Assembly: GCA_029862185.1 (NCBI GenBank)
Contig: JAOTXX010000020.1
Location: forward strand, 1 to 55,649
Source: Myxococcales bacterium
Lineage (GTDB): Bacteria; Myxococcota_A; Polyangia; Polyangiales; Houyiibacteriaceae
Direction of reading: 5' to 3'
Length of the DNA stretch: 55,649 nucleotides
In this document: piece by piece, positions 1 to 55,649 of the stretch
Numbering within the stretch: position 1 is the first letter of the stretch
Layout: every line of letters starts with the position of its first letter
The notes under the pieces: generated by a model
Databases searched by the model: none
Told to the model about the DNA's origin: nothing
The model's input: only the letters and a program-made list of their open reading frames with translations
Program-made: the position numbers and the translations under genes

Positions 1-394
<394 letters not shown>

Positions 395-3097
395 ATGCGC
401 GTCGGGTTGATTTGTCTCTTGGTGGGAGTCTTGGCTTCGTGGGGGTGCACGAGCAGCAGCGGCGCCGGCGCGGCCGGCAGTGGCGGCAACGGGGGTGGCG
501 CTGGATCTGGCGGCGCCCCTGCACTGACGTGGCCACCGGACGCATCCGTCTACTTCGATCAGTACGGCGTCTTCCACGCGGACTGCGAAACCGACGAAGA
601 CTGCGCGATGGCGCTCGGCTACTACCACGCGCGGGACCGCTTCGTGCAGATGGACCTACAGCGCCGACTGTCGACCGGACGGCTAGCGAGTGTCGTCAAC
701 AAAGCGGTGGTGGAGTCTGCCGGTCTTCTCGAGCCGCTGATCAATACCGCGACATCAAACCGCGCACTCTACTCCACGCGCGACGGCACACCGGTAGAGA
801 AAGCGCTGGTCGACGGGACCGATGAGAGAACACTGCGCGTGTTCCAAGCGTATGCAGTCGGCGTCAACCGATGGCTCGACGACGTGCGCAACGAAAGAAA
901 CGGCGCGATTTGGCCGGAGGAGTTTGGAAGCATCCTCCTCGACTACGATCCCGAAGACGCTCCTGACTGGACTCCAGAAGACAGCTTCGCGACCGTGCTC
1001 ACACTCGTAGGCAATCTGACCAATGACGAAGGCACGCAGCTCGCCGCCGAGCAAGCTCGCCAGCAAATCGGCGACAACGACCGCTACCTAGACCTCTGGA
1101 GCCTCGAGCCCATCAAGAAGTCGCCCGTTCTCGAGGTGGGCACCTATCCGCCACAAATGGCTTCCAACGCGGTGAGCAAGAGGAAGAAGTCCGCACGTGC
1201 CGCAATCTATCAGCGCGCCCAAAAGGCGATCGCTGCGCAGAAAGCGGAGCTCGAAACGAGTACGGGCATCCGCAAGCTCTTTCCGACGGCCGAATCCGTG
1301 GGGGCCGACATCGGGTCGAACAATTGGGTGCTCGGGCCCTCCAAGACGGCCAACGGAACAACCTTCCTTTCGAACGATCCGCATCTCGGCCTGTCTCAGC
1401 CAGCGGTCTGGTACATCGCGCACCTGGACTCCAAGACCAACGGAAGTGGCACTCTGCGCACAGCCGGCGTGACTCTCGCGGGCATCCCTACTCCGGTCAT
1501 TGGCCACAATGAGACCATTGCATGGGGCGCGACCAATACCGGGCTCGACTTCACCGACGTCTACCTCGAAGAGCTCGCGAAGAACCAGGAGGGCGAGCCG
1601 ATCGGCGTGATGTTCAACGGCGCAGTCGTGGAGTTCGTCCGCGTCGACTTTACCCTCGACTTCACCGATGGCTCCAGCGAGACGCGTGAGCTCCTGTTCG
1701 TGCCACACCACGGGCCCGTGCGACAAATCGACGCGGAGAACGACGTGGCGATCACTCTCCGCTGGACCGGTCACGATATCGACACCGACGCGAACTACCT
1801 GCTCGGCATGGCGACTGCCACGACTGTCGAAGAAGCTAGATCGGCGCTCGAGAGCGTCACATCCCTCGGACAGAACTGGGTCGTGATCGACACCCAGGGC
1901 AACTTCGGATGGTTCCCCTACAACCGGATTCCGAAGCGCAGCTGGGCGGAGAACCTCGATATGGACGACCCCAACGAGCCTTTCCCTTGGCTGCCGCTGC
2001 CAGGTAGCACTGACGCGTACGAGTGGGGGCCGTACTTCGACTATTCCGAGCTTCCGCAGGCCTTCAATCGCGAAAACGGCTTCCTCATCACGGCGAATAG
2101 CGATCATACCGGCGCCGCCTTCGACGGAAACCCAACGAACGACGGGTTTGCACCGCAACAGACCGACAACATCGCCGCCGGGTATCGTACGGCTCGAATC
2201 GTCGAGCTGATCGAAGCCACGGACGAGCACACCCGTGCTACGAACGAAGCCGCGATCAGCGACGTGGTGTCGATGATCGGCCGGGACATGGTGCCTCCCA
2301 TCCTCGCGATCGCCAACGATCCGCTGACCGACCTGACCGCGAATGGCCAGAAGATCGTGAATGCGCTGACTGACTGGAGCTTCACCTGTGAGACAGGGCT
2401 CACGGGAAACGACCCCGTGAATTCGCCCCCGGCGAGCGCCGAGGAGGTCAAGGAATCTTCAGGCTGCACCGCGTGGCACGAGGTCCTGCGAGAGATCGAC
2501 AACGCCCTCGCACGCGACGAGAACACGAAGTCCTTCCCGAGCTTCGTCACCTATTTCTCGATCATGGACCCCTCGCGGCTGAAGGCGGGCGACGTCTACT
2601 GGGACGACGTCACCACGCAAGGCGTAGTTGAGACCAAATACGACATCATCGGCGAGGCTTTCAACGATTCTGGCGACACTCTGGTTGCTGAATTTGGTGA
2701 AGACGAAACGGCCTGGCCGTGGGGCAAGAAGCACGGCTTCCGGTTGGAGGCGCTTCTAGCCAGCCTAAGCAGCTTCTTCAACGTCTACAACAACCCGCCC
2801 GGTGACGAGGACTTCTTCGCCAACCGCGGCGGTGGGCTAACAGTCGACGTAGCGAACTCCGGGAGCGATGGTATCCACGGCTCCGGACCGTCGACCCGCT
2901 TCCAGTGCGAGGGCACCGAACCGATCCAGTGCACCGTGCAACTTCCCGGCGGTCAGTCTTCACACACGAGCTCGGATAACTACGAGGACCTGCTACAGCT
3001 CTGGCTTGCGCGAACGCCGATCGACCTCGTTTTCGACATCGAGCAAGCGAAGAACGAGGCAGTCGAGACGTTCGATCTTGGCAGCCGGGGTGAGTGA
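395..3097 (+). CDS. Penicillin acylase family lipoprotein (Ntn hydrolase)
   Basis: Predicted Ntn hydrolase of the penicillin/acyl-homoserine-lactone acylase family, about 900 residues. Such enzymes are made as one chain, cleave themselves, and hydrolyse amide bonds of acylated amines outside the cytoplasm. The start at 395 is chosen because GGAGGTGA sits just upstream and the product then begins with a short lipoprotein signal (MRVGLICLLVGVLASWGC) and a Gly/Ala/Ser linker; an earlier start at 332 would bury the signal. The autocleavage site is GSNNW with the nucleophile Ser308, followed by the conserved NDPHL; TANSDHTG further on fits the oxyanion Asn region. The lipobox has Trp at -2, which is unusual. 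The substrate (beta-lactam, acyl-homoserine lactone or another acyl amide) cannot be told from sequence. Confidence 0.9.
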   Translation: MRVGLICLLVGVLASWGCTSSSGAGAAGSGGNGGGAGSGGAPALTWPPDASVYFDQYGVFHADCETDEDCAMALGYYHARDRFVQMDLQRRLSTGRLASVVNKAVVESAGLLEPLINTATSNRALYSTRDGTPVEKALVDGTDERTLRVFQAYAVGVNRWLDDVRNERNGAIWPEEFGSILLDYDPEDAPDWTPEDSFATVLTLVGNLTNDEGTQLAAEQARQQIGDNDRYLDLWSLEPIKKSPVLEVGTYPPQMASNAVSKRKKSARAAIYQRAQKAIAAQKAELETSTGIRKLFPTAESVGADIGSNNWVLGPSKTANGTTFLSNDPHLGLSQPAVWYIAHLDSKTNGSGTLRTAGVTLAGIPTPVIGHNETIAWGATNTGLDFTDVYLEELAKNQEGEPIGVMFNGAVVEFVRVDFTLDFTDGSSETRELLFVPHHGPVRQIDAENDVAITLRWTGHDIDTDANYLLGMATATTVEEARSALESVTSLGQNWVVIDTQGNFGWFPYNRIPKRSWAENLDMDDPNEPFPWLPLPGSTDAYEWGPYFDYSELPQAFNRENGFLITANSDHTGAAFDGNPTNDGFAPQQTDNIAAGYRTARIVELIEATDEHTRATNEAAISDVVSMIGRDMVPPILAIANDPLTDLTANGQKIVNALTDWSFTCETGLTGNDPVNSPPASAEEVKESSGCTAWHEVLREIDNALARDENTKSFPSFVTYFSIMDPSRLKAGDVYWDDVTTQGVVETKYDIIGEAFNDSGDTLVAEFGEDETAWPWGKKHGFRLEALLASLSSFFNVYNNPPGDEDFFANRGGGLTVDVANSGSDGIHGSGPSTRFQCEGTEPIQCTVQLPGGQSSHTSSDNYEDLLQLWLARTPIDLVFDIEQAKNEAVETFDLGSRGE

Positions 3098-3140
3098 GCA
3101 ACAAACACCCGACCCCGCGCGCTGGCACTGCGAATGTCTC

Positions 3141-4442
3141 CTAGGCGCTTCGCAAGCGCGGAGCTCGTTTCGCTGCGCGCGGGGGTAGGAGCTCGATGAT
3201 CGGCCCATGCCGGAGGGTGTGGCGGATCCCCCTGTAAAGGCCGAGCGACTCGTAGACCGCCGGCGTCATCACGGCGGTTCGGGCTTGGCCCGTGAGCGAG
3301 AACGGGAATCCGTTGTGAACCAGCGCGGCGGACAGCTTCAGATCCGGATTGGCCCATGCCCCCGCGCCGCCGGTCCCGTAGTGACCAAACGCCCGTGGAA
3401 CATCCATTAGTAGCGCGTCGGCACGATGGTACCCTAGGCGCCAGTGAAGCGGATAGAGGACCACCTTGTCGGGGCGCTTCATTTGCACCTGAGCGGCTTG
3501 CTCGACGATGTCCGCCGAAACCAGACGCGCACCGTTTAGCGCGCCTCCGAGAGACAGAGCGGAATACATTTTCGCGAGCGAGCGTGCGGTGAACACTCCG
3601 TTCATCGCCGGAATGGATGCCTTCCAAAAAGACGGGTGAGTGACGAGCTCTGCCATCTTCTTCGGAGTGAGCCCGCGATCGAGCAGGCTCCGAAGCGGCC
3701 CGTTCGGCATCCATTGGGGAGCACGGTATCCATCGGGCAGAGGTTTCGCGCCGTGGCGGCGAATCGCAGGAACACCGACGAGGTCTGCGACGCGGTCGAG
3801 CTCGGCATCGGCGTTTCCAATCATCATACCGTCGAGGTCGAGCGGCTCGACGATTCGTTGCTGCACGAAGTCGGTGAAGCTCATGCCGGATATCCGGTGC
3901 ACGAGCTCGCCCACGAGCCAGCCGAAGGTCATCGCGTGGTAGCCGTTGGCCGTTCCCGGATGAAAATCGGGCTCGGTCGCTTCGAGTCGAGCGATCACCT
4001 TGTCCCAGTCGAGAATGTCGGTGAGGTCGTCGACGAGCGGGGCGGTCTTGTGAAGGCCGGCCTGGTGCGCGAGCACCTGACGAACGGTAATGACCTCCTT
4101 GCCCTTCTGCCCGAACTCCGGCCAGTAGCGAGCAACCGGGGCGTCGTACTCCAGCAGACCGTCGGTCGCGAGGATGTGAATCGCGGTCGCGGCCACGCCT
4201 TTGCTCGCGGAGAAGCAAAGCGACATCGTGTCGCGCTCCCATGCGGTGCCATCGTTTCGTGCCTGCCCAGCCCAGATGTCGACGACGCACTCTCCCTCGA
4301 GAAAAACGGACGCCGCCGCGCCCCCTCCGTAGCGCGCGACTTGCTTCCGCAGCACGCGAACGACCGGCTCGAAGCGCAGATCGTATTCACCGCGAATCTC
4401 TACCTCTTTGCGATCCATGTCTGTGCTCAAGAAATCAGTCAT
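3141..4442 (-). CDS. Serine hydrolase, beta-lactamase/EstB-like family
   Basis: A 433-residue member of the beta-lactamase-related serine hydrolases (PF00144; EstB-type esterases and class C-like enzymes). The SxxK motif is S78-A-S-K81 in FSASKG, and a YHAMTFGWLVGEL segment matches the conserved Tyr region of this family. There is no signal peptide, so it is probably cytoplasmic. The ATG at 4442 is preferred over an in-frame TTG at 4457 because AGGAG lies 5 bases upstream of it. Family members hydrolyse esters or beta-lactams; the substrate here is unknown. It converges on the penicillin acylase gene with a 43-base gap. Confidence 0.88.
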   Translation of the reverse strand: MTDFLSTDMDRKEVEIRGEYDLRFEPVVRVLRKQVARYGGGAAASVFLEGECVVDIWAGQARNDGTAWERDTMSLCFSASKGVAATAIHILATDGLLEYDAPVARYWPEFGQKGKEVITVRQVLAHQAGLHKTAPLVDDLTDILDWDKVIARLEATEPDFHPGTANGYHAMTFGWLVGELVHRISGMSFTDFVQQRIVEPLDLDGMMIGNADAELDRVADLVGVPAIRRHGAKPLPDGYRAPQWMPNGPLRSLLDRGLTPKKMAELVTHPSFWKASIPAMNGVFTARSLAKMYSALSLGGALNGARLVSADIVEQAAQVQMKRPDKVVLYPLHWRLGYHRADALLMDVPRAFGHYGTGGAGAWANPDLKLSAALVHNGFPFSLTGQARTAVMTPAVYESLGLYRGIRHTLRHGPIIELLPPRAAKRAPRLRSA

Positions 4443-4651
4443 CGGTTCTCCTGACAAGAAAGCGACGCGACGCGATGACTACTGCAATCGCGATCGCGCC
4501 CGCACAGAAGGTGAGGTTGGACTCGCGCGTCGTAAAGCGTCGAAACGAACAAACTCTCAAGTGCTGGAGTTCCCTCGGAGATCAGCTTGTCGATCGGTAA
4601 AGCCGAAGCGAGATCTCGAGTATCGATCGCGCCAAAGCAACAATCGGTAAA

Positions 4652-5620
4652 CTAGGTTGTCGCGCGACCCTCGAGGCGTGCCATCATCTCGTCGGTGAGC
4701 CGTGGAATGACGTCGAGCGCGCCCATGTTTTCACGCACCTGCTCGACTCGGCTTGCGCCGGTGATGACAGTCGAGACCCTCGGGTTCTTGGCGCACCAGG
4801 CGATCGCCAGCTGGGCCGGTGTGCACTTCAGCTCTTCGGCGACCTCGAGCACGCGGCGGATCCTGCCTTCATTCGCAGGCGTGACGATGTACTCGCGAAG
4901 CCATTCGTAACCCGGCAGGGCAGCGCGGCTCTCGTCTGGAATTCCGCCGAGGTATTTTCCGGTGAGGGCGCCAGATGCGAGTGGGCTCCAGATCGTCGTT
5001 CCCATCCCGTGCTTCTCGTAGAGCGGCGCGTATTCCTTTTCGACCCGATCCCGCCAAAGCAGGTTGTACTGAGGCTGCTCCATCACGGGCTTGCGGAGGC
5101 CATACCGCTCCGCGATCTCGTAGGCTTCCTCGATCGCTTCGGCCGCCCACTCCGACGTGCCCCAGTAGTGCGCCTTGCCCGAGGCGATGATGTCGCTCAT
5201 CGCCCAGACGGTTTCCTCGACCGGCGTGTCCGGGTCGGGCCGGTGACAAAAAAGAAGATCGACGAAGTCCAGTCCGAGACGTTCGAGTGAGCCATCGATC
5301 CCGTGCATCAGGTACTTGCGATTCAGCGTGTTCTTGGTGTTGGGGCCTTCGCGTAGGCCCCAGTAGAGCTTTGTCGAAATCACGAAAGATTCCCGCGGCC
5401 AGCCGAGCTCCTGCGCGGCCTGCCCCATGATCTTTTCCGACTTGCCGCCCGCGTAGACCTCTGCGTTATCGAAGAAGTTCACCCCGGCTTCCCAAGCCGC
5501 CTGCATGCACGCAAGCGCGGTGTCACCGCCGAGCTGATGGTGGAACGTCACCCAGGAGCCAAACGAGAGCACGCTGAGCTTGAGTCCCGTGTTTCCAAGT
5601 CTTCGGTATTCCATTTCCAC
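4652..5620 (-). CDS. Aldo/keto reductase (potassium-channel beta-subunit type)
   Basis: A full-length 322-residue NADPH-dependent aldo/keto reductase with a (beta/alpha)8 barrel. The catalytic tetrad is visible: Asp51 and Tyr56 ([10 protein letters not shown]), Lys84 (ISTKLYWG) and His126 ([11 protein letters not shown]). The wording around these motifs is closest to the Kv-beta/YghZ branch. The GTG at 5620 is taken as the start because AGGAG lies 7 bases upstream; an ATG two codons later is the alternative. It is divergent from the DUF1876 gene across about 70 bases. It likely reduces reactive aldehydes or ketones in the cytoplasm; the exact substrate is unknown. Confidence 0.9.
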
Positions 5621-5689
5621 GGCGTCGCTCCTATAAGTCGCGTATAGTTTCGGACGCGTAGAACGTAAAGACGTTTGAGGAGGTGACCA

Positions 5690-5956
5690 ATGAGCACGGC
5701 AAAGTCATTCACTGTGAAGATCGAAGTGGTCGAGGACGGCGACACAACCGACGCAGAGGCTCGCCTCGCGATTGGCGGCGACGAGCTCGTGGGGCGAGGG
5801 AAGGCCAAGCGCAATCCCGATGACCCCGATCGCCCCTTGATCGGCGACGAGCTCGCGATTGCGCGTTCGTTGCTCGTGTTGGCTCGCGAGCTCGGTCACC
5901 AAGTCGACGAGGGCATCGCGGCCTACGAGGGCCACGAGGTTCACGTCAGCATTTAG
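5690..5956 (+). CDS. DUF1876 (dsRBD-like fold) small protein
   Basis: An 88-residue protein with a very strong ribosome site (GGAGGTGA before the ATG). The pattern of an N-terminal beta strand ([11 protein letters not shown]), then EARLAIGG, a basic [20 protein letters not shown] segment and an ALARSL-type helix matches DUF1876 proteins such as mycobacterial Rv2632c, whose structure resembles a double-stranded-RNA-binding fold. The function of this family is unknown. The family is best known from Actinobacteria, so its presence here is notable. It converges with the alpha/beta hydrolase gene after only about 10 bases. Confidence 0.8.
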
Positions 5957-5966
5957 CACTTTGACG

Positions 5967-6830
5967 CTAGTTGGCGGTCGCGCGAGCACTGGTCTCAGCG
6001 TCGGTGGCGACGAAGCGAGAGATTTCTCGAGCGACTCGCTCGGGTTGGTCCTCCGCAACGAAGACGTACGCGTCATCGATGGCCACGAGGCGTGCATTCG
6101 GGAGCTCTTCTACAAATCGTTCCGCGAGGGAGAGCGGAAAGAAGCGATCCTCCGGCGTCCAGAGGAGGAGCACGGGCCGATCGAAGGATCGCAGCTCTTT
6201 CGCGACCTGGAGTGTGACCGACGGGGAGACCGTGCGCGAAAACTTGGCGACATCGCGCCGAATTGCGGGGTTGGTCGCGCAAGGCTCGACGTAGCTTCTC
6301 ACGATCTCGTCCGGAATGCCCGATTTCGAGAGTAGGCCATAGGCCAACGGAAGATTTCTGAGTGCCTGCACCCGAAGCATGCTCTTCGCGAGCACTGCGA
6401 TGAGGCCTGGCACCCACGGCAGGACTCGCAGATAGCTGAATAGCGCGGGTGGAAAGACCTCGTACGCGTCGCAGGTGGTCAAAACGAGGCGACCGACACG
6501 TTCCGAGTAACGCGCCGCGACGACTTGAGCGATCGCTCCACCAGAATCGTTGCCGACGAGGGTGACATCCCGTAGATCGAGAGCTTCGAGCAGATTGGCC
6601 ACGAGCTTGGCCACTCCGTCGACGCTCAAGTCCGCGTCAGAATTCATGGGAATCTCGTGAGAGCCAAGTGGCAGGTCAGGGACGATGCAGCGGGCGGAGC
6701 GCGAGAGCTCCGGGGTGACTTTTCGCCATAGCTTTCCGTTGACCAGCAGGCCGTGAATGAACACGACAGCTGGACCGCTTCCGACGTCTTCATAGTGCAG
6801 GGTTCCTTGGGGCAAGTCGATCGTGGGCAT
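5967..6830 (-). CDS. Alpha/beta hydrolase with Asp at the nucleophile elbow
   Basis: A 287-residue alpha/beta-hydrolase-fold protein with the oxyanion HG motif (FIHGLL) and a nucleophile elbow GNDSGG at residues 93-98. Aligning this to the usual G-x-Nu-x-G puts Asp95 in the nucleophile position, as in haloalkane dehalogenases and epoxide hydrolases. The acid position is Asp228 (WTPEDRFF). The segment that normally carries the catalytic His reads IDDAYVFVAEDQPE, with Tyr255 where His is expected. The start at 6830 has GGAGGT upstream; longer in-frame reading to 7211 runs through the neighbouring gene and is rejected. It may be a divergent subfamily with altered catalysis, or a non-catalytic member. 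Confidence 0.85.
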   Translation of the reverse strand: MPTIDLPQGTLHYEDVGSGPAVVFIHGLLVNGKLWRKVTPELSRSARCIVPDLPLGSHEIPMNSDADLSVDGVAKLVANLLEALDLRDVTLVGNDSGGAIAQVVAARYSERVGRLVLTTCDAYEVFPPALFSYLRVLPWVPGLIAVLAKSMLRVQALRNLPLAYGLLSKSGIPDEIVRSYVEPCATNPAIRRDVAKFSRTVSPSVTLQVAKELRSFDRPVLLLWTPEDRFFPLSLAERFVEELPNARLVAIDDAYVFVAEDQPERVAREISRFVATDAETSARATAN

Positions 6831-6949
6831 GACAGCACCTCCAGGTTGGATGGGACGAGCATCCCACCTGGCGGGAATTTTCGCCATGACCTCCGAGGTA
6901 ACGACGCTCACCCCTGAGGGTGTCAGCAAGTTGAGTCCTAGTCGGGCGA

Positions 6950-8179
6950 TCAGAGGTCGGGAGCGTAGTCGCCGGCCGCATAGGCCTCGCAAAAGGCTTC
7001 TTCGTTGCCGGCATGCGTCGGGTCGAGCGCAACCAGTGCGGGACGAATCGCATTCCAAACGCGGCGTTGATTGTTGCTCCCGATGTTCTTGACGACCAAG
7101 ACCATGTCGAGCCCGGGATGGCCAGAGATGTAGTTGCCCATCAGCCCAGCGGCGTACCAGACGCCGACATCGAAGGTCTGGCTGCAGTCCCACGGCGGGA
7201 GGTAGTTGCAATCAGGGGATTCGGAGAGCCCGTGTGGATACTCGTTCCAGATGGTCGATGGGGTGCATTCGGCGTTGGGCTCGGTCGTCTTCGGTAGCCC
7301 GTCGCCGTTGTCCGCGTTGGATCGCGCGATCAGCCACGTGAGGTAGCCGTAGCCGGTGTTCGCGAGTTCGAACGAAGGGTGGGTCATCTTGTAGATCCAG
7401 TCTTCGCTCGCGAGCCGCTCACCGCGCCAAAGACCTCCGTCCAGCATCAAGAGGCCGAGGCGGGCCATGTCGCGTGCAGTGCTGCTCCAGCCAAAGGCAA
7501 AGTTCTTGTCCGGGGCGTCACCGTCCCAATCGGATTGTCGCATGCCGAGCGGCTCGAACAGATAGCGCTCGAGAAACTCGTGCACGCTGGACCCGAGGGA
7601 GGGGTCTTGCGCGATCGCGGTGGCGACGACGTCGTTGAGGCGATTGATCTGCACGCCGCCCACGGTGTCGTACATGAAATCAAGATCCGGGGAGCTCAAA
7701 TCCTCGTTGTGCGCAACCATTCCGAGCACATGCCCCACCTGTGCATCTTGATTGAAGGTGAACTCGTCGAGCCAGTGGTCGATGGGATCGGTGTCTTGAA
7801 GCGGCCCGGTCTTCCGACCCGTACGCTCTAGGTCCCTCGTTCTCCATGCAGCGGCGCCCGTGAGCACGCCCGCCAAGGTCTTGGCGGCGGAGAACACGAT
7901 CTCCGTCTCGTCGACACCGTCGGGATACAGGCTCGTCGGATAGAATTCGTGGCAGAGCTTGCCGTACCGCACGACTGCGTAGGCGCGATCGATCTCGATG
8001 TCGGCCTGATCGAGTAATGCGGGATCGAGGCCGCACTCGGTAGCAACCTCGGCTTTGGGAACCCGCGTCCACTCCCCCTGACCGGGTCCCCTCGGGGGGG
8101 CATCGCCATCGCTACCACCGCTCGCGCACCCGATGAGCACGGACATGAGCAACGCGAACGAGAGACGCATGGTGCGCAT
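6950..8179 (-). CDS. Lipoprotein serine hydrolase, beta-lactamase family
   Basis: About 409 residues with a lipoprotein signal (LSFALLMSVLIGC) and then a beta-lactamase-related domain. The SxxK motif is in VFSAAKTLAG, and FMYDTVGG occupies the place of the class C YxN motif, so this residue set is slightly unusual. The C-terminal half (FGWSSTARDMARLGLLMLDG) is typical of CubicO-like serine hydrolases. The ATG at 8179 or the one at 8170 are both possible starts and neither has a clear ribosome site. It is expected to face the periplasm or be surface-attached. It is the second enzyme of this superfamily in the first 8 kb; the substrate is unknown. Confidence 0.87.
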   Translation of the reverse strand: MRTMRLSFALLMSVLIGCASGGSDGDAPPRGPGQGEWTRVPKAEVATECGLDPALLDQADIEIDRAYAVVRYGKLCHEFYPTSLYPDGVDETEIVFSAAKTLAGVLTGAAAWRTRDLERTGRKTGPLQDTDPIDHWLDEFTFNQDAQVGHVLGMVAHNEDLSSPDLDFMYDTVGGVQINRLNDVVATAIAQDPSLGSSVHEFLERYLFEPLGMRQSDWDGDAPDKNFAFGWSSTARDMARLGLLMLDGGLWRGERLASEDWIYKMTHPSFELANTGYGYLTWLIARSNADNGDGLPKTTEPNAECTPSTIWNEYPHGLSESPDCNYLPPWDCSQTFDVGVWYAAGLMGNYISGHPGLDMVLVVKNIGSNNQRRVWNAIRPALVALDPTHAGNEEAFCEAYAAGDYAPDL

Positions 8180-8242
8180 ATTCGGCGAAATCTTGCGAGC
8201 AGGCAAGGCCTGTGATCTCAGCCGCGAGCGAGCGACAAGGCA

Positions 8243-8788
8243 CTACGGGAGGTCGAGAAGCGACTCCAGGTTGAGCAGCGCCCAGTCGACGCGGCGCTTG
8301 CGGCTCAGTCGGAGAGACGTGTGCTGCTCTCCCACTAGCGATGTGTAGAGCAGGTGGGCGCGCCTGGCTGCGACCTCCGCCGGGAGCCCACGGTCTTCGA
8401 GCAGCCTTCTGACGAAGGCGTATCGCTCGGCGTCGACTCGTGCGATTGCATTGGCCGCAGTGTCGTCGTGACTAGCCCAGGCGCGCACGGCCCGATCCAG
8501 CGGCCCCCCGTGTCGAAAGACCAGCCGGGTGAGCTCTCGTAGGCGCTCACCTGGCTCATCGGAGGCGCGCTCGACCGTCTCGATCACATCGTGCGTCGCC
8601 AACTGTTTCCAATCGAGGAGCATGGAATCGAGCAGCTCCCTTCGGTCCGAGAAATGCCAATAGAAGCTGCCCTTTGTGACCCCGAGTGCGCGCGCGAGCG
8701 GCTCGACGCGGACCGCTTCGACCCCTTGGGCGGCCAGAACCCGCAAGCCCATTTCGGTCCATGCAGCGGCGTTCAATCGCTCCGTCAT
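8243..8788 (-). CDS. TetR/AcrR family transcriptional regulator
   Basis: A 181-residue regulator. The N-terminal helix-turn-helix is canonical (PLARALGVTKGSFYWHFSDR), followed by an all-helical ligand-binding domain. The ATG at 8788 (MTERLNAAAW) gives the usual short lead before the DNA-binding helices and has GGTGA upstream; an ATG at 8800 and a TTG at 8824 are alternatives. It is divergent from the SRPBCC gene, and two copies of an inverted repeat in the shared spacer (8798-8813, 8842-8857) are the likely operators. That layout predicts self-repression plus control of the SRPBCC gene. The ligand is unknown. Confidence 0.92.
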   Translation of the reverse strand: MTERLNAAAWTEMGLRVLAAQGVEAVRVEPLARALGVTKGSFYWHFSDRRELLDSMLLDWKQLATHDVIETVERASDEPGERLRELTRLVFRHGGPLDRAVRAWASHDDTAANAIARVDAERYAFVRRLLEDRGLPAEVAARRAHLLYTSLVGEQHTSLRLSRKRRVDWALLNLESLLDLP

Positions 8789-8797
8789 CGCCGTCAC

Positions 8798-8813
8798 CAT
8801 ACGGCGACGTATT
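8798..8813. promoter_or_regulatory. Putative TetR operator, imperfect copy
   Basis: The sequence CATACGGcgACGTATT keeps the full left arm and 5 of 7 bases of the right arm of the perfect operator at 8842-8857. It lies immediately upstream of the tetR start, where binding would block transcription or translation initiation of tetR. Its centre is 44 bases from that of the second copy. Confidence 0.65.
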
Positions 8814-8840
8814 GACGAACGCAAGGACTGGATCTAATAA
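8812..8840 (+). promoter_or_regulatory. Promoter of the SRPBCC gene
   Basis: TTGACG at 8812-8817 matches a sigma-70 -35 element at 5 of 6 positions. A -10 candidate is TCTAAT (8833-8838, 15-base spacer) or TAATAA (8835-8840, 17-base spacer). The promoter lies between the two operator copies, as expected for TetR control. Confidence 0.45.
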
Positions 8841-8841
8841 A

Positions 8842-8857
8842 CATACGGCACCGTATG
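8842..8857. promoter_or_regulatory. Putative TetR operator, perfect inverted repeat
   Basis: CATACGG-CA-CCGTATG is a perfect inverted repeat with 7-base arms and a 2-base spacer. It sits just downstream of the predicted -10 element and about 20 bases before the SRPBCC start codon. A near copy overlaps the tetR leader. Length and symmetry fit a TetR dimer site. Confidence 0.75.
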
Positions 8858-8876
8858 GTCGCCAGGAGGACGCAAC

Positions 8877-9281
8877 ATGCACATTCGAAATGAACACGCA
8901 CGATCGATCTCACGCCCCGCGTCAGACGTTTTCGACGCACTGGAGGCCATCGGCACCGAGGGCGATCCGATCTGGCCCGCCCCATCGATCCCGTTTGAAC
9001 GTACTCCGGGGCCGCTGAGAGTTGGCGAGACAGAGGAACGCCACGGCATCATCCGCGCGACGCTCCACGAGCTCGAGCGGAATCGTCGCTTCGTATGGCG
9101 CGCCGACCAACCATTCGTCAAAGGCACGCACGGCTTCGAGCTCTCAGAAACGGACACTGGCTGTCGTGTAGTACACGTGCTCGATGCCAAACTGGCGTGG
9201 TGGTTCGTGCCGGTATGGTTCCTGAAGGTTCGCGGGGTTCACGACCGGATCCTCGAGCGACTCCTCGACCGCCTCGAGTGA
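8877..9281 (+). CDS. SRPBCC (START-like) family protein
   Basis: A 134-residue protein that begins with the beta strand and PASDVFDAL helix typical of polyketide cyclase/dehydrase SRPBCC proteins, which form a deep pocket for hydrophobic ligands. AGGAGG at 8864-8869 supports the ATG at 8877. Its promoter region carries two inverted repeats shared with the divergent tetR gene, so it is probably the main target of that regulator. The ligand or reaction is unknown; a role in binding or modifying the TetR effector is a guess. Confidence 0.75.
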   Translation: MHIRNEHARSISRPASDVFDALEAIGTEGDPIWPAPSIPFERTPGPLRVGETEERHGIIRATLHELERNRRFVWRADQPFVKGTHGFELSETDTGCRVVHVLDAKLAWWFVPVWFLKVRGVHDRILERLLDRLE

Positions 9282-9368
9282 GGTGGGTGGCGCTAAGTTG
9301 CCCAAACTCTGCGCTGCGTTTCAGTCCAAGATTTTCCTGCAAATACCTCCGCCGGTTATAGTCGCGCT

Positions 9369-9788
9369 ATGCGGTGGTTCATCGGTTTTTCATTCATGTG
9401 CACGTGCGTCCTGGCGCTCTCCTGCAAAGACGGTGGCAGCGGCAGCGGTGCGGGCGGCATTGGGGGCGACGCAGGCATCGGGGGCCGCGGTTCGGGCGGA
9501 GCGGGCGGCGTCGACGCTGGCATGGGCGATGGAGGCAACGGCGGCCTCGGTGGTAGCGTTGGAATCGAGTGCGAGCCAGGGTTGATCCGTGATTGCTACG
9601 GCGGCCCGCCCGGCACCGCGAACGTCGGAGCCTGCATGGTCGGCTCCGAGCAATGCAACGATGACGGAGGCGATTGGGGTGCGTGCGTGGGAGAAGTCCT
9701 GCCCTCCATGGAGCTGCCCACGCCTCAAGGAGAAACGCCGGTCGACGAAGATTGCGACGGCATGACCGACGAGCCGTCCGAGCTTTGA
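9369..9788 (+). CDS. Small lipoprotein with MopE-like Cys/Asp motif
   Basis: A 139-residue lipoprotein. The signal ends in VLALSC, followed by about 45 residues of Gly-rich linker. The C-terminal part has ECEPGLIRDCYGGPPGT, then GACMVGSEQC, WGACVGEVLP and DEDCDGMTDE. This is the pattern of the putative metal-binding (MopE-like) motif found in many myxobacterial secreted proteins, usually as part of longer chains. The final Asp/Glu-rich segment could bind calcium or copper. It is probably surface-anchored; no partner is obvious. Confidence 0.75.
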   Translation: MRWFIGFSFMCTCVLALSCKDGGSGSGAGGIGGDAGIGGRGSGGAGGVDAGMGDGGNGGLGGSVGIECEPGLIRDCYGGPPGTANVGACMVGSEQCNDDGGDWGACVGEVLPSMELPTPQGETPVDEDCDGMTDEPSEL

Positions 9789-9795
9789 TCGAGGT

Positions 9796-10071
9796 CTAGA
9801 TGCCCAAGTTGGCGAGGCTCTCGGAGACGCTCCTCAGGATGTCTGCGAACTTGGGATAAGAGGTTTCGAAGTCTTCGATGAGCGCGGTGACCCGTTTGCT
9901 CAAAGGCCCGCCCTCGCCGGGCTTGTTCCCGGGGTCGTCCTGCCCGAGGGCGTCCTCGATTTCCCGGACGGCTTGTAGCAGGGCCTCGCGGTCCTCCGGC
10001 TCGATTTCCGCACCGGCCTCGAGCTCCCGATGAAGGGCGACCAAGGCGCGGTTCAACTGCTGGCGTGGCAT
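9796..10071 (-). CDS. DUF4404 family protein
   Basis: A 91-residue soluble, mostly helical protein. The N-terminal MPRQQLNRALVALHRELE helix and the C-terminal segment ending in SVSESLANLGI match the DUF4404 family, whose function is unknown. The ATG at 10071 is preferred because the upstream in-frame extension to 10140 does not look like protein. It is divergent from the thioesterase gene and converges with the small lipoprotein gene. Confidence 0.7.
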   Translation of the reverse strand: MPRQQLNRALVALHRELEAGAEIEPEDREALLQAVREIEDALGQDDPGNKPGEGGPLSKRVTALIEDFETSYPKFADILRSVSESLANLGI

Positions 10072-10214
10072 ACCCACGATACTGCCCGCTTCTGTCCTAC
10101 AGGGGAAGAGGTCTTTCGGGCGGAGGGCACGATCTCCCAACCCTGGCCGGCTGATGTGTGCGCGCGTCTACAAGCGGTTGGAGCTGCGGCATGACCTGAT
10201 GCTAGCGTCTCCCT

Positions 10215-10640
10215 ATGGATAGCTACCCGGTGCAGCTAGAGATCCCCGTCGCCTGGGGCGACATGGACGCCTTCGGTCATGTGAACAACACCGTCTACCT
10301 GCGCTGGTTCGAGTCGGCGCGGATTGCGTTCTTCGAACGGATCGATATCGACGCGACTCGGCCGGAAAAGGTCGGGCCCATCTTGGCGTCGACGACCTGT
10401 GACTATCTCACGCCGGTCGCGTATCCGGCCACTGTCGTCGTCGGCGCCCGCGCGCAACGCGTCGGCAACACCAGTTTCATGATAGAGCACTTGGCGACAA
10501 AAGACGGAGCTCCGGTCGCTCGCGGCAGTGCCGTGGTCGTGCTCATCGACTACGAGACTGGCGAGAAGGTCCGTGTACCCGATGAGATACGTAGGGCAAT
10601 CGACTCTCTCGGCGGCGGGCAGGCCAAAGAACCTCGCTGA
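10215..10640 (+). CDS. Acyl-CoA thioesterase, 4HBT hotdog fold
   Basis: A 141-residue single hotdog-fold thioesterase. The active-site region WGDMDAFGHVNNTVYLRWFE contains the conserved Asp and the HVNN segment of the YbgC/4-hydroxybenzoyl-CoA thioesterase family. It hydrolyses acyl-CoA thioesters in the cytoplasm; chain preference is not predictable. It is divergent from DUF4404 and converges with the peroxiredoxin gene. Confidence 0.88.
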   Translation: MDSYPVQLEIPVAWGDMDAFGHVNNTVYLRWFESARIAFFERIDIDATRPEKVGPILASTTCDYLTPVAYPATVVVGARAQRVGNTSFMIEHLATKDGAPVARGSAVVVLIDYETGEKVRVPDEIRRAIDSLGGGQAKEPR

Positions 10641-10663
10641 GAGAGCCGTTTGATCGCTGCGAG

Positions 10664-11302
10664 CTACTTGTTTGGCTGAGGGGTCATCCGGAGGTACGGC
10701 CGGAGCTCACGGTGACCCTTTGGGAACTTCTCGGCGATCTCCTTGGCGTCGGTGATCGACGGCACGATGACGACATCGTCTCCATCTTTCCAATTGGCTG
10801 GGGTTGCGACTTGGTAGCCATCGGTCAGCTGCAGGCCGTCGAGCACCCGCAGGACCTCGTCGAAATTGCGGCCGGTGGCGGGAGGATACGTGATGGTCGC
10901 ACGGATCTTCTTGTTTGGGTCGATGAAGAAGACCGAGCGAACGGTGAGCTTTGCATCGGCTTCCGGGTGAATCATTTCGTAGAGGGTGGCGACTTTCTGA
11001 TCGGGGTCAGCGACGATCGGAAAGTTCATCTTTACGTCCTGGGTATGTTCGATGTCTGCGATCCAGCCATGGTGAGACTCGAGGGAGTCGACGCTTATGG
11101 CTAACGTCTTTGCATTGCGCTTGGCAAATCGGTCTCGGAGCTTCGCAACGAGACCAAGCTCGGTCGTGCAGACCGGCGTGAAGTCTGCAGGATGCGAAAA
11201 GAAGATGACCCAACTGTCGCCGGACCAGTCGTGAAAACGAATGGTCCCTTCGGTGGTCTCGGCTTCGAAATCAGGTGCCGTGGTTCCTAGCTTTAGGCTC
11301 AT
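10664..11302 (-). CDS. 1-Cys peroxiredoxin (Prx6 family)
   Basis: A 212-residue peroxiredoxin with the peroxidatic site PADFTPVCTTE; the reactive residue is Cys45. The length and the C-terminal extension (PATGRNFDEVLRVLDGLQ) are those of the Prx6/LsfA group, which reduce hydrogen peroxide and organic hydroperoxides with a single Cys. AGGAGC before the ATG at 11302 supports this start; the upstream extension in frame is not coding. It lies downstream of the ECF42 sigma gene on the same strand, with a 130-base gap, so an oxidative-stress link is possible. Confidence 0.93.
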   Translation of the reverse strand: MSLKLGTTAPDFEAETTEGTIRFHDWSGDSWVIFFSHPADFTPVCTTELGLVAKLRDRFAKRNAKTLAISVDSLESHHGWIADIEHTQDVKMNFPIVADPDQKVATLYEMIHPEADAKLTVRSVFFIDPNKKIRATITYPPATGRNFDEVLRVLDGLQLTDGYQVATPANWKDGDDVVIVPSITDAKEIAEKFPKGHRELRPYLRMTPQPNK

Positions 11303-11432
11303 TGGCTTGCTCCTTTTTTTCCGGCAGCCATGCGGCTGCGACGGCGGGGTGCTCCCCGTCATCCTGGATCGATAGGGCACGGCGCGCTGGTCCAAAAGGG
11401 GCCGCCGCGAGGTTTATCTGGGTTTGCCGCGC

Positions 11433-12686
11433 TCAGCGGGCCCGCGGAATCGCCGTGCCACGCACTTCACGAAGCCGACCTTCGAGGAAACGGCGCTCGG
11501 GGTCGTTGGTCGCGAGCTCGATGGCCCGCTGGTAGGCGTCCTCGGCTTCCGGACCACGCCCTAGGGTCCGGAAGAAATCGGCGCGTGCGGCGTGGAACGG
11601 GCCATATCCATCGAGGTCATCGGCCAGCGGACCCAGCAAGCGGAGCCCTTCTTCCGCGCCGTACGCCATCGAGACGGCGACGGCATGATTGAGTGCGACG
11701 ACCGGCGTGGGCCGCGTCTGAAGCAGCTCGTCGTAGAGTCGCGCGATTTGATTCCAATTGGTGTCCTTGGCCTCGACAGCCCGGGCGTGCTCGGCCGCAA
11801 TCGCGGCCTGAATGCGATAGGCACCGCCTGGTGAAAGTTGCCCCGTCTCGTTGCACAGCCTTAGACCCTCCTCGATCTGCGCTCGGTTCCAGAGCGTTCG
11901 ATCTTGATCGCGGAGAAGCACCAAGTCGCCTCGAGCGTCGCTTCTGGCGTGACGCCTCGAATCCTGTAGTAGCATCAAGGAGAGCAGACCACGAGCTTCA
12001 GCCTCCTCGGGCATCAGCTCCGACAAGACGCGCGCGATGTGGATTGCATGCGCACAGAGCTCCTGACGCACGACCTGCTCACCGCTCGAGGCGCTATAGC
12101 CTTCGTTGAACAGCAGGTACAGGACCAGCAGGACCGCGTCGAGGCGCTCGGGCATTTCGCTCCGAGCGGGCACTCGATACGGAATGCCGGCTTCCCGAAT
12201 CTTTCGTTTCGCGCGAACGAGGCGCTGGGCCATCGTCTGCTCGCTCACCAAGAAAGCGCGGGCGATCTCAATCGTCGGAAGCCCAGCCACCGTGCGCAGG
12301 GTCAAGGCCAGCTGCGCCTCCTGGTTGAGCGCCGGATGACAACAGGTGAAAATCAGCCGAAGCATGTCGTAGGGGATGGGCGTCCACTCTTCTTTGCCGC
12401 CGGGCAGGTCCGCCGTATGACCGAGCTCGCTCGACTTCGCCCGCGCGCGTTGATCCCGGCGCATCGAGTCGATTGCTTTGTGTCGCGCGGTTTGAAGGAG
12501 CCAGGCGCCGGGAGTATTCGGGATTCCTGCTCTCGGCCACTGCATCATGGCCGCAACCACCGCGTCGTGCAGCGCTTCTTCCGCCAGGTCGAAGTCGCCT
12601 CCACAGGTTCGAATCAGCGACGAAAGAATCCGTGCTCGCTCCGCCTTGAGAACGACGTGCAGTAGCTCGTGAGCAGAGGTTGACAC
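11433..12686 (-). CDS. ECF42-type RNA polymerase sigma factor with C-terminal TPR-like domain
   Basis: A 417-residue ECF sigma factor. Region 2 (about 10-75, AWLLQTARHKAIDSMRRD) and region 4 (about 110-165, GLPTIEIARAFLVSEQTMAQ) are followed by a ~240-residue helical extension (DUF6596/TPR-like). This extension and the DGPF-domain gene immediately upstream define the ECF42 group, which lacks a classical anti-sigma factor. The GTG start at 12686 has GGAG upstream. The gene follows the DGPF gene by 23 bases and is probably co-transcribed. Matched promoters in front of the DGPF and VOC genes suggest autoregulation and at least one extra target. The inducing signal for this group is unclear. Confidence 0.93.
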   Translation of the reverse strand: MSTSAHELLHVVLKAERARILSSLIRTCGGDFDLAEEALHDAVVAAMMQWPRAGIPNTPGAWLLQTARHKAIDSMRRDQRARAKSSELGHTADLPGGKEEWTPIPYDMLRLIFTCCHPALNQEAQLALTLRTVAGLPTIEIARAFLVSEQTMAQRLVRAKRKIREAGIPYRVPARSEMPERLDAVLLVLYLLFNEGYSASSGEQVVRQELCAHAIHIARVLSELMPEEAEARGLLSLMLLQDSRRHARSDARGDLVLLRDQDRTLWNRAQIEEGLRLCNETGQLSPGGAYRIQAAIAAEHARAVEAKDTNWNQIARLYDELLQTRPTPVVALNHAVAVSMAYGAEEGLRLLGPLADDLDGYGPFHAARADFFRTLGRGPEAEDAYQRAIELATNDPERRFLEGRLREVRGTAIPRAR

Positions 12687-12709
12687 GCGCGCGGCTCTCC
12701 GATTCTAAG

Positions 12710-13060
12710 TCACTCGTAGTGCCAGATCGGACGGACCTCGATGGTCCCGAAACGTGCAGATGGGATGCGTGCCGCGAGCGAGATTGCCTCGTCCAGATCT
12801 TCGGCGCTCACGAGGTAGAACCCCCCGAGTTGTTCCTTGGTTTCGGCGAACGGGCCGTCGGTGGTGATGGTTTTCCCTTCGCGGACGCGGACCGATGTCG
12901 CTGTGCTCGTGGGTTGCAGCGCATCGCCGGCGACGAATTGACCGCCGTCCCGAACCGACGCCGTGAAGGCGCCGTATTCCTGGAAAACCTGGTTGCGGGT
13001 CTTCTCGTCGCGAGCGTGAAGCGCCTTTTCGTCCTCGTAGATCAGCAGCAGATAGTTCAT
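12710..13060 (-). CDS. YCII-related DGPF-domain protein (ECF42 partner)
   Basis: A 116-residue protein beginning MNYLLLIYEDE and carrying the signature TTDGPFAETKEQLGGFY, the DGPF motif of YCII-related proteins. These almost always sit beside ECF42 sigma genes and are their direct targets. GGAGG lies upstream of the ATG at 13060. The predicted promoter at 13136-13162 on the same strand would drive this gene and the sigma gene together. Its biochemical role is unknown; the YCII fold suggests a small-molecule or enzymatic function. Confidence 0.92.
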   Translation of the reverse strand: MNYLLLIYEDEKALHARDEKTRNQVFQEYGAFTASVRDGGQFVAGDALQPTSTATSVRVREGKTITTDGPFAETKEQLGGFYLVSAEDLDEAISLAARIPSARFGTIEVRPIWHYE

Positions 13061-13135
13061 GGGGCTCCTCCGGGGTTGCGGTGTGGGGGGCTGGGCAACC
13101 CGGTGAACCCGAAATTGCCTGCCTTTTTTGGTTTA

Positions 13136-13162
13136 GTCGAGTGAGGCCGGCTGTTCTCGACA
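13136..13162 (-). promoter_or_regulatory. ECF42-type promoter for DGPF-sigma operon
   Basis: On the minus strand the sequence reads TGTCGA, 17 bases, then CGAC. The reported ECF42 promoter in Streptomyces has TGTCGA at -35 and a CGA/TC-type -10 (recalled from the literature). The element ends 75 bases before the DGPF start codon. Confidence 0.75.
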
Positions 13163-13189
13163 TGGTGCTGGAAAAAAATCGTCAGAGAG

Positions 13190-13216
13190 TGTCGAATTCC
13201 GGGCTCCCGGCTCGAC
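13190..13216 (+). promoter_or_regulatory. ECF42-type promoter for VOC gene
   Basis: On the plus strand the sequence reads TGTCGA, 17 bases, then CGAC, identical in both boxes and spacing to the minus-strand element at 13136-13162. Both have TCGACT at the -10. It lies 43 bases before the VOC start codon, making that gene a predicted ECF42 target. Confidence 0.75.
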
Positions 13217-13259
13217 TGGGGAATGACGGGGCCGTCGCCCCGCGACGAAAGGAGCCCTC

Positions 13260-14006
13260 ATGAGCTATGAACACGGAAGGTTTGTTTGGTTCGAGTTACA
13301 CACAAAGGACATCGACCGAGCCACGTCGTTTTATCCGGAGACCCTGCCTTGGCGAATCGAGCCCACGAAAATGCAGGCGGGGCCCGACTACTGGATGATT
13401 CAGGCGGGCGAAGCCGGCGTGGGCGGTGTCATGTCGTCGCAGGGTGACGTGCCGACGGCATGGGTGAGTTATGTCTCGGTCCCTGACGTCGATGCAGCGG
13501 CCAAGAAAGTCGTTGCCGCGGGCGGCACGACGCACATGGACGCGTTCGATGCGCCTGGCGTTGGCCGGATGCAGCCCGTCAGTGATGCGCAGGGCGGGAT
13601 GTTCTGCCTCTTCAAGGGGGAGACAGGTGATCCCCCGCGTGTCGACGGGCCGGGCTCGCTCCACTGGAACGAGCTTTGGACCCAGGACCCCGAAGCATCC
13701 CTCGCGTTCTATGAGAAGGTGCTCGGATACACCCACGAAGAGATGACCATGCCAAATGGGAAGTACTACATCTTCAAGGATGGAGACCAGATGCGCGCCG
13801 GCATGCTGCAAGCTCCGAGCTCCGACATCCCGACGATGTGGCTGCAGTACATCACCGTGGACGACTGCGATGCAACCCTTGCGCGCGCCAAGAAAAACGG
13901 CGCCACTGTCGTTGCGGAGCCGATGGACGCCGAACCCGGACGCTTCGCCATTCTGCGCGATCCGCTCGGCGGCATGATCGGCGTGATCAAACCGGCAAAC
14001 GCGTAG
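13260..14006 (+). CDS. Two-domain VOC (glyoxalase/bleomycin-resistance fold) protein
   Basis: A 248-residue protein made of two consecutive VOC modules: residues about 1-122 (FVWFELHTKDIDRATSFY...FCLFKGE) and 130-245 (LHWNELWTQDPEASLAFYEK...GMIGVIKPAN). VOC proteins are often metalloenzymes or binding proteins; the reaction here is unknown. AAGGAG precedes the ATG. It is divergent from the DGPF-sigma operon and has its own ECF42-type promoter, so it is probably part of that small regulon. Confidence 0.9.
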   Translation: MSYEHGRFVWFELHTKDIDRATSFYPETLPWRIEPTKMQAGPDYWMIQAGEAGVGGVMSSQGDVPTAWVSYVSVPDVDAAAKKVVAAGGTTHMDAFDAPGVGRMQPVSDAQGGMFCLFKGETGDPPRVDGPGSLHWNELWTQDPEASLAFYEKVLGYTHEEMTMPNGKYYIFKDGDQMRAGMLQAPSSDIPTMWLQYITVDDCDATLARAKKNGATVVAEPMDAEPGRFAILRDPLGGMIGVIKPANA

Positions 14007-14104
14007 CGCGGGACCCGAGGTTCTCGGGGGCGATCCCCGCTGGCCAGATCCTTCTGAGCCCGCTATATCCGCCGGAGTGAAACACGTTCCATTTTGGCGA
14101 CCGC

Positions 14105-15721
14105 GTGGCTGACTACGACTACATCGTGGTGGGATCGGGGTCTGCGGGGGCGATCGTCGCTGCCCGCCTCGCGGAGGATCCCAAGGTCAGCGTCCTGCTG
14201 CTCGAAGCCGGGGGGAGTGACCGGACGACGTTCGTCCGCAAACCCGGCATGATCAGCCTGGTTCAGCAGGTCAAGCAGCTCAAAGAGAAGTTGGACTGGG
14301 GCTTCGAAACGGCGCCACAGGTGCATCTCAACGACCGGCGCATCACCTACACACGCGGAAAGGTCGTCGGGGGTTCGAGCTCGGTCAACGGGATGATCTA
14401 CCTCCGCGGTAATAGGGAGAACTACGACGATTGGGCCGCCCGCGGCTGCGACGGCTGGAACTTCGACGAGGTGCTGCGGTTCTACAAGAAGCTCGAAGAC
14501 CACCAAGACGGCGAGACGGAGTATCACGGTGCCGGGGGCCCGATTCGGATCAGCCGGCACCCGGCGGATGAGCTCAGCCCTGTCTCCAATGCATTCCTGA
14601 AGGCGGTGTCCTCGGTCTGCGACGTTCCCATTCTCGATGACTTCAACGCGGAGAATCAGAACTGCGCGGGCATCTTGCAGATGTCCTGCCGCGATGGTGT
14701 TCGCAGCGGAACGGGTGAAGCCTACGTTCAGCCGAGCCTCTCGCGCCCCAATTTCCACTTGGAAATGCGCGCCCTCGTTCAACGCGTCCTCATCGAGAAC
14801 GGACGCGCTGTGGGGGTGGAATACGAGCAGTCCGGCAGGCGGGTCGTCAACCGTGCGAACCGCGAGGTGATCCTATCCGGAGGCACGATCGGCTCACCGC
14901 AGTTGCTCATGCTTTCGGGACTGGGGCCGGCAGACCATCTTCGCGAGCACGGCATCGAGGTGAAGCAGGACCTGCCCGGCGTGGGCCAGAACCTGCACGA
15001 CCATCTTTTGGTGCCTCTGGTCTTCCGGGCGCGCACCAGCCTGCACCGCGGCACAGCGGCGCATTTTTTTGGCGGCATGATCAGGGAGTACACGCTCGGA
15101 AACAGCTGGTTCGGGAGAACCGTCTTCGAGGCCTGCGCGTTCATCAAGAGCCACCCGGCTGCGCCGATTCCTGACCTGCAGCTCCATACGCTTCCCTGGG
15201 GGTATCCGGATCCAAATCAGGACGGTCCGGAGCGTGCATACGTCGATACCGGACACTGCTTGTCGGTGCTCCCGACGCTTCTCTATCCGAAAAGCCGAGG
15301 CGAAGTGCGACTGACCTCGACCGATGCAGCCGATGCGCCGCACATCGATCCGGCATACCTCAAAGAGCCCGAGGACATGCAGTTCTTCCTCCGCGCCATT
15401 CGCAAGTGCCGTGAGATTTGCAGCCATCCGGAGATGGCCGAGCATCTCGCAGAAGAGCTCGCGCCGGGTGTCGAGCGGGCGAGCGACCCCGAGCTCGTCG
15501 AAGAGATCAAGCTGCGCGCGGGGACGGTGTACCACCCCGTAGGCACCTGCAAAATGGGCGTCGACGAGATGGCCGTCGTAGACCCGCGCCTACGTGTGCA
15601 TGGCATCGATGGGCTGCGAGTCGTCGATGCTTCGATCATGCCCAAGATCACTGGCAGCAACACGAATGCGCCCAGCATGATGATCGGCGAACGGGCCGCC
15701 GCCTTGATTCAACAAGGCTGA
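14105..15721 (+). CDS. GMC family FAD oxidoreductase
   Basis: A 538-residue glucose-methanol-choline oxidoreductase. The N-terminal Rossmann motif is YDYIVVGSGSAGA, and the second GMC signature is present (LSGGTIGSPQLLMLSGLGPA). The catalytic His477 lies in TVYHPVGTCKMG, and a GSNTN segment near residue 520 holds the usual second active-site residue. It oxidises an alcohol to an aldehyde or ketone with FAD. Sequence style is closest to choline or alcohol dehydrogenases of the BetA branch, but the substrate is not known. The start is GTG at 14105 with no clear ribosome site. Confidence 0.92.
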   Translation: MADYDYIVVGSGSAGAIVAARLAEDPKVSVLLLEAGGSDRTTFVRKPGMISLVQQVKQLKEKLDWGFETAPQVHLNDRRITYTRGKVVGGSSSVNGMIYLRGNRENYDDWAARGCDGWNFDEVLRFYKKLEDHQDGETEYHGAGGPIRISRHPADELSPVSNAFLKAVSSVCDVPILDDFNAENQNCAGILQMSCRDGVRSGTGEAYVQPSLSRPNFHLEMRALVQRVLIENGRAVGVEYEQSGRRVVNRANREVILSGGTIGSPQLLMLSGLGPADHLREHGIEVKQDLPGVGQNLHDHLLVPLVFRARTSLHRGTAAHFFGGMIREYTLGNSWFGRTVFEACAFIKSHPAAPIPDLQLHTLPWGYPDPNQDGPERAYVDTGHCLSVLPTLLYPKSRGEVRLTSTDAADAPHIDPAYLKEPEDMQFFLRAIRKCREICSHPEMAEHLAEELAPGVERASDPELVEEIKLRAGTVYHPVGTCKMGVDEMAVVDPRLRVHGIDGLRVVDASIMPKITGSNTNAPSMMIGERAAALIQQG

Positions 15722-15730
15722 ACCCGGGCC

Positions 15731-16099
15731 TCAAGCTCGCGCGAATAGAAGCAGCGCGAGTGCAATCATGGCGGGGAGACCCTGCAGGAACAGGATCGAC
15801 ATCTTCGCGGTGATCGCTCCGTACAGCCCTGCAAGAGCCACGCAACTGAGAACAAACACCTTCAAGGTGAACGCGGTATCTGGATTCGCGACCAAGAAGC
15901 TCAACACCAACCCTGCGGCCAAAAAGCCGTTGTAAAGGCCTTGGTTGGCCGCCAGGGTTTTCGACGTCTCGGCGTCCTCTTTCGAGAGGCCGAACGTCTT
16001 TCGACCCAGGGGCTTGGTCCATAAGAACATCTCGAGCACCATCGCCCAAACGTGGAAGACGATGACGTAGACGATGAGCGAGTGGATCAGGATGTTCAC
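15731..16099 (-). CDS. DUF1304 integral membrane protein
   Basis: A 122-residue protein with about four membrane helices. The segment VLEMFLWTKPLGRKTFGL followed by LAANQGLYNGFLAAG is diagnostic for DUF1304, a small inner-membrane family of unknown function. The GTG at 16099 gives the usual family length; an ATG at 16153 and the longer frame to 16285 would add non-conserved residues. It is divergent from the isocitrate dehydrogenase gene and converges with the GMC oxidoreductase gene. Confidence 0.8.
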   Translation of the reverse strand: MNILIHSLIVYVIVFHVWAMVLEMFLWTKPLGRKTFGLSKEDAETSKTLAANQGLYNGFLAAGLVLSFLVANPDTAFTLKVFVLSCVALAGLYGAITAKMSILFLQGLPAMIALALLLFARA

Positions 16100-16144
16100 G
16101 CGGGGCGAGCCTATCAGACCTTCGGACGCCGTTACCAGGGATGA

Positions 16145-18535
<2,391 letters not shown>

Positions 18536-18589
18536 TCAACCAGTGGAGCGGGACGTGACTCGCCGGTTTGCAGGGGTGAGACATCTGCC

Positions 18590-20275
18590 ATGAATTTCCG
18601 TCGTGCAGTCGAGGCAGCGAGACGCTGGGCGGACGAGCATCGTGAGCTGGTCATCATCTGCGTTGCCCTTCCGTTGAGCACGGCTGCCACTGCTTGGCAG
18701 AAGATCAAGAGCCTCGGAGCAGAGGAAAGTGCCCCGGAAGGGCACGATGCTCGTCTGGCTCGGGTGCAGGCGGAGGTGAAAAGGTATGCAGAGGCGCGCC
18801 GGCGGGGCGAGGTCTGGGCACAGAAGCCACTCCGCACCGACCGAAAGCCCGCCGCTTCGCTCAATACCCGCATGGCGGACAAGTCGGCGTCCCAGACCGT
18901 GCGAATGAGCGACCTCACGGCGATTTTGAATGTGGACGCAGAAAAGGGCATCGTCCGGCTCGAGCCCTTTGCGACGGTTGGCGACGTTGCGAAGCACCTC
19001 GACAAAATGGGGTTTCAGCTCGAGGCCACCATCGAGATGAAGGACGCCACGCTTGGCGGCTTAGTGATGGCGCTCGGGATGACCACGCACTCCCACGTCT
19101 GCGGGCTCGTGCATGACACCGTCACCGCGTACGAGATCGTCACCGCGAGCGGCAAACTCGTTCGCGCAACGGCAGACAACGAGCACGCCGATCTTTTTCG
19201 GGCGCTCCCCTGGAGTCACGGCACGCTGGGGCTGCTCGTTGCCCTCGAAATGCGGGTCATCCCTGCTGCCGCGCACGTTCGCATGGTCTACCGCCCATTC
19301 TATTCTCTGCCGGCCTATGCGGACGAGTATCAGCGATTGGTCCGCGAAGACGAGCCGCCCCACTTCGTCGAAACCATCATCTTTGGAAAAGACCGTGCGG
19401 TGATCATGGAAGGGCATCTCGCGCACGAAGACGAGGCGCGGGCGTCTAAGCTACCGATCAATCCGGTCAACCGGTACTACAAGCCACTCTTCTACAAGCA
19501 CGTCGAAAGCATGCTCGAGCTCGGCGAGGGCCAGCGCTACGAGGAGCTCGTACCGATGCAGGACTACCTCATGCGCCATGACCGAAGCATGTGCATGTGT
19601 CTGGCGCAGATTCTTCCAACCGCAAACGAGCCCTGGTTTCGCTACACGATGGGCTGGATGCTCCCGCCGAACACGACGTTCCTCAAGGGCACGAGGCCCG
19701 CGGCCGAGCGAGAGAACACGATTCGAAAGCAGGTCTGGCAGGAGTACGCCTTCCCTGCGGAGCACTTCGCCGAGATGGTCGCGCAGGTGCACGACGACTT
19801 CGAGATCTATCCCCTGCTCGCGTATCCCTGCAAAGTCATCGACAAGGGCGGCATGGTCCGGCTGCCCAGTAATCGCGGCATGCCGTACTCCGGCCGCGAC
19901 GAGAGCGCGGCGTTTCTCGACATCGGGGTTTATGGGTTTCCTCAGCGGGTCAAAGATGGCGACGAGCGGTACCCTGCGGTGACCAAGGTTCGAGCGCTCG
20001 AGCAAAAAGCGCGATCGCTCGGTGGCTTCCTGCACACCTATTGCGACGTCTTCAGCACCGAAGAAGAATTCGTGCAAATGTTCGACCACGGGCTCTGGCG
20101 TGAGATGCGCGAACGATACCAAGCGGACGGCGCCTTCCCGACGATTTACCAAAAAGTGAAACCCGAAATGGATCCGCTTCAGTTCCTCGCGCAAGAGGCG
20201 GCCTGGGAAGGCAGCTCAGCCGAGCAGCCAGGCGATGAGCAGGCCCAGGTAATTGCCGACGGCGTAGCCCACTAA
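18590..20275 (+). CDS. DHCR24-like delta-24 sterol reductase (FAD-binding)
   Basis: A 561-residue FAD-binding (PCMH/VAO-type) protein. It begins with a hydrophobic segment (ELVIICVALPLSTAATAW). Across the FAD domain and the C-terminal domain it follows eukaryotic DHCR24/seladin/DWARF1: IVRLEPFATVGDV, ATLGGLVMALGMTTHSHVCG, PWSHGTLGLLVA, INPVNRYYKPLFYKHVES, FRYTMGWMLPP, HVYPL-type and AAFLDIGVYGFP segments. DHCR24 reduces the C24-C25 double bond of sterol side chains. The last ~20 codons overlap the 3' end of the opposite DUF819 gene and look non-conserved. A related bacterial FAD reductase with another isoprenoid substrate is the alternative. Confidence 0.85.
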   Translation: MNFRRAVEAARRWADEHRELVIICVALPLSTAATAWQKIKSLGAEESAPEGHDARLARVQAEVKRYAEARRRGEVWAQKPLRTDRKPAASLNTRMADKSASQTVRMSDLTAILNVDAEKGIVRLEPFATVGDVAKHLDKMGFQLEATIEMKDATLGGLVMALGMTTHSHVCGLVHDTVTAYEIVTASGKLVRATADNEHADLFRALPWSHGTLGLLVALEMRVIPAAAHVRMVYRPFYSLPAYADEYQRLVREDEPPHFVETIIFGKDRAVIMEGHLAHEDEARASKLPINPVNRYYKPLFYKHVESMLELGEGQRYEELVPMQDYLMRHDRSMCMCLAQILPTANEPWFRYTMGWMLPPNTTFLKGTRPAAERENTIRKQVWQEYAFPAEHFAEMVAQVHDDFEIYPLLAYPCKVIDKGGMVRLPSNRGMPYSGRDESAAFLDIGVYGFPQRVKDGDERYPAVTKVRALEQKARSLGGFLHTYCDVFSTEEEFVQMFDHGLWREMRERYQADGAFPTIYQKVKPEMDPLQFLAQEAAWEGSSAEQPGDEQAQVIADGVAH

Positions 20276-21325
20276 GCCCGACATCAGGCCGGAGACGAAG
20301 ATGGCGCGATTGCCGAGCCTCACGGAAACCGGGCCGATGAAGGCCGGTCCGAAGAGGGCTGCGGTCGAGGTGATGACGGTAGTGTCGCGGTCGATTCCGC
20401 TGAGACGGCAGAGCACGACGTGGATCGTCAGCGAGGTGAAAATCACAGTGGCCACGTAGGCGACGATCCAGATGCTCGAGCGAATCACCTCGCCGAGGTC
20501 CGCGATGGTGCCGATGGTGACGCAGAAGATGAGCAGGATGTAGTTTCCTGCCTCGAACGTACCTTCGAGGGCGCGCACGCGCGGATGAAATGAAAAGGCA
20601 ATCGCCGCCGTGGTGATTCCGAGGATGGCCACCGCTTCGCCGGGGATCCCTGCAGGGGAGAGCTTGCTCGCGCCAACGCCCAGTCCCACGCAGACGACAG
20701 CCAGGACGAAGCCGATGAGCACGTGTGATGGGCGAGCCGCCGCGATCTGATCGACGTCCAGCTCAACTTCCCCGAGTGCCGGGGCTTGCAAGACTCGTCC
20801 AAAGACCCGAGGGCCGAGCGTGATGAGAAAGAGGTAGTACGGCGAAGAGACCAAGACGTCAGCGGCATTGACCGCTACGAAGGTCTCGTTGCTCACGCCG
20901 AGTGCCTTTCCAACCGCGGCGAGATTTGGCGTGCCGCCGGTGTAGACTCCGACGAGCATGCCGGCGATCTTGGCGTTGTCCTCGATTCGTTCTGAGAAGA
21001 TCGGCGCGGCGATGGCGCTCGCCAAGCAGACGGCGACTACGACCCAAAGAAATGCGAGTAAGGTGCGCGGCGCCTGCCGCAACCAGCTCACGAAATCGAG
21101 GGAGAACAAGAGGAGAGGGATCGCCAGCGCCACGGCGGCGGTGCTGAGGTCCATTGCAAGTTGCGAATCGACCGAGATGCTAGGCGTGTTTCCGATGACG
21201 AAGCCGATGATGTAGCAAAGCGCCACGGAGCCCATCACAGCCACCACGCGCACGTGTCGTTCGAGCCACAGGGCGGCAGCGGGCACCAGCAAGAAGAACA
21301 GGAGCTGGATGATCGTGCCGATCAC
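20216..21325 (-). CDS. DUF819 family integral membrane protein
   Basis: A 369-residue membrane protein with roughly ten helices. GMLVGVYTGGTPNLAAVGKA is typical of DUF819, a family sometimes compared with sodium/solute carriers but without known substrate. The start is set at the GTG at 21325, whose GTGA overlaps the stop of the lyase gene (21322-21324); this indicates translational coupling. The long in-frame upstream extension to 21835 is antisense-free noise inside the lyase gene. Its 3' end overlaps the DHCR24-like gene by 60 bases on the other strand. Confidence 0.83.
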   Translation of the reverse strand: MIGTIIQLLFFLLVPAAALWLERHVRVVAVMGSVALCYIIGFVIGNTPSISVDSQLAMDLSTAAVALAIPLLLFSLDFVSWLRQAPRTLLAFLWVVVAVCLASAIAAPIFSERIEDNAKIAGMLVGVYTGGTPNLAAVGKALGVSNETFVAVNAADVLVSSPYYLFLITLGPRVFGRVLQAPALGEVELDVDQIAAARPSHVLIGFVLAVVCVGLGVGASKLSPAGIPGEAVAILGITTAAIAFSFHPRVRALEGTFEAGNYILLIFCVTIGTIADLGEVIRSSIWIVAYVATVIFTSLTIHVVLCRLSGIDRDTTVITSTAALFGPAFIGPVSVRLGNRAIFVSGLMSGLVGYAVGNYLGLLIAWLLG

Positions 21326-22650
21326 GAGATTGTGTAGAGCGAATCCATGAACCCGATCGCAAAGTCGGACACCGCGCCGCGGTCTGGCATGGCGGCCGCC
21401 GCCCCGTAGAGCGCGGCCATTCCTTCCGCCGTGCCGGCAGGCTCTTTTCGGGCTTCCTCCACCGCCAGCCGGAGATCTTCGATGAGTCGATCGGCGACTT
21501 CGGCATGAGCGGGCGTCACCATGATGTGCAGCGCGGAGGGAAACTGGTTGCGATCCAGGTGCCAGCCCCGGGCGTCCATCTTCGAGCCGACCGTGAACAC
21601 GTCGACCTCGTCGGAGTCGAACGCAAGCACGGTCATGTTCGGGTTCCCCATGACTCGCAGCCCGTCGATCGACTCGATGCCAGCGCGAATTCGGTTCGTT
21701 GCGTCCATCGCGACCTTGGCCAACTTCATGTACCCTTCTTCGCCGAGGTGGTGCATGACCGCCCAAGCAGCAGCCACCGCACCGCCAGGTCGCGCGCCCG
21801 CCATCGTCGGCGTGACGTAGATGCCACCGGGCCAATCGGGGTAGGCGTAGAATTGAAGCTTCCGCAGCTCGGCGTCGCGGTATGTGACCGTCGATGCACC
21901 CTTGGCCGCGTAGCCGTATTTGTGCACATCAGCCGAGATCGAGGTCACGCCTTTCGCACGGAAGTCCCAGATAGGCACCTCGTAGCCGAGCTTGCTCACG
22001 AACGGCAGCATGAACCCGCCCAGGCAGCCGTCGACATGCATGAGGATGCCGCGCTCGTCCGCGATCGCCGCGATTTCTTCGATGGGATCGACGACACCGT
22101 ATGGATAACAGATCGCCGAGCCGACGAGAATCACCGTGTCGTCGTCGACGGCTGCTCTCATCGCCTCGGGATCGGCCCGCCAATCGTCCCGGAGCGGAGT
22201 GAACTCGATCTGAATGTCGAGGTAGTGTGCCGACTTGATGAACGCTGGATGAGCGGTCACCGGCGCGACGATCTTCGGTTTGATGATTTCGGGACGATGC
22301 TTGCGCGCCCACTGCCGCGCGGTCTTCATCGCCATGAAAATCGATTCGGTGCCGCCCGAAGTCATGCTGCCCGCCGCCGAGTCGCCGCCATGAAGCATGT
22401 TGGCGGTCATCGCCACGACCTCGTTTTCCATGTCCCTCAGGCTTGGAAACGCAATCGGGCTCAGCCCGTTCTCCGCCATGAACATCGAATAGGCATCATG
22501 CAAGAGCTGCATGACTTCGTCACCGGCGTAGTAGACAAGACTAAAGGTACGGCCGCGCTTCCAGTCGACGTCCTCGCCGCGATGGGCTTGCAGCTGTTTC
22601 AGGACCTTTTCGGTGCTCGTTCCCTTCCGAGGGAGCGTGGGCTTGGTCAT
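21322..22650 (-). CDS. Sphingosine-1-phosphate lyase-like PLP enzyme
   Basis: A 442-residue PLP-dependent enzyme of the group II decarboxylase fold. The Schiff-base Lys244 lies in SADVHKYGYAAKG; His134 and Asp207 (MHVDGCLGGF) are the usual PLP contacts. The sequence matches sphingosine-1-phosphate lyases rather than glutamate decarboxylases: SGGTESIFMAMKTARQWA, WPGGIYVTPTMAGARPGGA, and the C-terminal AALYG...DFAIGFMDSLYTI. The family cleaves phosphorylated long-chain bases to a fatty aldehyde and phosphoethanolamine. It lies 71 bases after the desaturase gene and is coupled to DUF819 by a GTGA overlap. Unlike eukaryotic forms it has no N-terminal membrane anchor. Confidence 0.9.
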   Translation of the reverse strand: MTKPTLPRKGTSTEKVLKQLQAHRGEDVDWKRGRTFSLVYYAGDEVMQLLHDAYSMFMAENGLSPIAFPSLRDMENEVVAMTANMLHGGDSAAGSMTSGGTESIFMAMKTARQWARKHRPEIIKPKIVAPVTAHPAFIKSAHYLDIQIEFTPLRDDWRADPEAMRAAVDDDTVILVGSAICYPYGVVDPIEEIAAIADERGILMHVDGCLGGFMLPFVSKLGYEVPIWDFRAKGVTSISADVHKYGYAAKGASTVTYRDAELRKLQFYAYPDWPGGIYVTPTMAGARPGGAVAAAWAVMHHLGEEGYMKLAKVAMDATNRIRAGIESIDGLRVMGNPNMTVLAFDSDEVDVFTVGSKMDARGWHLDRNQFPSALHIMVTPAHAEVADRLIEDLRLAVEEARKEPAGTAEGMAALYGAAAAMPDRGAVSDFAIGFMDSLYTIS

Positions 22651-22721
22651 GCGTCGACTCCTCGCTTGCCTTGATCCGACTGCGAGGATGGACTGCCGGC
22701 GTCACGAGCGTCAACCGGTCG

Positions 22722-23600
22722 CTAGATTTGCCGCTCTGCGGCCATGCGATCGAGACGCATGGAGCGGCCCCGCGCCTCGGCGCTGAACATTCCGAGAATG
22801 TAGACCCGAACGAGCATCCACCAGAAGCTTCGCTCGTTCAGCCGTGGGTCGATTTGGTCGGCGATCTTCGCGTGGGCCTCCGGCGCCTTACTCCAATGCA
22901 GCCCCGGATTTTCATGGTGGACAGTGTGAAGGCCATTATTGAACAGGAACCAGTTCATCACCGGGCCCACGATGTTGCGCGAGTGATTGAGCGACGACTC
23001 CTCGTCCGCGTGAACGTGCTGTACGTAATTGAAGATCAGCACGGAGTACAAGGAGAACTGCTGCGGAATCAGTACATAGAGCAGAGCCTTTTTCCAATCG
23101 AGCAGGAACGCTACCAGAAGGAAGGCGACCAAAAGAACGTACTGCGAGATGCAGAACCAGAAGCGGCTCTTGTTGATGCGATACTGCTTGGCCAGGTAGT
23201 CGCGAATCGGCTTTTGCTGATGAAAGGCACTAACGCTCGGATAGGTCAGGAGCGTGAGAAGATTGGTCTTCTCTGTGTACCGATGGGTGATCGTGTAGTC
23301 GCCCTCGCGGTTGTTGAACTTGTGATGGTTCTGGTTGTGCGTCGGGATCCACCCAAACGCAGGGAAGCCGTAGAACAAGGTGAGCCAATAGTCCGTCAGT
23401 GCGTTGAGCGGCTTCGACTTCCAGATCGTCAGGTGATTGTGGTTGTGCGCGATGACCGAAACCGAGACGGCCATGAACAGGTACGCGACGAACAGCAAGG
23501 GGCTGAACGAATCTCTCGTCCACAGAAGCACGAGCATGCCCGTCGTGACGATCATGTAGAGCAGAGTGCGGATGTCGGCGGCGTATCGGAGCATTGGCAT
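22722..23600 (-). CDS. Membrane fatty-acid desaturase family protein
   Basis: A 292-residue membrane di-iron desaturase (PF00487). The His boxes are H52NHNH56, H88NQNHH93 and H225TVHH229, with an additional QHVHAD at 194-199. Four or more hydrophobic segments surround them. It introduces double bonds or hydroxyl groups into acyl chains. Its place as first gene of a desaturase, S1P-lyase and DUF819 series suggests action on sphingoid bases or their breakdown products, but ordinary fatty acids are equally possible. The ATG at 23600 or 23594 may be the start; no strong ribosome site is visible. Confidence 0.9.
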   Translation of the reverse strand: MPMLRYAADIRTLLYMIVTTGMLVLLWTRDSFSPLLFVAYLFMAVSVSVIAHNHNHLTIWKSKPLNALTDYWLTLFYGFPAFGWIPTHNQNHHKFNNREGDYTITHRYTEKTNLLTLLTYPSVSAFHQQKPIRDYLAKQYRINKSRFWFCISQYVLLVAFLLVAFLLDWKKALLYVLIPQQFSLYSVLIFNYVQHVHADEESSLNHSRNIVGPVMNWFLFNNGLHTVHHENPGLHWSKAPEAHAKIADQIDPRLNERSFWWMLVRVYILGMFSAEARGRSMRLDRMAAERQI

Positions 23601-23619
23601 ATCTGGCGGGCCAGAAACA

Positions 23620-25047
23620 TTGCCGACGCGCCCGTGGTTTCTGTCTCACTTTCGGGCAGGACGCCAGGCGACACACCGTAAAGCCGCCCAGAGCACGGGT
23701 ATCCTCGCGGCGCGCACGCCCAGTGGGCCCTCTTTTGCTTATCGCTGGCGTCCTCGAAGCGCTTGGACTACTTCCCTCCCTCTGGACGCCGCATCCAAAC
23801 AGAAGAAGACGTTCCGACGAAACGTCATCATCTACACGATGGCGAGCGCCATGGGCGGCCTGGTCCAGCTCGCGCACCTCCTTTGGACACATCTTCTCGA
23901 CCAGGCGGACTACGGTCGTTTTGCGATCCTCGAGGGCGTCGTGTTCGGGGTTGCGACCGCCACCGTGACCCTCGCACCGCAGATGTACATTCTGGTCTAC
24001 GTTCACAAGAAGCCCCGCTCCGAGCTCGCGGGCGAGCTGGGTGGCATGCTCGGCGTGTCGCTCATCATCGGCGTGCTAACGACGCTCGCGGTCATCGCCC
24101 TCCCAGATTCGATCTTCATGCTTGCGGGCGAACCGGTGCCCAGGTGGGCAGTCGCAGGTGTGGTCCTGGCAGCGACCATCACCACGGCGCGGATCATGGC
24201 GCAGACGATCCACGAAGCGCAAAGTCAGCCGACGCGAGCGGCGATGTGGTCCGAATTCGTCGAAGGCACCCGCCCATTCATCGCCATCTCGCTCTTCTTT
24301 CTTCTTGGATGGACGTGGGAGGCGCGCTGGGGTGGGCTCGTCTTCGCGCACGTTGGTGCGGGGGTTGCCGCCGTCTTGATTCTCAGTCGACAAGGCTGGC
24401 TCAAGCGTGCTCCTTCGCTCGCTTGTCTGCGTGTTCCTCTTCGATTTTCGGGGCCGATGGTTTTCACCGCGCTGGCCTACGTCGGATACCAAAGCGCCGA
24501 TCGGCTCTATGTCGCGCTTTGGGACGGGGTCGCTGCAGCGGGTCGCTACGAGGCAGCTTACCGCATCGCCTTGCTAGTCAGCACCGTCAACGTAGTCACG
24601 CTTCATTCGTTCAACCCGCTCTACTACTCGGCATACGCGCGTGGTGACCGTGAGGGAGCGGCCAAGCTTCTGCGCCGGAGCAGCCTGCAGATTGCCGTCT
24701 GGGTCGTCTTCTTGGTAATCGCACTTCCCCTCATCGTGATGTACACGCCGATTCTGGAAGAATCCTATCGCACATCACCGAGCGTCCTGAAGTCCATCCC
24801 CATTCTCGCGCTCGGATTGGGATGCCTTGGCATCTCGCTGCTCTGGCAATCGGCACTTCTCGCGGCGACCCAAGCCAAGACCGTTTCCGCAATTGCAGTG
24901 ACCGCAGCTCTGGTCAATCTCGGCGCCGATGTCATTCTCGTTCCGCGCATGGGCGAGATCGGCGCCGCCTGGGGTACGCTCATCGCCTTTGCCTTCATGC
25001 TGGCGACTACGATTGTAGTAGTCCGGCTCCGTCGCGCAGAGAAGTAG
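23620..25047 (+). CDS. Polysaccharide flippase (Wzx/MATE-like)
   Basis: A membrane protein with about 12 helices of the oligosaccharide flippase family. It starts its conserved part at KQKKTFRRNVIIYTMASAMG, followed by LLDQADYGRFAILEGV, and ends with a positively charged tail. Such proteins move lipid-linked sugars across the inner membrane. The start is unresolved: the first downstream ATG (23839) falls inside helix 1, while upstream only a TTG (23620), or ATG/GTG (23572/23566) overlapping the divergent desaturase start, are in frame. TTG 23620 is given here. It converges with the methyltransferase gene. Confidence 0.82.
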   Translation: MPTRPWFLSHFRAGRQATHRKAAQSTGILAARTPSGPSFAYRWRPRSAWTTSLPLDAASKQKKTFRRNVIIYTMASAMGGLVQLAHLLWTHLLDQADYGRFAILEGVVFGVATATVTLAPQMYILVYVHKKPRSELAGELGGMLGVSLIIGVLTTLAVIALPDSIFMLAGEPVPRWAVAGVVLAATITTARIMAQTIHEAQSQPTRAAMWSEFVEGTRPFIAISLFFLLGWTWEARWGGLVFAHVGAGVAAVLILSRQGWLKRAPSLACLRVPLRFSGPMVFTALAYVGYQSADRLYVALWDGVAAAGRYEAAYRIALLVSTVNVVTLHSFNPLYYSAYARGDREGAAKLLRRSSLQIAVWVVFLVIALPLIVMYTPILEESYRTSPSVLKSIPILALGLGCLGISLLWQSALLAATQAKTVSAIAVTAALVNLGADVILVPRMGEIGAAWGTLIAFAFMLATTIVVVRLRRAEK

Positions 25048-25056
25048 CTTTGAGAC

Positions 25057-25821
25057 TCAGGGAAGCGCACCGGCGCCGACGAGGTGTGGCAGCCCGAGGT
25101 CGACACCGTTTCCGATGGCTCGAGCGGCGCGTCGAACCTGCCCCCAGATGCCTAGCCCTACGGGAGGCGAGAAGTCGGTCGTCCAGGTCTTCACGTCTCG
25201 AAACCCATGGTCCTCGAGGAACGCGCGGAGCGTCTTGACGTCCCAGGAACGAACGTGCTGCCAGCGATGAAACACGTGATCGCAGTTTGGGCAGTAGAGT
25301 CGCGACGCGCTCAGGTCCTCGTCGTTGGGGGTGGTGAAGACGATGACGCCGCCCGGCTCTAGCATGCGCTTGATGATGTCCATCGTACCAGCGAGCTGCT
25401 CGTCCGAGAGGTGCTCGATCACCTCGACAGCGAGAATGCCATCGAACTTGAGCCCCATGTCGAGCGCTTCGATGGGTGAATAGGCGCCGCGAAAGTTCGA
25501 GATCGACGCACTTCGTTCTCTTGTGAGCTCAATCGAAGTAGGAGAGAAGTCGACCCCATAGACCTCTCCCGCAACGCGTGACAACGCCGGAATGAGAAAC
25601 CCGCCGCCGCAACCGAAATCGAGGACGCGCTTCTTTCCCGTGAGCATTCCCCGAAGCCGCGGCACCAGCCGGTCGCGGTACCCATAACTGAAGTAGTTTT
25701 CCGGAAATTGCGATTCGTACTCCCAGAATCGCCGCACGTGCTCGTCCGTCCAAGCCAACGCTCGGTACCGGCCCACGTCCAATGGATTCCGCGGATGCTG
25801 GCTGGGATCTTGCTCGGACAC
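25057..25821 (-). CDS. Class I SAM-dependent methyltransferase
   Basis: A 254-residue methyltransferase. Motif I is VLDFGCGGGFLIPAL, the acidic ribose-binding region is VYGVDFSPTSIEL, and a later VEVIEHLSDEQLAG and LEPGGVIVFTTPN follow the UbiG/Methyltransf_11 pattern. A Cys-x2-Cys plus His cluster (YCPNCDHVFHRWQH) may bind zinc and is typical of sugar- or polyketide-associated methyltransferases. The GTG at 25821 has GAGGT upstream. It faces the flippase gene tail to tail; a shared surface-polysaccharide role is possible but unproven. Confidence 0.88.
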   Translation of the reverse strand: MSEQDPSQHPRNPLDVGRYRALAWTDEHVRRFWEYESQFPENYFSYGYRDRLVPRLRGMLTGKKRVLDFGCGGGFLIPALSRVAGEVYGVDFSPTSIELTRERSASISNFRGAYSPIEALDMGLKFDGILAVEVIEHLSDEQLAGTMDIIKRMLEPGGVIVFTTPNDEDLSASRLYCPNCDHVFHRWQHVRSWDVKTLRAFLEDHGFRDVKTWTTDFSPPVGLGIWGQVRRAARAIGNGVDLGLPHLVGAGALP

Positions 25822-25922
25822 GTCGCCGACCTCTTACTCGACGCAACAAGTCCTGGCAATCGACCGAAAGCCTCGGTTTCAAGGCTTTTGGTTGTCGCTC
25901 CCTGAGGGTCTAAGATGAAGAG

Positions 25923-27860
25923 GTGGGGGGTCTTCTTGGCACGAGGTTGGCGGGGCTGAGCCTTGCCTTGATGCTTTCGGTGGGTTGTTCGGGCGACTCG
26001 GATTCGACGGGTTCAGGGGGTTCCGGAGGCGGCGGCGGCACGGGAGGAGTGATCTCCCCGGACTGCGGCGACCGGACACGCGATGCGACCGAGGCTTGCG
26101 ATGATGGGAACCAAACGGACGGCGACGGCTGTTCGGCCGACTGCATGTTGATAGAAGAAGGCTACCGTTGCCCCACGGTCGGCGTCCTTTGCGTCGCGAT
26201 CGTCTGCGGTGATTCCCGGATCGACCTTCCGGAGACTTGCGACGATGGCAACGCGACCGGCGGCGACGGATGTAGCCCGACGTGCGAAAGGGTGGACGGA
26301 TGGTCCTGCCCGCTTCCTGGCGTGGCCTGCGCCGCCACCGAGTGTGGCGACGGAATCGTAGCGGGGTTCGAGCAGTGCGACGACGGCGACGCCATGCCTG
26401 GCGACGGTTGCTCCGACCAGTGCCAGCTCGAGGACGGCTATAAGTGCGACACGCCCGGTGCAGACTGCGTGCCGATTCAATGCGGTGACGGCATTCGAGA
26501 AGGCACCGAGCAGTGCGATGATGGAAACGCTACACCGTTCGACGGCTGCGACTTGGCCTGCAAGAACGAGCCAGATTGCGACGGCGGGGTCTGCCAGTCC
26601 GTGTGTGGCGACGGGGTGATCCTTCCCGGTACGGGCGAAGCCTGTGACGACGGAAATACGAACGACGGCGATGGCTGCTCGAGCAGCTGCCAAGAGGAGG
26701 AGGGCTTCGACTGCGTGCTGTCTCCGGTAGACCTGGGCGATGAGCTTTCCATCCCCGTCATCTACAGAGACTTTCGAAGCAACGACACCATCGACCCCGT
26801 GCCGACGACGTTCAGCTTGGACTTCAACAATCCCGACGACTCCAACGGCGCGATCGCATTCGACATCACGGCGGACCTGCTGGATGCAGAGGGCAAGCCC
26901 GAGCTCTCGGGAGAGAACCCCTACGTCTATGGATCCAACGAGGGCCCCTCCCACAGCGCCGCATCGTTTGCGCAGTGGTACCGAACCAGCCCTACGCTCG
27001 ATCCAACCGGCAACGTACAAGTCGTCGGAGAGCTCGTCCTTCCGAACACCGGCGCCAACGTGTACGAGTTCGACAGCTCGGACTTCCCTCCGGGGTTCTT
27101 TCCCTTGGATGACCCTGCGCTTGCGCCACTCGCATGGCCGGCTGAGCCGACGTACGGCGAGACTCTTTTCGTTCCGAGTGGTGGCACCGACCCCCGCAAC
27201 TTCGGATTTACGACGGAGGTGCACTACTTCTTCGTCTACCAGGGCGACGAGGTGCTTACCTTTAGCGGCGACGATGACCTCTGGGTTTTCGTCGACGGTT
27301 TTCTCTGCCTCGACGTGGGTGGGCTTCACCCGAGGGTCACCGATGTGATGAGCTTCGCAAACCCCGCCGATGCGGGAAGCGCGACTCAGGAAACCATCGT
27401 GACTGATTGTAAGTCGCGCCTGACGTCTGACGCGGTCTACGAGGTCGCGATCTTTCATGCAGAGCGGCACACCGGCGCGTCCAACTTCAGGCTCACGCTC
27501 GACGGCTTCGTCACCGAAATTTCGAGCTGTGACTATACCTGCGGCGATGGCATCGCGACCCGATTCGAGTTCTGCGACGACGGTCCCGGGCAGAATACCG
27601 GCGCCTACGGGCACTGCCTACCGGATTGCTCCGGGCTAGGCCCGTACTGCGGCGACGGCAGTGTCGACGCGGGTTTCGAGGAATGCGACGACGGAGACAA
27701 CCTCGGCGGGCCTGGCGGCTGCAACCCCGACTGCACGGAGGGCCCGAGCTGTGGAGACGGAATTCGGCAGCCCGAGCTCGGCGAAGGGTGCGATGCGGGT
27801 CCGGACAATGGAGTTCCTGGCTCCGGATGTAGCGCCACCTGCGAGGTCGTCGTCGAGTAG
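25923..27860 (+). CDS. DUF4215 Cys-rich repeat / fibro-slime domain lipoprotein
   Basis: A ~645-residue surface lipoprotein. The lipobox is LALMLSVGC, then a Gly/Ser linker. Residues about 45-260 hold five or six DUF4215 units of the form CGDG..E.CDDGN..DGDGCS..C. A fibro-slime/PA14-like domain follows (YRDFRSNDTI...FSGDDDLWVFVDGFLCLDVGG...ASNFRLTLDGF), and further Cys-rich units close the chain. The architecture is typical of myxobacterial surface or matrix proteins that bind sugars or mediate adhesion. The start is uncertain: GTG 25923 is used. An ATG at 25915 with a short basic lead is one base out of frame across a run of six G, so a sequencing error there is possible. Confidence 0.85.
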   Translation: MGGLLGTRLAGLSLALMLSVGCSGDSDSTGSGGSGGGGGTGGVISPDCGDRTRDATEACDDGNQTDGDGCSADCMLIEEGYRCPTVGVLCVAIVCGDSRIDLPETCDDGNATGGDGCSPTCERVDGWSCPLPGVACAATECGDGIVAGFEQCDDGDAMPGDGCSDQCQLEDGYKCDTPGADCVPIQCGDGIREGTEQCDDGNATPFDGCDLACKNEPDCDGGVCQSVCGDGVILPGTGEACDDGNTNDGDGCSSSCQEEEGFDCVLSPVDLGDELSIPVIYRDFRSNDTIDPVPTTFSLDFNNPDDSNGAIAFDITADLLDAEGKPELSGENPYVYGSNEGPSHSAASFAQWYRTSPTLDPTGNVQVVGELVLPNTGANVYEFDSSDFPPGFFPLDDPALAPLAWPAEPTYGETLFVPSGGTDPRNFGFTTEVHYFFVYQGDEVLTFSGDDDLWVFVDGFLCLDVGGLHPRVTDVMSFANPADAGSATQETIVTDCKSRLTSDAVYEVAIFHAERHTGASNFRLTLDGFVTEISSCDYTCGDGIATRFEFCDDGPGQNTGAYGHCLPDCSGLGPYCGDGSVDAGFEECDDGDNLGGPGGCNPDCTEGPSCGDGIRQPELGEGCDAGPDNGVPGSGCSATCEVVVE

Positions 27861-27896
27861 CGCAGGGGTCCCGACCAGCCTGCCACCGGCTCTCGC

Positions 27897-28598
27897 TCAG
27901 ACCTTGGGCATCTGTTGCGAATCGCGAAGACGCTTTTCGGCATTGCGCCGCTGGGTTTCGGCGGCGTCGCTCAGCTGCAAGGCGCCCTTGAGGTTCTCGA
28001 TGAGCTCTGCTTGATCTTTCAAGCTCTGGTTGAGGTGATTGGTGATGACGTCGACGCTAACGACGGCAATGCCACAAAACACCGCGAAGATTGCCGTGAT
28101 GCGCAACCAATTCATGAACACGGTCGGCTGGTAGAAGTCCAAGGTCTCGACAGTCATCAGGCCTGTCGACAAGACGGTCCCGACGCCAAGCAAAGCGACC
28201 AGGTTCAATCCGAGTGCGATCAGGGTGATGCGGCGCCCGAAAAGCACGGATGCGAGGATGCTCTGACCGGCCAGAATCAGAATGGGGGCGCCGAGGTAGC
28301 CCACCGCAAGCAGGGCGAGGACGCCTACGACGTAGAGGAGGGCGAGAAAACCAAGCGCGCGCACCGCATAGGGCAGGCGTTTCATCAGGAGGAGCACGAC
28401 GGCGCCCGTGTACATGACCACCGCTCCCCCGAGCACCGTCCATGCTCCTCGCTGGACCGCATCGATGAGGGTGCGGACAAATGCCGCGCCGCCGACGACG
28501 ACCGCGACGAGGAGCGACATGTTGAGCACTCGTTCGCGAAGCCATTTGGCCTCGACGACGACGTCTCGTTCCAACGAAGTGACGCTCAATTGTGCCAC
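27897..28598 (-). CDS. Histidine-kinase-like membrane sensor lacking its kinase part
   Basis: A 233-residue protein with about six membrane helices (residues 25-195) and then a coiled coil (LNQSLKDQAELIENLKGA...AETQRRNAEKRLRDSQQ). In hybrid sensor kinases the phrase AEKRLRDSQQM is followed directly by AVGxLAGGVAHDFNN, the H-box. Here translation stops three codons later (MPKV), and no H-box is found in any frame of the next ~100 bases, which belong to the opposite fibro-slime gene. It is either a truncated kinase gene or a stand-alone sensor. GTG at 28598 is the likely start. Confidence 0.65.
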   Translation of the reverse strand: MAQLSVTSLERDVVVEAKWLRERVLNMSLLVAVVVGGAAFVRTLIDAVQRGAWTVLGGAVVMYTGAVVLLLMKRLPYAVRALGFLALLYVVGVLALLAVGYLGAPILILAGQSILASVLFGRRITLIALGLNLVALLGVGTVLSTGLMTVETLDFYQPTVFMNWLRITAIFAVFCGIAVVSVDVITNHLNQSLKDQAELIENLKGALQLSDAAETQRRNAEKRLRDSQQMPKV

Positions 28599-28677
28599 GG
28601 TCCGCGAATCCTAGCCCTTTGACCCACGAAGCTCCAGCCAGGCTGGGCAGAACCGTCAAAATCTAGCACCGCTCTGC

Positions 28678-29430
28678 ATGATCGCAGCGGAGATTCCGGC
28701 TATAGATCCACCTGTGAGCATCCAGTCCATGCGTCCTTTGAAAGCAGCGCGTGCCTTGCGGGAGCTCTTTGCGAACCCGGACGACACGCAGCAGGTCTTC
28801 GAGATCATCGACGCGATGCAAGGGCCGGCCCTGGTCCAAATGCGCAAACGGCTTCAGCAGACCGAGCAAGGGCGCCGGCTGCTCGCCGAGCAACCCAACC
28901 TCATCCCCTTGCTGAGCGACCGCGAGCGGCTTCGCGCCTTGCCCAAAGGCAGCCTGGGGCGGGAGTACTTGGCGTTCGTCGAAGCCGAGGGCATCAGCGC
29001 CGATGGCTTGGTCCATGCGTCGGACATCTCACGCCAGCGCGACGAGGCCGCAGAGCTGCGATGGATTCGCAACTGGCTGCGTGATTCGCACGATGTTTGG
29101 CATGCGGTGCTCGGCTACAAGGGCGACCTGATCGGAGAGGCGGCGATCTTGGCGTTCAGCCACCACCAAACACGAAACATCGGCGTGGGCATGATCGCGA
29201 CGATGGCCTGGTTCAAGATCGGCCGGGTCACCGACCGCAGCCTCGGCGCGCGCGACCTCATCATCAACGGACGGCTTCGCTCGAAGAAATCTGCGTGGTT
29301 TCTCGAGGTGCCCTGGCACGAGTGGCTCGCACGCCCGATCGACGAGGTCCGCCGCGACCTCGGGGTCGATCGTCTCACGCAATATCGCCCGGTGCGTTCC
29401 CATGAAGTGAACGTAAGCTTCGTCGCCTGA
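28678..29430 (+). CDS. Coq4 family protein
   Basis: A protein of up to 250 residues of the Coq4 family. The zinc motif HDxxH-x11-E is complete: H138-D139-V-W-H142 and E154. The segments MRPLKAARALRELFANPDDT and AILAFSHHQTRNIGVG fit bacterial Coq4-like members. Eukaryotic Coq4 is needed for ubiquinone synthesis, and recent work ties it to oxidative decarboxylation of the ring. Whether this bacterial relative acts on quinones is unknown. The ATG at 28678 is used; GTG 28714 or ATG 28729 (start of the conserved MRPLKAA) are realistic alternatives. Confidence 0.82.
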   Translation: MIAAEIPAIDPPVSIQSMRPLKAARALRELFANPDDTQQVFEIIDAMQGPALVQMRKRLQQTEQGRRLLAEQPNLIPLLSDRERLRALPKGSLGREYLAFVEAEGISADGLVHASDISRQRDEAAELRWIRNWLRDSHDVWHAVLGYKGDLIGEAAILAFSHHQTRNIGVGMIATMAWFKIGRVTDRSLGARDLIINGRLRSKKSAWFLEVPWHEWLARPIDEVRRDLGVDRLTQYRPVRSHEVNVSFVA

Positions 29431-29485
29431 GCTTCGATCGACGCCGTGGGCTCGCGCGATCTCGATCGCCGGAGTAGAAAACCGC

Positions 29486-30445
29486 ATGGCTCAAATCGAC
29501 ATCTTCAACGGCGACGCCGATGGCATCTGCGCGCTGACCCAGCTTCGCAACGCCGAGCCTTTGGAAAGCACGCTCATCACCGGAGTGAAGCGCGACATCG
29601 CCTTGGTCGCGAAAGCCGAAGTCCATGCAGGCGACCGAATCACCGTGCTCGACCTCAGCTTCGACAAGAACCGCGACGGCGTGCTGATGGCGCTCCAAGC
29701 AGGCGTGGACGTCTTTTACGTCGACCATCATTTCGCCGGCGAGATCCCCGAAAGTGATAGGCTCACGGTGATCATCGACCCCGATCCGAACGTCTGCACC
29801 AGCCTACTCATCAACGGTTACCTCAAAGGGAAGTACGTCGAGTGGGCCGTGACCGGGGCCTTTGGCGACAACCTCAAGGCCAGCGCACACACCCTTGCCG
29901 CTCCTTTGGGCTTCTCGGAAAAGCAGCTGACGCTTCTCGAGAACCTGGGCATCTACATCAACTACAATGGCTACGGCTCGTCTCTCGAGGATCTGCACTT
30001 CCCGCCGGCCGACCTCTTCGCGCTCGTACGTCCATTCCCAACTCCGTTCGACTTCGTCGAAGGTGCGGCCGATGCATTTGCCAAGCTGGAGGCCGGCTAC
30101 CTCGGCGACATGGCCGCGGCCGCCGAGGTCAAGCCCACGCGCGAAACCGAAAAGACCGCCGTCATCATCCTGCCGAACGAAGCCTGGGCGCGCCGTGTAT
30201 CGGGGGTCTACAGCAACGACCTCGCCAACGGCTCACCCGGACGCGCCCATGCCGTGCTCACCGAACGTGCAGACGGCACCTATTTGGTCAGCGTGCGCGC
30301 ACCGCTCGACGACAAGCGAGGCGCCGACGAGCTCTGCCGCCAGTTCCCGACGGGTGGCGGCCGCGCTGCAGCGGCAGGCATCAATGCGCTCCCTGCAGAT
30401 CAGCTCGACGCCTTCATCGAAGCGCTTGCGGCTTCGTACCTCTAG
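29486..30445 (+). CDS. DHH family phosphoesterase
   Basis: A 319-residue protein with an N-terminal DHH domain and a C-terminal DHHA1-like end. Metal-binding motifs are FNGDADGIC, VLDLSFDKN and YVDHHFAGE; the substrate-binding glycine loop is FPTGGGRAAAAGIN. Members include RecJ-like exonucleases, nanoRNases and cyclic-dinucleotide phosphodiesterases. Its length lies nearer the short NrnA-type group, though the wording is distinct. It lies 55 bases after the Coq4-like gene on the same strand. Confidence 0.85.
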   Translation: MAQIDIFNGDADGICALTQLRNAEPLESTLITGVKRDIALVAKAEVHAGDRITVLDLSFDKNRDGVLMALQAGVDVFYVDHHFAGEIPESDRLTVIIDPDPNVCTSLLINGYLKGKYVEWAVTGAFGDNLKASAHTLAAPLGFSEKQLTLLENLGIYINYNGYGSSLEDLHFPPADLFALVRPFPTPFDFVEGAADAFAKLEAGYLGDMAAAAEVKPTRETEKTAVIILPNEAWARRVSGVYSNDLANGSPGRAHAVLTERADGTYLVSVRAPLDDKRGADELCRQFPTGGGRAAAAGINALPADQLDAFIEALAASYL

Positions 30446-30660
30446 GTGCGGCGGCCGATACCGGACCAGATGCCTTGGTGGAGGTGTTCTAGGACGCCCT
30501 CGGGGCAGGGCTCCTCTTCGGTGACTCGTCAGGCGGCGGAATCTGGTACTAAGCGAGGGCGCCAGGCTCGGTGGTCGTCGAGACCGCCGACCCGCGCGTC
30601 CGTGGCGAGGTGCGCCGCTAAAATTACAAACTGTTAACTTGCGCGACACGGAGAAATAAG

Positions 30661-30680
30661 TTTACTTTATGTTAAGTAAA
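30661..30680. promoter_or_regulatory. Inverted repeat overlapping the P450 start codon
   Basis: TTTACTT-tatgtt-AAGTAAA forms a perfect 7-base inverted repeat whose last base is the A of the P450 ATG. It lies in an AT-rich stretch (about 30% GC over 30621-30680), with a related TGTTAAC 38 bases upstream of the TGTTAAG within it. It could be an operator or an mRNA hairpin masking the start. The rest of the 30446-30679 spacer shows no gene. Confidence 0.5.
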
Positions 30681-32113
30681 TGACTCTCCTCGTCGACACC
30701 CAAGATCTTCTGCCCTCGGCGAAAACGATGCCGCGCCACAAAGGCCACTGGCTTTGGGGTGGGACCTTTGATTTCCAGCGCAATCCAGCCGAGTTCGTGC
30801 TCGACGCGCATGAGAAGTACGGCGACGTCTTCGTGACGCGCGTGCTGACCGGTCAATCGTTTTTCATTCGTGATCCTGCCGTCGTCAACGCGATCAACGT
30901 CACCCACGCCAAGCACATCCACAAGCCCAAGGTCGTAAAGCAGATGTGGAAGCCGTTCCTTGGTGAGGGGCTGGTTCCAAACGACGGCGAGTCTTGGAAG
31001 CGGCAGCATAAGCTGATCATGCCGGGCTTTCACAAGATGCGCGTCGACGCCTACGCACCGACGATGGCCGCGTACACGCGCGACATGATTCGCGGCTGGA
31101 AGAACGGCGAGCAGCGCGACTTCCGAAAAGAAATACTGGCGCTCGCACTTCGCGTGGTTGCAAAGACCTTGTTCGACACCGACCTCGCGCACGATTCCGA
31201 GACGGTGCACGAAGCGATGCAAGACATCGGCGAAGCGCTGATCGACCACGCGCAAACGCCGATTCCCACGCCCCGTTGGTGGCCATCCGAACGCAACAGG
31301 CGCATGGTGCGCGCGCTCGACGCCATGGATGGAGTCATCGAACGGCTCGTCGCAGCGCGTCGAAAAGACCGCAAAGACCGGGGCGACCTGATGTCGCACA
31401 TCGTGTTTGCCACCGACGAGAAAGGCAGCATGTCGGACGAGCAGATGCGGGACGAGCTGATGACCCTCATTTTTGCCGGGCACGAAACCACCGCGCACAC
31501 CCTTACCTGGGCCTGGTACCTGCTCGCGACCAACCGCGACAAGCTCATGAAGGCGCAGCACGAGATCGACGAAACCATCGGCAATCGCGCGATCGGAGTC
31601 GATGATCTTCGAAAGCTGCCCTACCTCGAGATGTGCCTCAAAGAATCGCTGCGCCGTCTTCCGGCGGTGTGGATCTACGCGCGCGAAGCACAAGAGGATC
31701 TGAGACTCGGCGACTACTTTTTTCCGAAGGGTGCAATCCTCGCGGTCAGCCCACTCGCCACCGGTCGCAATCCAAAGTACTTCGACGCGCCCCTCGAGTA
31801 TCGGCCCGAGCGCTGGACGCGCGAGTTCGAGCGTCAGCTTCCCAAGGGTGCTTACGTGCCGTTCGCCGCAGGCCCACGGGTTTGCCTCGGCAAGCAGTTC
31901 GCGATGATGGAGATGCGCATCATCCTCGGTACCCTGATCCAGAACGTCGACATCAATGTCCTAGAGGGCTTCGAGCCGGACTTCGTTGCGGAGCTTTCGC
32001 TCAACCCTGGAGCGCGCGGCATGCCGATGAAGGTCCAGTTCCGGGAGGGGGCGCCGGTCAGGGCCGGCGAAAGCAGTCGCCCGCCCGCCCGCTCGAACAC
32101 ACACGCGGCCTAG
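30680..32113 (+). CDS. Cytochrome P450
   Basis: A 477-residue soluble P450. All signatures are present: the I-helix oxygen-binding AGHETT (266-271), the ExxR pair Glu322/Arg325 (KESLRRLP), PERW near 377, and the heme loop FAAGPRVCLG with the ligand Cys402. There is no fused reductase and no ferredoxin gene nearby, so it needs partners from elsewhere. Bacterial members of this class hydroxylate lipids, terpenoids or xenobiotics; the substrate is unknown. Both flanks are AT-rich with palindromes, unlike the rest of the window, which suggests special regulation or acquisition. Confidence 0.96.
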   Translation: MTLLVDTQDLLPSAKTMPRHKGHWLWGGTFDFQRNPAEFVLDAHEKYGDVFVTRVLTGQSFFIRDPAVVNAINVTHAKHIHKPKVVKQMWKPFLGEGLVPNDGESWKRQHKLIMPGFHKMRVDAYAPTMAAYTRDMIRGWKNGEQRDFRKEILALALRVVAKTLFDTDLAHDSETVHEAMQDIGEALIDHAQTPIPTPRWWPSERNRRMVRALDAMDGVIERLVAARRKDRKDRGDLMSHIVFATDEKGSMSDEQMRDELMTLIFAGHETTAHTLTWAWYLLATNRDKLMKAQHEIDETIGNRAIGVDDLRKLPYLEMCLKESLRRLPAVWIYAREAQEDLRLGDYFFPKGAILAVSPLATGRNPKYFDAPLEYRPERWTREFERQLPKGAYVPFAAGPRVCLGKQFAMMEMRIILGTLIQNVDINVLEGFEPDFVAELSLNPGARGMPMKVQFREGAPVRAGESSRPPARSNTHAA

Positions 32114-32170
32114 TCGAGGGAAACGAGCTCGGCCCAGGCCTGTAAGGAACTGTCGATTCTCCATGAGGGG

Positions 32171-32266
32171 ATTCATGAAATCATTATATTTTCAGCTGTT
32201 CAATAACGATATTATCGAAAAATTGTAGTATTAATACTTGACGCAATGCGTCGTCGTCTCCAGAAT
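32171..32266 (+). promoter_or_regulatory. AT-rich segment with palindromes and sigma-70-like promoter
   Basis: About 70 bases (32171-32240) are only ~23% GC. They contain the palindromes CGATATTATCG (32207-32217) and AGTATTAATACT (32227-32238). A promoter follows: TTGACG (32238-32243), 17-base spacer, CAGAAT (32261-32266). It lies between two convergent genes, so it must serve a separate transcript, most likely the small gene at 32332. Apart from that gene, nothing else is visible in the 32114-32514 stretch. Confidence 0.55.
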
Positions 32267-32331
32267 GGTGTGCACAGAGAACGGGTCACGAGCCCCAGGA
32301 AGTGGTCCGCAGAACCAATCGGGGGTTACCC

Positions 32332-32484
32332 ATGGATACGCAACTACTACTCGTCATCATGTCTATCGTCGCGCTTCACGTCGCCGCCATCGGAGGTGGA
32401 GGCCTGGTGCTGGGCGTCATGCGGCTTCTAGGGCGCTGGCCTGTCACCGCCAATGGAGCCGACGAGCGGGACTCGATCCACTGA
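32332..32484 (+). CDS. Possible 50-residue single-span membrane protein
   Basis: A short frame encoding a hydrophobic segment (TQLLLVIMSIVALHVAAIGG) and a polar tail ending GADERDSIH. GGGGG lies 6 bases before the ATG, and a sigma-70-like promoter is found about 65 bases upstream. No homologous family is recognised. The location between convergent genes, with its own promoter, favours a real small gene, but a non-coding RNA is possible. Confidence 0.42.
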   Translation: MDTQLLLVIMSIVALHVAAIGGGGLVLGVMRLLGRWPVTANGADERDSIH

Positions 32485-32514
32485 GTCGGCCGCGCGAGCT
32501 CGGGGCAGGCTAGG

Positions 32515-33210
32515 TCAGCACCAGGAAGCCTGGTGGCCCGGCTGCTCTAGAAGCTCGCGCAGGTTGGCGGACACCACCCGATAGCCAACGTTGCCGTAGA
32601 GCTTCTGCCGGCCCTGGTTCAGGTAATAGGTCGGGCTGCCTTCGATCTTGTGCTCGTCGCGGAGCTCGATGTCTCTGCAAAGCTCCGCCATCGCTTGGCC
32701 CGAGCTCAGCTTGGCTTCGATGGCGGGGACGGGGATTCCAACCTGCCCGAGGACGTCGAGGAGCACCTCCCGATTCGAAATGTCGCGGGCGTGCTCGAAG
32801 AACGCCAAGCGGACCCGCCAAATTGCCTCTTCGAGCAGGTTGCGTCCCTCGAGCTCCTCGCGGCGCGCCGAGTCCAACGTGCCCTCCTCCGTCAGCAAGC
32901 GCACGGCGCAGAGCAGCTCGTGCGCGGCGGACGAGGTCGTCGGCGCAACCTCGTTCCAGACCCGTTCGTGCACCGAAACGTGCGGGAACTCCTTGGCGAC
33001 GCTCCGCACGTGCTCGCCAAAACCCGCGTAGCCGCCCCGCTCCTTCCAGCCTTCTGCGATTCGATGCAGGGTGGCGCCGAAAACTGGGATGAAGCGGTAC
33101 TCGAGCTCGATCGAGGATCCGAACTCCTTGCGGAGCTCATCGACGCGGGCCTCGGCCACATAGGCCCAGACACACAGGACGTCCGAGACGTACGAGATCT
33201 GGATGGTCAT
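32515..33210 (-). CDS. DsbA-like thioredoxin-fold protein with single active-site Cys
   Basis: A 231-residue DsbA-family protein (FrnE / HCCA-isomerase branch) without a signal peptide, so probably cytoplasmic. The usual CPWC site is replaced by C13-V-W-A16 (SDVLCVWAYVAE), leaving one Cys. The cis-Pro loop is EGSPTYYLNQG. Single-Cys forms may act on glutathione adducts or as isomerase-like enzymes rather than dithiol oxidases. The ATG at 33210 overlaps the stop of the zinc-ribbon gene (ATGA), so the two are translationally coupled. Confidence 0.85.
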   Translation of the reverse strand: MTIQISYVSDVLCVWAYVAEARVDELRKEFGSSIELEYRFIPVFGATLHRIAEGWKERGGYAGFGEHVRSVAKEFPHVSVHERVWNEVAPTTSSAAHELLCAVRLLTEEGTLDSARREELEGRNLLEEAIWRVRLAFFEHARDISNREVLLDVLGQVGIPVPAIEAKLSSGQAMAELCRDIELRDEHKIEGSPTYYLNQGRQKLYGNVGYRVVSANLRELLEQPGHQASWC

Positions 33211-33413
33211 CCGAAAACCAAATAGGCGACGCCCGCGATGAAGAGAAGGGCAAACACCAGGAGCCATTGACGCCAAATGTCACTTTGCAGCGCCGATCCG
33301 TCAGCAGGTTCCATGGCCTCGGTGCGGGTGCAGCTCGGACATCGCGGGCCGTTTCCGACATATTTGGGGACGAACTCGAGATTGCAGTCGGCGCACCGGT
33401 AACGGTCAGACAT
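33207..33413 (-). CDS. Zinc-ribbon membrane-anchored small protein
   Basis: A 68-residue protein with a zinc ribbon (C7-x2-C10 and C25-x2-C28, RCADCNLEF...RCPSCTR) and a C-terminal membrane helix (LLVFALLFIAGVAYLVF). GGTGA 5 bases before the ATG at 33413 supports this start; a GTG at 33422 overlapping the previous stop is also possible. It sits between a membrane-anchored rhodanese and a DsbA-like protein in a tight operon. Its role is unknown, perhaps a sulfur or redox adaptor. Confidence 0.75.
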   Translation of the reverse strand: MSDRYRCADCNLEFVPKYVGNGPRCPSCTRTEAMEPADGSALQSDIWRQWLLVFALLFIAGVAYLVFG

Positions 33414-33418
33414 CGCGG

Positions 33419-33766
33419 TCACCAGCTGCCCATGCCGCCCATGTCGTGAACGTTCGTGAAGCCCTTGCTTTCGAGGAGCCGCTTGGCCATCGCGCTACGG
33501 GCGCCGCTCTGGCAGTAGAGGACAATTTGGCCCCCCTTATCGCCGAGCTCGTCAGCCCGCCCGGCAAGCTCTTGGATGGGAATGCTGATCGCGCCTTCGA
33601 TGTGCCCGCCCGAGAACTCTCCGGGGCTTCGGACATCGACGAGCATTGCCCCATCCGCAACCAGGGAGCGCGCGTCGCTTCCCGAAATCCGAACGGCGGT
33701 GAACCGCTGGTAAAGCACGAACACGACGATGATAGCCAAGATGACGAGGATGATCTTCGAGATCAT
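33419..33766 (-). CDS. Membrane-anchored rhodanese-like protein
   Basis: A 115-residue protein with one N-terminal membrane helix (SKIILVILAIIVVFVLYQ) and a single rhodanese domain. The active-site loop is VLYCQSGARS with the reactive Cys85. Rhodaneses carry persulfide sulfur and transfer it to acceptors. The ATG at 33766 is chosen to start the signal anchor; the longer frame to 34090 reads antisense to the EEP gene. It is the first of three closely linked genes (rhodanese, zinc ribbon, DsbA-like). Confidence 0.87.
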   Translation of the reverse strand: MISKIILVILAIIVVFVLYQRFTAVRISGSDARSLVADGAMLVDVRSPGEFSGGHIEGAISIPIQELAGRADELGDKGGQIVLYCQSGARSAMAKRLLESKGFTNVHDMGGMGSW

Positions 33767-33851
33767 GCGCCCAAGGATAGTCCCACGAGCCGCGAGCGCC
33801 AGAGGCACGCCAGTGGATGCGGGGCGCCGGGCGATCGCGTACGATTCCCCC

Positions 33852-34973
33852 ATGTTCAGGAGAACGATACTGGCCTGGCTCCTGGCGCTCGCATCGAGCG
33901 GCCTCCTCGCCTGTAGCGGTGGGGCCAGCGGGGGCGCCGGCGGTGTCGCTGGGACGGGCGGCCAAGGCGGGACGACCTCAACGCCCGAGTTCGAAGCGTT
34001 CACGTGGCAGGTCGAGGTACCCGACGTGCGCCGCGAACGGCTTTGTGCCGAGGCGGCGGCACCCGACGACGCGAGCGACACCACGTTCATCGACTGCCAG
34101 GTGGAAGGAGCGAGCTTCTCGACCGGGGAGCCGACCGCAAACGACCAGATCGTCGTCCTCGCCTACAATATCCTTCGCGGCTTCGAGGTCGACGCGCAGC
34201 TGGAGATGATCCGAAGCGGCATCGACTTCCCGGTCCCCGACATTTTACTCCTCAGTGAAGTCGACCGCGGCTGTGCGCGAACGGATTTCCGAAACATCGC
34301 CCGCGAGTACGCCGAGGCCCTCGGCTACTATTACGTATACGCGACCGAGTTCCTCGAGCTTCCGGGCGACCGCGGCCCCAGCGGCCCATACGACCCGCCG
34401 GTTTGCGAGCATGGAAACGCGATCGTGTCGCGCTACCCGCTCGGCAACGTGCGGCAGATCCGGCACGCGCAGAATCGTAGCTGGTACATGCCACCAGGGA
34501 CGCCGAACCCCGACGAGCCCCGTCTGGGAGGGCGCATCGCGATTGCGGCCGACGCGAAGATCGGAACGCGGCTGGTTCGCATCTACGTGCTTCACCTGGA
34601 GTCGACGCTCAGCACGCTCGACATTCGTGACGCGCAAGCCGAAGAGATTGCAGCAGATAGCGAAGGTCTAAGTTATCCGACTATCGCCGGCGGTGATTTC
34701 AACACGTTCTTCTACTTCGACGACCTCGACAAGGGAATCGTCAAGGAGCCGGCCGTCGAGTCATTCATCGACCGTGGCTATGCCGATGCACATCAAGATC
34801 TCGACCTGGTCGACCGCTACACGTCCGCCGACCCGTTCGACATGGTCATCGACCTGATCTTCACGCGGAATCTCGAGGTCGTTGACGCCGGTCGCTGCCC
34901 ACCGGAGCGTTGCGCATCCCTTTCCGATCACCTTCCGGTGTTCGTAGAAGTCCGCGGCGTCCTGGGGGACTGA
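33852..34973 (+). CDS. Endonuclease/exonuclease/phosphatase family lipoprotein
   Basis: A 373-residue exported protein of the EEP superfamily (DNase I / sphingomyelinase / inositol phosphatase fold). It has a lipoprotein signal (LLALASSGLLAC) and a Gly-rich linker. Catalytic motifs are VLAYNILRG, LLLSEVDRG (metal-binding Glu), GNAIVSRYPL, AGGDFNT and SDHLPVFVEV. It should be surface or periplasmic and cleave phosphodiester bonds of nucleic acids or lipids. It is divergent from the rhodanese operon. No clear ribosome site precedes the ATG. Confidence 0.88.
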   Translation: MFRRTILAWLLALASSGLLACSGGASGGAGGVAGTGGQGGTTSTPEFEAFTWQVEVPDVRRERLCAEAAAPDDASDTTFIDCQVEGASFSTGEPTANDQIVVLAYNILRGFEVDAQLEMIRSGIDFPVPDILLLSEVDRGCARTDFRNIAREYAEALGYYYVYATEFLELPGDRGPSGPYDPPVCEHGNAIVSRYPLGNVRQIRHAQNRSWYMPPGTPNPDEPRLGGRIAIAADAKIGTRLVRIYVLHLESTLSTLDIRDAQAEEIAADSEGLSYPTIAGGDFNTFFYFDDLDKGIVKEPAVESFIDRGYADAHQDLDLVDRYTSADPFDMVIDLIFTRNLEVVDAGRCPPERCASLSDHLPVFVEVRGVLGD

Positions 34974-35016
34974 CGCAAAAGCGGCATCAGGACACAAAGC
35001 GCGCTAGACCTGCGGC

Positions 35017-36720
35017 ATGAGCGAGCCGAAGGGCAAGGGCGAGGGCCAGGAGAACGCGCCGAACTTCATTCACGATTTGGTCCGCGAAGATCTCCGCACC
35101 CGCAAGCACGGCGGCCAGGTCGTGACGCGATTCCCTCCGGAGCCGAACGGTTACCTGCACATCGGCCATGCAAAATCGATCTGTTTGAATTTCACCACCG
35201 CGGAGCTGGCCGAGCGGGGTCGCTGTCACCTGCGCTTCGACGACACGAACCCGGAAGCCGAGGACACCGAGTACGTCGAGTCGATTCGCGAAGACGTTCG
35301 TTGGCTGGGCTTCGATTGGGGTAGCCACGAGTACTTCGCGTCCGACTACTTCGAGAAGCTCTACGATTGCGCGGTCGATCTCATCGAGCGCGGTTTCGCA
35401 TACGTCGACAGTCAGACGCTCGAAGAGATCCGCGAAGGTCGCGGCGATTTCTACAAGCCGGGCATGAACAGCCCGTATCGCGATCGAAGCGTCGAAGAAA
35501 ACCTGGAGCTCTTCGCGGGCATGCGTGCCGGCAAGTTCGAAGAAGGCGCCCATGTGCTGCGTGCGAAGATCGACATGGCGTCCAAGGACGTCAACCTGCG
35601 TGATCCCTTGATGTACCGCATTCGCAAGGTCACGCACCATCGGACGGGTGATGACTGGTGCATCTATCCGATGTACGACTACGCGCACCCGATGTCGGAT
35701 GCATTCGAGGGAATCACGCACTCGGTCTGCACCTTGGAATTCGCGCACCACAATCCGCTCTACCAGTGGTTCGTCTCGCACTTCGACTTCGACCCGATGC
35801 CCTGGCAGTACGAGTTCGCGCGTCTGAACCTCACGTACACGGTCATGAGCAAACGGCTCTTGAAGCGGCTCGTCGAAGAGGGCCACGTGAGCGGTTGGGA
35901 TGACCCGCGGATGCCGACAATCGCCGGAATGCGGCGTCGCGGGTACACACCGGCAGCAATCCGGCGCTTTGCAGAGCGGATTGGGGTTTCACGCCGGGAC
36001 AGCATCGTCGATGTCGGCCTTCTCGAGCACGCGCTTCGCGAAGACCTCAACGCAACCTCGCCACGCACCATGGCGGTGCTGCGTCCCCTGAAGCTCGTGA
36101 TCGAGAACTTCCCGGAGGACCAGGAAATCGAGCTCGAGGCGCCCTTCAGCCCGAACGACGAGAGTTTCGGCTCACGGCGCCTGCACCTGACGCGCGAGGT
36201 GTTCATCGAGCGGGACGATTTCATGGAAGAGCCCATGAAGAAGTGGTTCCGCTTGGCGCCAGGCAAAGAAGTGCGGCTTCGCTACGCTGCGCTGGTGACC
36301 TGCAACGAGGTGATCAAAGACGAAGCGGGCAACGTCGTCGAGTTGCGCTGCAGCTGGGACCCGAAATCCAAAGGTGGCAACGCGCCCGATGGCCGCAAGG
36401 TGCGGGGTACGATCCATTGGGTGAGCGCCAAGCACGCCGTCGACGCCGAGGTGCGCCTCTACGACCGTCTCTTCAAAGACGAGAATCCACTCGACGAGGC
36501 ACTCGGGGGCGATTTCACCTCACGCATCAACCCGGAGTCGCTCGAACTGCTAGAGGGTGCGAAGCTCGAGCCGAATCTCGGGGCACGCGGGCCGGGCGAA
36601 CGCGTCCAGTTCGAGCGGCTTGGCTACTTCGTCGTCGATGCCGACAGCACGCCGGAGCGCCCCGTCTACAACCGGACGATCCAGCTCAAAGACTCTTGGG
36701 CCAAGCTCGCGAAGCGATAG
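35017..36720 (+). CDS. glnS: Glutamine--tRNA ligase
   Basis: A 567-residue class I aminoacyl-tRNA synthetase that charges tRNA-Gln. The HIGH motif is H48IGHAKS and the KMSKS counterpart is VMSKR in NLTYTVMSKRLLKRLVEEG. RFPPEPNGYLHIGH and DDTNPEAEDTEYV are diagnostic for GlnRS over GluRS. The C-terminal anticodon-binding barrels are complete. A directly charging GlnRS means this organism does not rely solely on the transamidation route for Gln-tRNA. Confidence 0.98.
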   Translation: MSEPKGKGEGQENAPNFIHDLVREDLRTRKHGGQVVTRFPPEPNGYLHIGHAKSICLNFTTAELAERGRCHLRFDDTNPEAEDTEYVESIREDVRWLGFDWGSHEYFASDYFEKLYDCAVDLIERGFAYVDSQTLEEIREGRGDFYKPGMNSPYRDRSVEENLELFAGMRAGKFEEGAHVLRAKIDMASKDVNLRDPLMYRIRKVTHHRTGDDWCIYPMYDYAHPMSDAFEGITHSVCTLEFAHHNPLYQWFVSHFDFDPMPWQYEFARLNLTYTVMSKRLLKRLVEEGHVSGWDDPRMPTIAGMRRRGYTPAAIRRFAERIGVSRRDSIVDVGLLEHALREDLNATSPRTMAVLRPLKLVIENFPEDQEIELEAPFSPNDESFGSRRLHLTREVFIERDDFMEEPMKKWFRLAPGKEVRLRYAALVTCNEVIKDEAGNVVELRCSWDPKSKGGNAPDGRKVRGTIHWVSAKHAVDAEVRLYDRLFKDENPLDEALGGDFTSRINPESLELLEGAKLEPNLGARGPGERVQFERLGYFVVDADSTPERPVYNRTIQLKDSWAKLAKR

Positions 36721-36727
36721 CGCGCGT

Positions 36728-37513
36728 TCACTTCCCCTTGAACTCGGGACGCCGCTTCTGGAAGAAAGCCATCACGCCTTCCTGCAAATCCTCGGAGGTC
36801 ATCACGCGCTCCAGCGCTGCGTACTCGTGCAGGAGTCCGTCCTCGAGAGACTTCGGGCCGCCTCGAATGACTGCATCGAGGATCCCCGCGACGGCGAGCG
36901 GGGCTTTGTTGGCGAGCTCCGACGCGAGCTCAGCCACTTGCGCGTCGAGATCTTCCGGCTCGCAAACCCGCGTGAGCAGGCCCGCTTTGAACGCTTCGTC
37001 GGCGTCCAGCTTCTTGGCGAGTAGCATGATCTCGAGCGCGCGGGCGCGCCCCACGGTGCGTGTCAGGCGCTGTGTCCCTCCCCACGCGGGCACCACGCCG
37101 AGCTCGACCTCGGGCAAGCCGATCTTTGCGCCCCGCGCGCCGATCCGAAAGTGACAGGCCAAGGCAATTTCAAACCCTCCGCCGAGGCAAGCGCCGCGAA
37201 TTGCGCAGACGACCGGCTTGCCCATGGTTTCGATGCTGCGGATGACGCGCAGCCGCTGCTCGATGAAACTCTGGACGCCGCGACCGGCTGCCGCGGCACC
37301 GAATTCGCGAATGTCGGCACCCACCGAGAAGTTCTCATTGCCTGCGCCCCGCAGGATGACCGCCCGAACGCTCTGGTCTCGCTCGACTTCGTCGACGACC
37401 TGCTCGAGGGCGTCGATCAAGGCCATGCTCAAACGATTGTACGGCGGCTCGTTGAGCTCGATCGTCGCCACCGAGGCCGCGCGACGAATGAGAATGGGTT
37501 CTTCTTGGCTCAC
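36728..37513 (-). CDS. Enoyl-CoA hydratase/isomerase family protein
   Basis: A 261-residue crotonase-fold enzyme. The oxyanion and catalytic region is ACLGGGFEIALACHFRIG, then GLPEVELGVVPAWGGTQRL, which carries the usual catalytic Glu positions. It likely hydrates or isomerises an unsaturated acyl-CoA. The GTG at 37513 is chosen because GAGGAG lies 5 bases upstream and GTGA overlaps the Rieske gene stop. Coupling to a Rieske oxygenase hints at a shared degradation route. Confidence 0.9.
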   Translation of the reverse strand: MSQEEPILIRRAASVATIELNEPPYNRLSMALIDALEQVVDEVERDQSVRAVILRGAGNENFSVGADIREFGAAAAGRGVQSFIEQRLRVIRSIETMGKPVVCAIRGACLGGGFEIALACHFRIGARGAKIGLPEVELGVVPAWGGTQRLTRTVGRARALEIMLLAKKLDADEAFKAGLLTRVCEPEDLDAQVAELASELANKAPLAVAGILDAVIRGGPKSLEDGLLHEYAALERVMTSEDLQEGVMAFFQKRRPEFKGK

Positions 37514-38658
37514 GACAGCTCCTCGATACGGCGGTCGAGCTCGTCGTGCCACCATTGAATCGGCGCTTCTTCGATACCGTAGGTCATGCGCTCGTTGGCG
37601 CCGCTCGCAAGCCCCTTTTGGATCTGCTCGCAGACCCAGAGATCTTCGCCCTTGAACACACCGTTCTGGATGAGCTCGTAGTTGAGCTCCCAGTGCGCGC
37701 GCGCCTTTTCGGTTTGGGGCTCCTCGGGGATGATGAGGTCGTGCTCCCAGTGAATCTCGCCCAGGGAAGTCGGGTATGCCGTTGCGCGGCTCACGAAGCC
37801 CGGCTGCGCGACGAAAATCGTGTTCGGAAAGATGACGTAGGTCGGTGTGGCGACATCGCGGATGTTCTCGATCGCGTTGCGTGCCGACGCCTCGTAGAAG
37901 CCGCCGCGGCCGACGATGGCTCGAACGTGCGGGCCGGCGAGCTCCGAGTAGCTCTGGTGATCTTCGAAGTAGGGACCCACTGTCTTTTTGTGAAGATGCC
38001 GAACGTGGTAGCCATCGAGAAAGGCTTCCATCACGATCTTCCAGTTGGTCTGCGCTGTCGTCGTTGCTCGTCGAAAGACGACGTGGTTCTCCAGATTCAA
38101 AGGGCCGAGGTCGGGTTCGAGAGGATCGAGAAATGCGTCGAAGTCGTGGTCCCGAGCGGGCGTCGCGACCACCCAGATGAACCCGAAGCGTTCGGTCACG
38201 GGCAGCCCGCGCAGGTTGAGCTTGCTCTTGTCGAGCGAAGGGAAGAGCTCTTTTCGGGGGATTTGGCTGAGCGCACCGTCTAAATCGTATGCCCAGCCGT
38301 GGTAGCGGCATTGAAAGCCCTTGCGTACTTTACAGAAGCCGGACTCCTCGAGAAGGCGGGTCCCCCGATGGCGGCAGACGTTGAGCATGGCGCGAAGCGC
38401 GCCTCCACGGTTGCGGGTGATGAGGATCGGCACGCCAAGCGCGTCGTGGACTAGGCACGAACCCGCAGACGGGAGCTGGGATACGTGCGCGACCGGCATC
38501 GGCAGCGAGCGCAACAGGCGTTGCTCCGACTCGAGCCGCGCTTGGTCGGTGTAGGCCGTGACCGGGTTCTCAAAGACACCAAGAGACTGGCTGGGCCCCT
38601 CGTCGTATACGCGAACGAGCTTTTGTACGAGCTCTTCGTAAATCGGCGGGTTCTTCAT
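37510..38658 (-). CDS. Rieske ring-hydroxylating oxygenase, alpha subunit type
   Basis: A 382-residue oxygenase. The Rieske [2Fe-2S] ligands are C95-R-H97 and C117-R-Y-H120 (NVCRHRG, CRYHGWAY). The mononuclear iron site is D215GYH218 and H223, and the bridging Asp is present in the same motif. No ferredoxin or reductase gene is adjacent. It could hydroxylate or demethylate an aromatic, choline-like or steroid substrate. The stop overlaps the start of the enoyl-CoA hydratase gene by four bases, so the two are translated together. Confidence 0.92.
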   Translation of the reverse strand: MKNPPIYEELVQKLVRVYDEGPSQSLGVFENPVTAYTDQARLESEQRLLRSLPMPVAHVSQLPSAGSCLVHDALGVPILITRNRGGALRAMLNVCRHRGTRLLEESGFCKVRKGFQCRYHGWAYDLDGALSQIPRKELFPSLDKSKLNLRGLPVTERFGFIWVVATPARDHDFDAFLDPLEPDLGPLNLENHVVFRRATTTAQTNWKIVMEAFLDGYHVRHLHKKTVGPYFEDHQSYSELAGPHVRAIVGRGGFYEASARNAIENIRDVATPTYVIFPNTIFVAQPGFVSRATAYPTSLGEIHWEHDLIIPEEPQTEKARAHWELNYELIQNGVFKGEDLWVCEQIQKGLASGANERMTYGIEEAPIQWWHDELDRRIEELS

Positions 38659-38714
38659 GTTGCCCCCGGTGTCAGTACCACATCGAGGCGCGCCGCTGCG
38701 CGGAAACCTCTGGT

Positions 38715-39392
38715 ATGCTCGCGGCCGCAGTGCGCATTCTCATCATCGTCATCGTGCTCGTCGCGCTCGTCGGTCTCGTGGCCGCAGTTTGGCTCACGAC
38801 GCGCGGGCCCAGCGCTGCGCAGGCCGCGCGCATCGCCGAGGTGCTCGAGGACACGACCCCTGCCGGTGAGCCCCCTGCATTTGCGCATTGCGCGTCTTGT
38901 CATCTGCACGACGGCAGCGGCAGGCCCGACGGCTCGATTCCTCGACTCGCCGGACAGAGGCGTGCAGTCCTCGAAAACAAGCTCTACCGGCTGAGAGCCG
39001 GAACGATGCACCTTCCGGTGATGGATCCATACGCCCGCACCTTGCTGCTCACGGAGGTCACCGACATCGCGATCTACCTTTCGCAGTTGCCCGAGATCGA
39101 AGTCGCGTCCAGCGCCGCGAGCGACGAACAACGCGCCGCGGGTGCAGCGCTGTTCGCTCAGCACTGCGTCGCTTGTCATGGCGCACGCGGCGAAGGGGAC
39201 GATGGCTTGTTTGCTTCTCGACTTTGCGGTCAGTACGCCGGTTACCTCGCGCGTCGTCTCGAAGAAGCCGCCGCAGGAACGCGCGGCACCGCGGATGCGA
39301 TCATGCAGGGCGTTGTGGACACGGTGCCCACCGACGACCTTGGGCTGATCGTAGCCTGGTTGGCCGCCGGCAAGGGATGCGGGTCACCATGA
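38715..39392 (+). CDS. Membrane-anchored di-heme cytochrome c
   Basis: A 225-residue c-type cytochrome with an N-terminal membrane helix (ILIIVIVLVALVGLVAAVW) and two heme sites, C59ASCH63 and C151VACH155, in two tandem c domains. It faces the periplasm and transfers electrons. The stop overlaps the ATG of the flavin amine oxidase (ATGA, 39389-39392), so it is probably the dedicated electron acceptor of that enzyme. The ATG at 38715 is used; a GTG at 38733 is also possible. Confidence 0.92.
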   Translation: MLAAAVRILIIVIVLVALVGLVAAVWLTTRGPSAAQAARIAEVLEDTTPAGEPPAFAHCASCHLHDGSGRPDGSIPRLAGQRRAVLENKLYRLRAGTMHLPVMDPYARTLLLTEVTDIAIYLSQLPEIEVASSAASDEQRAAGAALFAQHCVACHGARGEGDDGLFASRLCGQYAGYLARRLEEAAAGTRGTADAIMQGVVDTVPTDDLGLIVAWLAAGKGCGSP

Positions 39393-40861
39393 CGAATCGA
39401 TTCACCCGCAGGCGATTTGTCCGCGTGACCGGAGGCGTCGCCGCGGCGGCGTCGATTGCAGGGCCGGGTTTGGTGCGAGCCGCCGCCGCCGACGAAGCAG
39501 CGTCCGGGGCGCGACACGTGAACGTGATCATCATCGGTGGAGGGCTCTCGGGTCTGATGGCCGGGCGCGAGCTCCAAAAGCTGGGTGTGGATTCGTTCGT
39601 CGTGCTCGAGGCGCGGGAGCGCGTGGGTGGGCGCACGCTCAACATGCCCATCGGCGGCGGGCACATCGTGGAGGTCGGTGGGGAGTGGATAGGCCCCGGT
39701 CAAAACGCCATTGCCGCCCTGATCGCCGAGCTTCGGATCGGCGCCTTTGATCACTACTACGACGGCGACACGACCTATGATATCGAAGGTGTGATCTCGC
39801 GCGGTCTCCTGCCGGACGTCAGCCTTTCCGAAGCGGTCGACTTTGGTAAGGTCGCCTGGCAGCTCGATCGTCTCTCCAAAAAGATGCCGGTTGGCGAGCC
39901 CTGGCGGATGCCCGATGCCGCGGCACTCGACCGGGAAACTCTCGGTAACTGGCTCCGCGAGCATGCCGCGACGAGCTTCACGCCGTCGGTGTTTCGCTTG
40001 ATCAGCCGCGCCGTCTGGTCGGGCTATCCCGAGCGCATCTCGCTGCTCTGGGTCTTGCACTATCTGCGATCGGCCGGAGGCCTCTTGCCGGTGATCCTCA
40101 ACGACGGTGGGGCCCAGGACCAGCGCATCGAAGGGGGCTCGCAGGTCATTTCGCAGCGCATGGCGTCCGACCTTGGCGATCGTGTTCTTCTCGGCCGCCC
40201 CGTCCTGCGCATCGAGGATCAGGCTTCCAAGCGTATGCGGGTGGTCACTTCAGCCGAGACTTTCACCGCTGACCGCGTCATCGTCGCCATGGCGCCCGCC
40301 GACACCGCAGGGATCGCGTTCGCACCAAACCTGCCCAAGCCGCGCCAGGACCTGGTCTCGGGCTGGGCGCGCCTTCCGCGCCTGCCATTGGTCAAAGCCG
40401 CCATGCTGTACGAGCGACCGTTTTGGCGAGCAGACGGCCTGAACGGCGCGATGCAAAGCGACCGCAGCCCGATTCAGCTCGTGTTCGACAACTCGCCCGA
40501 AGACGCATCGATGGGCGTGCTCAGCTGCTTCCTTTCGGTCGTCGAGTGTCCGCACCTCGCCGACCGAAAGCTGCGCGAGGAGGGTTTGAAAGAAGAGCTC
40601 GCGCGCTACTTCGGGCCGAAGGCGCTCGACGCAACCGGCTACGTCGAAAAGGACTGGGCGGCCGACCCCTGGAGCACCGGCTGCATCACTCCGTTGACAC
40701 CCGGGGTGCTCACCGCGGGCGGCGAGCATCTGCGGAGGCCAAGCGGCCGTATCTTTTGGGCAGGCACCGAAAGCGCAAAGCGCTGGTGCGGGTATATGGA
40801 CGGCGCCATCTCCGCGGGCGCGCGCGCGGCCGGCGAAGTGCACGCGTCGCTGAAGGGCTAG
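39389..40861 (+). CDS. Tat-exported flavin amine oxidase/dehydrogenase
   Basis: A 490-residue flavin amine oxidase (MAO/polyamine oxidase family). A Tat signal is visible (TRRRFVRVTGGVAAAASIAG), then the FAD motif VIIIGGGLSGLMAGREL and the ARERVGGRT segment. The C-terminal flavin region ends with WAGTESAKRWCGYMDGAI. The start overlaps the preceding cytochrome c stop (ATGA). Exported MAO-like enzymes such as NicA2 pass electrons to a cytochrome c instead of oxygen, and this gene pair fits that scheme. The amine substrate is unknown. Confidence 0.93.
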   Translation: MTNRFTRRRFVRVTGGVAAAASIAGPGLVRAAAADEAASGARHVNVIIIGGGLSGLMAGRELQKLGVDSFVVLEARERVGGRTLNMPIGGGHIVEVGGEWIGPGQNAIAALIAELRIGAFDHYYDGDTTYDIEGVISRGLLPDVSLSEAVDFGKVAWQLDRLSKKMPVGEPWRMPDAAALDRETLGNWLREHAATSFTPSVFRLISRAVWSGYPERISLLWVLHYLRSAGGLLPVILNDGGAQDQRIEGGSQVISQRMASDLGDRVLLGRPVLRIEDQASKRMRVVTSAETFTADRVIVAMAPADTAGIAFAPNLPKPRQDLVSGWARLPRLPLVKAAMLYERPFWRADGLNGAMQSDRSPIQLVFDNSPEDASMGVLSCFLSVVECPHLADRKLREEGLKEELARYFGPKALDATGYVEKDWAADPWSTGCITPLTPGVLTAGGEHLRRPSGRIFWAGTESAKRWCGYMDGAISAGARAAGEVHASLKG

Positions 40862-42639
40862 GGCCCCACGATGGCGCTGAGGATCCAGCGGCGGCTGTCG
40901 ACGGGATCGATCACGGCATCGATCTCGAAGTGCGCCGCCATGTTGACGGCCTTTCCGCGCTCGTAAAGCTTCTCGACCATGTCCTGGAACATCGTTTCGC
41001 GCGCCTCGGGATCCTCGATTGCCCCGAGCTCTTTGCGAAAACCGAGCTTCACCGCCCCTTCGAGGCCCATGCCCCCAAACTCGCCGGTCGGCCAAGAAAT
41101 CGTGAACGCGGGCGCTTTGAAGCTCCCGCCTGCCATGGACTGCGCGCCGAGCCCATAGCCCTTGCGCAAGACGATCGTGCAGAAGGGAACCGCGAGGGCG
41201 GCACTCGTCGTGAAAAGCCTGGCGGCGCGTTTCACGAGCCCCGTCTCTTCGGCTTCCGGTCCCACCATGAACCCCGGCGTGTCGCACAAGAACACGAGCG
41301 GAATCCCAAACGTGCTGCAGCGCTTCATGAAGTCGCTTGCCTTGTCGGCGGCCTCGCTGTCGATCGCGCCCCCGAGGTGCATCGGATTGTTGGCGACGAT
41401 ACCCAGGGGCATGCCTTCGACCCGCGCCAAGGCCGTGACCATCCCCACGCCAAAGCCGCCCCTCAGCTCCAGGACCGAATGGTCGTCCGCCAAGGTCTCG
41501 ATGACCCTGCGCACGTCGTACACACGCAGGCGGTTTTCCGGAATCGCCGAGCGGAGCAGGCGTTGGTCCGCGCAGCTCCAGTCGGGGAGGGCGCCTTGAA
41601 AATAGGAAAGGCACTTCTTTGCCGCGGCGACCGCCTCCGCGTCGTCGTCCACCAGCACGTCGATCACGCCGTTTCGATACTGAGACGCCGAAGGCCCGAC
41701 GTCTTCAGGCGCATAGACACCGAGACCTCCGCCTTCGATCATCGCGGGCCCGCCCATGCCGATGTTCGACGCCTTGGTCGCGATCACGACGTCGCAGCAA
41801 CCGAGGAGGGCGGCATTGCCGGCGAAACAGTGGCCGGAATTCACGCCGACGAGCGGAACTTTCCCTGAAAGCTCCGCGAAGTACTGAAATGCCCGGCAAT
41901 CGAGGCCTGCAACGATCGCATGGTCCGTGTCGCCTGGCCGGCCGCCGCCACCCTCGGAAAAAAGGACGACGGGAAGGCCGCGTGCCTCGGCAAGCTCGAA
42001 CATGCGGTCCTTCTTGAGGTGATTCATCGTGCCCTGCGTCCCCGCGAGCACCGTGTAGTCGTACGACATGACCACGCACTGCGTTCGCGTCGGTCCAAAG
42101 GCCTCGCCGTTCACGCGACCGATGCCCGCGACCATCCCGTCGGCGGGCGTGCGCCGAATCAAGTCCTCGATCGATCGCCGTCGTCTCTGGGCTGCAATGA
42201 CCAAGGCGCCGTATTCGACCAGGGTTCCCTCGTCGACGAGGTCCGCGATGTTCTCACGCGCGGTGCGCTGTCCCGTCTTGCGACGCTTCGCCACGGCGTC
42301 GGGGCGGTTCGCGTCGAGCCCGAATGCGTGCCGCTCTTTCACTTCGGCGAGGTCCGACCGAACCTCGCCGAGCGACGTGATCTCTTCTCCAGCCGTCGCA
42401 GTCACGACCTGCTCGACCCGCTCCAAGACCAGCAGCGTGTCTCCGGCCCCCACCATCGCGTCTGCCTCAACGAGCACCTTGCGGACGACGCCGCTCTGCT
42501 CCGCGGCCACGACGTGCTCCATCTTCATGGCTTCGAGGATCACCAGCGCCTGCCCGGCGGCGACCGTCTGGCCGACGTCCGCGCGAACGGTGATGACCAC
42601 CGCCTGCATCGGAGCGCAAACCTCGAAGGTACTGGTCAT
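40858..42639 (-). CDS. Acyl-CoA carboxylase: biotinyl domain fused to carboxyltransferase
   Basis: A 593-residue fusion. Residues 1-72 are a biotinyl (BCCP) domain with the biotinylation site EAMKMEH (Lys39). The rest is an acyl-CoA carboxyltransferase of the propionyl/methylcrotonyl-CoA carboxylase beta-subunit type (GGGGRPGDTD, GHCFAGNAALLG, GGMGLEGAVKLGF). It would carboxylate an acyl-CoA, but no biotin carboxylase gene is nearby, so that subunit must be encoded elsewhere. The biotin domain on the carboxyltransferase chain, rather than on the carboxylase chain, is unusual. It overlaps the amine oxidase tail by 4 bases. Confidence 0.92.
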   Translation of the reverse strand: MTSTFEVCAPMQAVVITVRADVGQTVAAGQALVILEAMKMEHVVAAEQSGVVRKVLVEADAMVGAGDTLLVLERVEQVVTATAGEEITSLGEVRSDLAEVKERHAFGLDANRPDAVAKRRKTGQRTARENIADLVDEGTLVEYGALVIAAQRRRRSIEDLIRRTPADGMVAGIGRVNGEAFGPTRTQCVVMSYDYTVLAGTQGTMNHLKKDRMFELAEARGLPVVLFSEGGGGRPGDTDHAIVAGLDCRAFQYFAELSGKVPLVGVNSGHCFAGNAALLGCCDVVIATKASNIGMGGPAMIEGGGLGVYAPEDVGPSASQYRNGVIDVLVDDDAEAVAAAKKCLSYFQGALPDWSCADQRLLRSAIPENRLRVYDVRRVIETLADDHSVLELRGGFGVGMVTALARVEGMPLGIVANNPMHLGGAIDSEAADKASDFMKRCSTFGIPLVFLCDTPGFMVGPEAEETGLVKRAARLFTTSAALAVPFCTIVLRKGYGLGAQSMAGGSFKAPAFTISWPTGEFGGMGLEGAVKLGFRKELGAIEDPEARETMFQDMVEKLYERGKAVNMAAHFEIDAVIDPVDSRRWILSAIVGP

Positions 42640-42679
42640 CGCCCGGTGTTAGCAGCTTCTTCCAGAAACCAACCAATTC

Positions 42680-42709
42680 AAAACGGGGACAGTCCCCTTT
42701 TCAAAAGGG
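42680..42709. repeat. REP-like palindromic element
   Basis: Two nested inverted repeats are present: GGGGA-CAG-TCCCC (42685-42697) flanked by AAAA and TTTT, and CCCTTTT-C-AAAAGGG (42695-42709). The GGGGACAGTCCCC core resembles dispersed REP-type palindromes that often accompany REP-associated tyrosine transposases in several phyla. It lies in a divergent promoter region, so a terminator role is unlikely. Confidence 0.5.
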
Positions 42710-42744
42710 TTAATGGCTTGCGGGGATTCGACTAGGATGGCTGG

Positions 42745-43794
42745 ATGGAGCGTACGGAGAAGAATGTTCGGTTGGGGATGACCCTGCCGGTGGCGGGGGC
42801 GGACAAAGCGGTCGAGCTGGCGCGAGCTGCCGTCGACCGAGGCTACGAAGAGGTTTGGATGGCCGAGGTCAACGGCGGCGACTCCTACGCGCTCGCGGGC
42901 GCGGTTGCGCAGGGCTTGCCCGGAACGCGTATCGGGACGGCCGTGGTTCCCGCGCAAACACGGACGCCGATGGTGCACGCCATGGCGGCCATGACCCTGA
43001 GCCAGATGACCAACGGCAATTTCATCCTCGGCCTCGGGCTTTCGTCTCCAAATATCGTTCATGACTGGGCGGGCCAGCCGTTCGACAAGCCGCTCACGCG
43101 CATGCGCGAGCACGTCGAAGTGCTCCGTCAGATGATGAGCGGGCAGAAAACCAACTACGAGGGCAAGACCCTCTCGGTGAAAGGGTTTCGGCTTGGAGGC
43201 GCCACCGTCGGGGAGGTTCCGATCTATCTGGGTGCGCTCAACAAGGGGATGTTGCGCTTGGCCGGCGCGCTGTGCGACGGGGTGTGTCTCAATATGGTCC
43301 CCGAGTCGGCTTTGCCGCAGGTCCTTGGCGAGGTGCGGGCTGGCTCCGAGGAGGCAGGACGCGACCCCCGAACCATCGAAGTCGTCGCCCGGCTTCACGT
43401 GGTGATGGCCGATGATCCCAACATGGGTCGCAACTTGATCCGCACCGTTTTCGGCGCTTACGCGGCCACGCCTGGCTACAACAAATGCTTCGAGTGGATC
43501 GGCTACAAAGACGAAGCGCGGCAGATTCGCGAAGCCTTCGCCAAGGGCGACCGAGCAGGCGTCGCCCAAGGAGTCACCGACCGGCTCTGTGACGCCATGG
43601 CCGTCGTCGGTAATCGCGAAACCATCCGGGCGCGCATTCGTGCCTACGCCGAAGCCGGCATCGACGTCTGTGTGGTGAACCCCATCGCGGACGCCTCGGC
43701 TGTGCCGCAGTTGCTCGAGGACATTTCCGGCTGCCTCGACGGCCTCGAGCTGCGCGACAGCGGGGTCATGCGCGCGACGGGCGGCAGCTCTTGA
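42745..43794 (+). CDS. LLM class flavin/F420-dependent oxidoreductase
   Basis: A 349-residue luciferase-like monooxygenase-fold protein. LGMTLPVAGADKAVELARAA, YEEVWMAEVNGGDSYALAGA and ILGLGLSSP match F420-dependent LLM oxidoreductases. It may use FMN or F420 to oxidise or reduce a small substrate. AGGA lies before the ATG. It is divergent from the carboxyltransferase fusion across a spacer with a REP-like palindrome. Confidence 0.88.
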   Translation: MERTEKNVRLGMTLPVAGADKAVELARAAVDRGYEEVWMAEVNGGDSYALAGAVAQGLPGTRIGTAVVPAQTRTPMVHAMAAMTLSQMTNGNFILGLGLSSPNIVHDWAGQPFDKPLTRMREHVEVLRQMMSGQKTNYEGKTLSVKGFRLGGATVGEVPIYLGALNKGMLRLAGALCDGVCLNMVPESALPQVLGEVRAGSEEAGRDPRTIEVVARLHVVMADDPNMGRNLIRTVFGAYAATPGYNKCFEWIGYKDEARQIREAFAKGDRAGVAQGVTDRLCDAMAVVGNRETIRARIRAYAEAGIDVCVVNPIADASAVPQLLEDISGCLDGLELRDSGVMRATGGSS

Positions 43795-43824
43795 GCCGAT
43801 ACCCGGTCCGTGCTTTGCTTTGGC

Positions 43825-44865
43825 ATGCCTCGCGTTCTTCTCATCTCGTCCGTCCTTCTCATCACCGTGCTCGTCAGCGGCGATTCGTTCCGGAGTGAAG
43901 CCAGAGCCGAAAGCGCCGAATCGAGCTCACAGGCGAGCGACGAGCCGACGCAGCAGCTTCGCATCGCCACCTTGGCGCCCAGGCAGTCCGAGCTCGGCAG
44001 AGCCTTTCAACAGCTCCGCAAGGAGCTCAAAGAGGTCACCGACGGCCAGGTGAATCTCAAAATGTATGCCGGCGGCGTCGCCGGCGACGAGATGACGGTG
44101 GTCCGCAAGATGCGCGTCGGCCAGCTCGACGGCGCGCTCCTGACCTCGACGGGCCTCGGCGCGCTGGTGCCCCAGGTGCTGGTCCTCCAGGCGCCAGGGC
44201 TCATCACCAGTTACCCGGCGCTCGACGACGTGCGCGAAAAGCTCGGCCCCGACCTGGTCGCGCTCTTCGACAAGGCCGGCTACGAGCTGATCTCCTGGGG
44301 AGACTCCGGGCAGGTCCGGATTTTCTCCAAGCACAAGATCCAACATCCCAACGACTTGAGGAACGTTCGCCCCTGGGTCTGGCGTGGCTCGCCGACGATG
44401 AAAGCGTTCATCGAGGCGGCGGGGGCGAACGGGGTGACGATGGGTCTGCCGGAGGTCTTCTCTGCTCTCCAGACCGGCATGGTGGACACCGTCATCGCGT
44501 CCTCGATCGGCGTCCTCGCGTTTCAGTGGCACACCAAGCTCGTGACGATGACCAAGCCTGGTGGAGGTATCGTGGTCGGGGCGTACGTGATCAAAAAGGA
44601 TCGCCTCGCCGCACTCCCGAAGGCAGCCCAGGATCACATTCGGCAAAGCGCAAAAGACCACGCCCAGGAGTTTCGCGAGGGCGGGCGGCGGATCGACAAA
44701 GAAGCAAGCGACGCCCTCGCGGATCGACTGAAGGCCGTGAACATCTGGCGCAACAAGGACGCCTGGGAGGCGGTTCAGCGAGACGCGCGAAATTCACTGG
44801 CCGGACGGCTCTACTCGAAGTCGTTGATGACGCGGGTGCAAGAGATCGTGGGTAAGAACTATTGA
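43825..44865 (+). CDS. TRAP transporter DctP-type substrate-binding protein
   Basis: A 346-residue periplasmic binding protein with a cleavable signal peptide (RVLLISSVLLITVLVSG). LATLAPRQSELGRAF, NLKMYAGGVAGDEMTVVRKMRVGQLDGALLT and FRNVRPWVWRGSPTMKAFIEAAGANGV-like stretches fit the DctP family (TRAP solute-binding proteins). No DctQ or DctM membrane genes are nearby. It may serve a remote transporter or work in another process. The ATG at 43825 is chosen over a GTG at 43810 because it starts the signal peptide. Confidence 0.85.
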   Translation: MPRVLLISSVLLITVLVSGDSFRSEARAESAESSSQASDEPTQQLRIATLAPRQSELGRAFQQLRKELKEVTDGQVNLKMYAGGVAGDEMTVVRKMRVGQLDGALLTSTGLGALVPQVLVLQAPGLITSYPALDDVREKLGPDLVALFDKAGYELISWGDSGQVRIFSKHKIQHPNDLRNVRPWVWRGSPTMKAFIEAAGANGVTMGLPEVFSALQTGMVDTVIASSIGVLAFQWHTKLVTMTKPGGGIVVGAYVIKKDRLAALPKAAQDHIRQSAKDHAQEFREGGRRIDKEASDALADRLKAVNIWRNKDAWEAVQRDARNSLAGRLYSKSLMTRVQEIVGKNY

Positions 44866-44873
44866 GGAACGAG

Positions 44874-45257
44874 ATGCTTAGACGGCTTTTTTGGGTGTCG
44901 CTCGTGCTTAGCACGAGCGCGTTTGGATGTGCACAAGCGACCGAGTCGAGCTGCTTCGGGGACACGATCGTGTTCGAACCCGGCCCGACCTGCACGGGGT
45001 TCTGCGCGTTGGCCGTGGTCGAATGCGAGGTTGCCCTTCTGGGCACCGAGGACGAATGTGAGCAAAATTGCGAGCGAGAACGGTCGTGCGCCGAGCTGAC
45101 GTCTGAGGCGTGTCTCACGGCGTTCGAAGCGGCCGTCGACTGCGCTGCCGGCCTCGACTGCCAGGACATCATCGACCAGGTCAATGGCGTGAACGTCGAT
45201 GCCTATCCCTGCCGGTCCGAGCTCGAAATCAGCGATCAGATCTGCACCGGCGAATAG
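44874..45257 (+). CDS. Small Cys-rich lipoprotein
   Basis: A 127-residue lipoprotein with the lipobox STSAFGC and about twelve Cys in the mature part (TCTGFCALAVVECEVALLG, ECEQNCERERSC, GLDCQDIID). The even spacing suggests a disulfide-stabilised fold. AGGA 7 bases before the ATG at 44874 supports this start over the TTG at 44862. It follows the TRAP gene by 8 bases and is probably in the same transcript, which ends at the terminator just downstream. No family is recognised. Confidence 0.78.
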   Translation: MLRRLFWVSLVLSTSAFGCAQATESSCFGDTIVFEPGPTCTGFCALAVVECEVALLGTEDECEQNCERERSCAELTSEACLTAFEAAVDCAAGLDCQDIIDQVNGVNVDAYPCRSELEISDQICTGE

Positions 45258-45260
45258 AAA

Positions 45261-45290
45261 AAGGCACCCAGCAAGTGGGTGCCTTTCTTC
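45261..45290. terminator. Bidirectional rho-independent terminator
   Basis: A perfect 10-base stem, AAGGCACCCA (45261-45270) / TGGGTGCCTT (45276-45285), encloses a GCAAG loop. A T-rich tract follows on the plus strand, and the A-run before the stem gives a U-tract on the minus strand. It lies between the tails of two convergent lipoprotein genes and can stop both. Confidence 0.9.
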
Positions 45291-45312
45291 GAGTCAAGCC
45301 GCTAGGCGATGC

Positions 45313-45933
45313 CTAGTTGCAGTCGCCAGAGCTCGGGAGCCCCGAGCACGTATCGAAGTCCGGGGTGCAGTTGTTCTCGCAACGGCATGCAATGCAGTCC
45401 GGTGCGTTGGTATCGGAGACGCAGAGGTTCGTGCAGAACGCTGCGCCGCAGGCCACGGTAGCGCCGGTACACGCCATGCACTCAGACGAAAGCCCTGGCG
45501 GCGCGATTCCCGCGGTGGTGTCTTGCGTGCACAGGGCGACACAATCTGCCAGCGCGTTTATGGTTTCCTGGGGACACCCGCTTGCGAAACAGCGAATCAC
45601 GTCGCCCGCCTCTTGCGAGCAACCCCCCACGACCGGCACGGAGGCCTGAGAGCCGAAGATGCATTGGCTGCCGATGGCCGAAGCCGCGGCGGACCCGCTG
45701 GATTCGATGCCGTCGTCGTTGATGAAGGTGAGGTCGGCGTACACCGCCTGGTCCTCGGCGTTGGTGCAGTTGCCGTCGCCGCCAATGCCGGCACTGCCGC
45801 CACTGCCGCCACTGCCGCCACTGCCGCCATTCCCCGGCGGTGGTATTCTCACGTTCGTAGTCGCAGTGCCACTATTGCAGCCCATCCCCGCGCCAGCCAA
45901 GGCGAGAACCCAAATAAGATTAGTTAGTTTCAT
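45313..45933 (-). CDS. Cys-rich Gly/Ser-linker lipoprotein
   Basis: A 206-residue lipoprotein. The signal is MKLTNLIWVLALAGAGMGC with AAGGGA upstream, which fixes the start at 45933. A GGSGGSGGS linker follows, then a domain with about 16 Cys (CIFGSQ, GGCSQEAGDVIRCFASGCP, ECMACTGATVACGAAFC, CRCENNC). It lies 29 bases after the outer-membrane protein gene and is probably co-transcribed with it. The general layout resembles the opposite Cys-rich lipoprotein, but I see no clear alignment. Function unknown. Confidence 0.8.
   Translation of the reverse strand: MKLTNLIWVLALAGAGMGCNSGTATTNVRIPPPGNGGSGGSGGSGGSAGIGGDGNCTNAEDQAVYADLTFINDDGIESSGSAAASAIGSQCIFGSQASVPVVGGCSQEAGDVIRCFASGCPQETINALADCVALCTQDTTAGIAPPGLSSECMACTGATVACGAAFCTNLCVSDTNAPDCIACRCENNCTPDFDTCSGLPSSGDCN
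45793..45828. repeat. Four perfect 9-base tandem repeats
   Basis: The unit ACTGCCGCC occurs four times without change. It encodes the Gly-Gly-Ser linker of the lipoprotein on the minus strand, so changes in copy number would keep the frame and only alter linker length. Confidence 0.85.
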
Positions 45934-45962
45934 GGTCGGTCCCTTTCTCATGGCATACCCGG

Positions 45963-47861
45963 TTAGAAGATCATGGCAGCACGGAGCTGTACCGTCCAGA
46001 GGTAGGCGTCATTGAAGCCCGCGTTGGTAAATACCTGTTTCGGCTGCATCAACCCGGTTTCGAGGTCGACCCAGATGATGTCCTTGGCGCCCATTCTAGC
46101 TCGGAGGGCGAGGTCGGCCTCCCAGCCCATGAAGCAATTGGCGTCGAAGGCGCACTGGCTGTTCTCGCTGACGTAGATCTTCGGATCGAGCTTGTCGGCC
46201 CAGGCCACGAGGAACTGGGTGTGTATTTCGAGACCCGGTACGATCGTGAACCGGAAGCTCGGCATGAGGTACTTCGAGTTCCACACGCTGCCGTTGGCGC
46301 CCAGCTCGATCGCGTTAATCGGGGCTAGCGTCTGCCAGGTCAAGGCCTTGAGCGCGACCTGGTACATCAGGAGGCCGACTTTCACGTTTTCGTTGAAGCC
46401 GCGCGTTCTGAGAATGGGGGGGTTTTCAACCGGAGGCCCGAGAGCCCCGGACAGAACGTTGTCATCGCCTGTGGACAACCCGCCTTCCGCCTGAAAGGCC
46501 CAGCTGCCCTCGTCCATGACGCCGATGCGCGCAAGGACATTGTGGATACGCCCCTTGCCGCTGTTACAAGGTTCGGGGGGGCATCCTCCGCTGAATGCCA
46601 GCGCGCCGCTGTGGCCGAGGATTGCGCTGTACTCGCCTGCGGTGGTGATCGCCAAATTGCGCTTCTTCTTGAGCGTATACTTCATTCTCCAGGACACGTC
46701 CGGGATCGTGATGCGGCTTTCGGTCGACTGCTGCCATCGATAGACGACGTACGTGCCGGCGAAGAGCTCATCGGTCGCCGCACGCCCGAAGTCCTCGTCG
46801 AACCACGCCAAGACGTTGGCGATCTCGTTCACGCGGCGATCGAGGTTGGTCAGGTACGCCAGGGGGAACGTCGAGCGCGCCGGGAAGGTCGTGTAAAACG
46901 GCTTGAAGTTCGGATTGGTCGCAGCGCCCCCGCCGCCATCGAGCGAGGAGGAGATGGTTGGGTCGACGACCGGATCCTGCGAGAGACGGTCGTACAAAAA
47001 CGCAAAGATGAGAGGCGTCTGTCGCGTGTCCCCCTTGCTGATGCCGCGAGCGAGGGTGATCGGTCGCGTCGCGAACAGAATTCGGTCGAAGGTCTCGCCG
47101 CGGTAGAACTCGCCCCATTCGGCAAGGCCGTTGCCGGCATGCGTCAGAAGCCCCAGGCCCCAATGCGATTCCATCCGGCCGACTCGAACTTGCCCGATGG
47201 GAACCAGGAACTCGATCCAAGCGCGCTCGAGCTTCAGGGACTCCCTGAGATCGAAACCGTTGCGGTCGGTGTTGGATTGATCGACCGCGAAGAGGGGGAC
47301 GCTGAATACGCGCGAATTGTCGCCGAAGACGACGTTGTCGAAGCCGTCGATGGTGAAGCGAAGGCGGGCGATCGGAAGGTCGGGGTTGGGACCGTAGCTT
47401 ACCTCCGGGTCGAGACGCAGTCGCATCTCACCGTACGAGGCGTTCTTGCTCGGGAAGGCCGATGTGGAGGGCGTGCTTCCGACTTGCATCGGTGCGTTGC
47501 CGATCCAGTTGTAGCGAGCCCGGTAGTACCCGTGGAATTCGAATCGTAAGGGGATGGCGTCTTCTTCGTCTCGACGAACGCTCTTGCCGACGTCACCGAT
47601 GCTCTTCCGCATGCGGTCGCGCTCGGCGGCTTCGCTGCCCATCCCGGTGTCAGCCGCTGCAGGTGGCATTTCCGACTCCGCGTCCATCGCCCTGAGCTTA
47701 TCGAGCTCGGACATGGAGTCGTCGGTGACCGTATCCGGGTCTGGGATGGGAGACTCATCGGCCCCGATCTCTTCGGGCCCGTATGTGCCTTGAGCCGCAA
47801 CCTGCCCTGTCGAAAACAAGGCCGCCATCATGGCGACTATCGCAATCCATCCATACTTCAC
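45963..47861 (-). CDS. TIGR04551-like outer-membrane beta-barrel protein
   Basis: A 632-residue protein with a signal peptide (YGWIAIVAMMAALFSTGQVAA), a short acidic helical region and a long series of amphipathic strands ending in an aromatic residue (LWTVQLRAAMIF), as outer-membrane barrels do. RFEFHGYYRARYNW and VGRMESHWGLGLLTHAGNGL resemble the TIGR04551 family known from myxobacteria. GGAGGT 5 bases before the GTG at 47861 defines the start. It leads a two-gene unit with the Cys-rich lipoprotein. Its role is unknown, perhaps a porin or surface anchor. Confidence 0.8.
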   Translation of the reverse strand: MKYGWIAIVAMMAALFSTGQVAAQGTYGPEEIGADESPIPDPDTVTDDSMSELDKLRAMDAESEMPPAAADTGMGSEAAERDRMRKSIGDVGKSVRRDEEDAIPLRFEFHGYYRARYNWIGNAPMQVGSTPSTSAFPSKNASYGEMRLRLDPEVSYGPNPDLPIARLRFTIDGFDNVVFGDNSRVFSVPLFAVDQSNTDRNGFDLRESLKLERAWIEFLVPIGQVRVGRMESHWGLGLLTHAGNGLAEWGEFYRGETFDRILFATRPITLARGISKGDTRQTPLIFAFLYDRLSQDPVVDPTISSSLDGGGGAATNPNFKPFYTTFPARSTFPLAYLTNLDRRVNEIANVLAWFDEDFGRAATDELFAGTYVVYRWQQSTESRITIPDVSWRMKYTLKKKRNLAITTAGEYSAILGHSGALAFSGGCPPEPCNSGKGRIHNVLARIGVMDEGSWAFQAEGGLSTGDDNVLSGALGPPVENPPILRTRGFNENVKVGLLMYQVALKALTWQTLAPINAIELGANGSVWNSKYLMPSFRFTIVPGLEIHTQFLVAWADKLDPKIYVSENSQCAFDANCFMGWEADLALRARMGAKDIIWVDLETGLMQPKQVFTNAGFNDAYLWTVQLRAAMIF

Positions 47862-48165
47862 GTCGCACCTCCACCTTCTCGAAACGAGAGCGCACCGAAT
47901 GCGTATTCCAGAGTCGCAGTGAACCCCGGTGCAGCGGAGAATGCACAATGGCGTGACGTTCTGTCTACCCCCTTTTTCATCGTGCTCTGCGTCATGACCG
48001 CATGTTGACTCCCGTTTTCAGCGGTAGCGGCGTTGTTGCAGCGTTGTGAGATGCTGAACAGGCAGCCGGTGCGCATCGAAGCAATCGACCAAAGAGCCTC
48101 TTTTCATGCTCGATCGAGGCGCACAATCTGCGCAGTTCGCCGTTTTCGGTCGTTCTGTGAGTCTA
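47862..48165. other. Gene-free upstream region of the outer-membrane protein
   Basis: About 300 bases between the GT39-type gene and the outer-membrane protein gene. Short frames here look non-coding. It should hold the promoter for the outer-membrane protein, but I could not pick a convincing -35/-10 pair or any strong palindrome. Confidence 0.4.
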
Positions 48166-49905
48166 TTACGGACTCGAACGGCGAAGGATCCACTGGCGGT
48201 TGCCCACGCTCGCATGCACTTGAACGGGCTGCGCACCGAGCGTTTTGGCCCAGGCAGGGAGCTTCGGTTCCGCGATGAATACGACTTCGTAGCCATCGAG
48301 CGAATCGCTGAGGGCCGAGCTGAAGAAGGCTTTCGCGTCCGTGTCGGACTGGAAGCGTTGCCCTACCGCCGCCACCGCCATGCCTGCGTGGAGCGGACGC
48401 GGAATGAACTCCCGGGCGGTGGCTTCAGGAACGACCAACACGTCGGGATGGCGCTTAACAACGTTGCCGTACGGCTCGTCGATCTCCTCCGCCCCGACCA
48501 ATGGGTTGCGTGTCTTGATCGGGCGTCTGCTGACGCGCTGAAGGCTGTAGGGCGAAGCCTCGGACACGTCGAAGTGTGGAAGATGAACCAGCCAGCCATA
48601 GGTTTCGACGAGCGTGCCTTCGGGTAGTGAAGCCAAGAATGCATGCACTTCGTGTCGCGCATCGCCGCGTTGCGTCAGCTGCACTTCGAAGCTGTGCCCG
48701 GCCGCCCAAAGCACGAGCAGGCCGAACGCGACCTGCGCGCCACGGAGCAATACCAGCCCCTTGCCCGCCACCCGCGCGAGCACTGCCGCGGACGCGACCC
48801 CGCCGTAGTACGCAAGCCAGAACCCCATCGGCAGGACGAAGCGGTGCTCGCAGCGCGCAACGACCAGGGTGAAGAAGAGGAGGCTGCTGATGCCGGCGCT
48901 CAATGGAAGCAGTCGGAACGTGCGCGAGCGGATCCCCTCGCCACCGGGACGCGCGACCACCTTACCGACACCGACCCAGCAGAGCGCGACGACCAGCCAG
49001 GGCCAGTAATAGGTTTCCTGACCAACGATGATGTCGGCGATGTTCCGCAAGAGCCCTTCGGGTGTTCGCGCATAACTCATCCAATCTTGGCTGGCTCCGC
49101 CGGTGAGCTCGCGAAGGCGCGCCATGAAGCCCGTGGGATTGAAGAGACCTCCGCCCAGAGCTCCGAGTGATAGGGCGCCAGCCAACGTCGCGAACATGGT
49201 GTTCTTGTAGTGAGCCGCCCGCGGTCCGAATGGCTGATCGCTTCGAAGTGGCGAGAGCAGAACGTAGATCAAACCCGGCAGGACGAGGCCCGCGTAGGCC
49301 TGGTCTTTGGTTGCGACCGCGGCGCCCGCGAGCACGCCGAAGAGCACGTAATCGCGGCGTTTGCGCGTTTCGGCAACCCTGAGAAGGCGGTCGATCGCCA
49401 GAGCGGTCCACATCAGATAGGGCCCATCGAGGTTGCTGACCCGTCCGTAGTACGCAAACGACAGGCAGGTTGCCGCCCAGACCGCTGCCCATCGACCCGC
49501 TTCGGCGCTCACGGTGCGTCGGGCGATGCGCGCGATCACGAGAAGGGCGACGCAGGCCATGAGCACGCCCACGAGCTTTGCGACGAGCGAGACGCCGGTC
49601 ATCGTCGGTACGGTGAGGATCTGCTCCATCAGCGCGGGGAGGGTCCAGCTCTCGGCTGAAAGGGCAGGGGGCAGTAGAATGGGGACGGACAGAACGCCAA
49701 TCAAGAGATTGTGGAACAAGGGATAGCGATGCCCTTGTCCCGGCGTCAGGTTGATGCCGATGCCCGCAAAGATGTCGCGCGGGGCGATGCCGTCGTTTTC
49801 CCATCCGTACGAGCCTGGCAAGTCCCAGCCGATCGCGACGAGCTGAGAGAGCGCGAAGACGACGACGATCCAGGCGACCGTCCGATCTTCCCGGATGAGC
49901 CTCAC
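48166..49905 (-). CDS. GT39/ArnT-like membrane glycosyltransferase
   Basis: A 579-residue protein with about 11 membrane helices and a soluble C-terminal part. YGWENDGIAPRD in the first periplasmic loop occupies the place of the catalytic acidic residues of PMT/ArnT-type (GT39/GT83) enzymes. These transfer a sugar from polyprenyl phosphate onto lipids or proteins in the periplasm. The GTG start overlaps the stop of the GT2 gene (GTGA), so the two are coupled. The GT2 product is the likely donor-making enzyme. Confidence 0.85.
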   Translation of the reverse strand: MRLIREDRTVAWIVVVFALSQLVAIGWDLPGSYGWENDGIAPRDIFAGIGINLTPGQGHRYPLFHNLLIGVLSVPILLPPALSAESWTLPALMEQILTVPTMTGVSLVAKLVGVLMACVALLVIARIARRTVSAEAGRWAAVWAATCLSFAYYGRVSNLDGPYLMWTALAIDRLLRVAETRKRRDYVLFGVLAGAAVATKDQAYAGLVLPGLIYVLLSPLRSDQPFGPRAAHYKNTMFATLAGALSLGALGGGLFNPTGFMARLRELTGGASQDWMSYARTPEGLLRNIADIIVGQETYYWPWLVVALCWVGVGKVVARPGGEGIRSRTFRLLPLSAGISSLLFFTLVVARCEHRFVLPMGFWLAYYGGVASAAVLARVAGKGLVLLRGAQVAFGLLVLWAAGHSFEVQLTQRGDARHEVHAFLASLPEGTLVETYGWLVHLPHFDVSEASPYSLQRVSRRPIKTRNPLVGAEEIDEPYGNVVKRHPDVLVVPEATAREFIPRPLHAGMAVAAVGQRFQSDTDAKAFFSSALSDSLDGYEVVFIAEPKLPAWAKTLGAQPVQVHASVGNRQWILRRSSP

Positions 49906-50609
49906 GTCGCTCTGCCGGGGCGGAGCTTGTACGCGTAGAGTCGACCGAGGTGGCGAAGGAAGTTGAGCTGCTCCTTCAGCGAGAGCTTGCTTTCACCGTG
50001 CTGTCGATCGGAGAAGTGAATCGGGACTTCGCTCGGCTGATTGAAGCCGCCTTTGACGAAAATCTCGAGTGCGATCTTGTACCCCACTGGCGAGAGACGG
50101 CTCCTAGGGGGCATCTCCGTGCGTCGAATCGCGAAGAAGCCGCTCATCGGATCTTTGAGCGGGCACAGAGGCTTCGCCATGAGCGACGGGATGATCGAGT
50201 TGAGCTGGCGAAACACGCTCCAGTCGTCGTGGATCGAACCACCTTCCACGTAACGCGAGCCGAGTACGAAATCGCTCTCGCCGCTCTGCAGGCGCGCGAT
50301 CATCGCGGGGATGGCGCTTGCCGGGTGGGACAGGTCGGCATCCATCACGACCACGATGTCTCCGGAGGCCATCGAGATGCCGTGAATGACGGCCGTCGCC
50401 AGCCCGCGCTCGCCCTTTCGCACGACGATTCGGACGGGAAAGCGCGCGGAGAGCTGGGCGCAGATCTTGGCCGAGCCGTCTCGCGAATCATCGTCGATGA
50501 AGAGGAGCTCGTAGTCGTATCCGGTGCCTGAGAGGGCCGCGTCGACGGCCTCCGCGAGCAGAGCGAGATTGTCCGCTTCTCGATAAGTCGGAACGACGAT
50601 CGAAATCAC
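49902..50609 (-). CDS. GT2 polyprenyl-phosphate glycosyltransferase (DPM1-like)
   Basis: A 235-residue GT-A family 2 enzyme. It starts ISIVVPTYREADNL, has the metal-binding DAD motif at residues 90-92 (VVVMDADLSHP), and GSRYVEGGSI, all typical of dolichol-phosphate mannose synthases. It likely moves a sugar from a nucleotide onto polyprenyl phosphate at the inner face. The GTG at 50609 begins the conserved domain; the longer frame to 51134 is not coding. It is coupled to the GT39-type gene by a GTGA overlap. Confidence 0.92.
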   Translation of the reverse strand: MISIVVPTYREADNLALLAEAVDAALSGTGYDYELLFIDDDSRDGSAKICAQLSARFPVRIVVRKGERGLATAVIHGISMASGDIVVVMDADLSHPASAIPAMIARLQSGESDFVLGSRYVEGGSIHDDWSVFRQLNSIIPSLMAKPLCPLKDPMSGFFAIRRTEMPPRSRLSPVGYKIALEIFVKGGFNQPSEVPIHFSDRQHGESKLSLKEQLNFLRHLGRLYAYKLRPGRAT

Positions 50610-50692
50610 GCGAGCGGGTCTAGCACAGATCTGCGAGCTCGCGCGGAGTGGTGCCCAAGAGCTCGCGCAAACCCGCAATGCCGCAGATGCCC

Positions 50693-53062
50693 TCAGGCCT
50701 CGTTCGGCTGCTTGGCGGTGCACCAGGCGCGAAGCCAGATCAGGTTTACGGCCAGCGCAACCCCGAGCCCGATCACCCCGACCTGCCCAAGTGACCGTAG
50801 GCCCGGGCTGTCGGCCGTCATCAATGCGCCAAACGCGACCATCGAAGTCAGGGTCGATGCAGCGACGGCCTTGTAGGTCGCGTATCGTTGCCGTGGGCTG
50901 TCGTAGTCGTTTGCCCAGCGAACGTGCACCGCCCCGTCGACGGCCAGGCCGATCACGACGGGTACCGCGAGCAGGTTGTAGAGATGAAGGTCGATCCCGA
51001 ACAGAGTCAGCGTCGCAGCAAAGAAGACCGTCGACAGCGCCGTCGACAAGAACACGTCGCGCGTGACGCCGACCGACCGGCTCGCGATGGCCGTTGCCGT
51101 GATTAAGCCCAAAAACACCAAAGCAATGATCCAAGGCGAATCGGCGATCAGGGCGGGTGTCACTTCCCCGAGGAGCGCGGAGGCGGATGCGAAGGTCACG
51201 TCAGGATGGGCTGCGCGCAGTTGATCGAGCCACGCCGCCAGCCGCTCCATCGCTTCCGCATTCGAGCCCCGCAGTGGCACGTAGATGATGCCGCTCTTTC
51301 CGATCGAGCCGTCCTTGAGGACGAGCGTTGCCGCGAGCCACTCGGGGATCTGGTCGGGTTGCGGCGGGCCCTCGATGTCGACCCAGGGCTCGAGCTCATC
51401 GAGCTCCTCGAGGAGCTTGCTATCCTCTCGCTCGATCGCTTTTTCCCGCGCTCGCACGAGCGTTGCCCTCAGCTTCGTCAGGATTTCAGTCTTTTCATCG
51501 GAGTCCTCGGGGAAGATCACCTGCGCAGACACCACGATCGGCTTGGCGCCCATCGCCTCGACGGCGCCTACCGTCATCAGCTCGTCGCCGATCGCCTCAT
51601 TCACCGCTTCGCTCGACTCTCCAACGTATAGCGCGTTGATGTTGCCGCGCGCGCGCATCATCGAGTCGTCCATGCCGTGGTTGGCGCCCTTCGGTTGCAG
51701 CTTGCCTAGGTTGGGCTCGAAACCGATCTGCAAGGCAAAGGGAATCGCCAGCAGGGCTAGCAGGAGAACGAACCAGGCGAAGCTCCGTGCGCTCCACTGT
51801 TTCGCCGCCGGTTGCCGATTGATCTTGGCGCTTCCTGGGACCAAGCGGACCATGCTCGGGAACACGGCAAGCGTCCAAAGCAAGGTCACGATGATTCCAA
51901 GCGAAGCCATCCATCCCATCTGTGAGAAGCCCTGAAAATCTGTCATCGACAAAGCGCCGAATCCGCACGCCGTGGTCACGCCCGCAACCAGGAGCGAGAC
52001 CCAGAGATCTTGAACACTCTCCTTCGCCGCGGCCCCTGCGCTCAAGCCTTCGGAGCGTGCGGATTGGTAGTGCATCAGGAGATGAATGCCGAAGTCGATG
52101 GCCATGCCTGCCAGAATGGCCAGCGCAGCGGCGCTGATGATGTTGATCTTGGGCTGAATGAGGGCAATGAGACCGACGGCAACCGCGAGACCGCTCAACA
52201 TGGGCACCATGAGCTGCACCACCGCAGTGAGATCCCGAAAGAAGATCAGCACCATGAAAAGCGAACCGAGCGCGGCGAGGATCGAGACCAGCCGAAGGTC
52301 GTTCAAGATGATGCCGTGCTCGAGGGGGGCGACTCGGTAACGCCGGATGACCTCGATCCGGGTCCCCTCCGGCTCCGACTGGACCAGCGGTACGGTGATC
52401 GCCTCGGCCCGCTCCTTGATCATTCGGGCGTAGCCAATGTCACCCGGTGAGCCGCTCAGCATGATTTGCACCGCGCAGACCGTGCCAGCGTCGTTGCAGA
52501 GCGCCTCCTCCCCCTCGTCCTCGTCGCCCTCGTCGCTCGAGCCCGCCCGTTTGGCCGATTTGCCCGTCAGCTCATGGAGCACCGTGCCGGCCGGAGAGCG
52601 ATCGACGGCTGCACGAACCTCGTCGCTGTCGGGTAGCTCGGGTGGATCCGCGATGGTCACGCATAACGGTGAGGCCTTACAGACCTCCCAGTCGAGCGCC
52701 TCTTCGGCGAGCTCACTCCATTCGTAGAGTGTCTCGGCATCGACGTAGTAGAGCGCGCGTTCGGCGAGGGCGTCTAGACCGTAGCCGGTCATCACCCAGA
52801 CCGTATCCGGCCACTTGGCAAACGTGTCGGCGAGCTGAGACGTGAGCGCCTTGCTTCGCTTTGGGTCGTCGGTTTCGACGAGAATCGTGAGCGGTTCCTC
52901 GAGGCCGAGCTTGTCGCGCGTCGCCTGAATCGACAGAACGGAAACGGAGTCAGACGGAAGCAGCGCTTCAAGCCCCGTGTCCAACTCGAGCCCGCTGGCG
53001 AGCCACACCGCGGCAGACGCGAGGCCGAGCGCAACGGCGAGTGTCAGGACGGATCGCGTCAC
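50693..53062 (-). CDS. MMPL/RND family transporter (HpnN-like)
   Basis: A 789-residue inner-membrane transporter with about 12 helices in two halves (1 + 5, then 1 + 5) and two periplasmic loops. The first loop has an acidic insert (SSDEGDEDEGEEA). AAALAILAGMAIDFGIHLLM and LLAVPVVIGLAVDGAVHV are the proton-relay helices with the usual acidic residue. MMPL and HpnN proteins export lipids such as hopanoids or mycolates. The GTG start overlaps the patatin stop (GTGA). Lipid export to the outer membrane is the likely role. Confidence 0.9.
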   Translation of the reverse strand: MTRSVLTLAVALGLASAAVWLASGLELDTGLEALLPSDSVSVLSIQATRDKLGLEEPLTILVETDDPKRSKALTSQLADTFAKWPDTVWVMTGYGLDALAERALYYVDAETLYEWSELAEEALDWEVCKASPLCVTIADPPELPDSDEVRAAVDRSPAGTVLHELTGKSAKRAGSSDEGDEDEGEEALCNDAGTVCAVQIMLSGSPGDIGYARMIKERAEAITVPLVQSEPEGTRIEVIRRYRVAPLEHGIILNDLRLVSILAALGSLFMVLIFFRDLTAVVQLMVPMLSGLAVAVGLIALIQPKINIISAAALAILAGMAIDFGIHLLMHYQSARSEGLSAGAAAKESVQDLWVSLLVAGVTTACGFGALSMTDFQGFSQMGWMASLGIIVTLLWTLAVFPSMVRLVPGSAKINRQPAAKQWSARSFAWFVLLLALLAIPFALQIGFEPNLGKLQPKGANHGMDDSMMRARGNINALYVGESSEAVNEAIGDELMTVGAVEAMGAKPIVVSAQVIFPEDSDEKTEILTKLRATLVRAREKAIEREDSKLLEELDELEPWVDIEGPPQPDQIPEWLAATLVLKDGSIGKSGIIYVPLRGSNAEAMERLAAWLDQLRAAHPDVTFASASALLGEVTPALIADSPWIIALVFLGLITATAIASRSVGVTRDVFLSTALSTVFFAATLTLFGIDLHLYNLLAVPVVIGLAVDGAVHVRWANDYDSPRQRYATYKAVAASTLTSMVAFGALMTADSPGLRSLGQVGVIGLGVALAVNLIWLRAWCTAKQPNEA

Positions 53063-53934
53063 CGCGCGGAACTATAGGCTTCGCCGCGAAGATCACAACT
53101 CCGGCCGAACTTCCGACCGTCGTCCATGCCGAGCTGGAACGTCTCCTCCAGGCCGTCGGGATTTGCGTAGTCGAATTTGTCGATCGTGATGTGCTTCGAA
53201 GGTTGCGCCCAGGTAACGCGTTTCTTCGACGGGAGCTCGCGCTCGTACTTGCGGCTAAGAAGAACGAGCGTTTGGCCAGGCTCGTTTTCTGCCAACCGAA
53301 CCGGGATGTTCTCGATCAAGCCACCGTCTAGGACCTTTCGGCCTTCGAAGTGCCCCTCCGGCAAGATGGGAGGAATGCACGATGCTGCCAAGACCATGCT
53401 GATGTAGTCCTGCAGCGTGCTGCAATCGTGCGCACGTCCGATGAGCGGCTTGAAGCCGGCTTTTGCAGGCCATCTTGGGTGAAGCGGATCTTTGCGGAGC
53501 GTCTTCTCGAGGCCGTAGATGCAAAGCGCCGCCGTTGCGCCGATCGCCCCGCCAAACCTTTTCGGATATCCGCTCATCAGGAAATGAACCGAACGCTTCC
53601 TGAGAGCGTCCAAATCTTCGGGTCCGATGAGCTCCTTGAGCGCTTCGCGGTACATTCGAGCATGAGGAAGCAGCGTGCCGCGCGTGAACGGGCTGACATT
53701 TTCCCAGTGGATGTTCCTTGGGTTGCGCGCCGTGAAGCCTTTGAAGAGTTGCAGCGCGTAGTGTGACCTGTCGAGTACCGCCGCCGTGGCCATCGCACAG
53801 CCGGCGCTGGTCGAGCCGACGAACTCCACCGAGCGTTGGAGATCGAGCCCGGATTCTTTGGCGCCCTCCCAGAAGCCGAGTTGCCAAAAGCAGCGGCTGC
53901 CTCCACCGGCGAAGATCGCGTTTCGGAACGTCAT
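53059..53934 (-). CDS. Patatin-like phospholipase
   Basis: A 291-residue patatin-fold acyl hydrolase. The oxyanion loop is FAGGGSRCFW (10-14), the nucleophile Ser43 lies in GSTSAGCAMA, and the dyad Asp203 is in VLDGGLIEN. It would release fatty acids from glycerolipids. The nucleophile box has Ser instead of the first Gly of GxSxG. It is coupled to the MMPL transporter gene through a GTGA overlap, suggesting a role in envelope lipid turnover or trafficking. Confidence 0.9.
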   Translation of the reverse strand: MTFRNAIFAGGGSRCFWQLGFWEGAKESGLDLQRSVEFVGSTSAGCAMATAAVLDRSHYALQLFKGFTARNPRNIHWENVSPFTRGTLLPHARMYREALKELIGPEDLDALRKRSVHFLMSGYPKRFGGAIGATAALCIYGLEKTLRKDPLHPRWPAKAGFKPLIGRAHDCSTLQDYISMVLAASCIPPILPEGHFEGRKVLDGGLIENIPVRLAENEPGQTLVLLSRKYERELPSKKRVTWAQPSKHITIDKFDYANPDGLEETFQLGMDDGRKFGRSCDLRGEAYSSAR

Positions 53935-54059
53935 GGGCTGGCCATTGTTGATCCTCAGAGGGCGGTCTGTCGAGCCGAACCCGGTTGCCTGGGCGAGAAA
54001 ATCGGGTAGACGAAGCGCCTTCGCGCTGCTGCCCGATGTTGGGCCTCGGAGTACCGCTC

Positions 54060-54659
54060 ATGCCGCCACTCGTCGTCTGCCTCGATCTCGAAGGAGTCCT
54101 CATCCCCGAGGTCTGGATCGCTTTTGCCGAGAAGACTGGAATCGACGCGCTCCGGCGCACCACCCGGGACGAGCCGGACTACGACAAGCTCATGCGTGGG
54201 CGCCTCGAAATTCTCGACGAGCACGGCTTCAAGCTCTCCGACATCGACGAAGTCATCGGCGCGATGGAGCCCTTGCCCGGGGCCAAGGAGTTCCTCGACG
54301 AGCTCCGCGACCGAGCCCAGCTGATCATCCTCAGCGACACGTTCTACCAGTTCGCCGCGCCCTTCATGCGGCAACTAGGCCAGCCGACGCTCTTTTGCCA
54401 TGAGCTGCTGACCGACGACAGCAATCGGGTGACCGGCTACAGGCTTCGACTGCCCGACGGCAAGCGCAAGGCCGTTCTGGCGCTCAAGAACATCGGGTTT
54501 CGGGTTCACGCTGCGGGCGACAGCTACAACGACACGACCATGCTGAAGGAGGCAGACCGGGGCATCCTGTTCCGCTGCCCCGACAACGTCGCCGAGGAAT
54601 TCCCGCAGTTCAAACGAACCGACGCCTACAGCGAGCTCCTGCCAGCCTTGCTCGACTAG
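54060..54659 (+). CDS. thrH: Bifunctional phosphoserine phosphatase/homoserine phosphotransferase ThrH
   Basis: A 199-residue HAD-superfamily enzyme. The nucleophile motif is CLDLEGVL (Asp9) with Glu11 in the acid position, as in ThrH of Pseudomonas. [44 protein letters not shown] and [12 protein letters not shown] align along the full length. ThrH dephosphorylates phosphoserine and can pass the phosphate to homoserine, linking serine and threonine synthesis. The ATG at 54060 begins the family sequence; the longer frame to 53985 is not needed. Confidence 0.95.
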
Positions 54660-54683
54660 CCCGCGGCGCCGACCCTGCTCCTC

Positions 54684-55607
54684 CTAGGCGCCATCACCGT
54701 AAACCGCGGCGTGCACCGCTTCGGCCGCTTGCAGCATACCGAGCCCCGGGTCGGTCAGCAGATGTGTTTCGATGCTGCGCACGCGGCCTGCCTTGCAGGC
54801 GGCGAGCGATTCGAAGCCAGGGTGGCGGCACAGCGAACGCTCCGTGCCGGGATTGGTGATGATCCAAGGCGGGTCGAGACTCAGAAGTTGCTCGTTGGTG
54901 AACGCCGGCCATCCCTCGAACCCCGCTTCTGCCGCAACGTCGACCAAACCCGCCGCCACTAGGACGTCGTGAAAGCTCGTTCCCGCGGTTCCGCCATAGA
55001 GCCGGTCGCCGTGGATGCCGACGTAGAGGCCGCGTTGCCGTTCGCCGTCGGGGATGTCCGCAGAGACCGCATCGAGCTTGTGAACGAGTTGGTCGGCGAG
55101 TGCCCGGCCGCGCTCGGGCACCGCAATCACGGAGGCGAGCTGCGCAATATTGGGCAGCAGGGTTTTGAGACCTCGCATCGGGCCGAGGTCGAACACGTTG
55201 AGACCGGCTTCTTTGAGGCGCTCGACCTGGCGCCGATCGATGAAATTGTTGATGAAGACGATGTCGGGCCGGAGCTCGATGATCGTTTCGATGTCGCGTG
55301 CGTGTTCTACGCCGATCTTGTCTTGGTAAGGGCGGGACGCCTGGGACCGGAGCGTGTGAGCGCTGACCGCGAGCAAGCGCTCGGGCTCGATGATCTCGAT
55401 GAGCACCTGATCCGCGATGGTGCTGGTGCTGACGATGCGGGTGTAGTCGCGCGCTGGAATGCGCTCGCCGGTCGCGTCTTCAATGGTGCTTACGCGCGAT
55501 TCCTGCTGCTCCTGCGGCGTCCCCTTAGACATGACAGCCGTCACGCCCGCGCTCGCCAGGACGGCGATGAGCAGGAGCGCGACATTGATGACGTTTACCC
55601 GCTTCAC
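54684..55607 (-). CDS. ABC transporter substrate-binding protein (siderophore/cobalamin type)
   Basis: A 307-residue periplasmic binding protein of the FepB/BtuF class (PF01497). It has an N-terminal membrane or lipoprotein-less anchor (VINVALLLIAVLASAGVTAV), then two lobes: RIVSTSTIADQVLIEII, IIELRPDIVFINNF, GLYVGIHGDRLYGGTAGTS and LLSLDPPWIITNPG. The GTG at 55607 starts the signal segment; the open frame continues to the window edge at 55649 but that extension is not protein-like. No permease or ATPase is visible on this side; they may lie beyond the window. Confidence 0.87.
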   Translation of the reverse strand: MKRVNVINVALLLIAVLASAGVTAVMSKGTPQEQQESRVSTIEDATGERIPARDYTRIVSTSTIADQVLIEIIEPERLLAVSAHTLRSQASRPYQDKIGVEHARDIETIIELRPDIVFINNFIDRRQVERLKEAGLNVFDLGPMRGLKTLLPNIAQLASVIAVPERGRALADQLVHKLDAVSADIPDGERQRGLYVGIHGDRLYGGTAGTSFHDVLVAAGLVDVAAEAGFEGWPAFTNEQLLSLDPPWIITNPGTERSLCRHPGFESLAACKAGRVRSIETHLLTDPGLGMLQAAEAVHAAVYGDGA

Positions 55608-55649
55608 GTCAATCCCGGCTCGCGGCTTCGGAGTCGGGCTCGAACCCAA

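Follow-up and report, generated by a model that had tools for sequence, protein, structure and literature searches.

A divergent pair of putative ECF42-type promoters in the spacer between a DGPF-sigma operon and a VOC gene of a Myxococcales bacterium

The window analysed here is the whole 55,649-nt stretch of contig JAOTXX010000020.1 from a Myxococcales bacterium, and its genes between 9796 and 16285 encode DUF4404, thioesterase, peroxiredoxin, sigma, DGPF, VOC, GMC oxidoreductase and DUF1304 proteins. The DGPF and VOC genes are transcribed away from each other and are separated by an intergenic spacer of 199 nt (13061-13259). The features of the locus, in window coordinates, are:

11433-12686, minus strand: ECF42 sigma factor of 417 aa with a TPR-like C-terminal half (Pfam, AlphaFold model, TPR matches)
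12710-13060, minus strand: DGPF/YCII protein of 116 aa carrying the DGPF signature (Pfam YCII, 1.4e-22)
13127-13129, minus strand: predicted DGPF-sigma transcription start, inferred from the same offset as the VOC start, with a leader of ~67-69 nt
13136-13139, minus strand: -10 box CGAC of the putative DGPF-sigma promoter, 17 nt from the -35 box (sequence and congener alignment)
13157-13162, minus strand: -35 box TGTCGA of the putative DGPF-sigma promoter (sequence; invariant in G000, G005, G010, G018 and G016)
13170-13181, plus strand: A-tract GGAAAAAAATCG between the two -35 boxes, of which GGAAAAAAA is kept in six of six aligned congeners
13190-13195, plus strand: -35 box TGTCGA of the putative VOC promoter (TGTCGA also in G005, G010 and G012; TGTCCA in G016 and G018)
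13213-13216, plus strand: -10 box CGAC of the putative VOC promoter, 17 nt from the -35 box and invariant in six aligned congeners
13225, plus strand: predicted VOC transcription start with a 35-nt leader, inferred from a TG step at the ECF42 pyrimidine-purine position
13248-13254, plus strand: ribosome-binding site AAAGGAG of the VOC gene (sequence)
13260-14006, plus strand: two-domain VOC (glyoxalase-like) protein of 248 aa (Pfam Glyoxalase)

Pfam places three domains in the sigma factor (r2 at residues 19-80, r4_2 at 112-163 and DUF6596 at 181-280), and residues ~175-410 form an all-helical AlphaFold model with a mean pLDDT of 86. The top fold matches of this C-terminal half are consensus TPR proteins (E ~2e-4, with a modest TM of 0.34), and it also gives weak profile matches to TPR proteins. 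With regions 2 and 4 only, a DUF6596/TPR-like extension of ~200 residues, an adjoining DGPF/YCII gene and the promoter TGTCG[AG]-N17-CG[AT]C, the protein is an ECF42 sigma, as assigned here by domains, TPR-like extension, gene context and target promoter. The DGPF gene lies directly upstream of the sigma gene across a gap of 23 nt, and the DGPF signature of its product is invariant in the alignment. The sigma is the only DUF6596 protein in the genome and the gene at 12710-13060 is the only YCII gene found there, so the assignment of promoter to sigma is not confused by paralogues. Pfam recognised no anti-sigma among the genes from 9796 to 16285, anti-sigmas being a group that diverges widely. 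A 1-Cys-type peroxiredoxin gene (10664-11302) lies on the same strand ~130 nt past the sigma gene and occupies the same place in the congeners G005 and G010; it was considered as the third gene of the operon and set aside because of this gap and because no such gene was found next to the ECF42 gene of G018 or at the loci of other relatives. The VOC protein is similar over its full length to Rv0577 (3OXH, 3.4e-41) and to the KbpA model NF053614 (1.1e-24), and its identification as KbpA itself was rejected, as it scores 87.5 bits against a cut-off of 250 bits. Intact copies of the VOC gene from five congeners give a dN/dS of ~0.07-0.13, indicating strong purifying selection.

The spacer carries the motif TGTCGA-N17-CGAC once on each strand, as TGTCGAGAACAGCCGGCCTCACTCGAC on the minus strand (13136-13162) and as TGTCGAATTCCGGGCTCCCGGCTCGAC on the plus strand (13190-13216). 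The two copies point outward from each other, toward the DGPF-sigma operon and the VOC gene, respectively, and are 27 nt apart. The first-pass annotation had described identical boxes at a spacing of 17 on both strands, facing these two transcription units, and both the arrangement and its coordinates proved exact. When the spacer was shuffled 20,000 times with its dinucleotides preserved, the motif appeared on both strands in none of the shuffles and on either strand in 0.03%. The likeness of the elements is limited to the boxes, as 6 of the 17 bases between them are common to both; the pair is therefore read as two separate promoters and not as a single long inverted repeat. The A-tract between the -35 boxes is possibly a shared UP-like element that would help both promoters.

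To place the motif among known relatives of the sigma, we compared 138 ECF42 loci, comprising 58 from the same order and 80 from many phyla, scanning the region upstream of the first DGPF gene. At a spacing of 17 the box pair is present upstream of the operon in 23 of the 58 same-order loci, where no other spacing between 8 and 27 accounts for more than 4, and in 21 of the 80 others, where no other spacing accounts for more than 3; neither the reversed nor the coding controls had an excess at 17. Over half of the relatives' loci (35/58 and 59/80) lack the exact motif at the scanned place. In many loci without an upstream motif it occurs just after the sigma gene or ahead of another gene of the cluster, and further copies lie just downstream of sigma genes that have no DGPF gene upstream. 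A profile of 88 sites adds preferences for T right after TGTCGA and for CGTT ahead of the -10 box, and 82% of these sites have a pyrimidine-purine step at bases 34-35, 9 nt past the -10 box. The comparative set thereby sharpens the ECF42 promoter to TGTCGAT[TC] ... CGTTCG[AT]C, with a spacing of exactly 17 and a start 9 nt after the -10 box. The earlier proposal that the spacer elements match the ECF42 promoter is borne out by the recurrence of the boxes and their 17-nt spacing ahead of ECF42/DGPF operons across many phyla, and the prediction that both are ECF42-type promoters is strongly supported. Near ECF42 clusters of other phyla, the motif also precedes SnoaL, polyketide-cyclase/AHSA1, DinB, YdeI-like, MAPEG, DUF1579 and PhnB-type VOC genes (loci L142, L143, L160, L164, L165, L176, L205, L076, L118, L121, L141, L150 and L135).

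The offset of the predicted starts can be compared with the RpoE10 promoters of S. meliloti. RNA-seq or 5' RACE had located the starts at SMb20475 and SMc01149, and the printed promoter sequences end 9 nt past the -10 box, where we read the end of a printed sequence in the table as the start base; the last base of SMc01149 is in lower case, which according to the footnote marks a start that both methods gave (PMC6180224). On the VOC side of the spacer the same offset would place the start at 13225. The DGPF-sigma start is predicted with less confidence, as the pyrimidine-purine step there comes 2 nt earlier. Conservation in G005, G010 and G018 is good over 13110-13130 (minus strand, AAAAAAGGCAGGCAATTTCG), a region that would be transcribed early in the DGPF operon, and the leader gave no match in Rfam.

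The 4.29-Mb genome was searched for other targets. The scan that the first-pass annotation had proposed, with the loose pattern TGTCGA-N16-18-CGAC, turned out to be unspecific, as it returned 142 matches versus 20 for the reversed control (7-fold); a pattern met this often in the genome is not by itself what makes the case strong. A third match in the window, with N18, lies at 27662-27689 inside the open reading frame 25923-27860 and is most likely due to chance. The pattern TGTCGR-N17-CGWC matches the genome 59 times, and only the two spacer sites are both intergenic and less than 200 nt from a downstream start, with gene starts taken from a simple codon-usage gene call. These matches were then ranked by a profile of flanks and spacers built from 87 sites of other genomes, in which congeners and the box positions were left out. 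The two spacer sites rank first and second of the 59 with scores of 11.5 and 4.8 (mean -10.5), the VOC-side site being the best in the genome, and none of the other 59-set sites scores well. Candidate targets elsewhere, sought with strict and degenerate N17 patterns, were discarded since they are only intragenic or badly placed, the degenerate searches giving matches inside genes only. The motif had been put forward as a search pattern for the remaining targets, and it led to no other site close upstream of any gene. The regulon in this genome is thus probably local, consisting of the DGPF-sigma and VOC units, as judged from the box pattern; a weaker site that departs from this pattern may exist.

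Conservation in the genus is concentrated in the boxes, as 18 of 20 box positions are invariant among congeners versus 32 of 75 other core spacer positions (Fisher p 1e-4). The sister species G018 keeps the whole arrangement, with TGTCCA as its VOC-side -35 box. Divergent VOC and DGPF-sigma units with a motif on each side are also present in G021 and G026, which belong to other, more distant genera, and in G035 and a Polyangiaceae MAG the motif is followed by a VOC gene in line with it. The distance between the elements is ~20 nt in G021, 27 nt in the window and 86 nt in G026, whereas the internal spacing is constant at 17. Of 19 genomes of the genus, 7 carry this VOC gene or a fragment of it, and the ECF42 sigma belonging to this locus occurs in only 2. 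Four congeners, namely G005 (locus L216), G010 (L207), G012 (L208) and G016 (L210), have lost the sigma-DGPF operon through deletions with differing endpoints; as listed in window coordinates, the deletions span 11504-12252 plus 12381-13087 in G005, 11502-13086 in G010 and 10641-13168 in G012, and that of G016 is a separate event relative to G018. No DUF6596 protein was found in G012 or G016, both scored 100% complete, the congener genomes being draft assemblies. In two sigma-less congeners, G011 (L214) and G005 (L216), even the VOC gene is truncated or has an internal deletion, as if the whole locus were eroding.

In the sigma-less congeners the boxes of the VOC promoter match those of the nearest sigma-bearing relative. 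That this promoter has been kept under selection there, with another sigma having taken over, seems unlikely to us; if true, it would mean that an ECF promoter can outlive its own sigma. Selection on the VOC promoter after the loss of the sigma is unsupported, because the geneless DGPF-side promoter is equally intact in G005, G010 and G016, and the sigma losses may accordingly be recent.

We favor the reading, at a probability of about 0.86, that the two spacer elements are divergent promoters, both recognized by the ECF42 sigma whose gene lies to the left of the spacer. Four findings count against it: the failure of S. meliloti RpoE10 to induce its own DGPF-sigma operon (PMC6180224), the TGTCCA box of G018, the 35/58 and 59/80 loci without the exact motif, and the congeners that keep the VOC promoter without ECF42. 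In a rival reading the sigma drives one side only, the VOC-side boxes being real but non-essential and the VOC gene normally expressed from another promoter; in its favor, the VOC gene is intact in the sigma-less G010, G012 and G016 and its -35 box is changed in both G018 and G016. We nevertheless consider this improbable, since the VOC-side boxes are kept in G005, G010 and G012, this very site tops the genome on the flank profile, motifs precede divergent VOC genes in other genera too, and no sigma-70-like promoter was found in the region.

The inverted order of identical boxes within one divergent spacer would also be expected of a single inverted-repeat operator, through which a repressor or activator would control both genes in place of sigma contacts. 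This is very improbable: the inter-element distance varies among genera at a fixed internal spacing, which speaks against a joint operator, the majority of other ECF42 loci carry just one element, in the sense orientation, the bases between the boxes are largely different in the two elements, and a start-site signature recurs at a fixed offset. Finally, chance matches in a TCGA-rich genome could be suspected from the sevenfold excess of the loose pattern over its reversed control, yet their likelihood is close to negligible given the outcome of the shuffles, the top ranking of both sites on the flank profile and the conservation of the sites in congeners and other genera.

In the favored reading of a promoter pair served by the ECF42 sigma, RNA polymerase carrying the sigma would bind the minus-strand TGTCGA and CGAC boxes and transcribe the DGPF-sigma operon, which would probably create a positive loop, and would bind the plus-strand TGTCGA and CGAC boxes and transcribe the two-domain VOC gene. 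The activity of the sigma is probably set by its TPR-like C-terminal half rather than by an anti-sigma (cf. PMC8999054). Autoregulation, which had been suggested from the promoter match, is likely in view of the 23-nt gap between the DGPF and sigma genes, and it is not to be assumed, because overexpression of RpoE10 in S. meliloti did not raise its own DGPF gene (PMC6180224). The VOC gene is a well-supported candidate target of the sigma, the divergent arrangement with a motif on each side recurring in G021 and G026; its addition to the regulon is new for this lineage only.

The locus resembles that of S. meliloti RpoE10, also an ECF42 sigma, in the spacing of 17, the DGPF/YCII gene upstream of the sigma gene and the start 9 nt after the -10 box, and differs in its boxes, which are TGTCGG and CGTC for RpoE10 and TGTCGA and CGAC here (PMC6180224). 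Two targets induced by RpoE10, SMc01148 and SMb20475, have glyoxalase-like domains, and ECF42 control of VOC genes thus already has an experimental precedent in S. meliloti; however, the induced targets of RpoE10 are separate operons, whereas the VOC gene of this locus is transcribed divergently from the sigma operon, across a spacer common to both (PMC6180224). The S. venezuelae sigmas Sven_0747, Sven_4377 and Sven_7131 are described in the review PMC8999054 as having, like the sigma of this locus, a TPR extension of ~200 residues and a YCII/DGPF partner. The review text states, after Liu et al. 2018, that the S. venezuelae ECF42 sigmas have no anti-sigma, and, unlike the case here, it does not describe a VOC partner. 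An apparent two-target, one-spacer ECF42 system would offer a clean model for the signal sensed by TPR-bearing ECF42 sigmas and for the role of the DGPF protein. Relative to the known systems, the present analysis adds the shared divergent spacer, a predicted regulon of two units, a tighter definition of the promoter and the observation that sister species have lost the sigma repeatedly.
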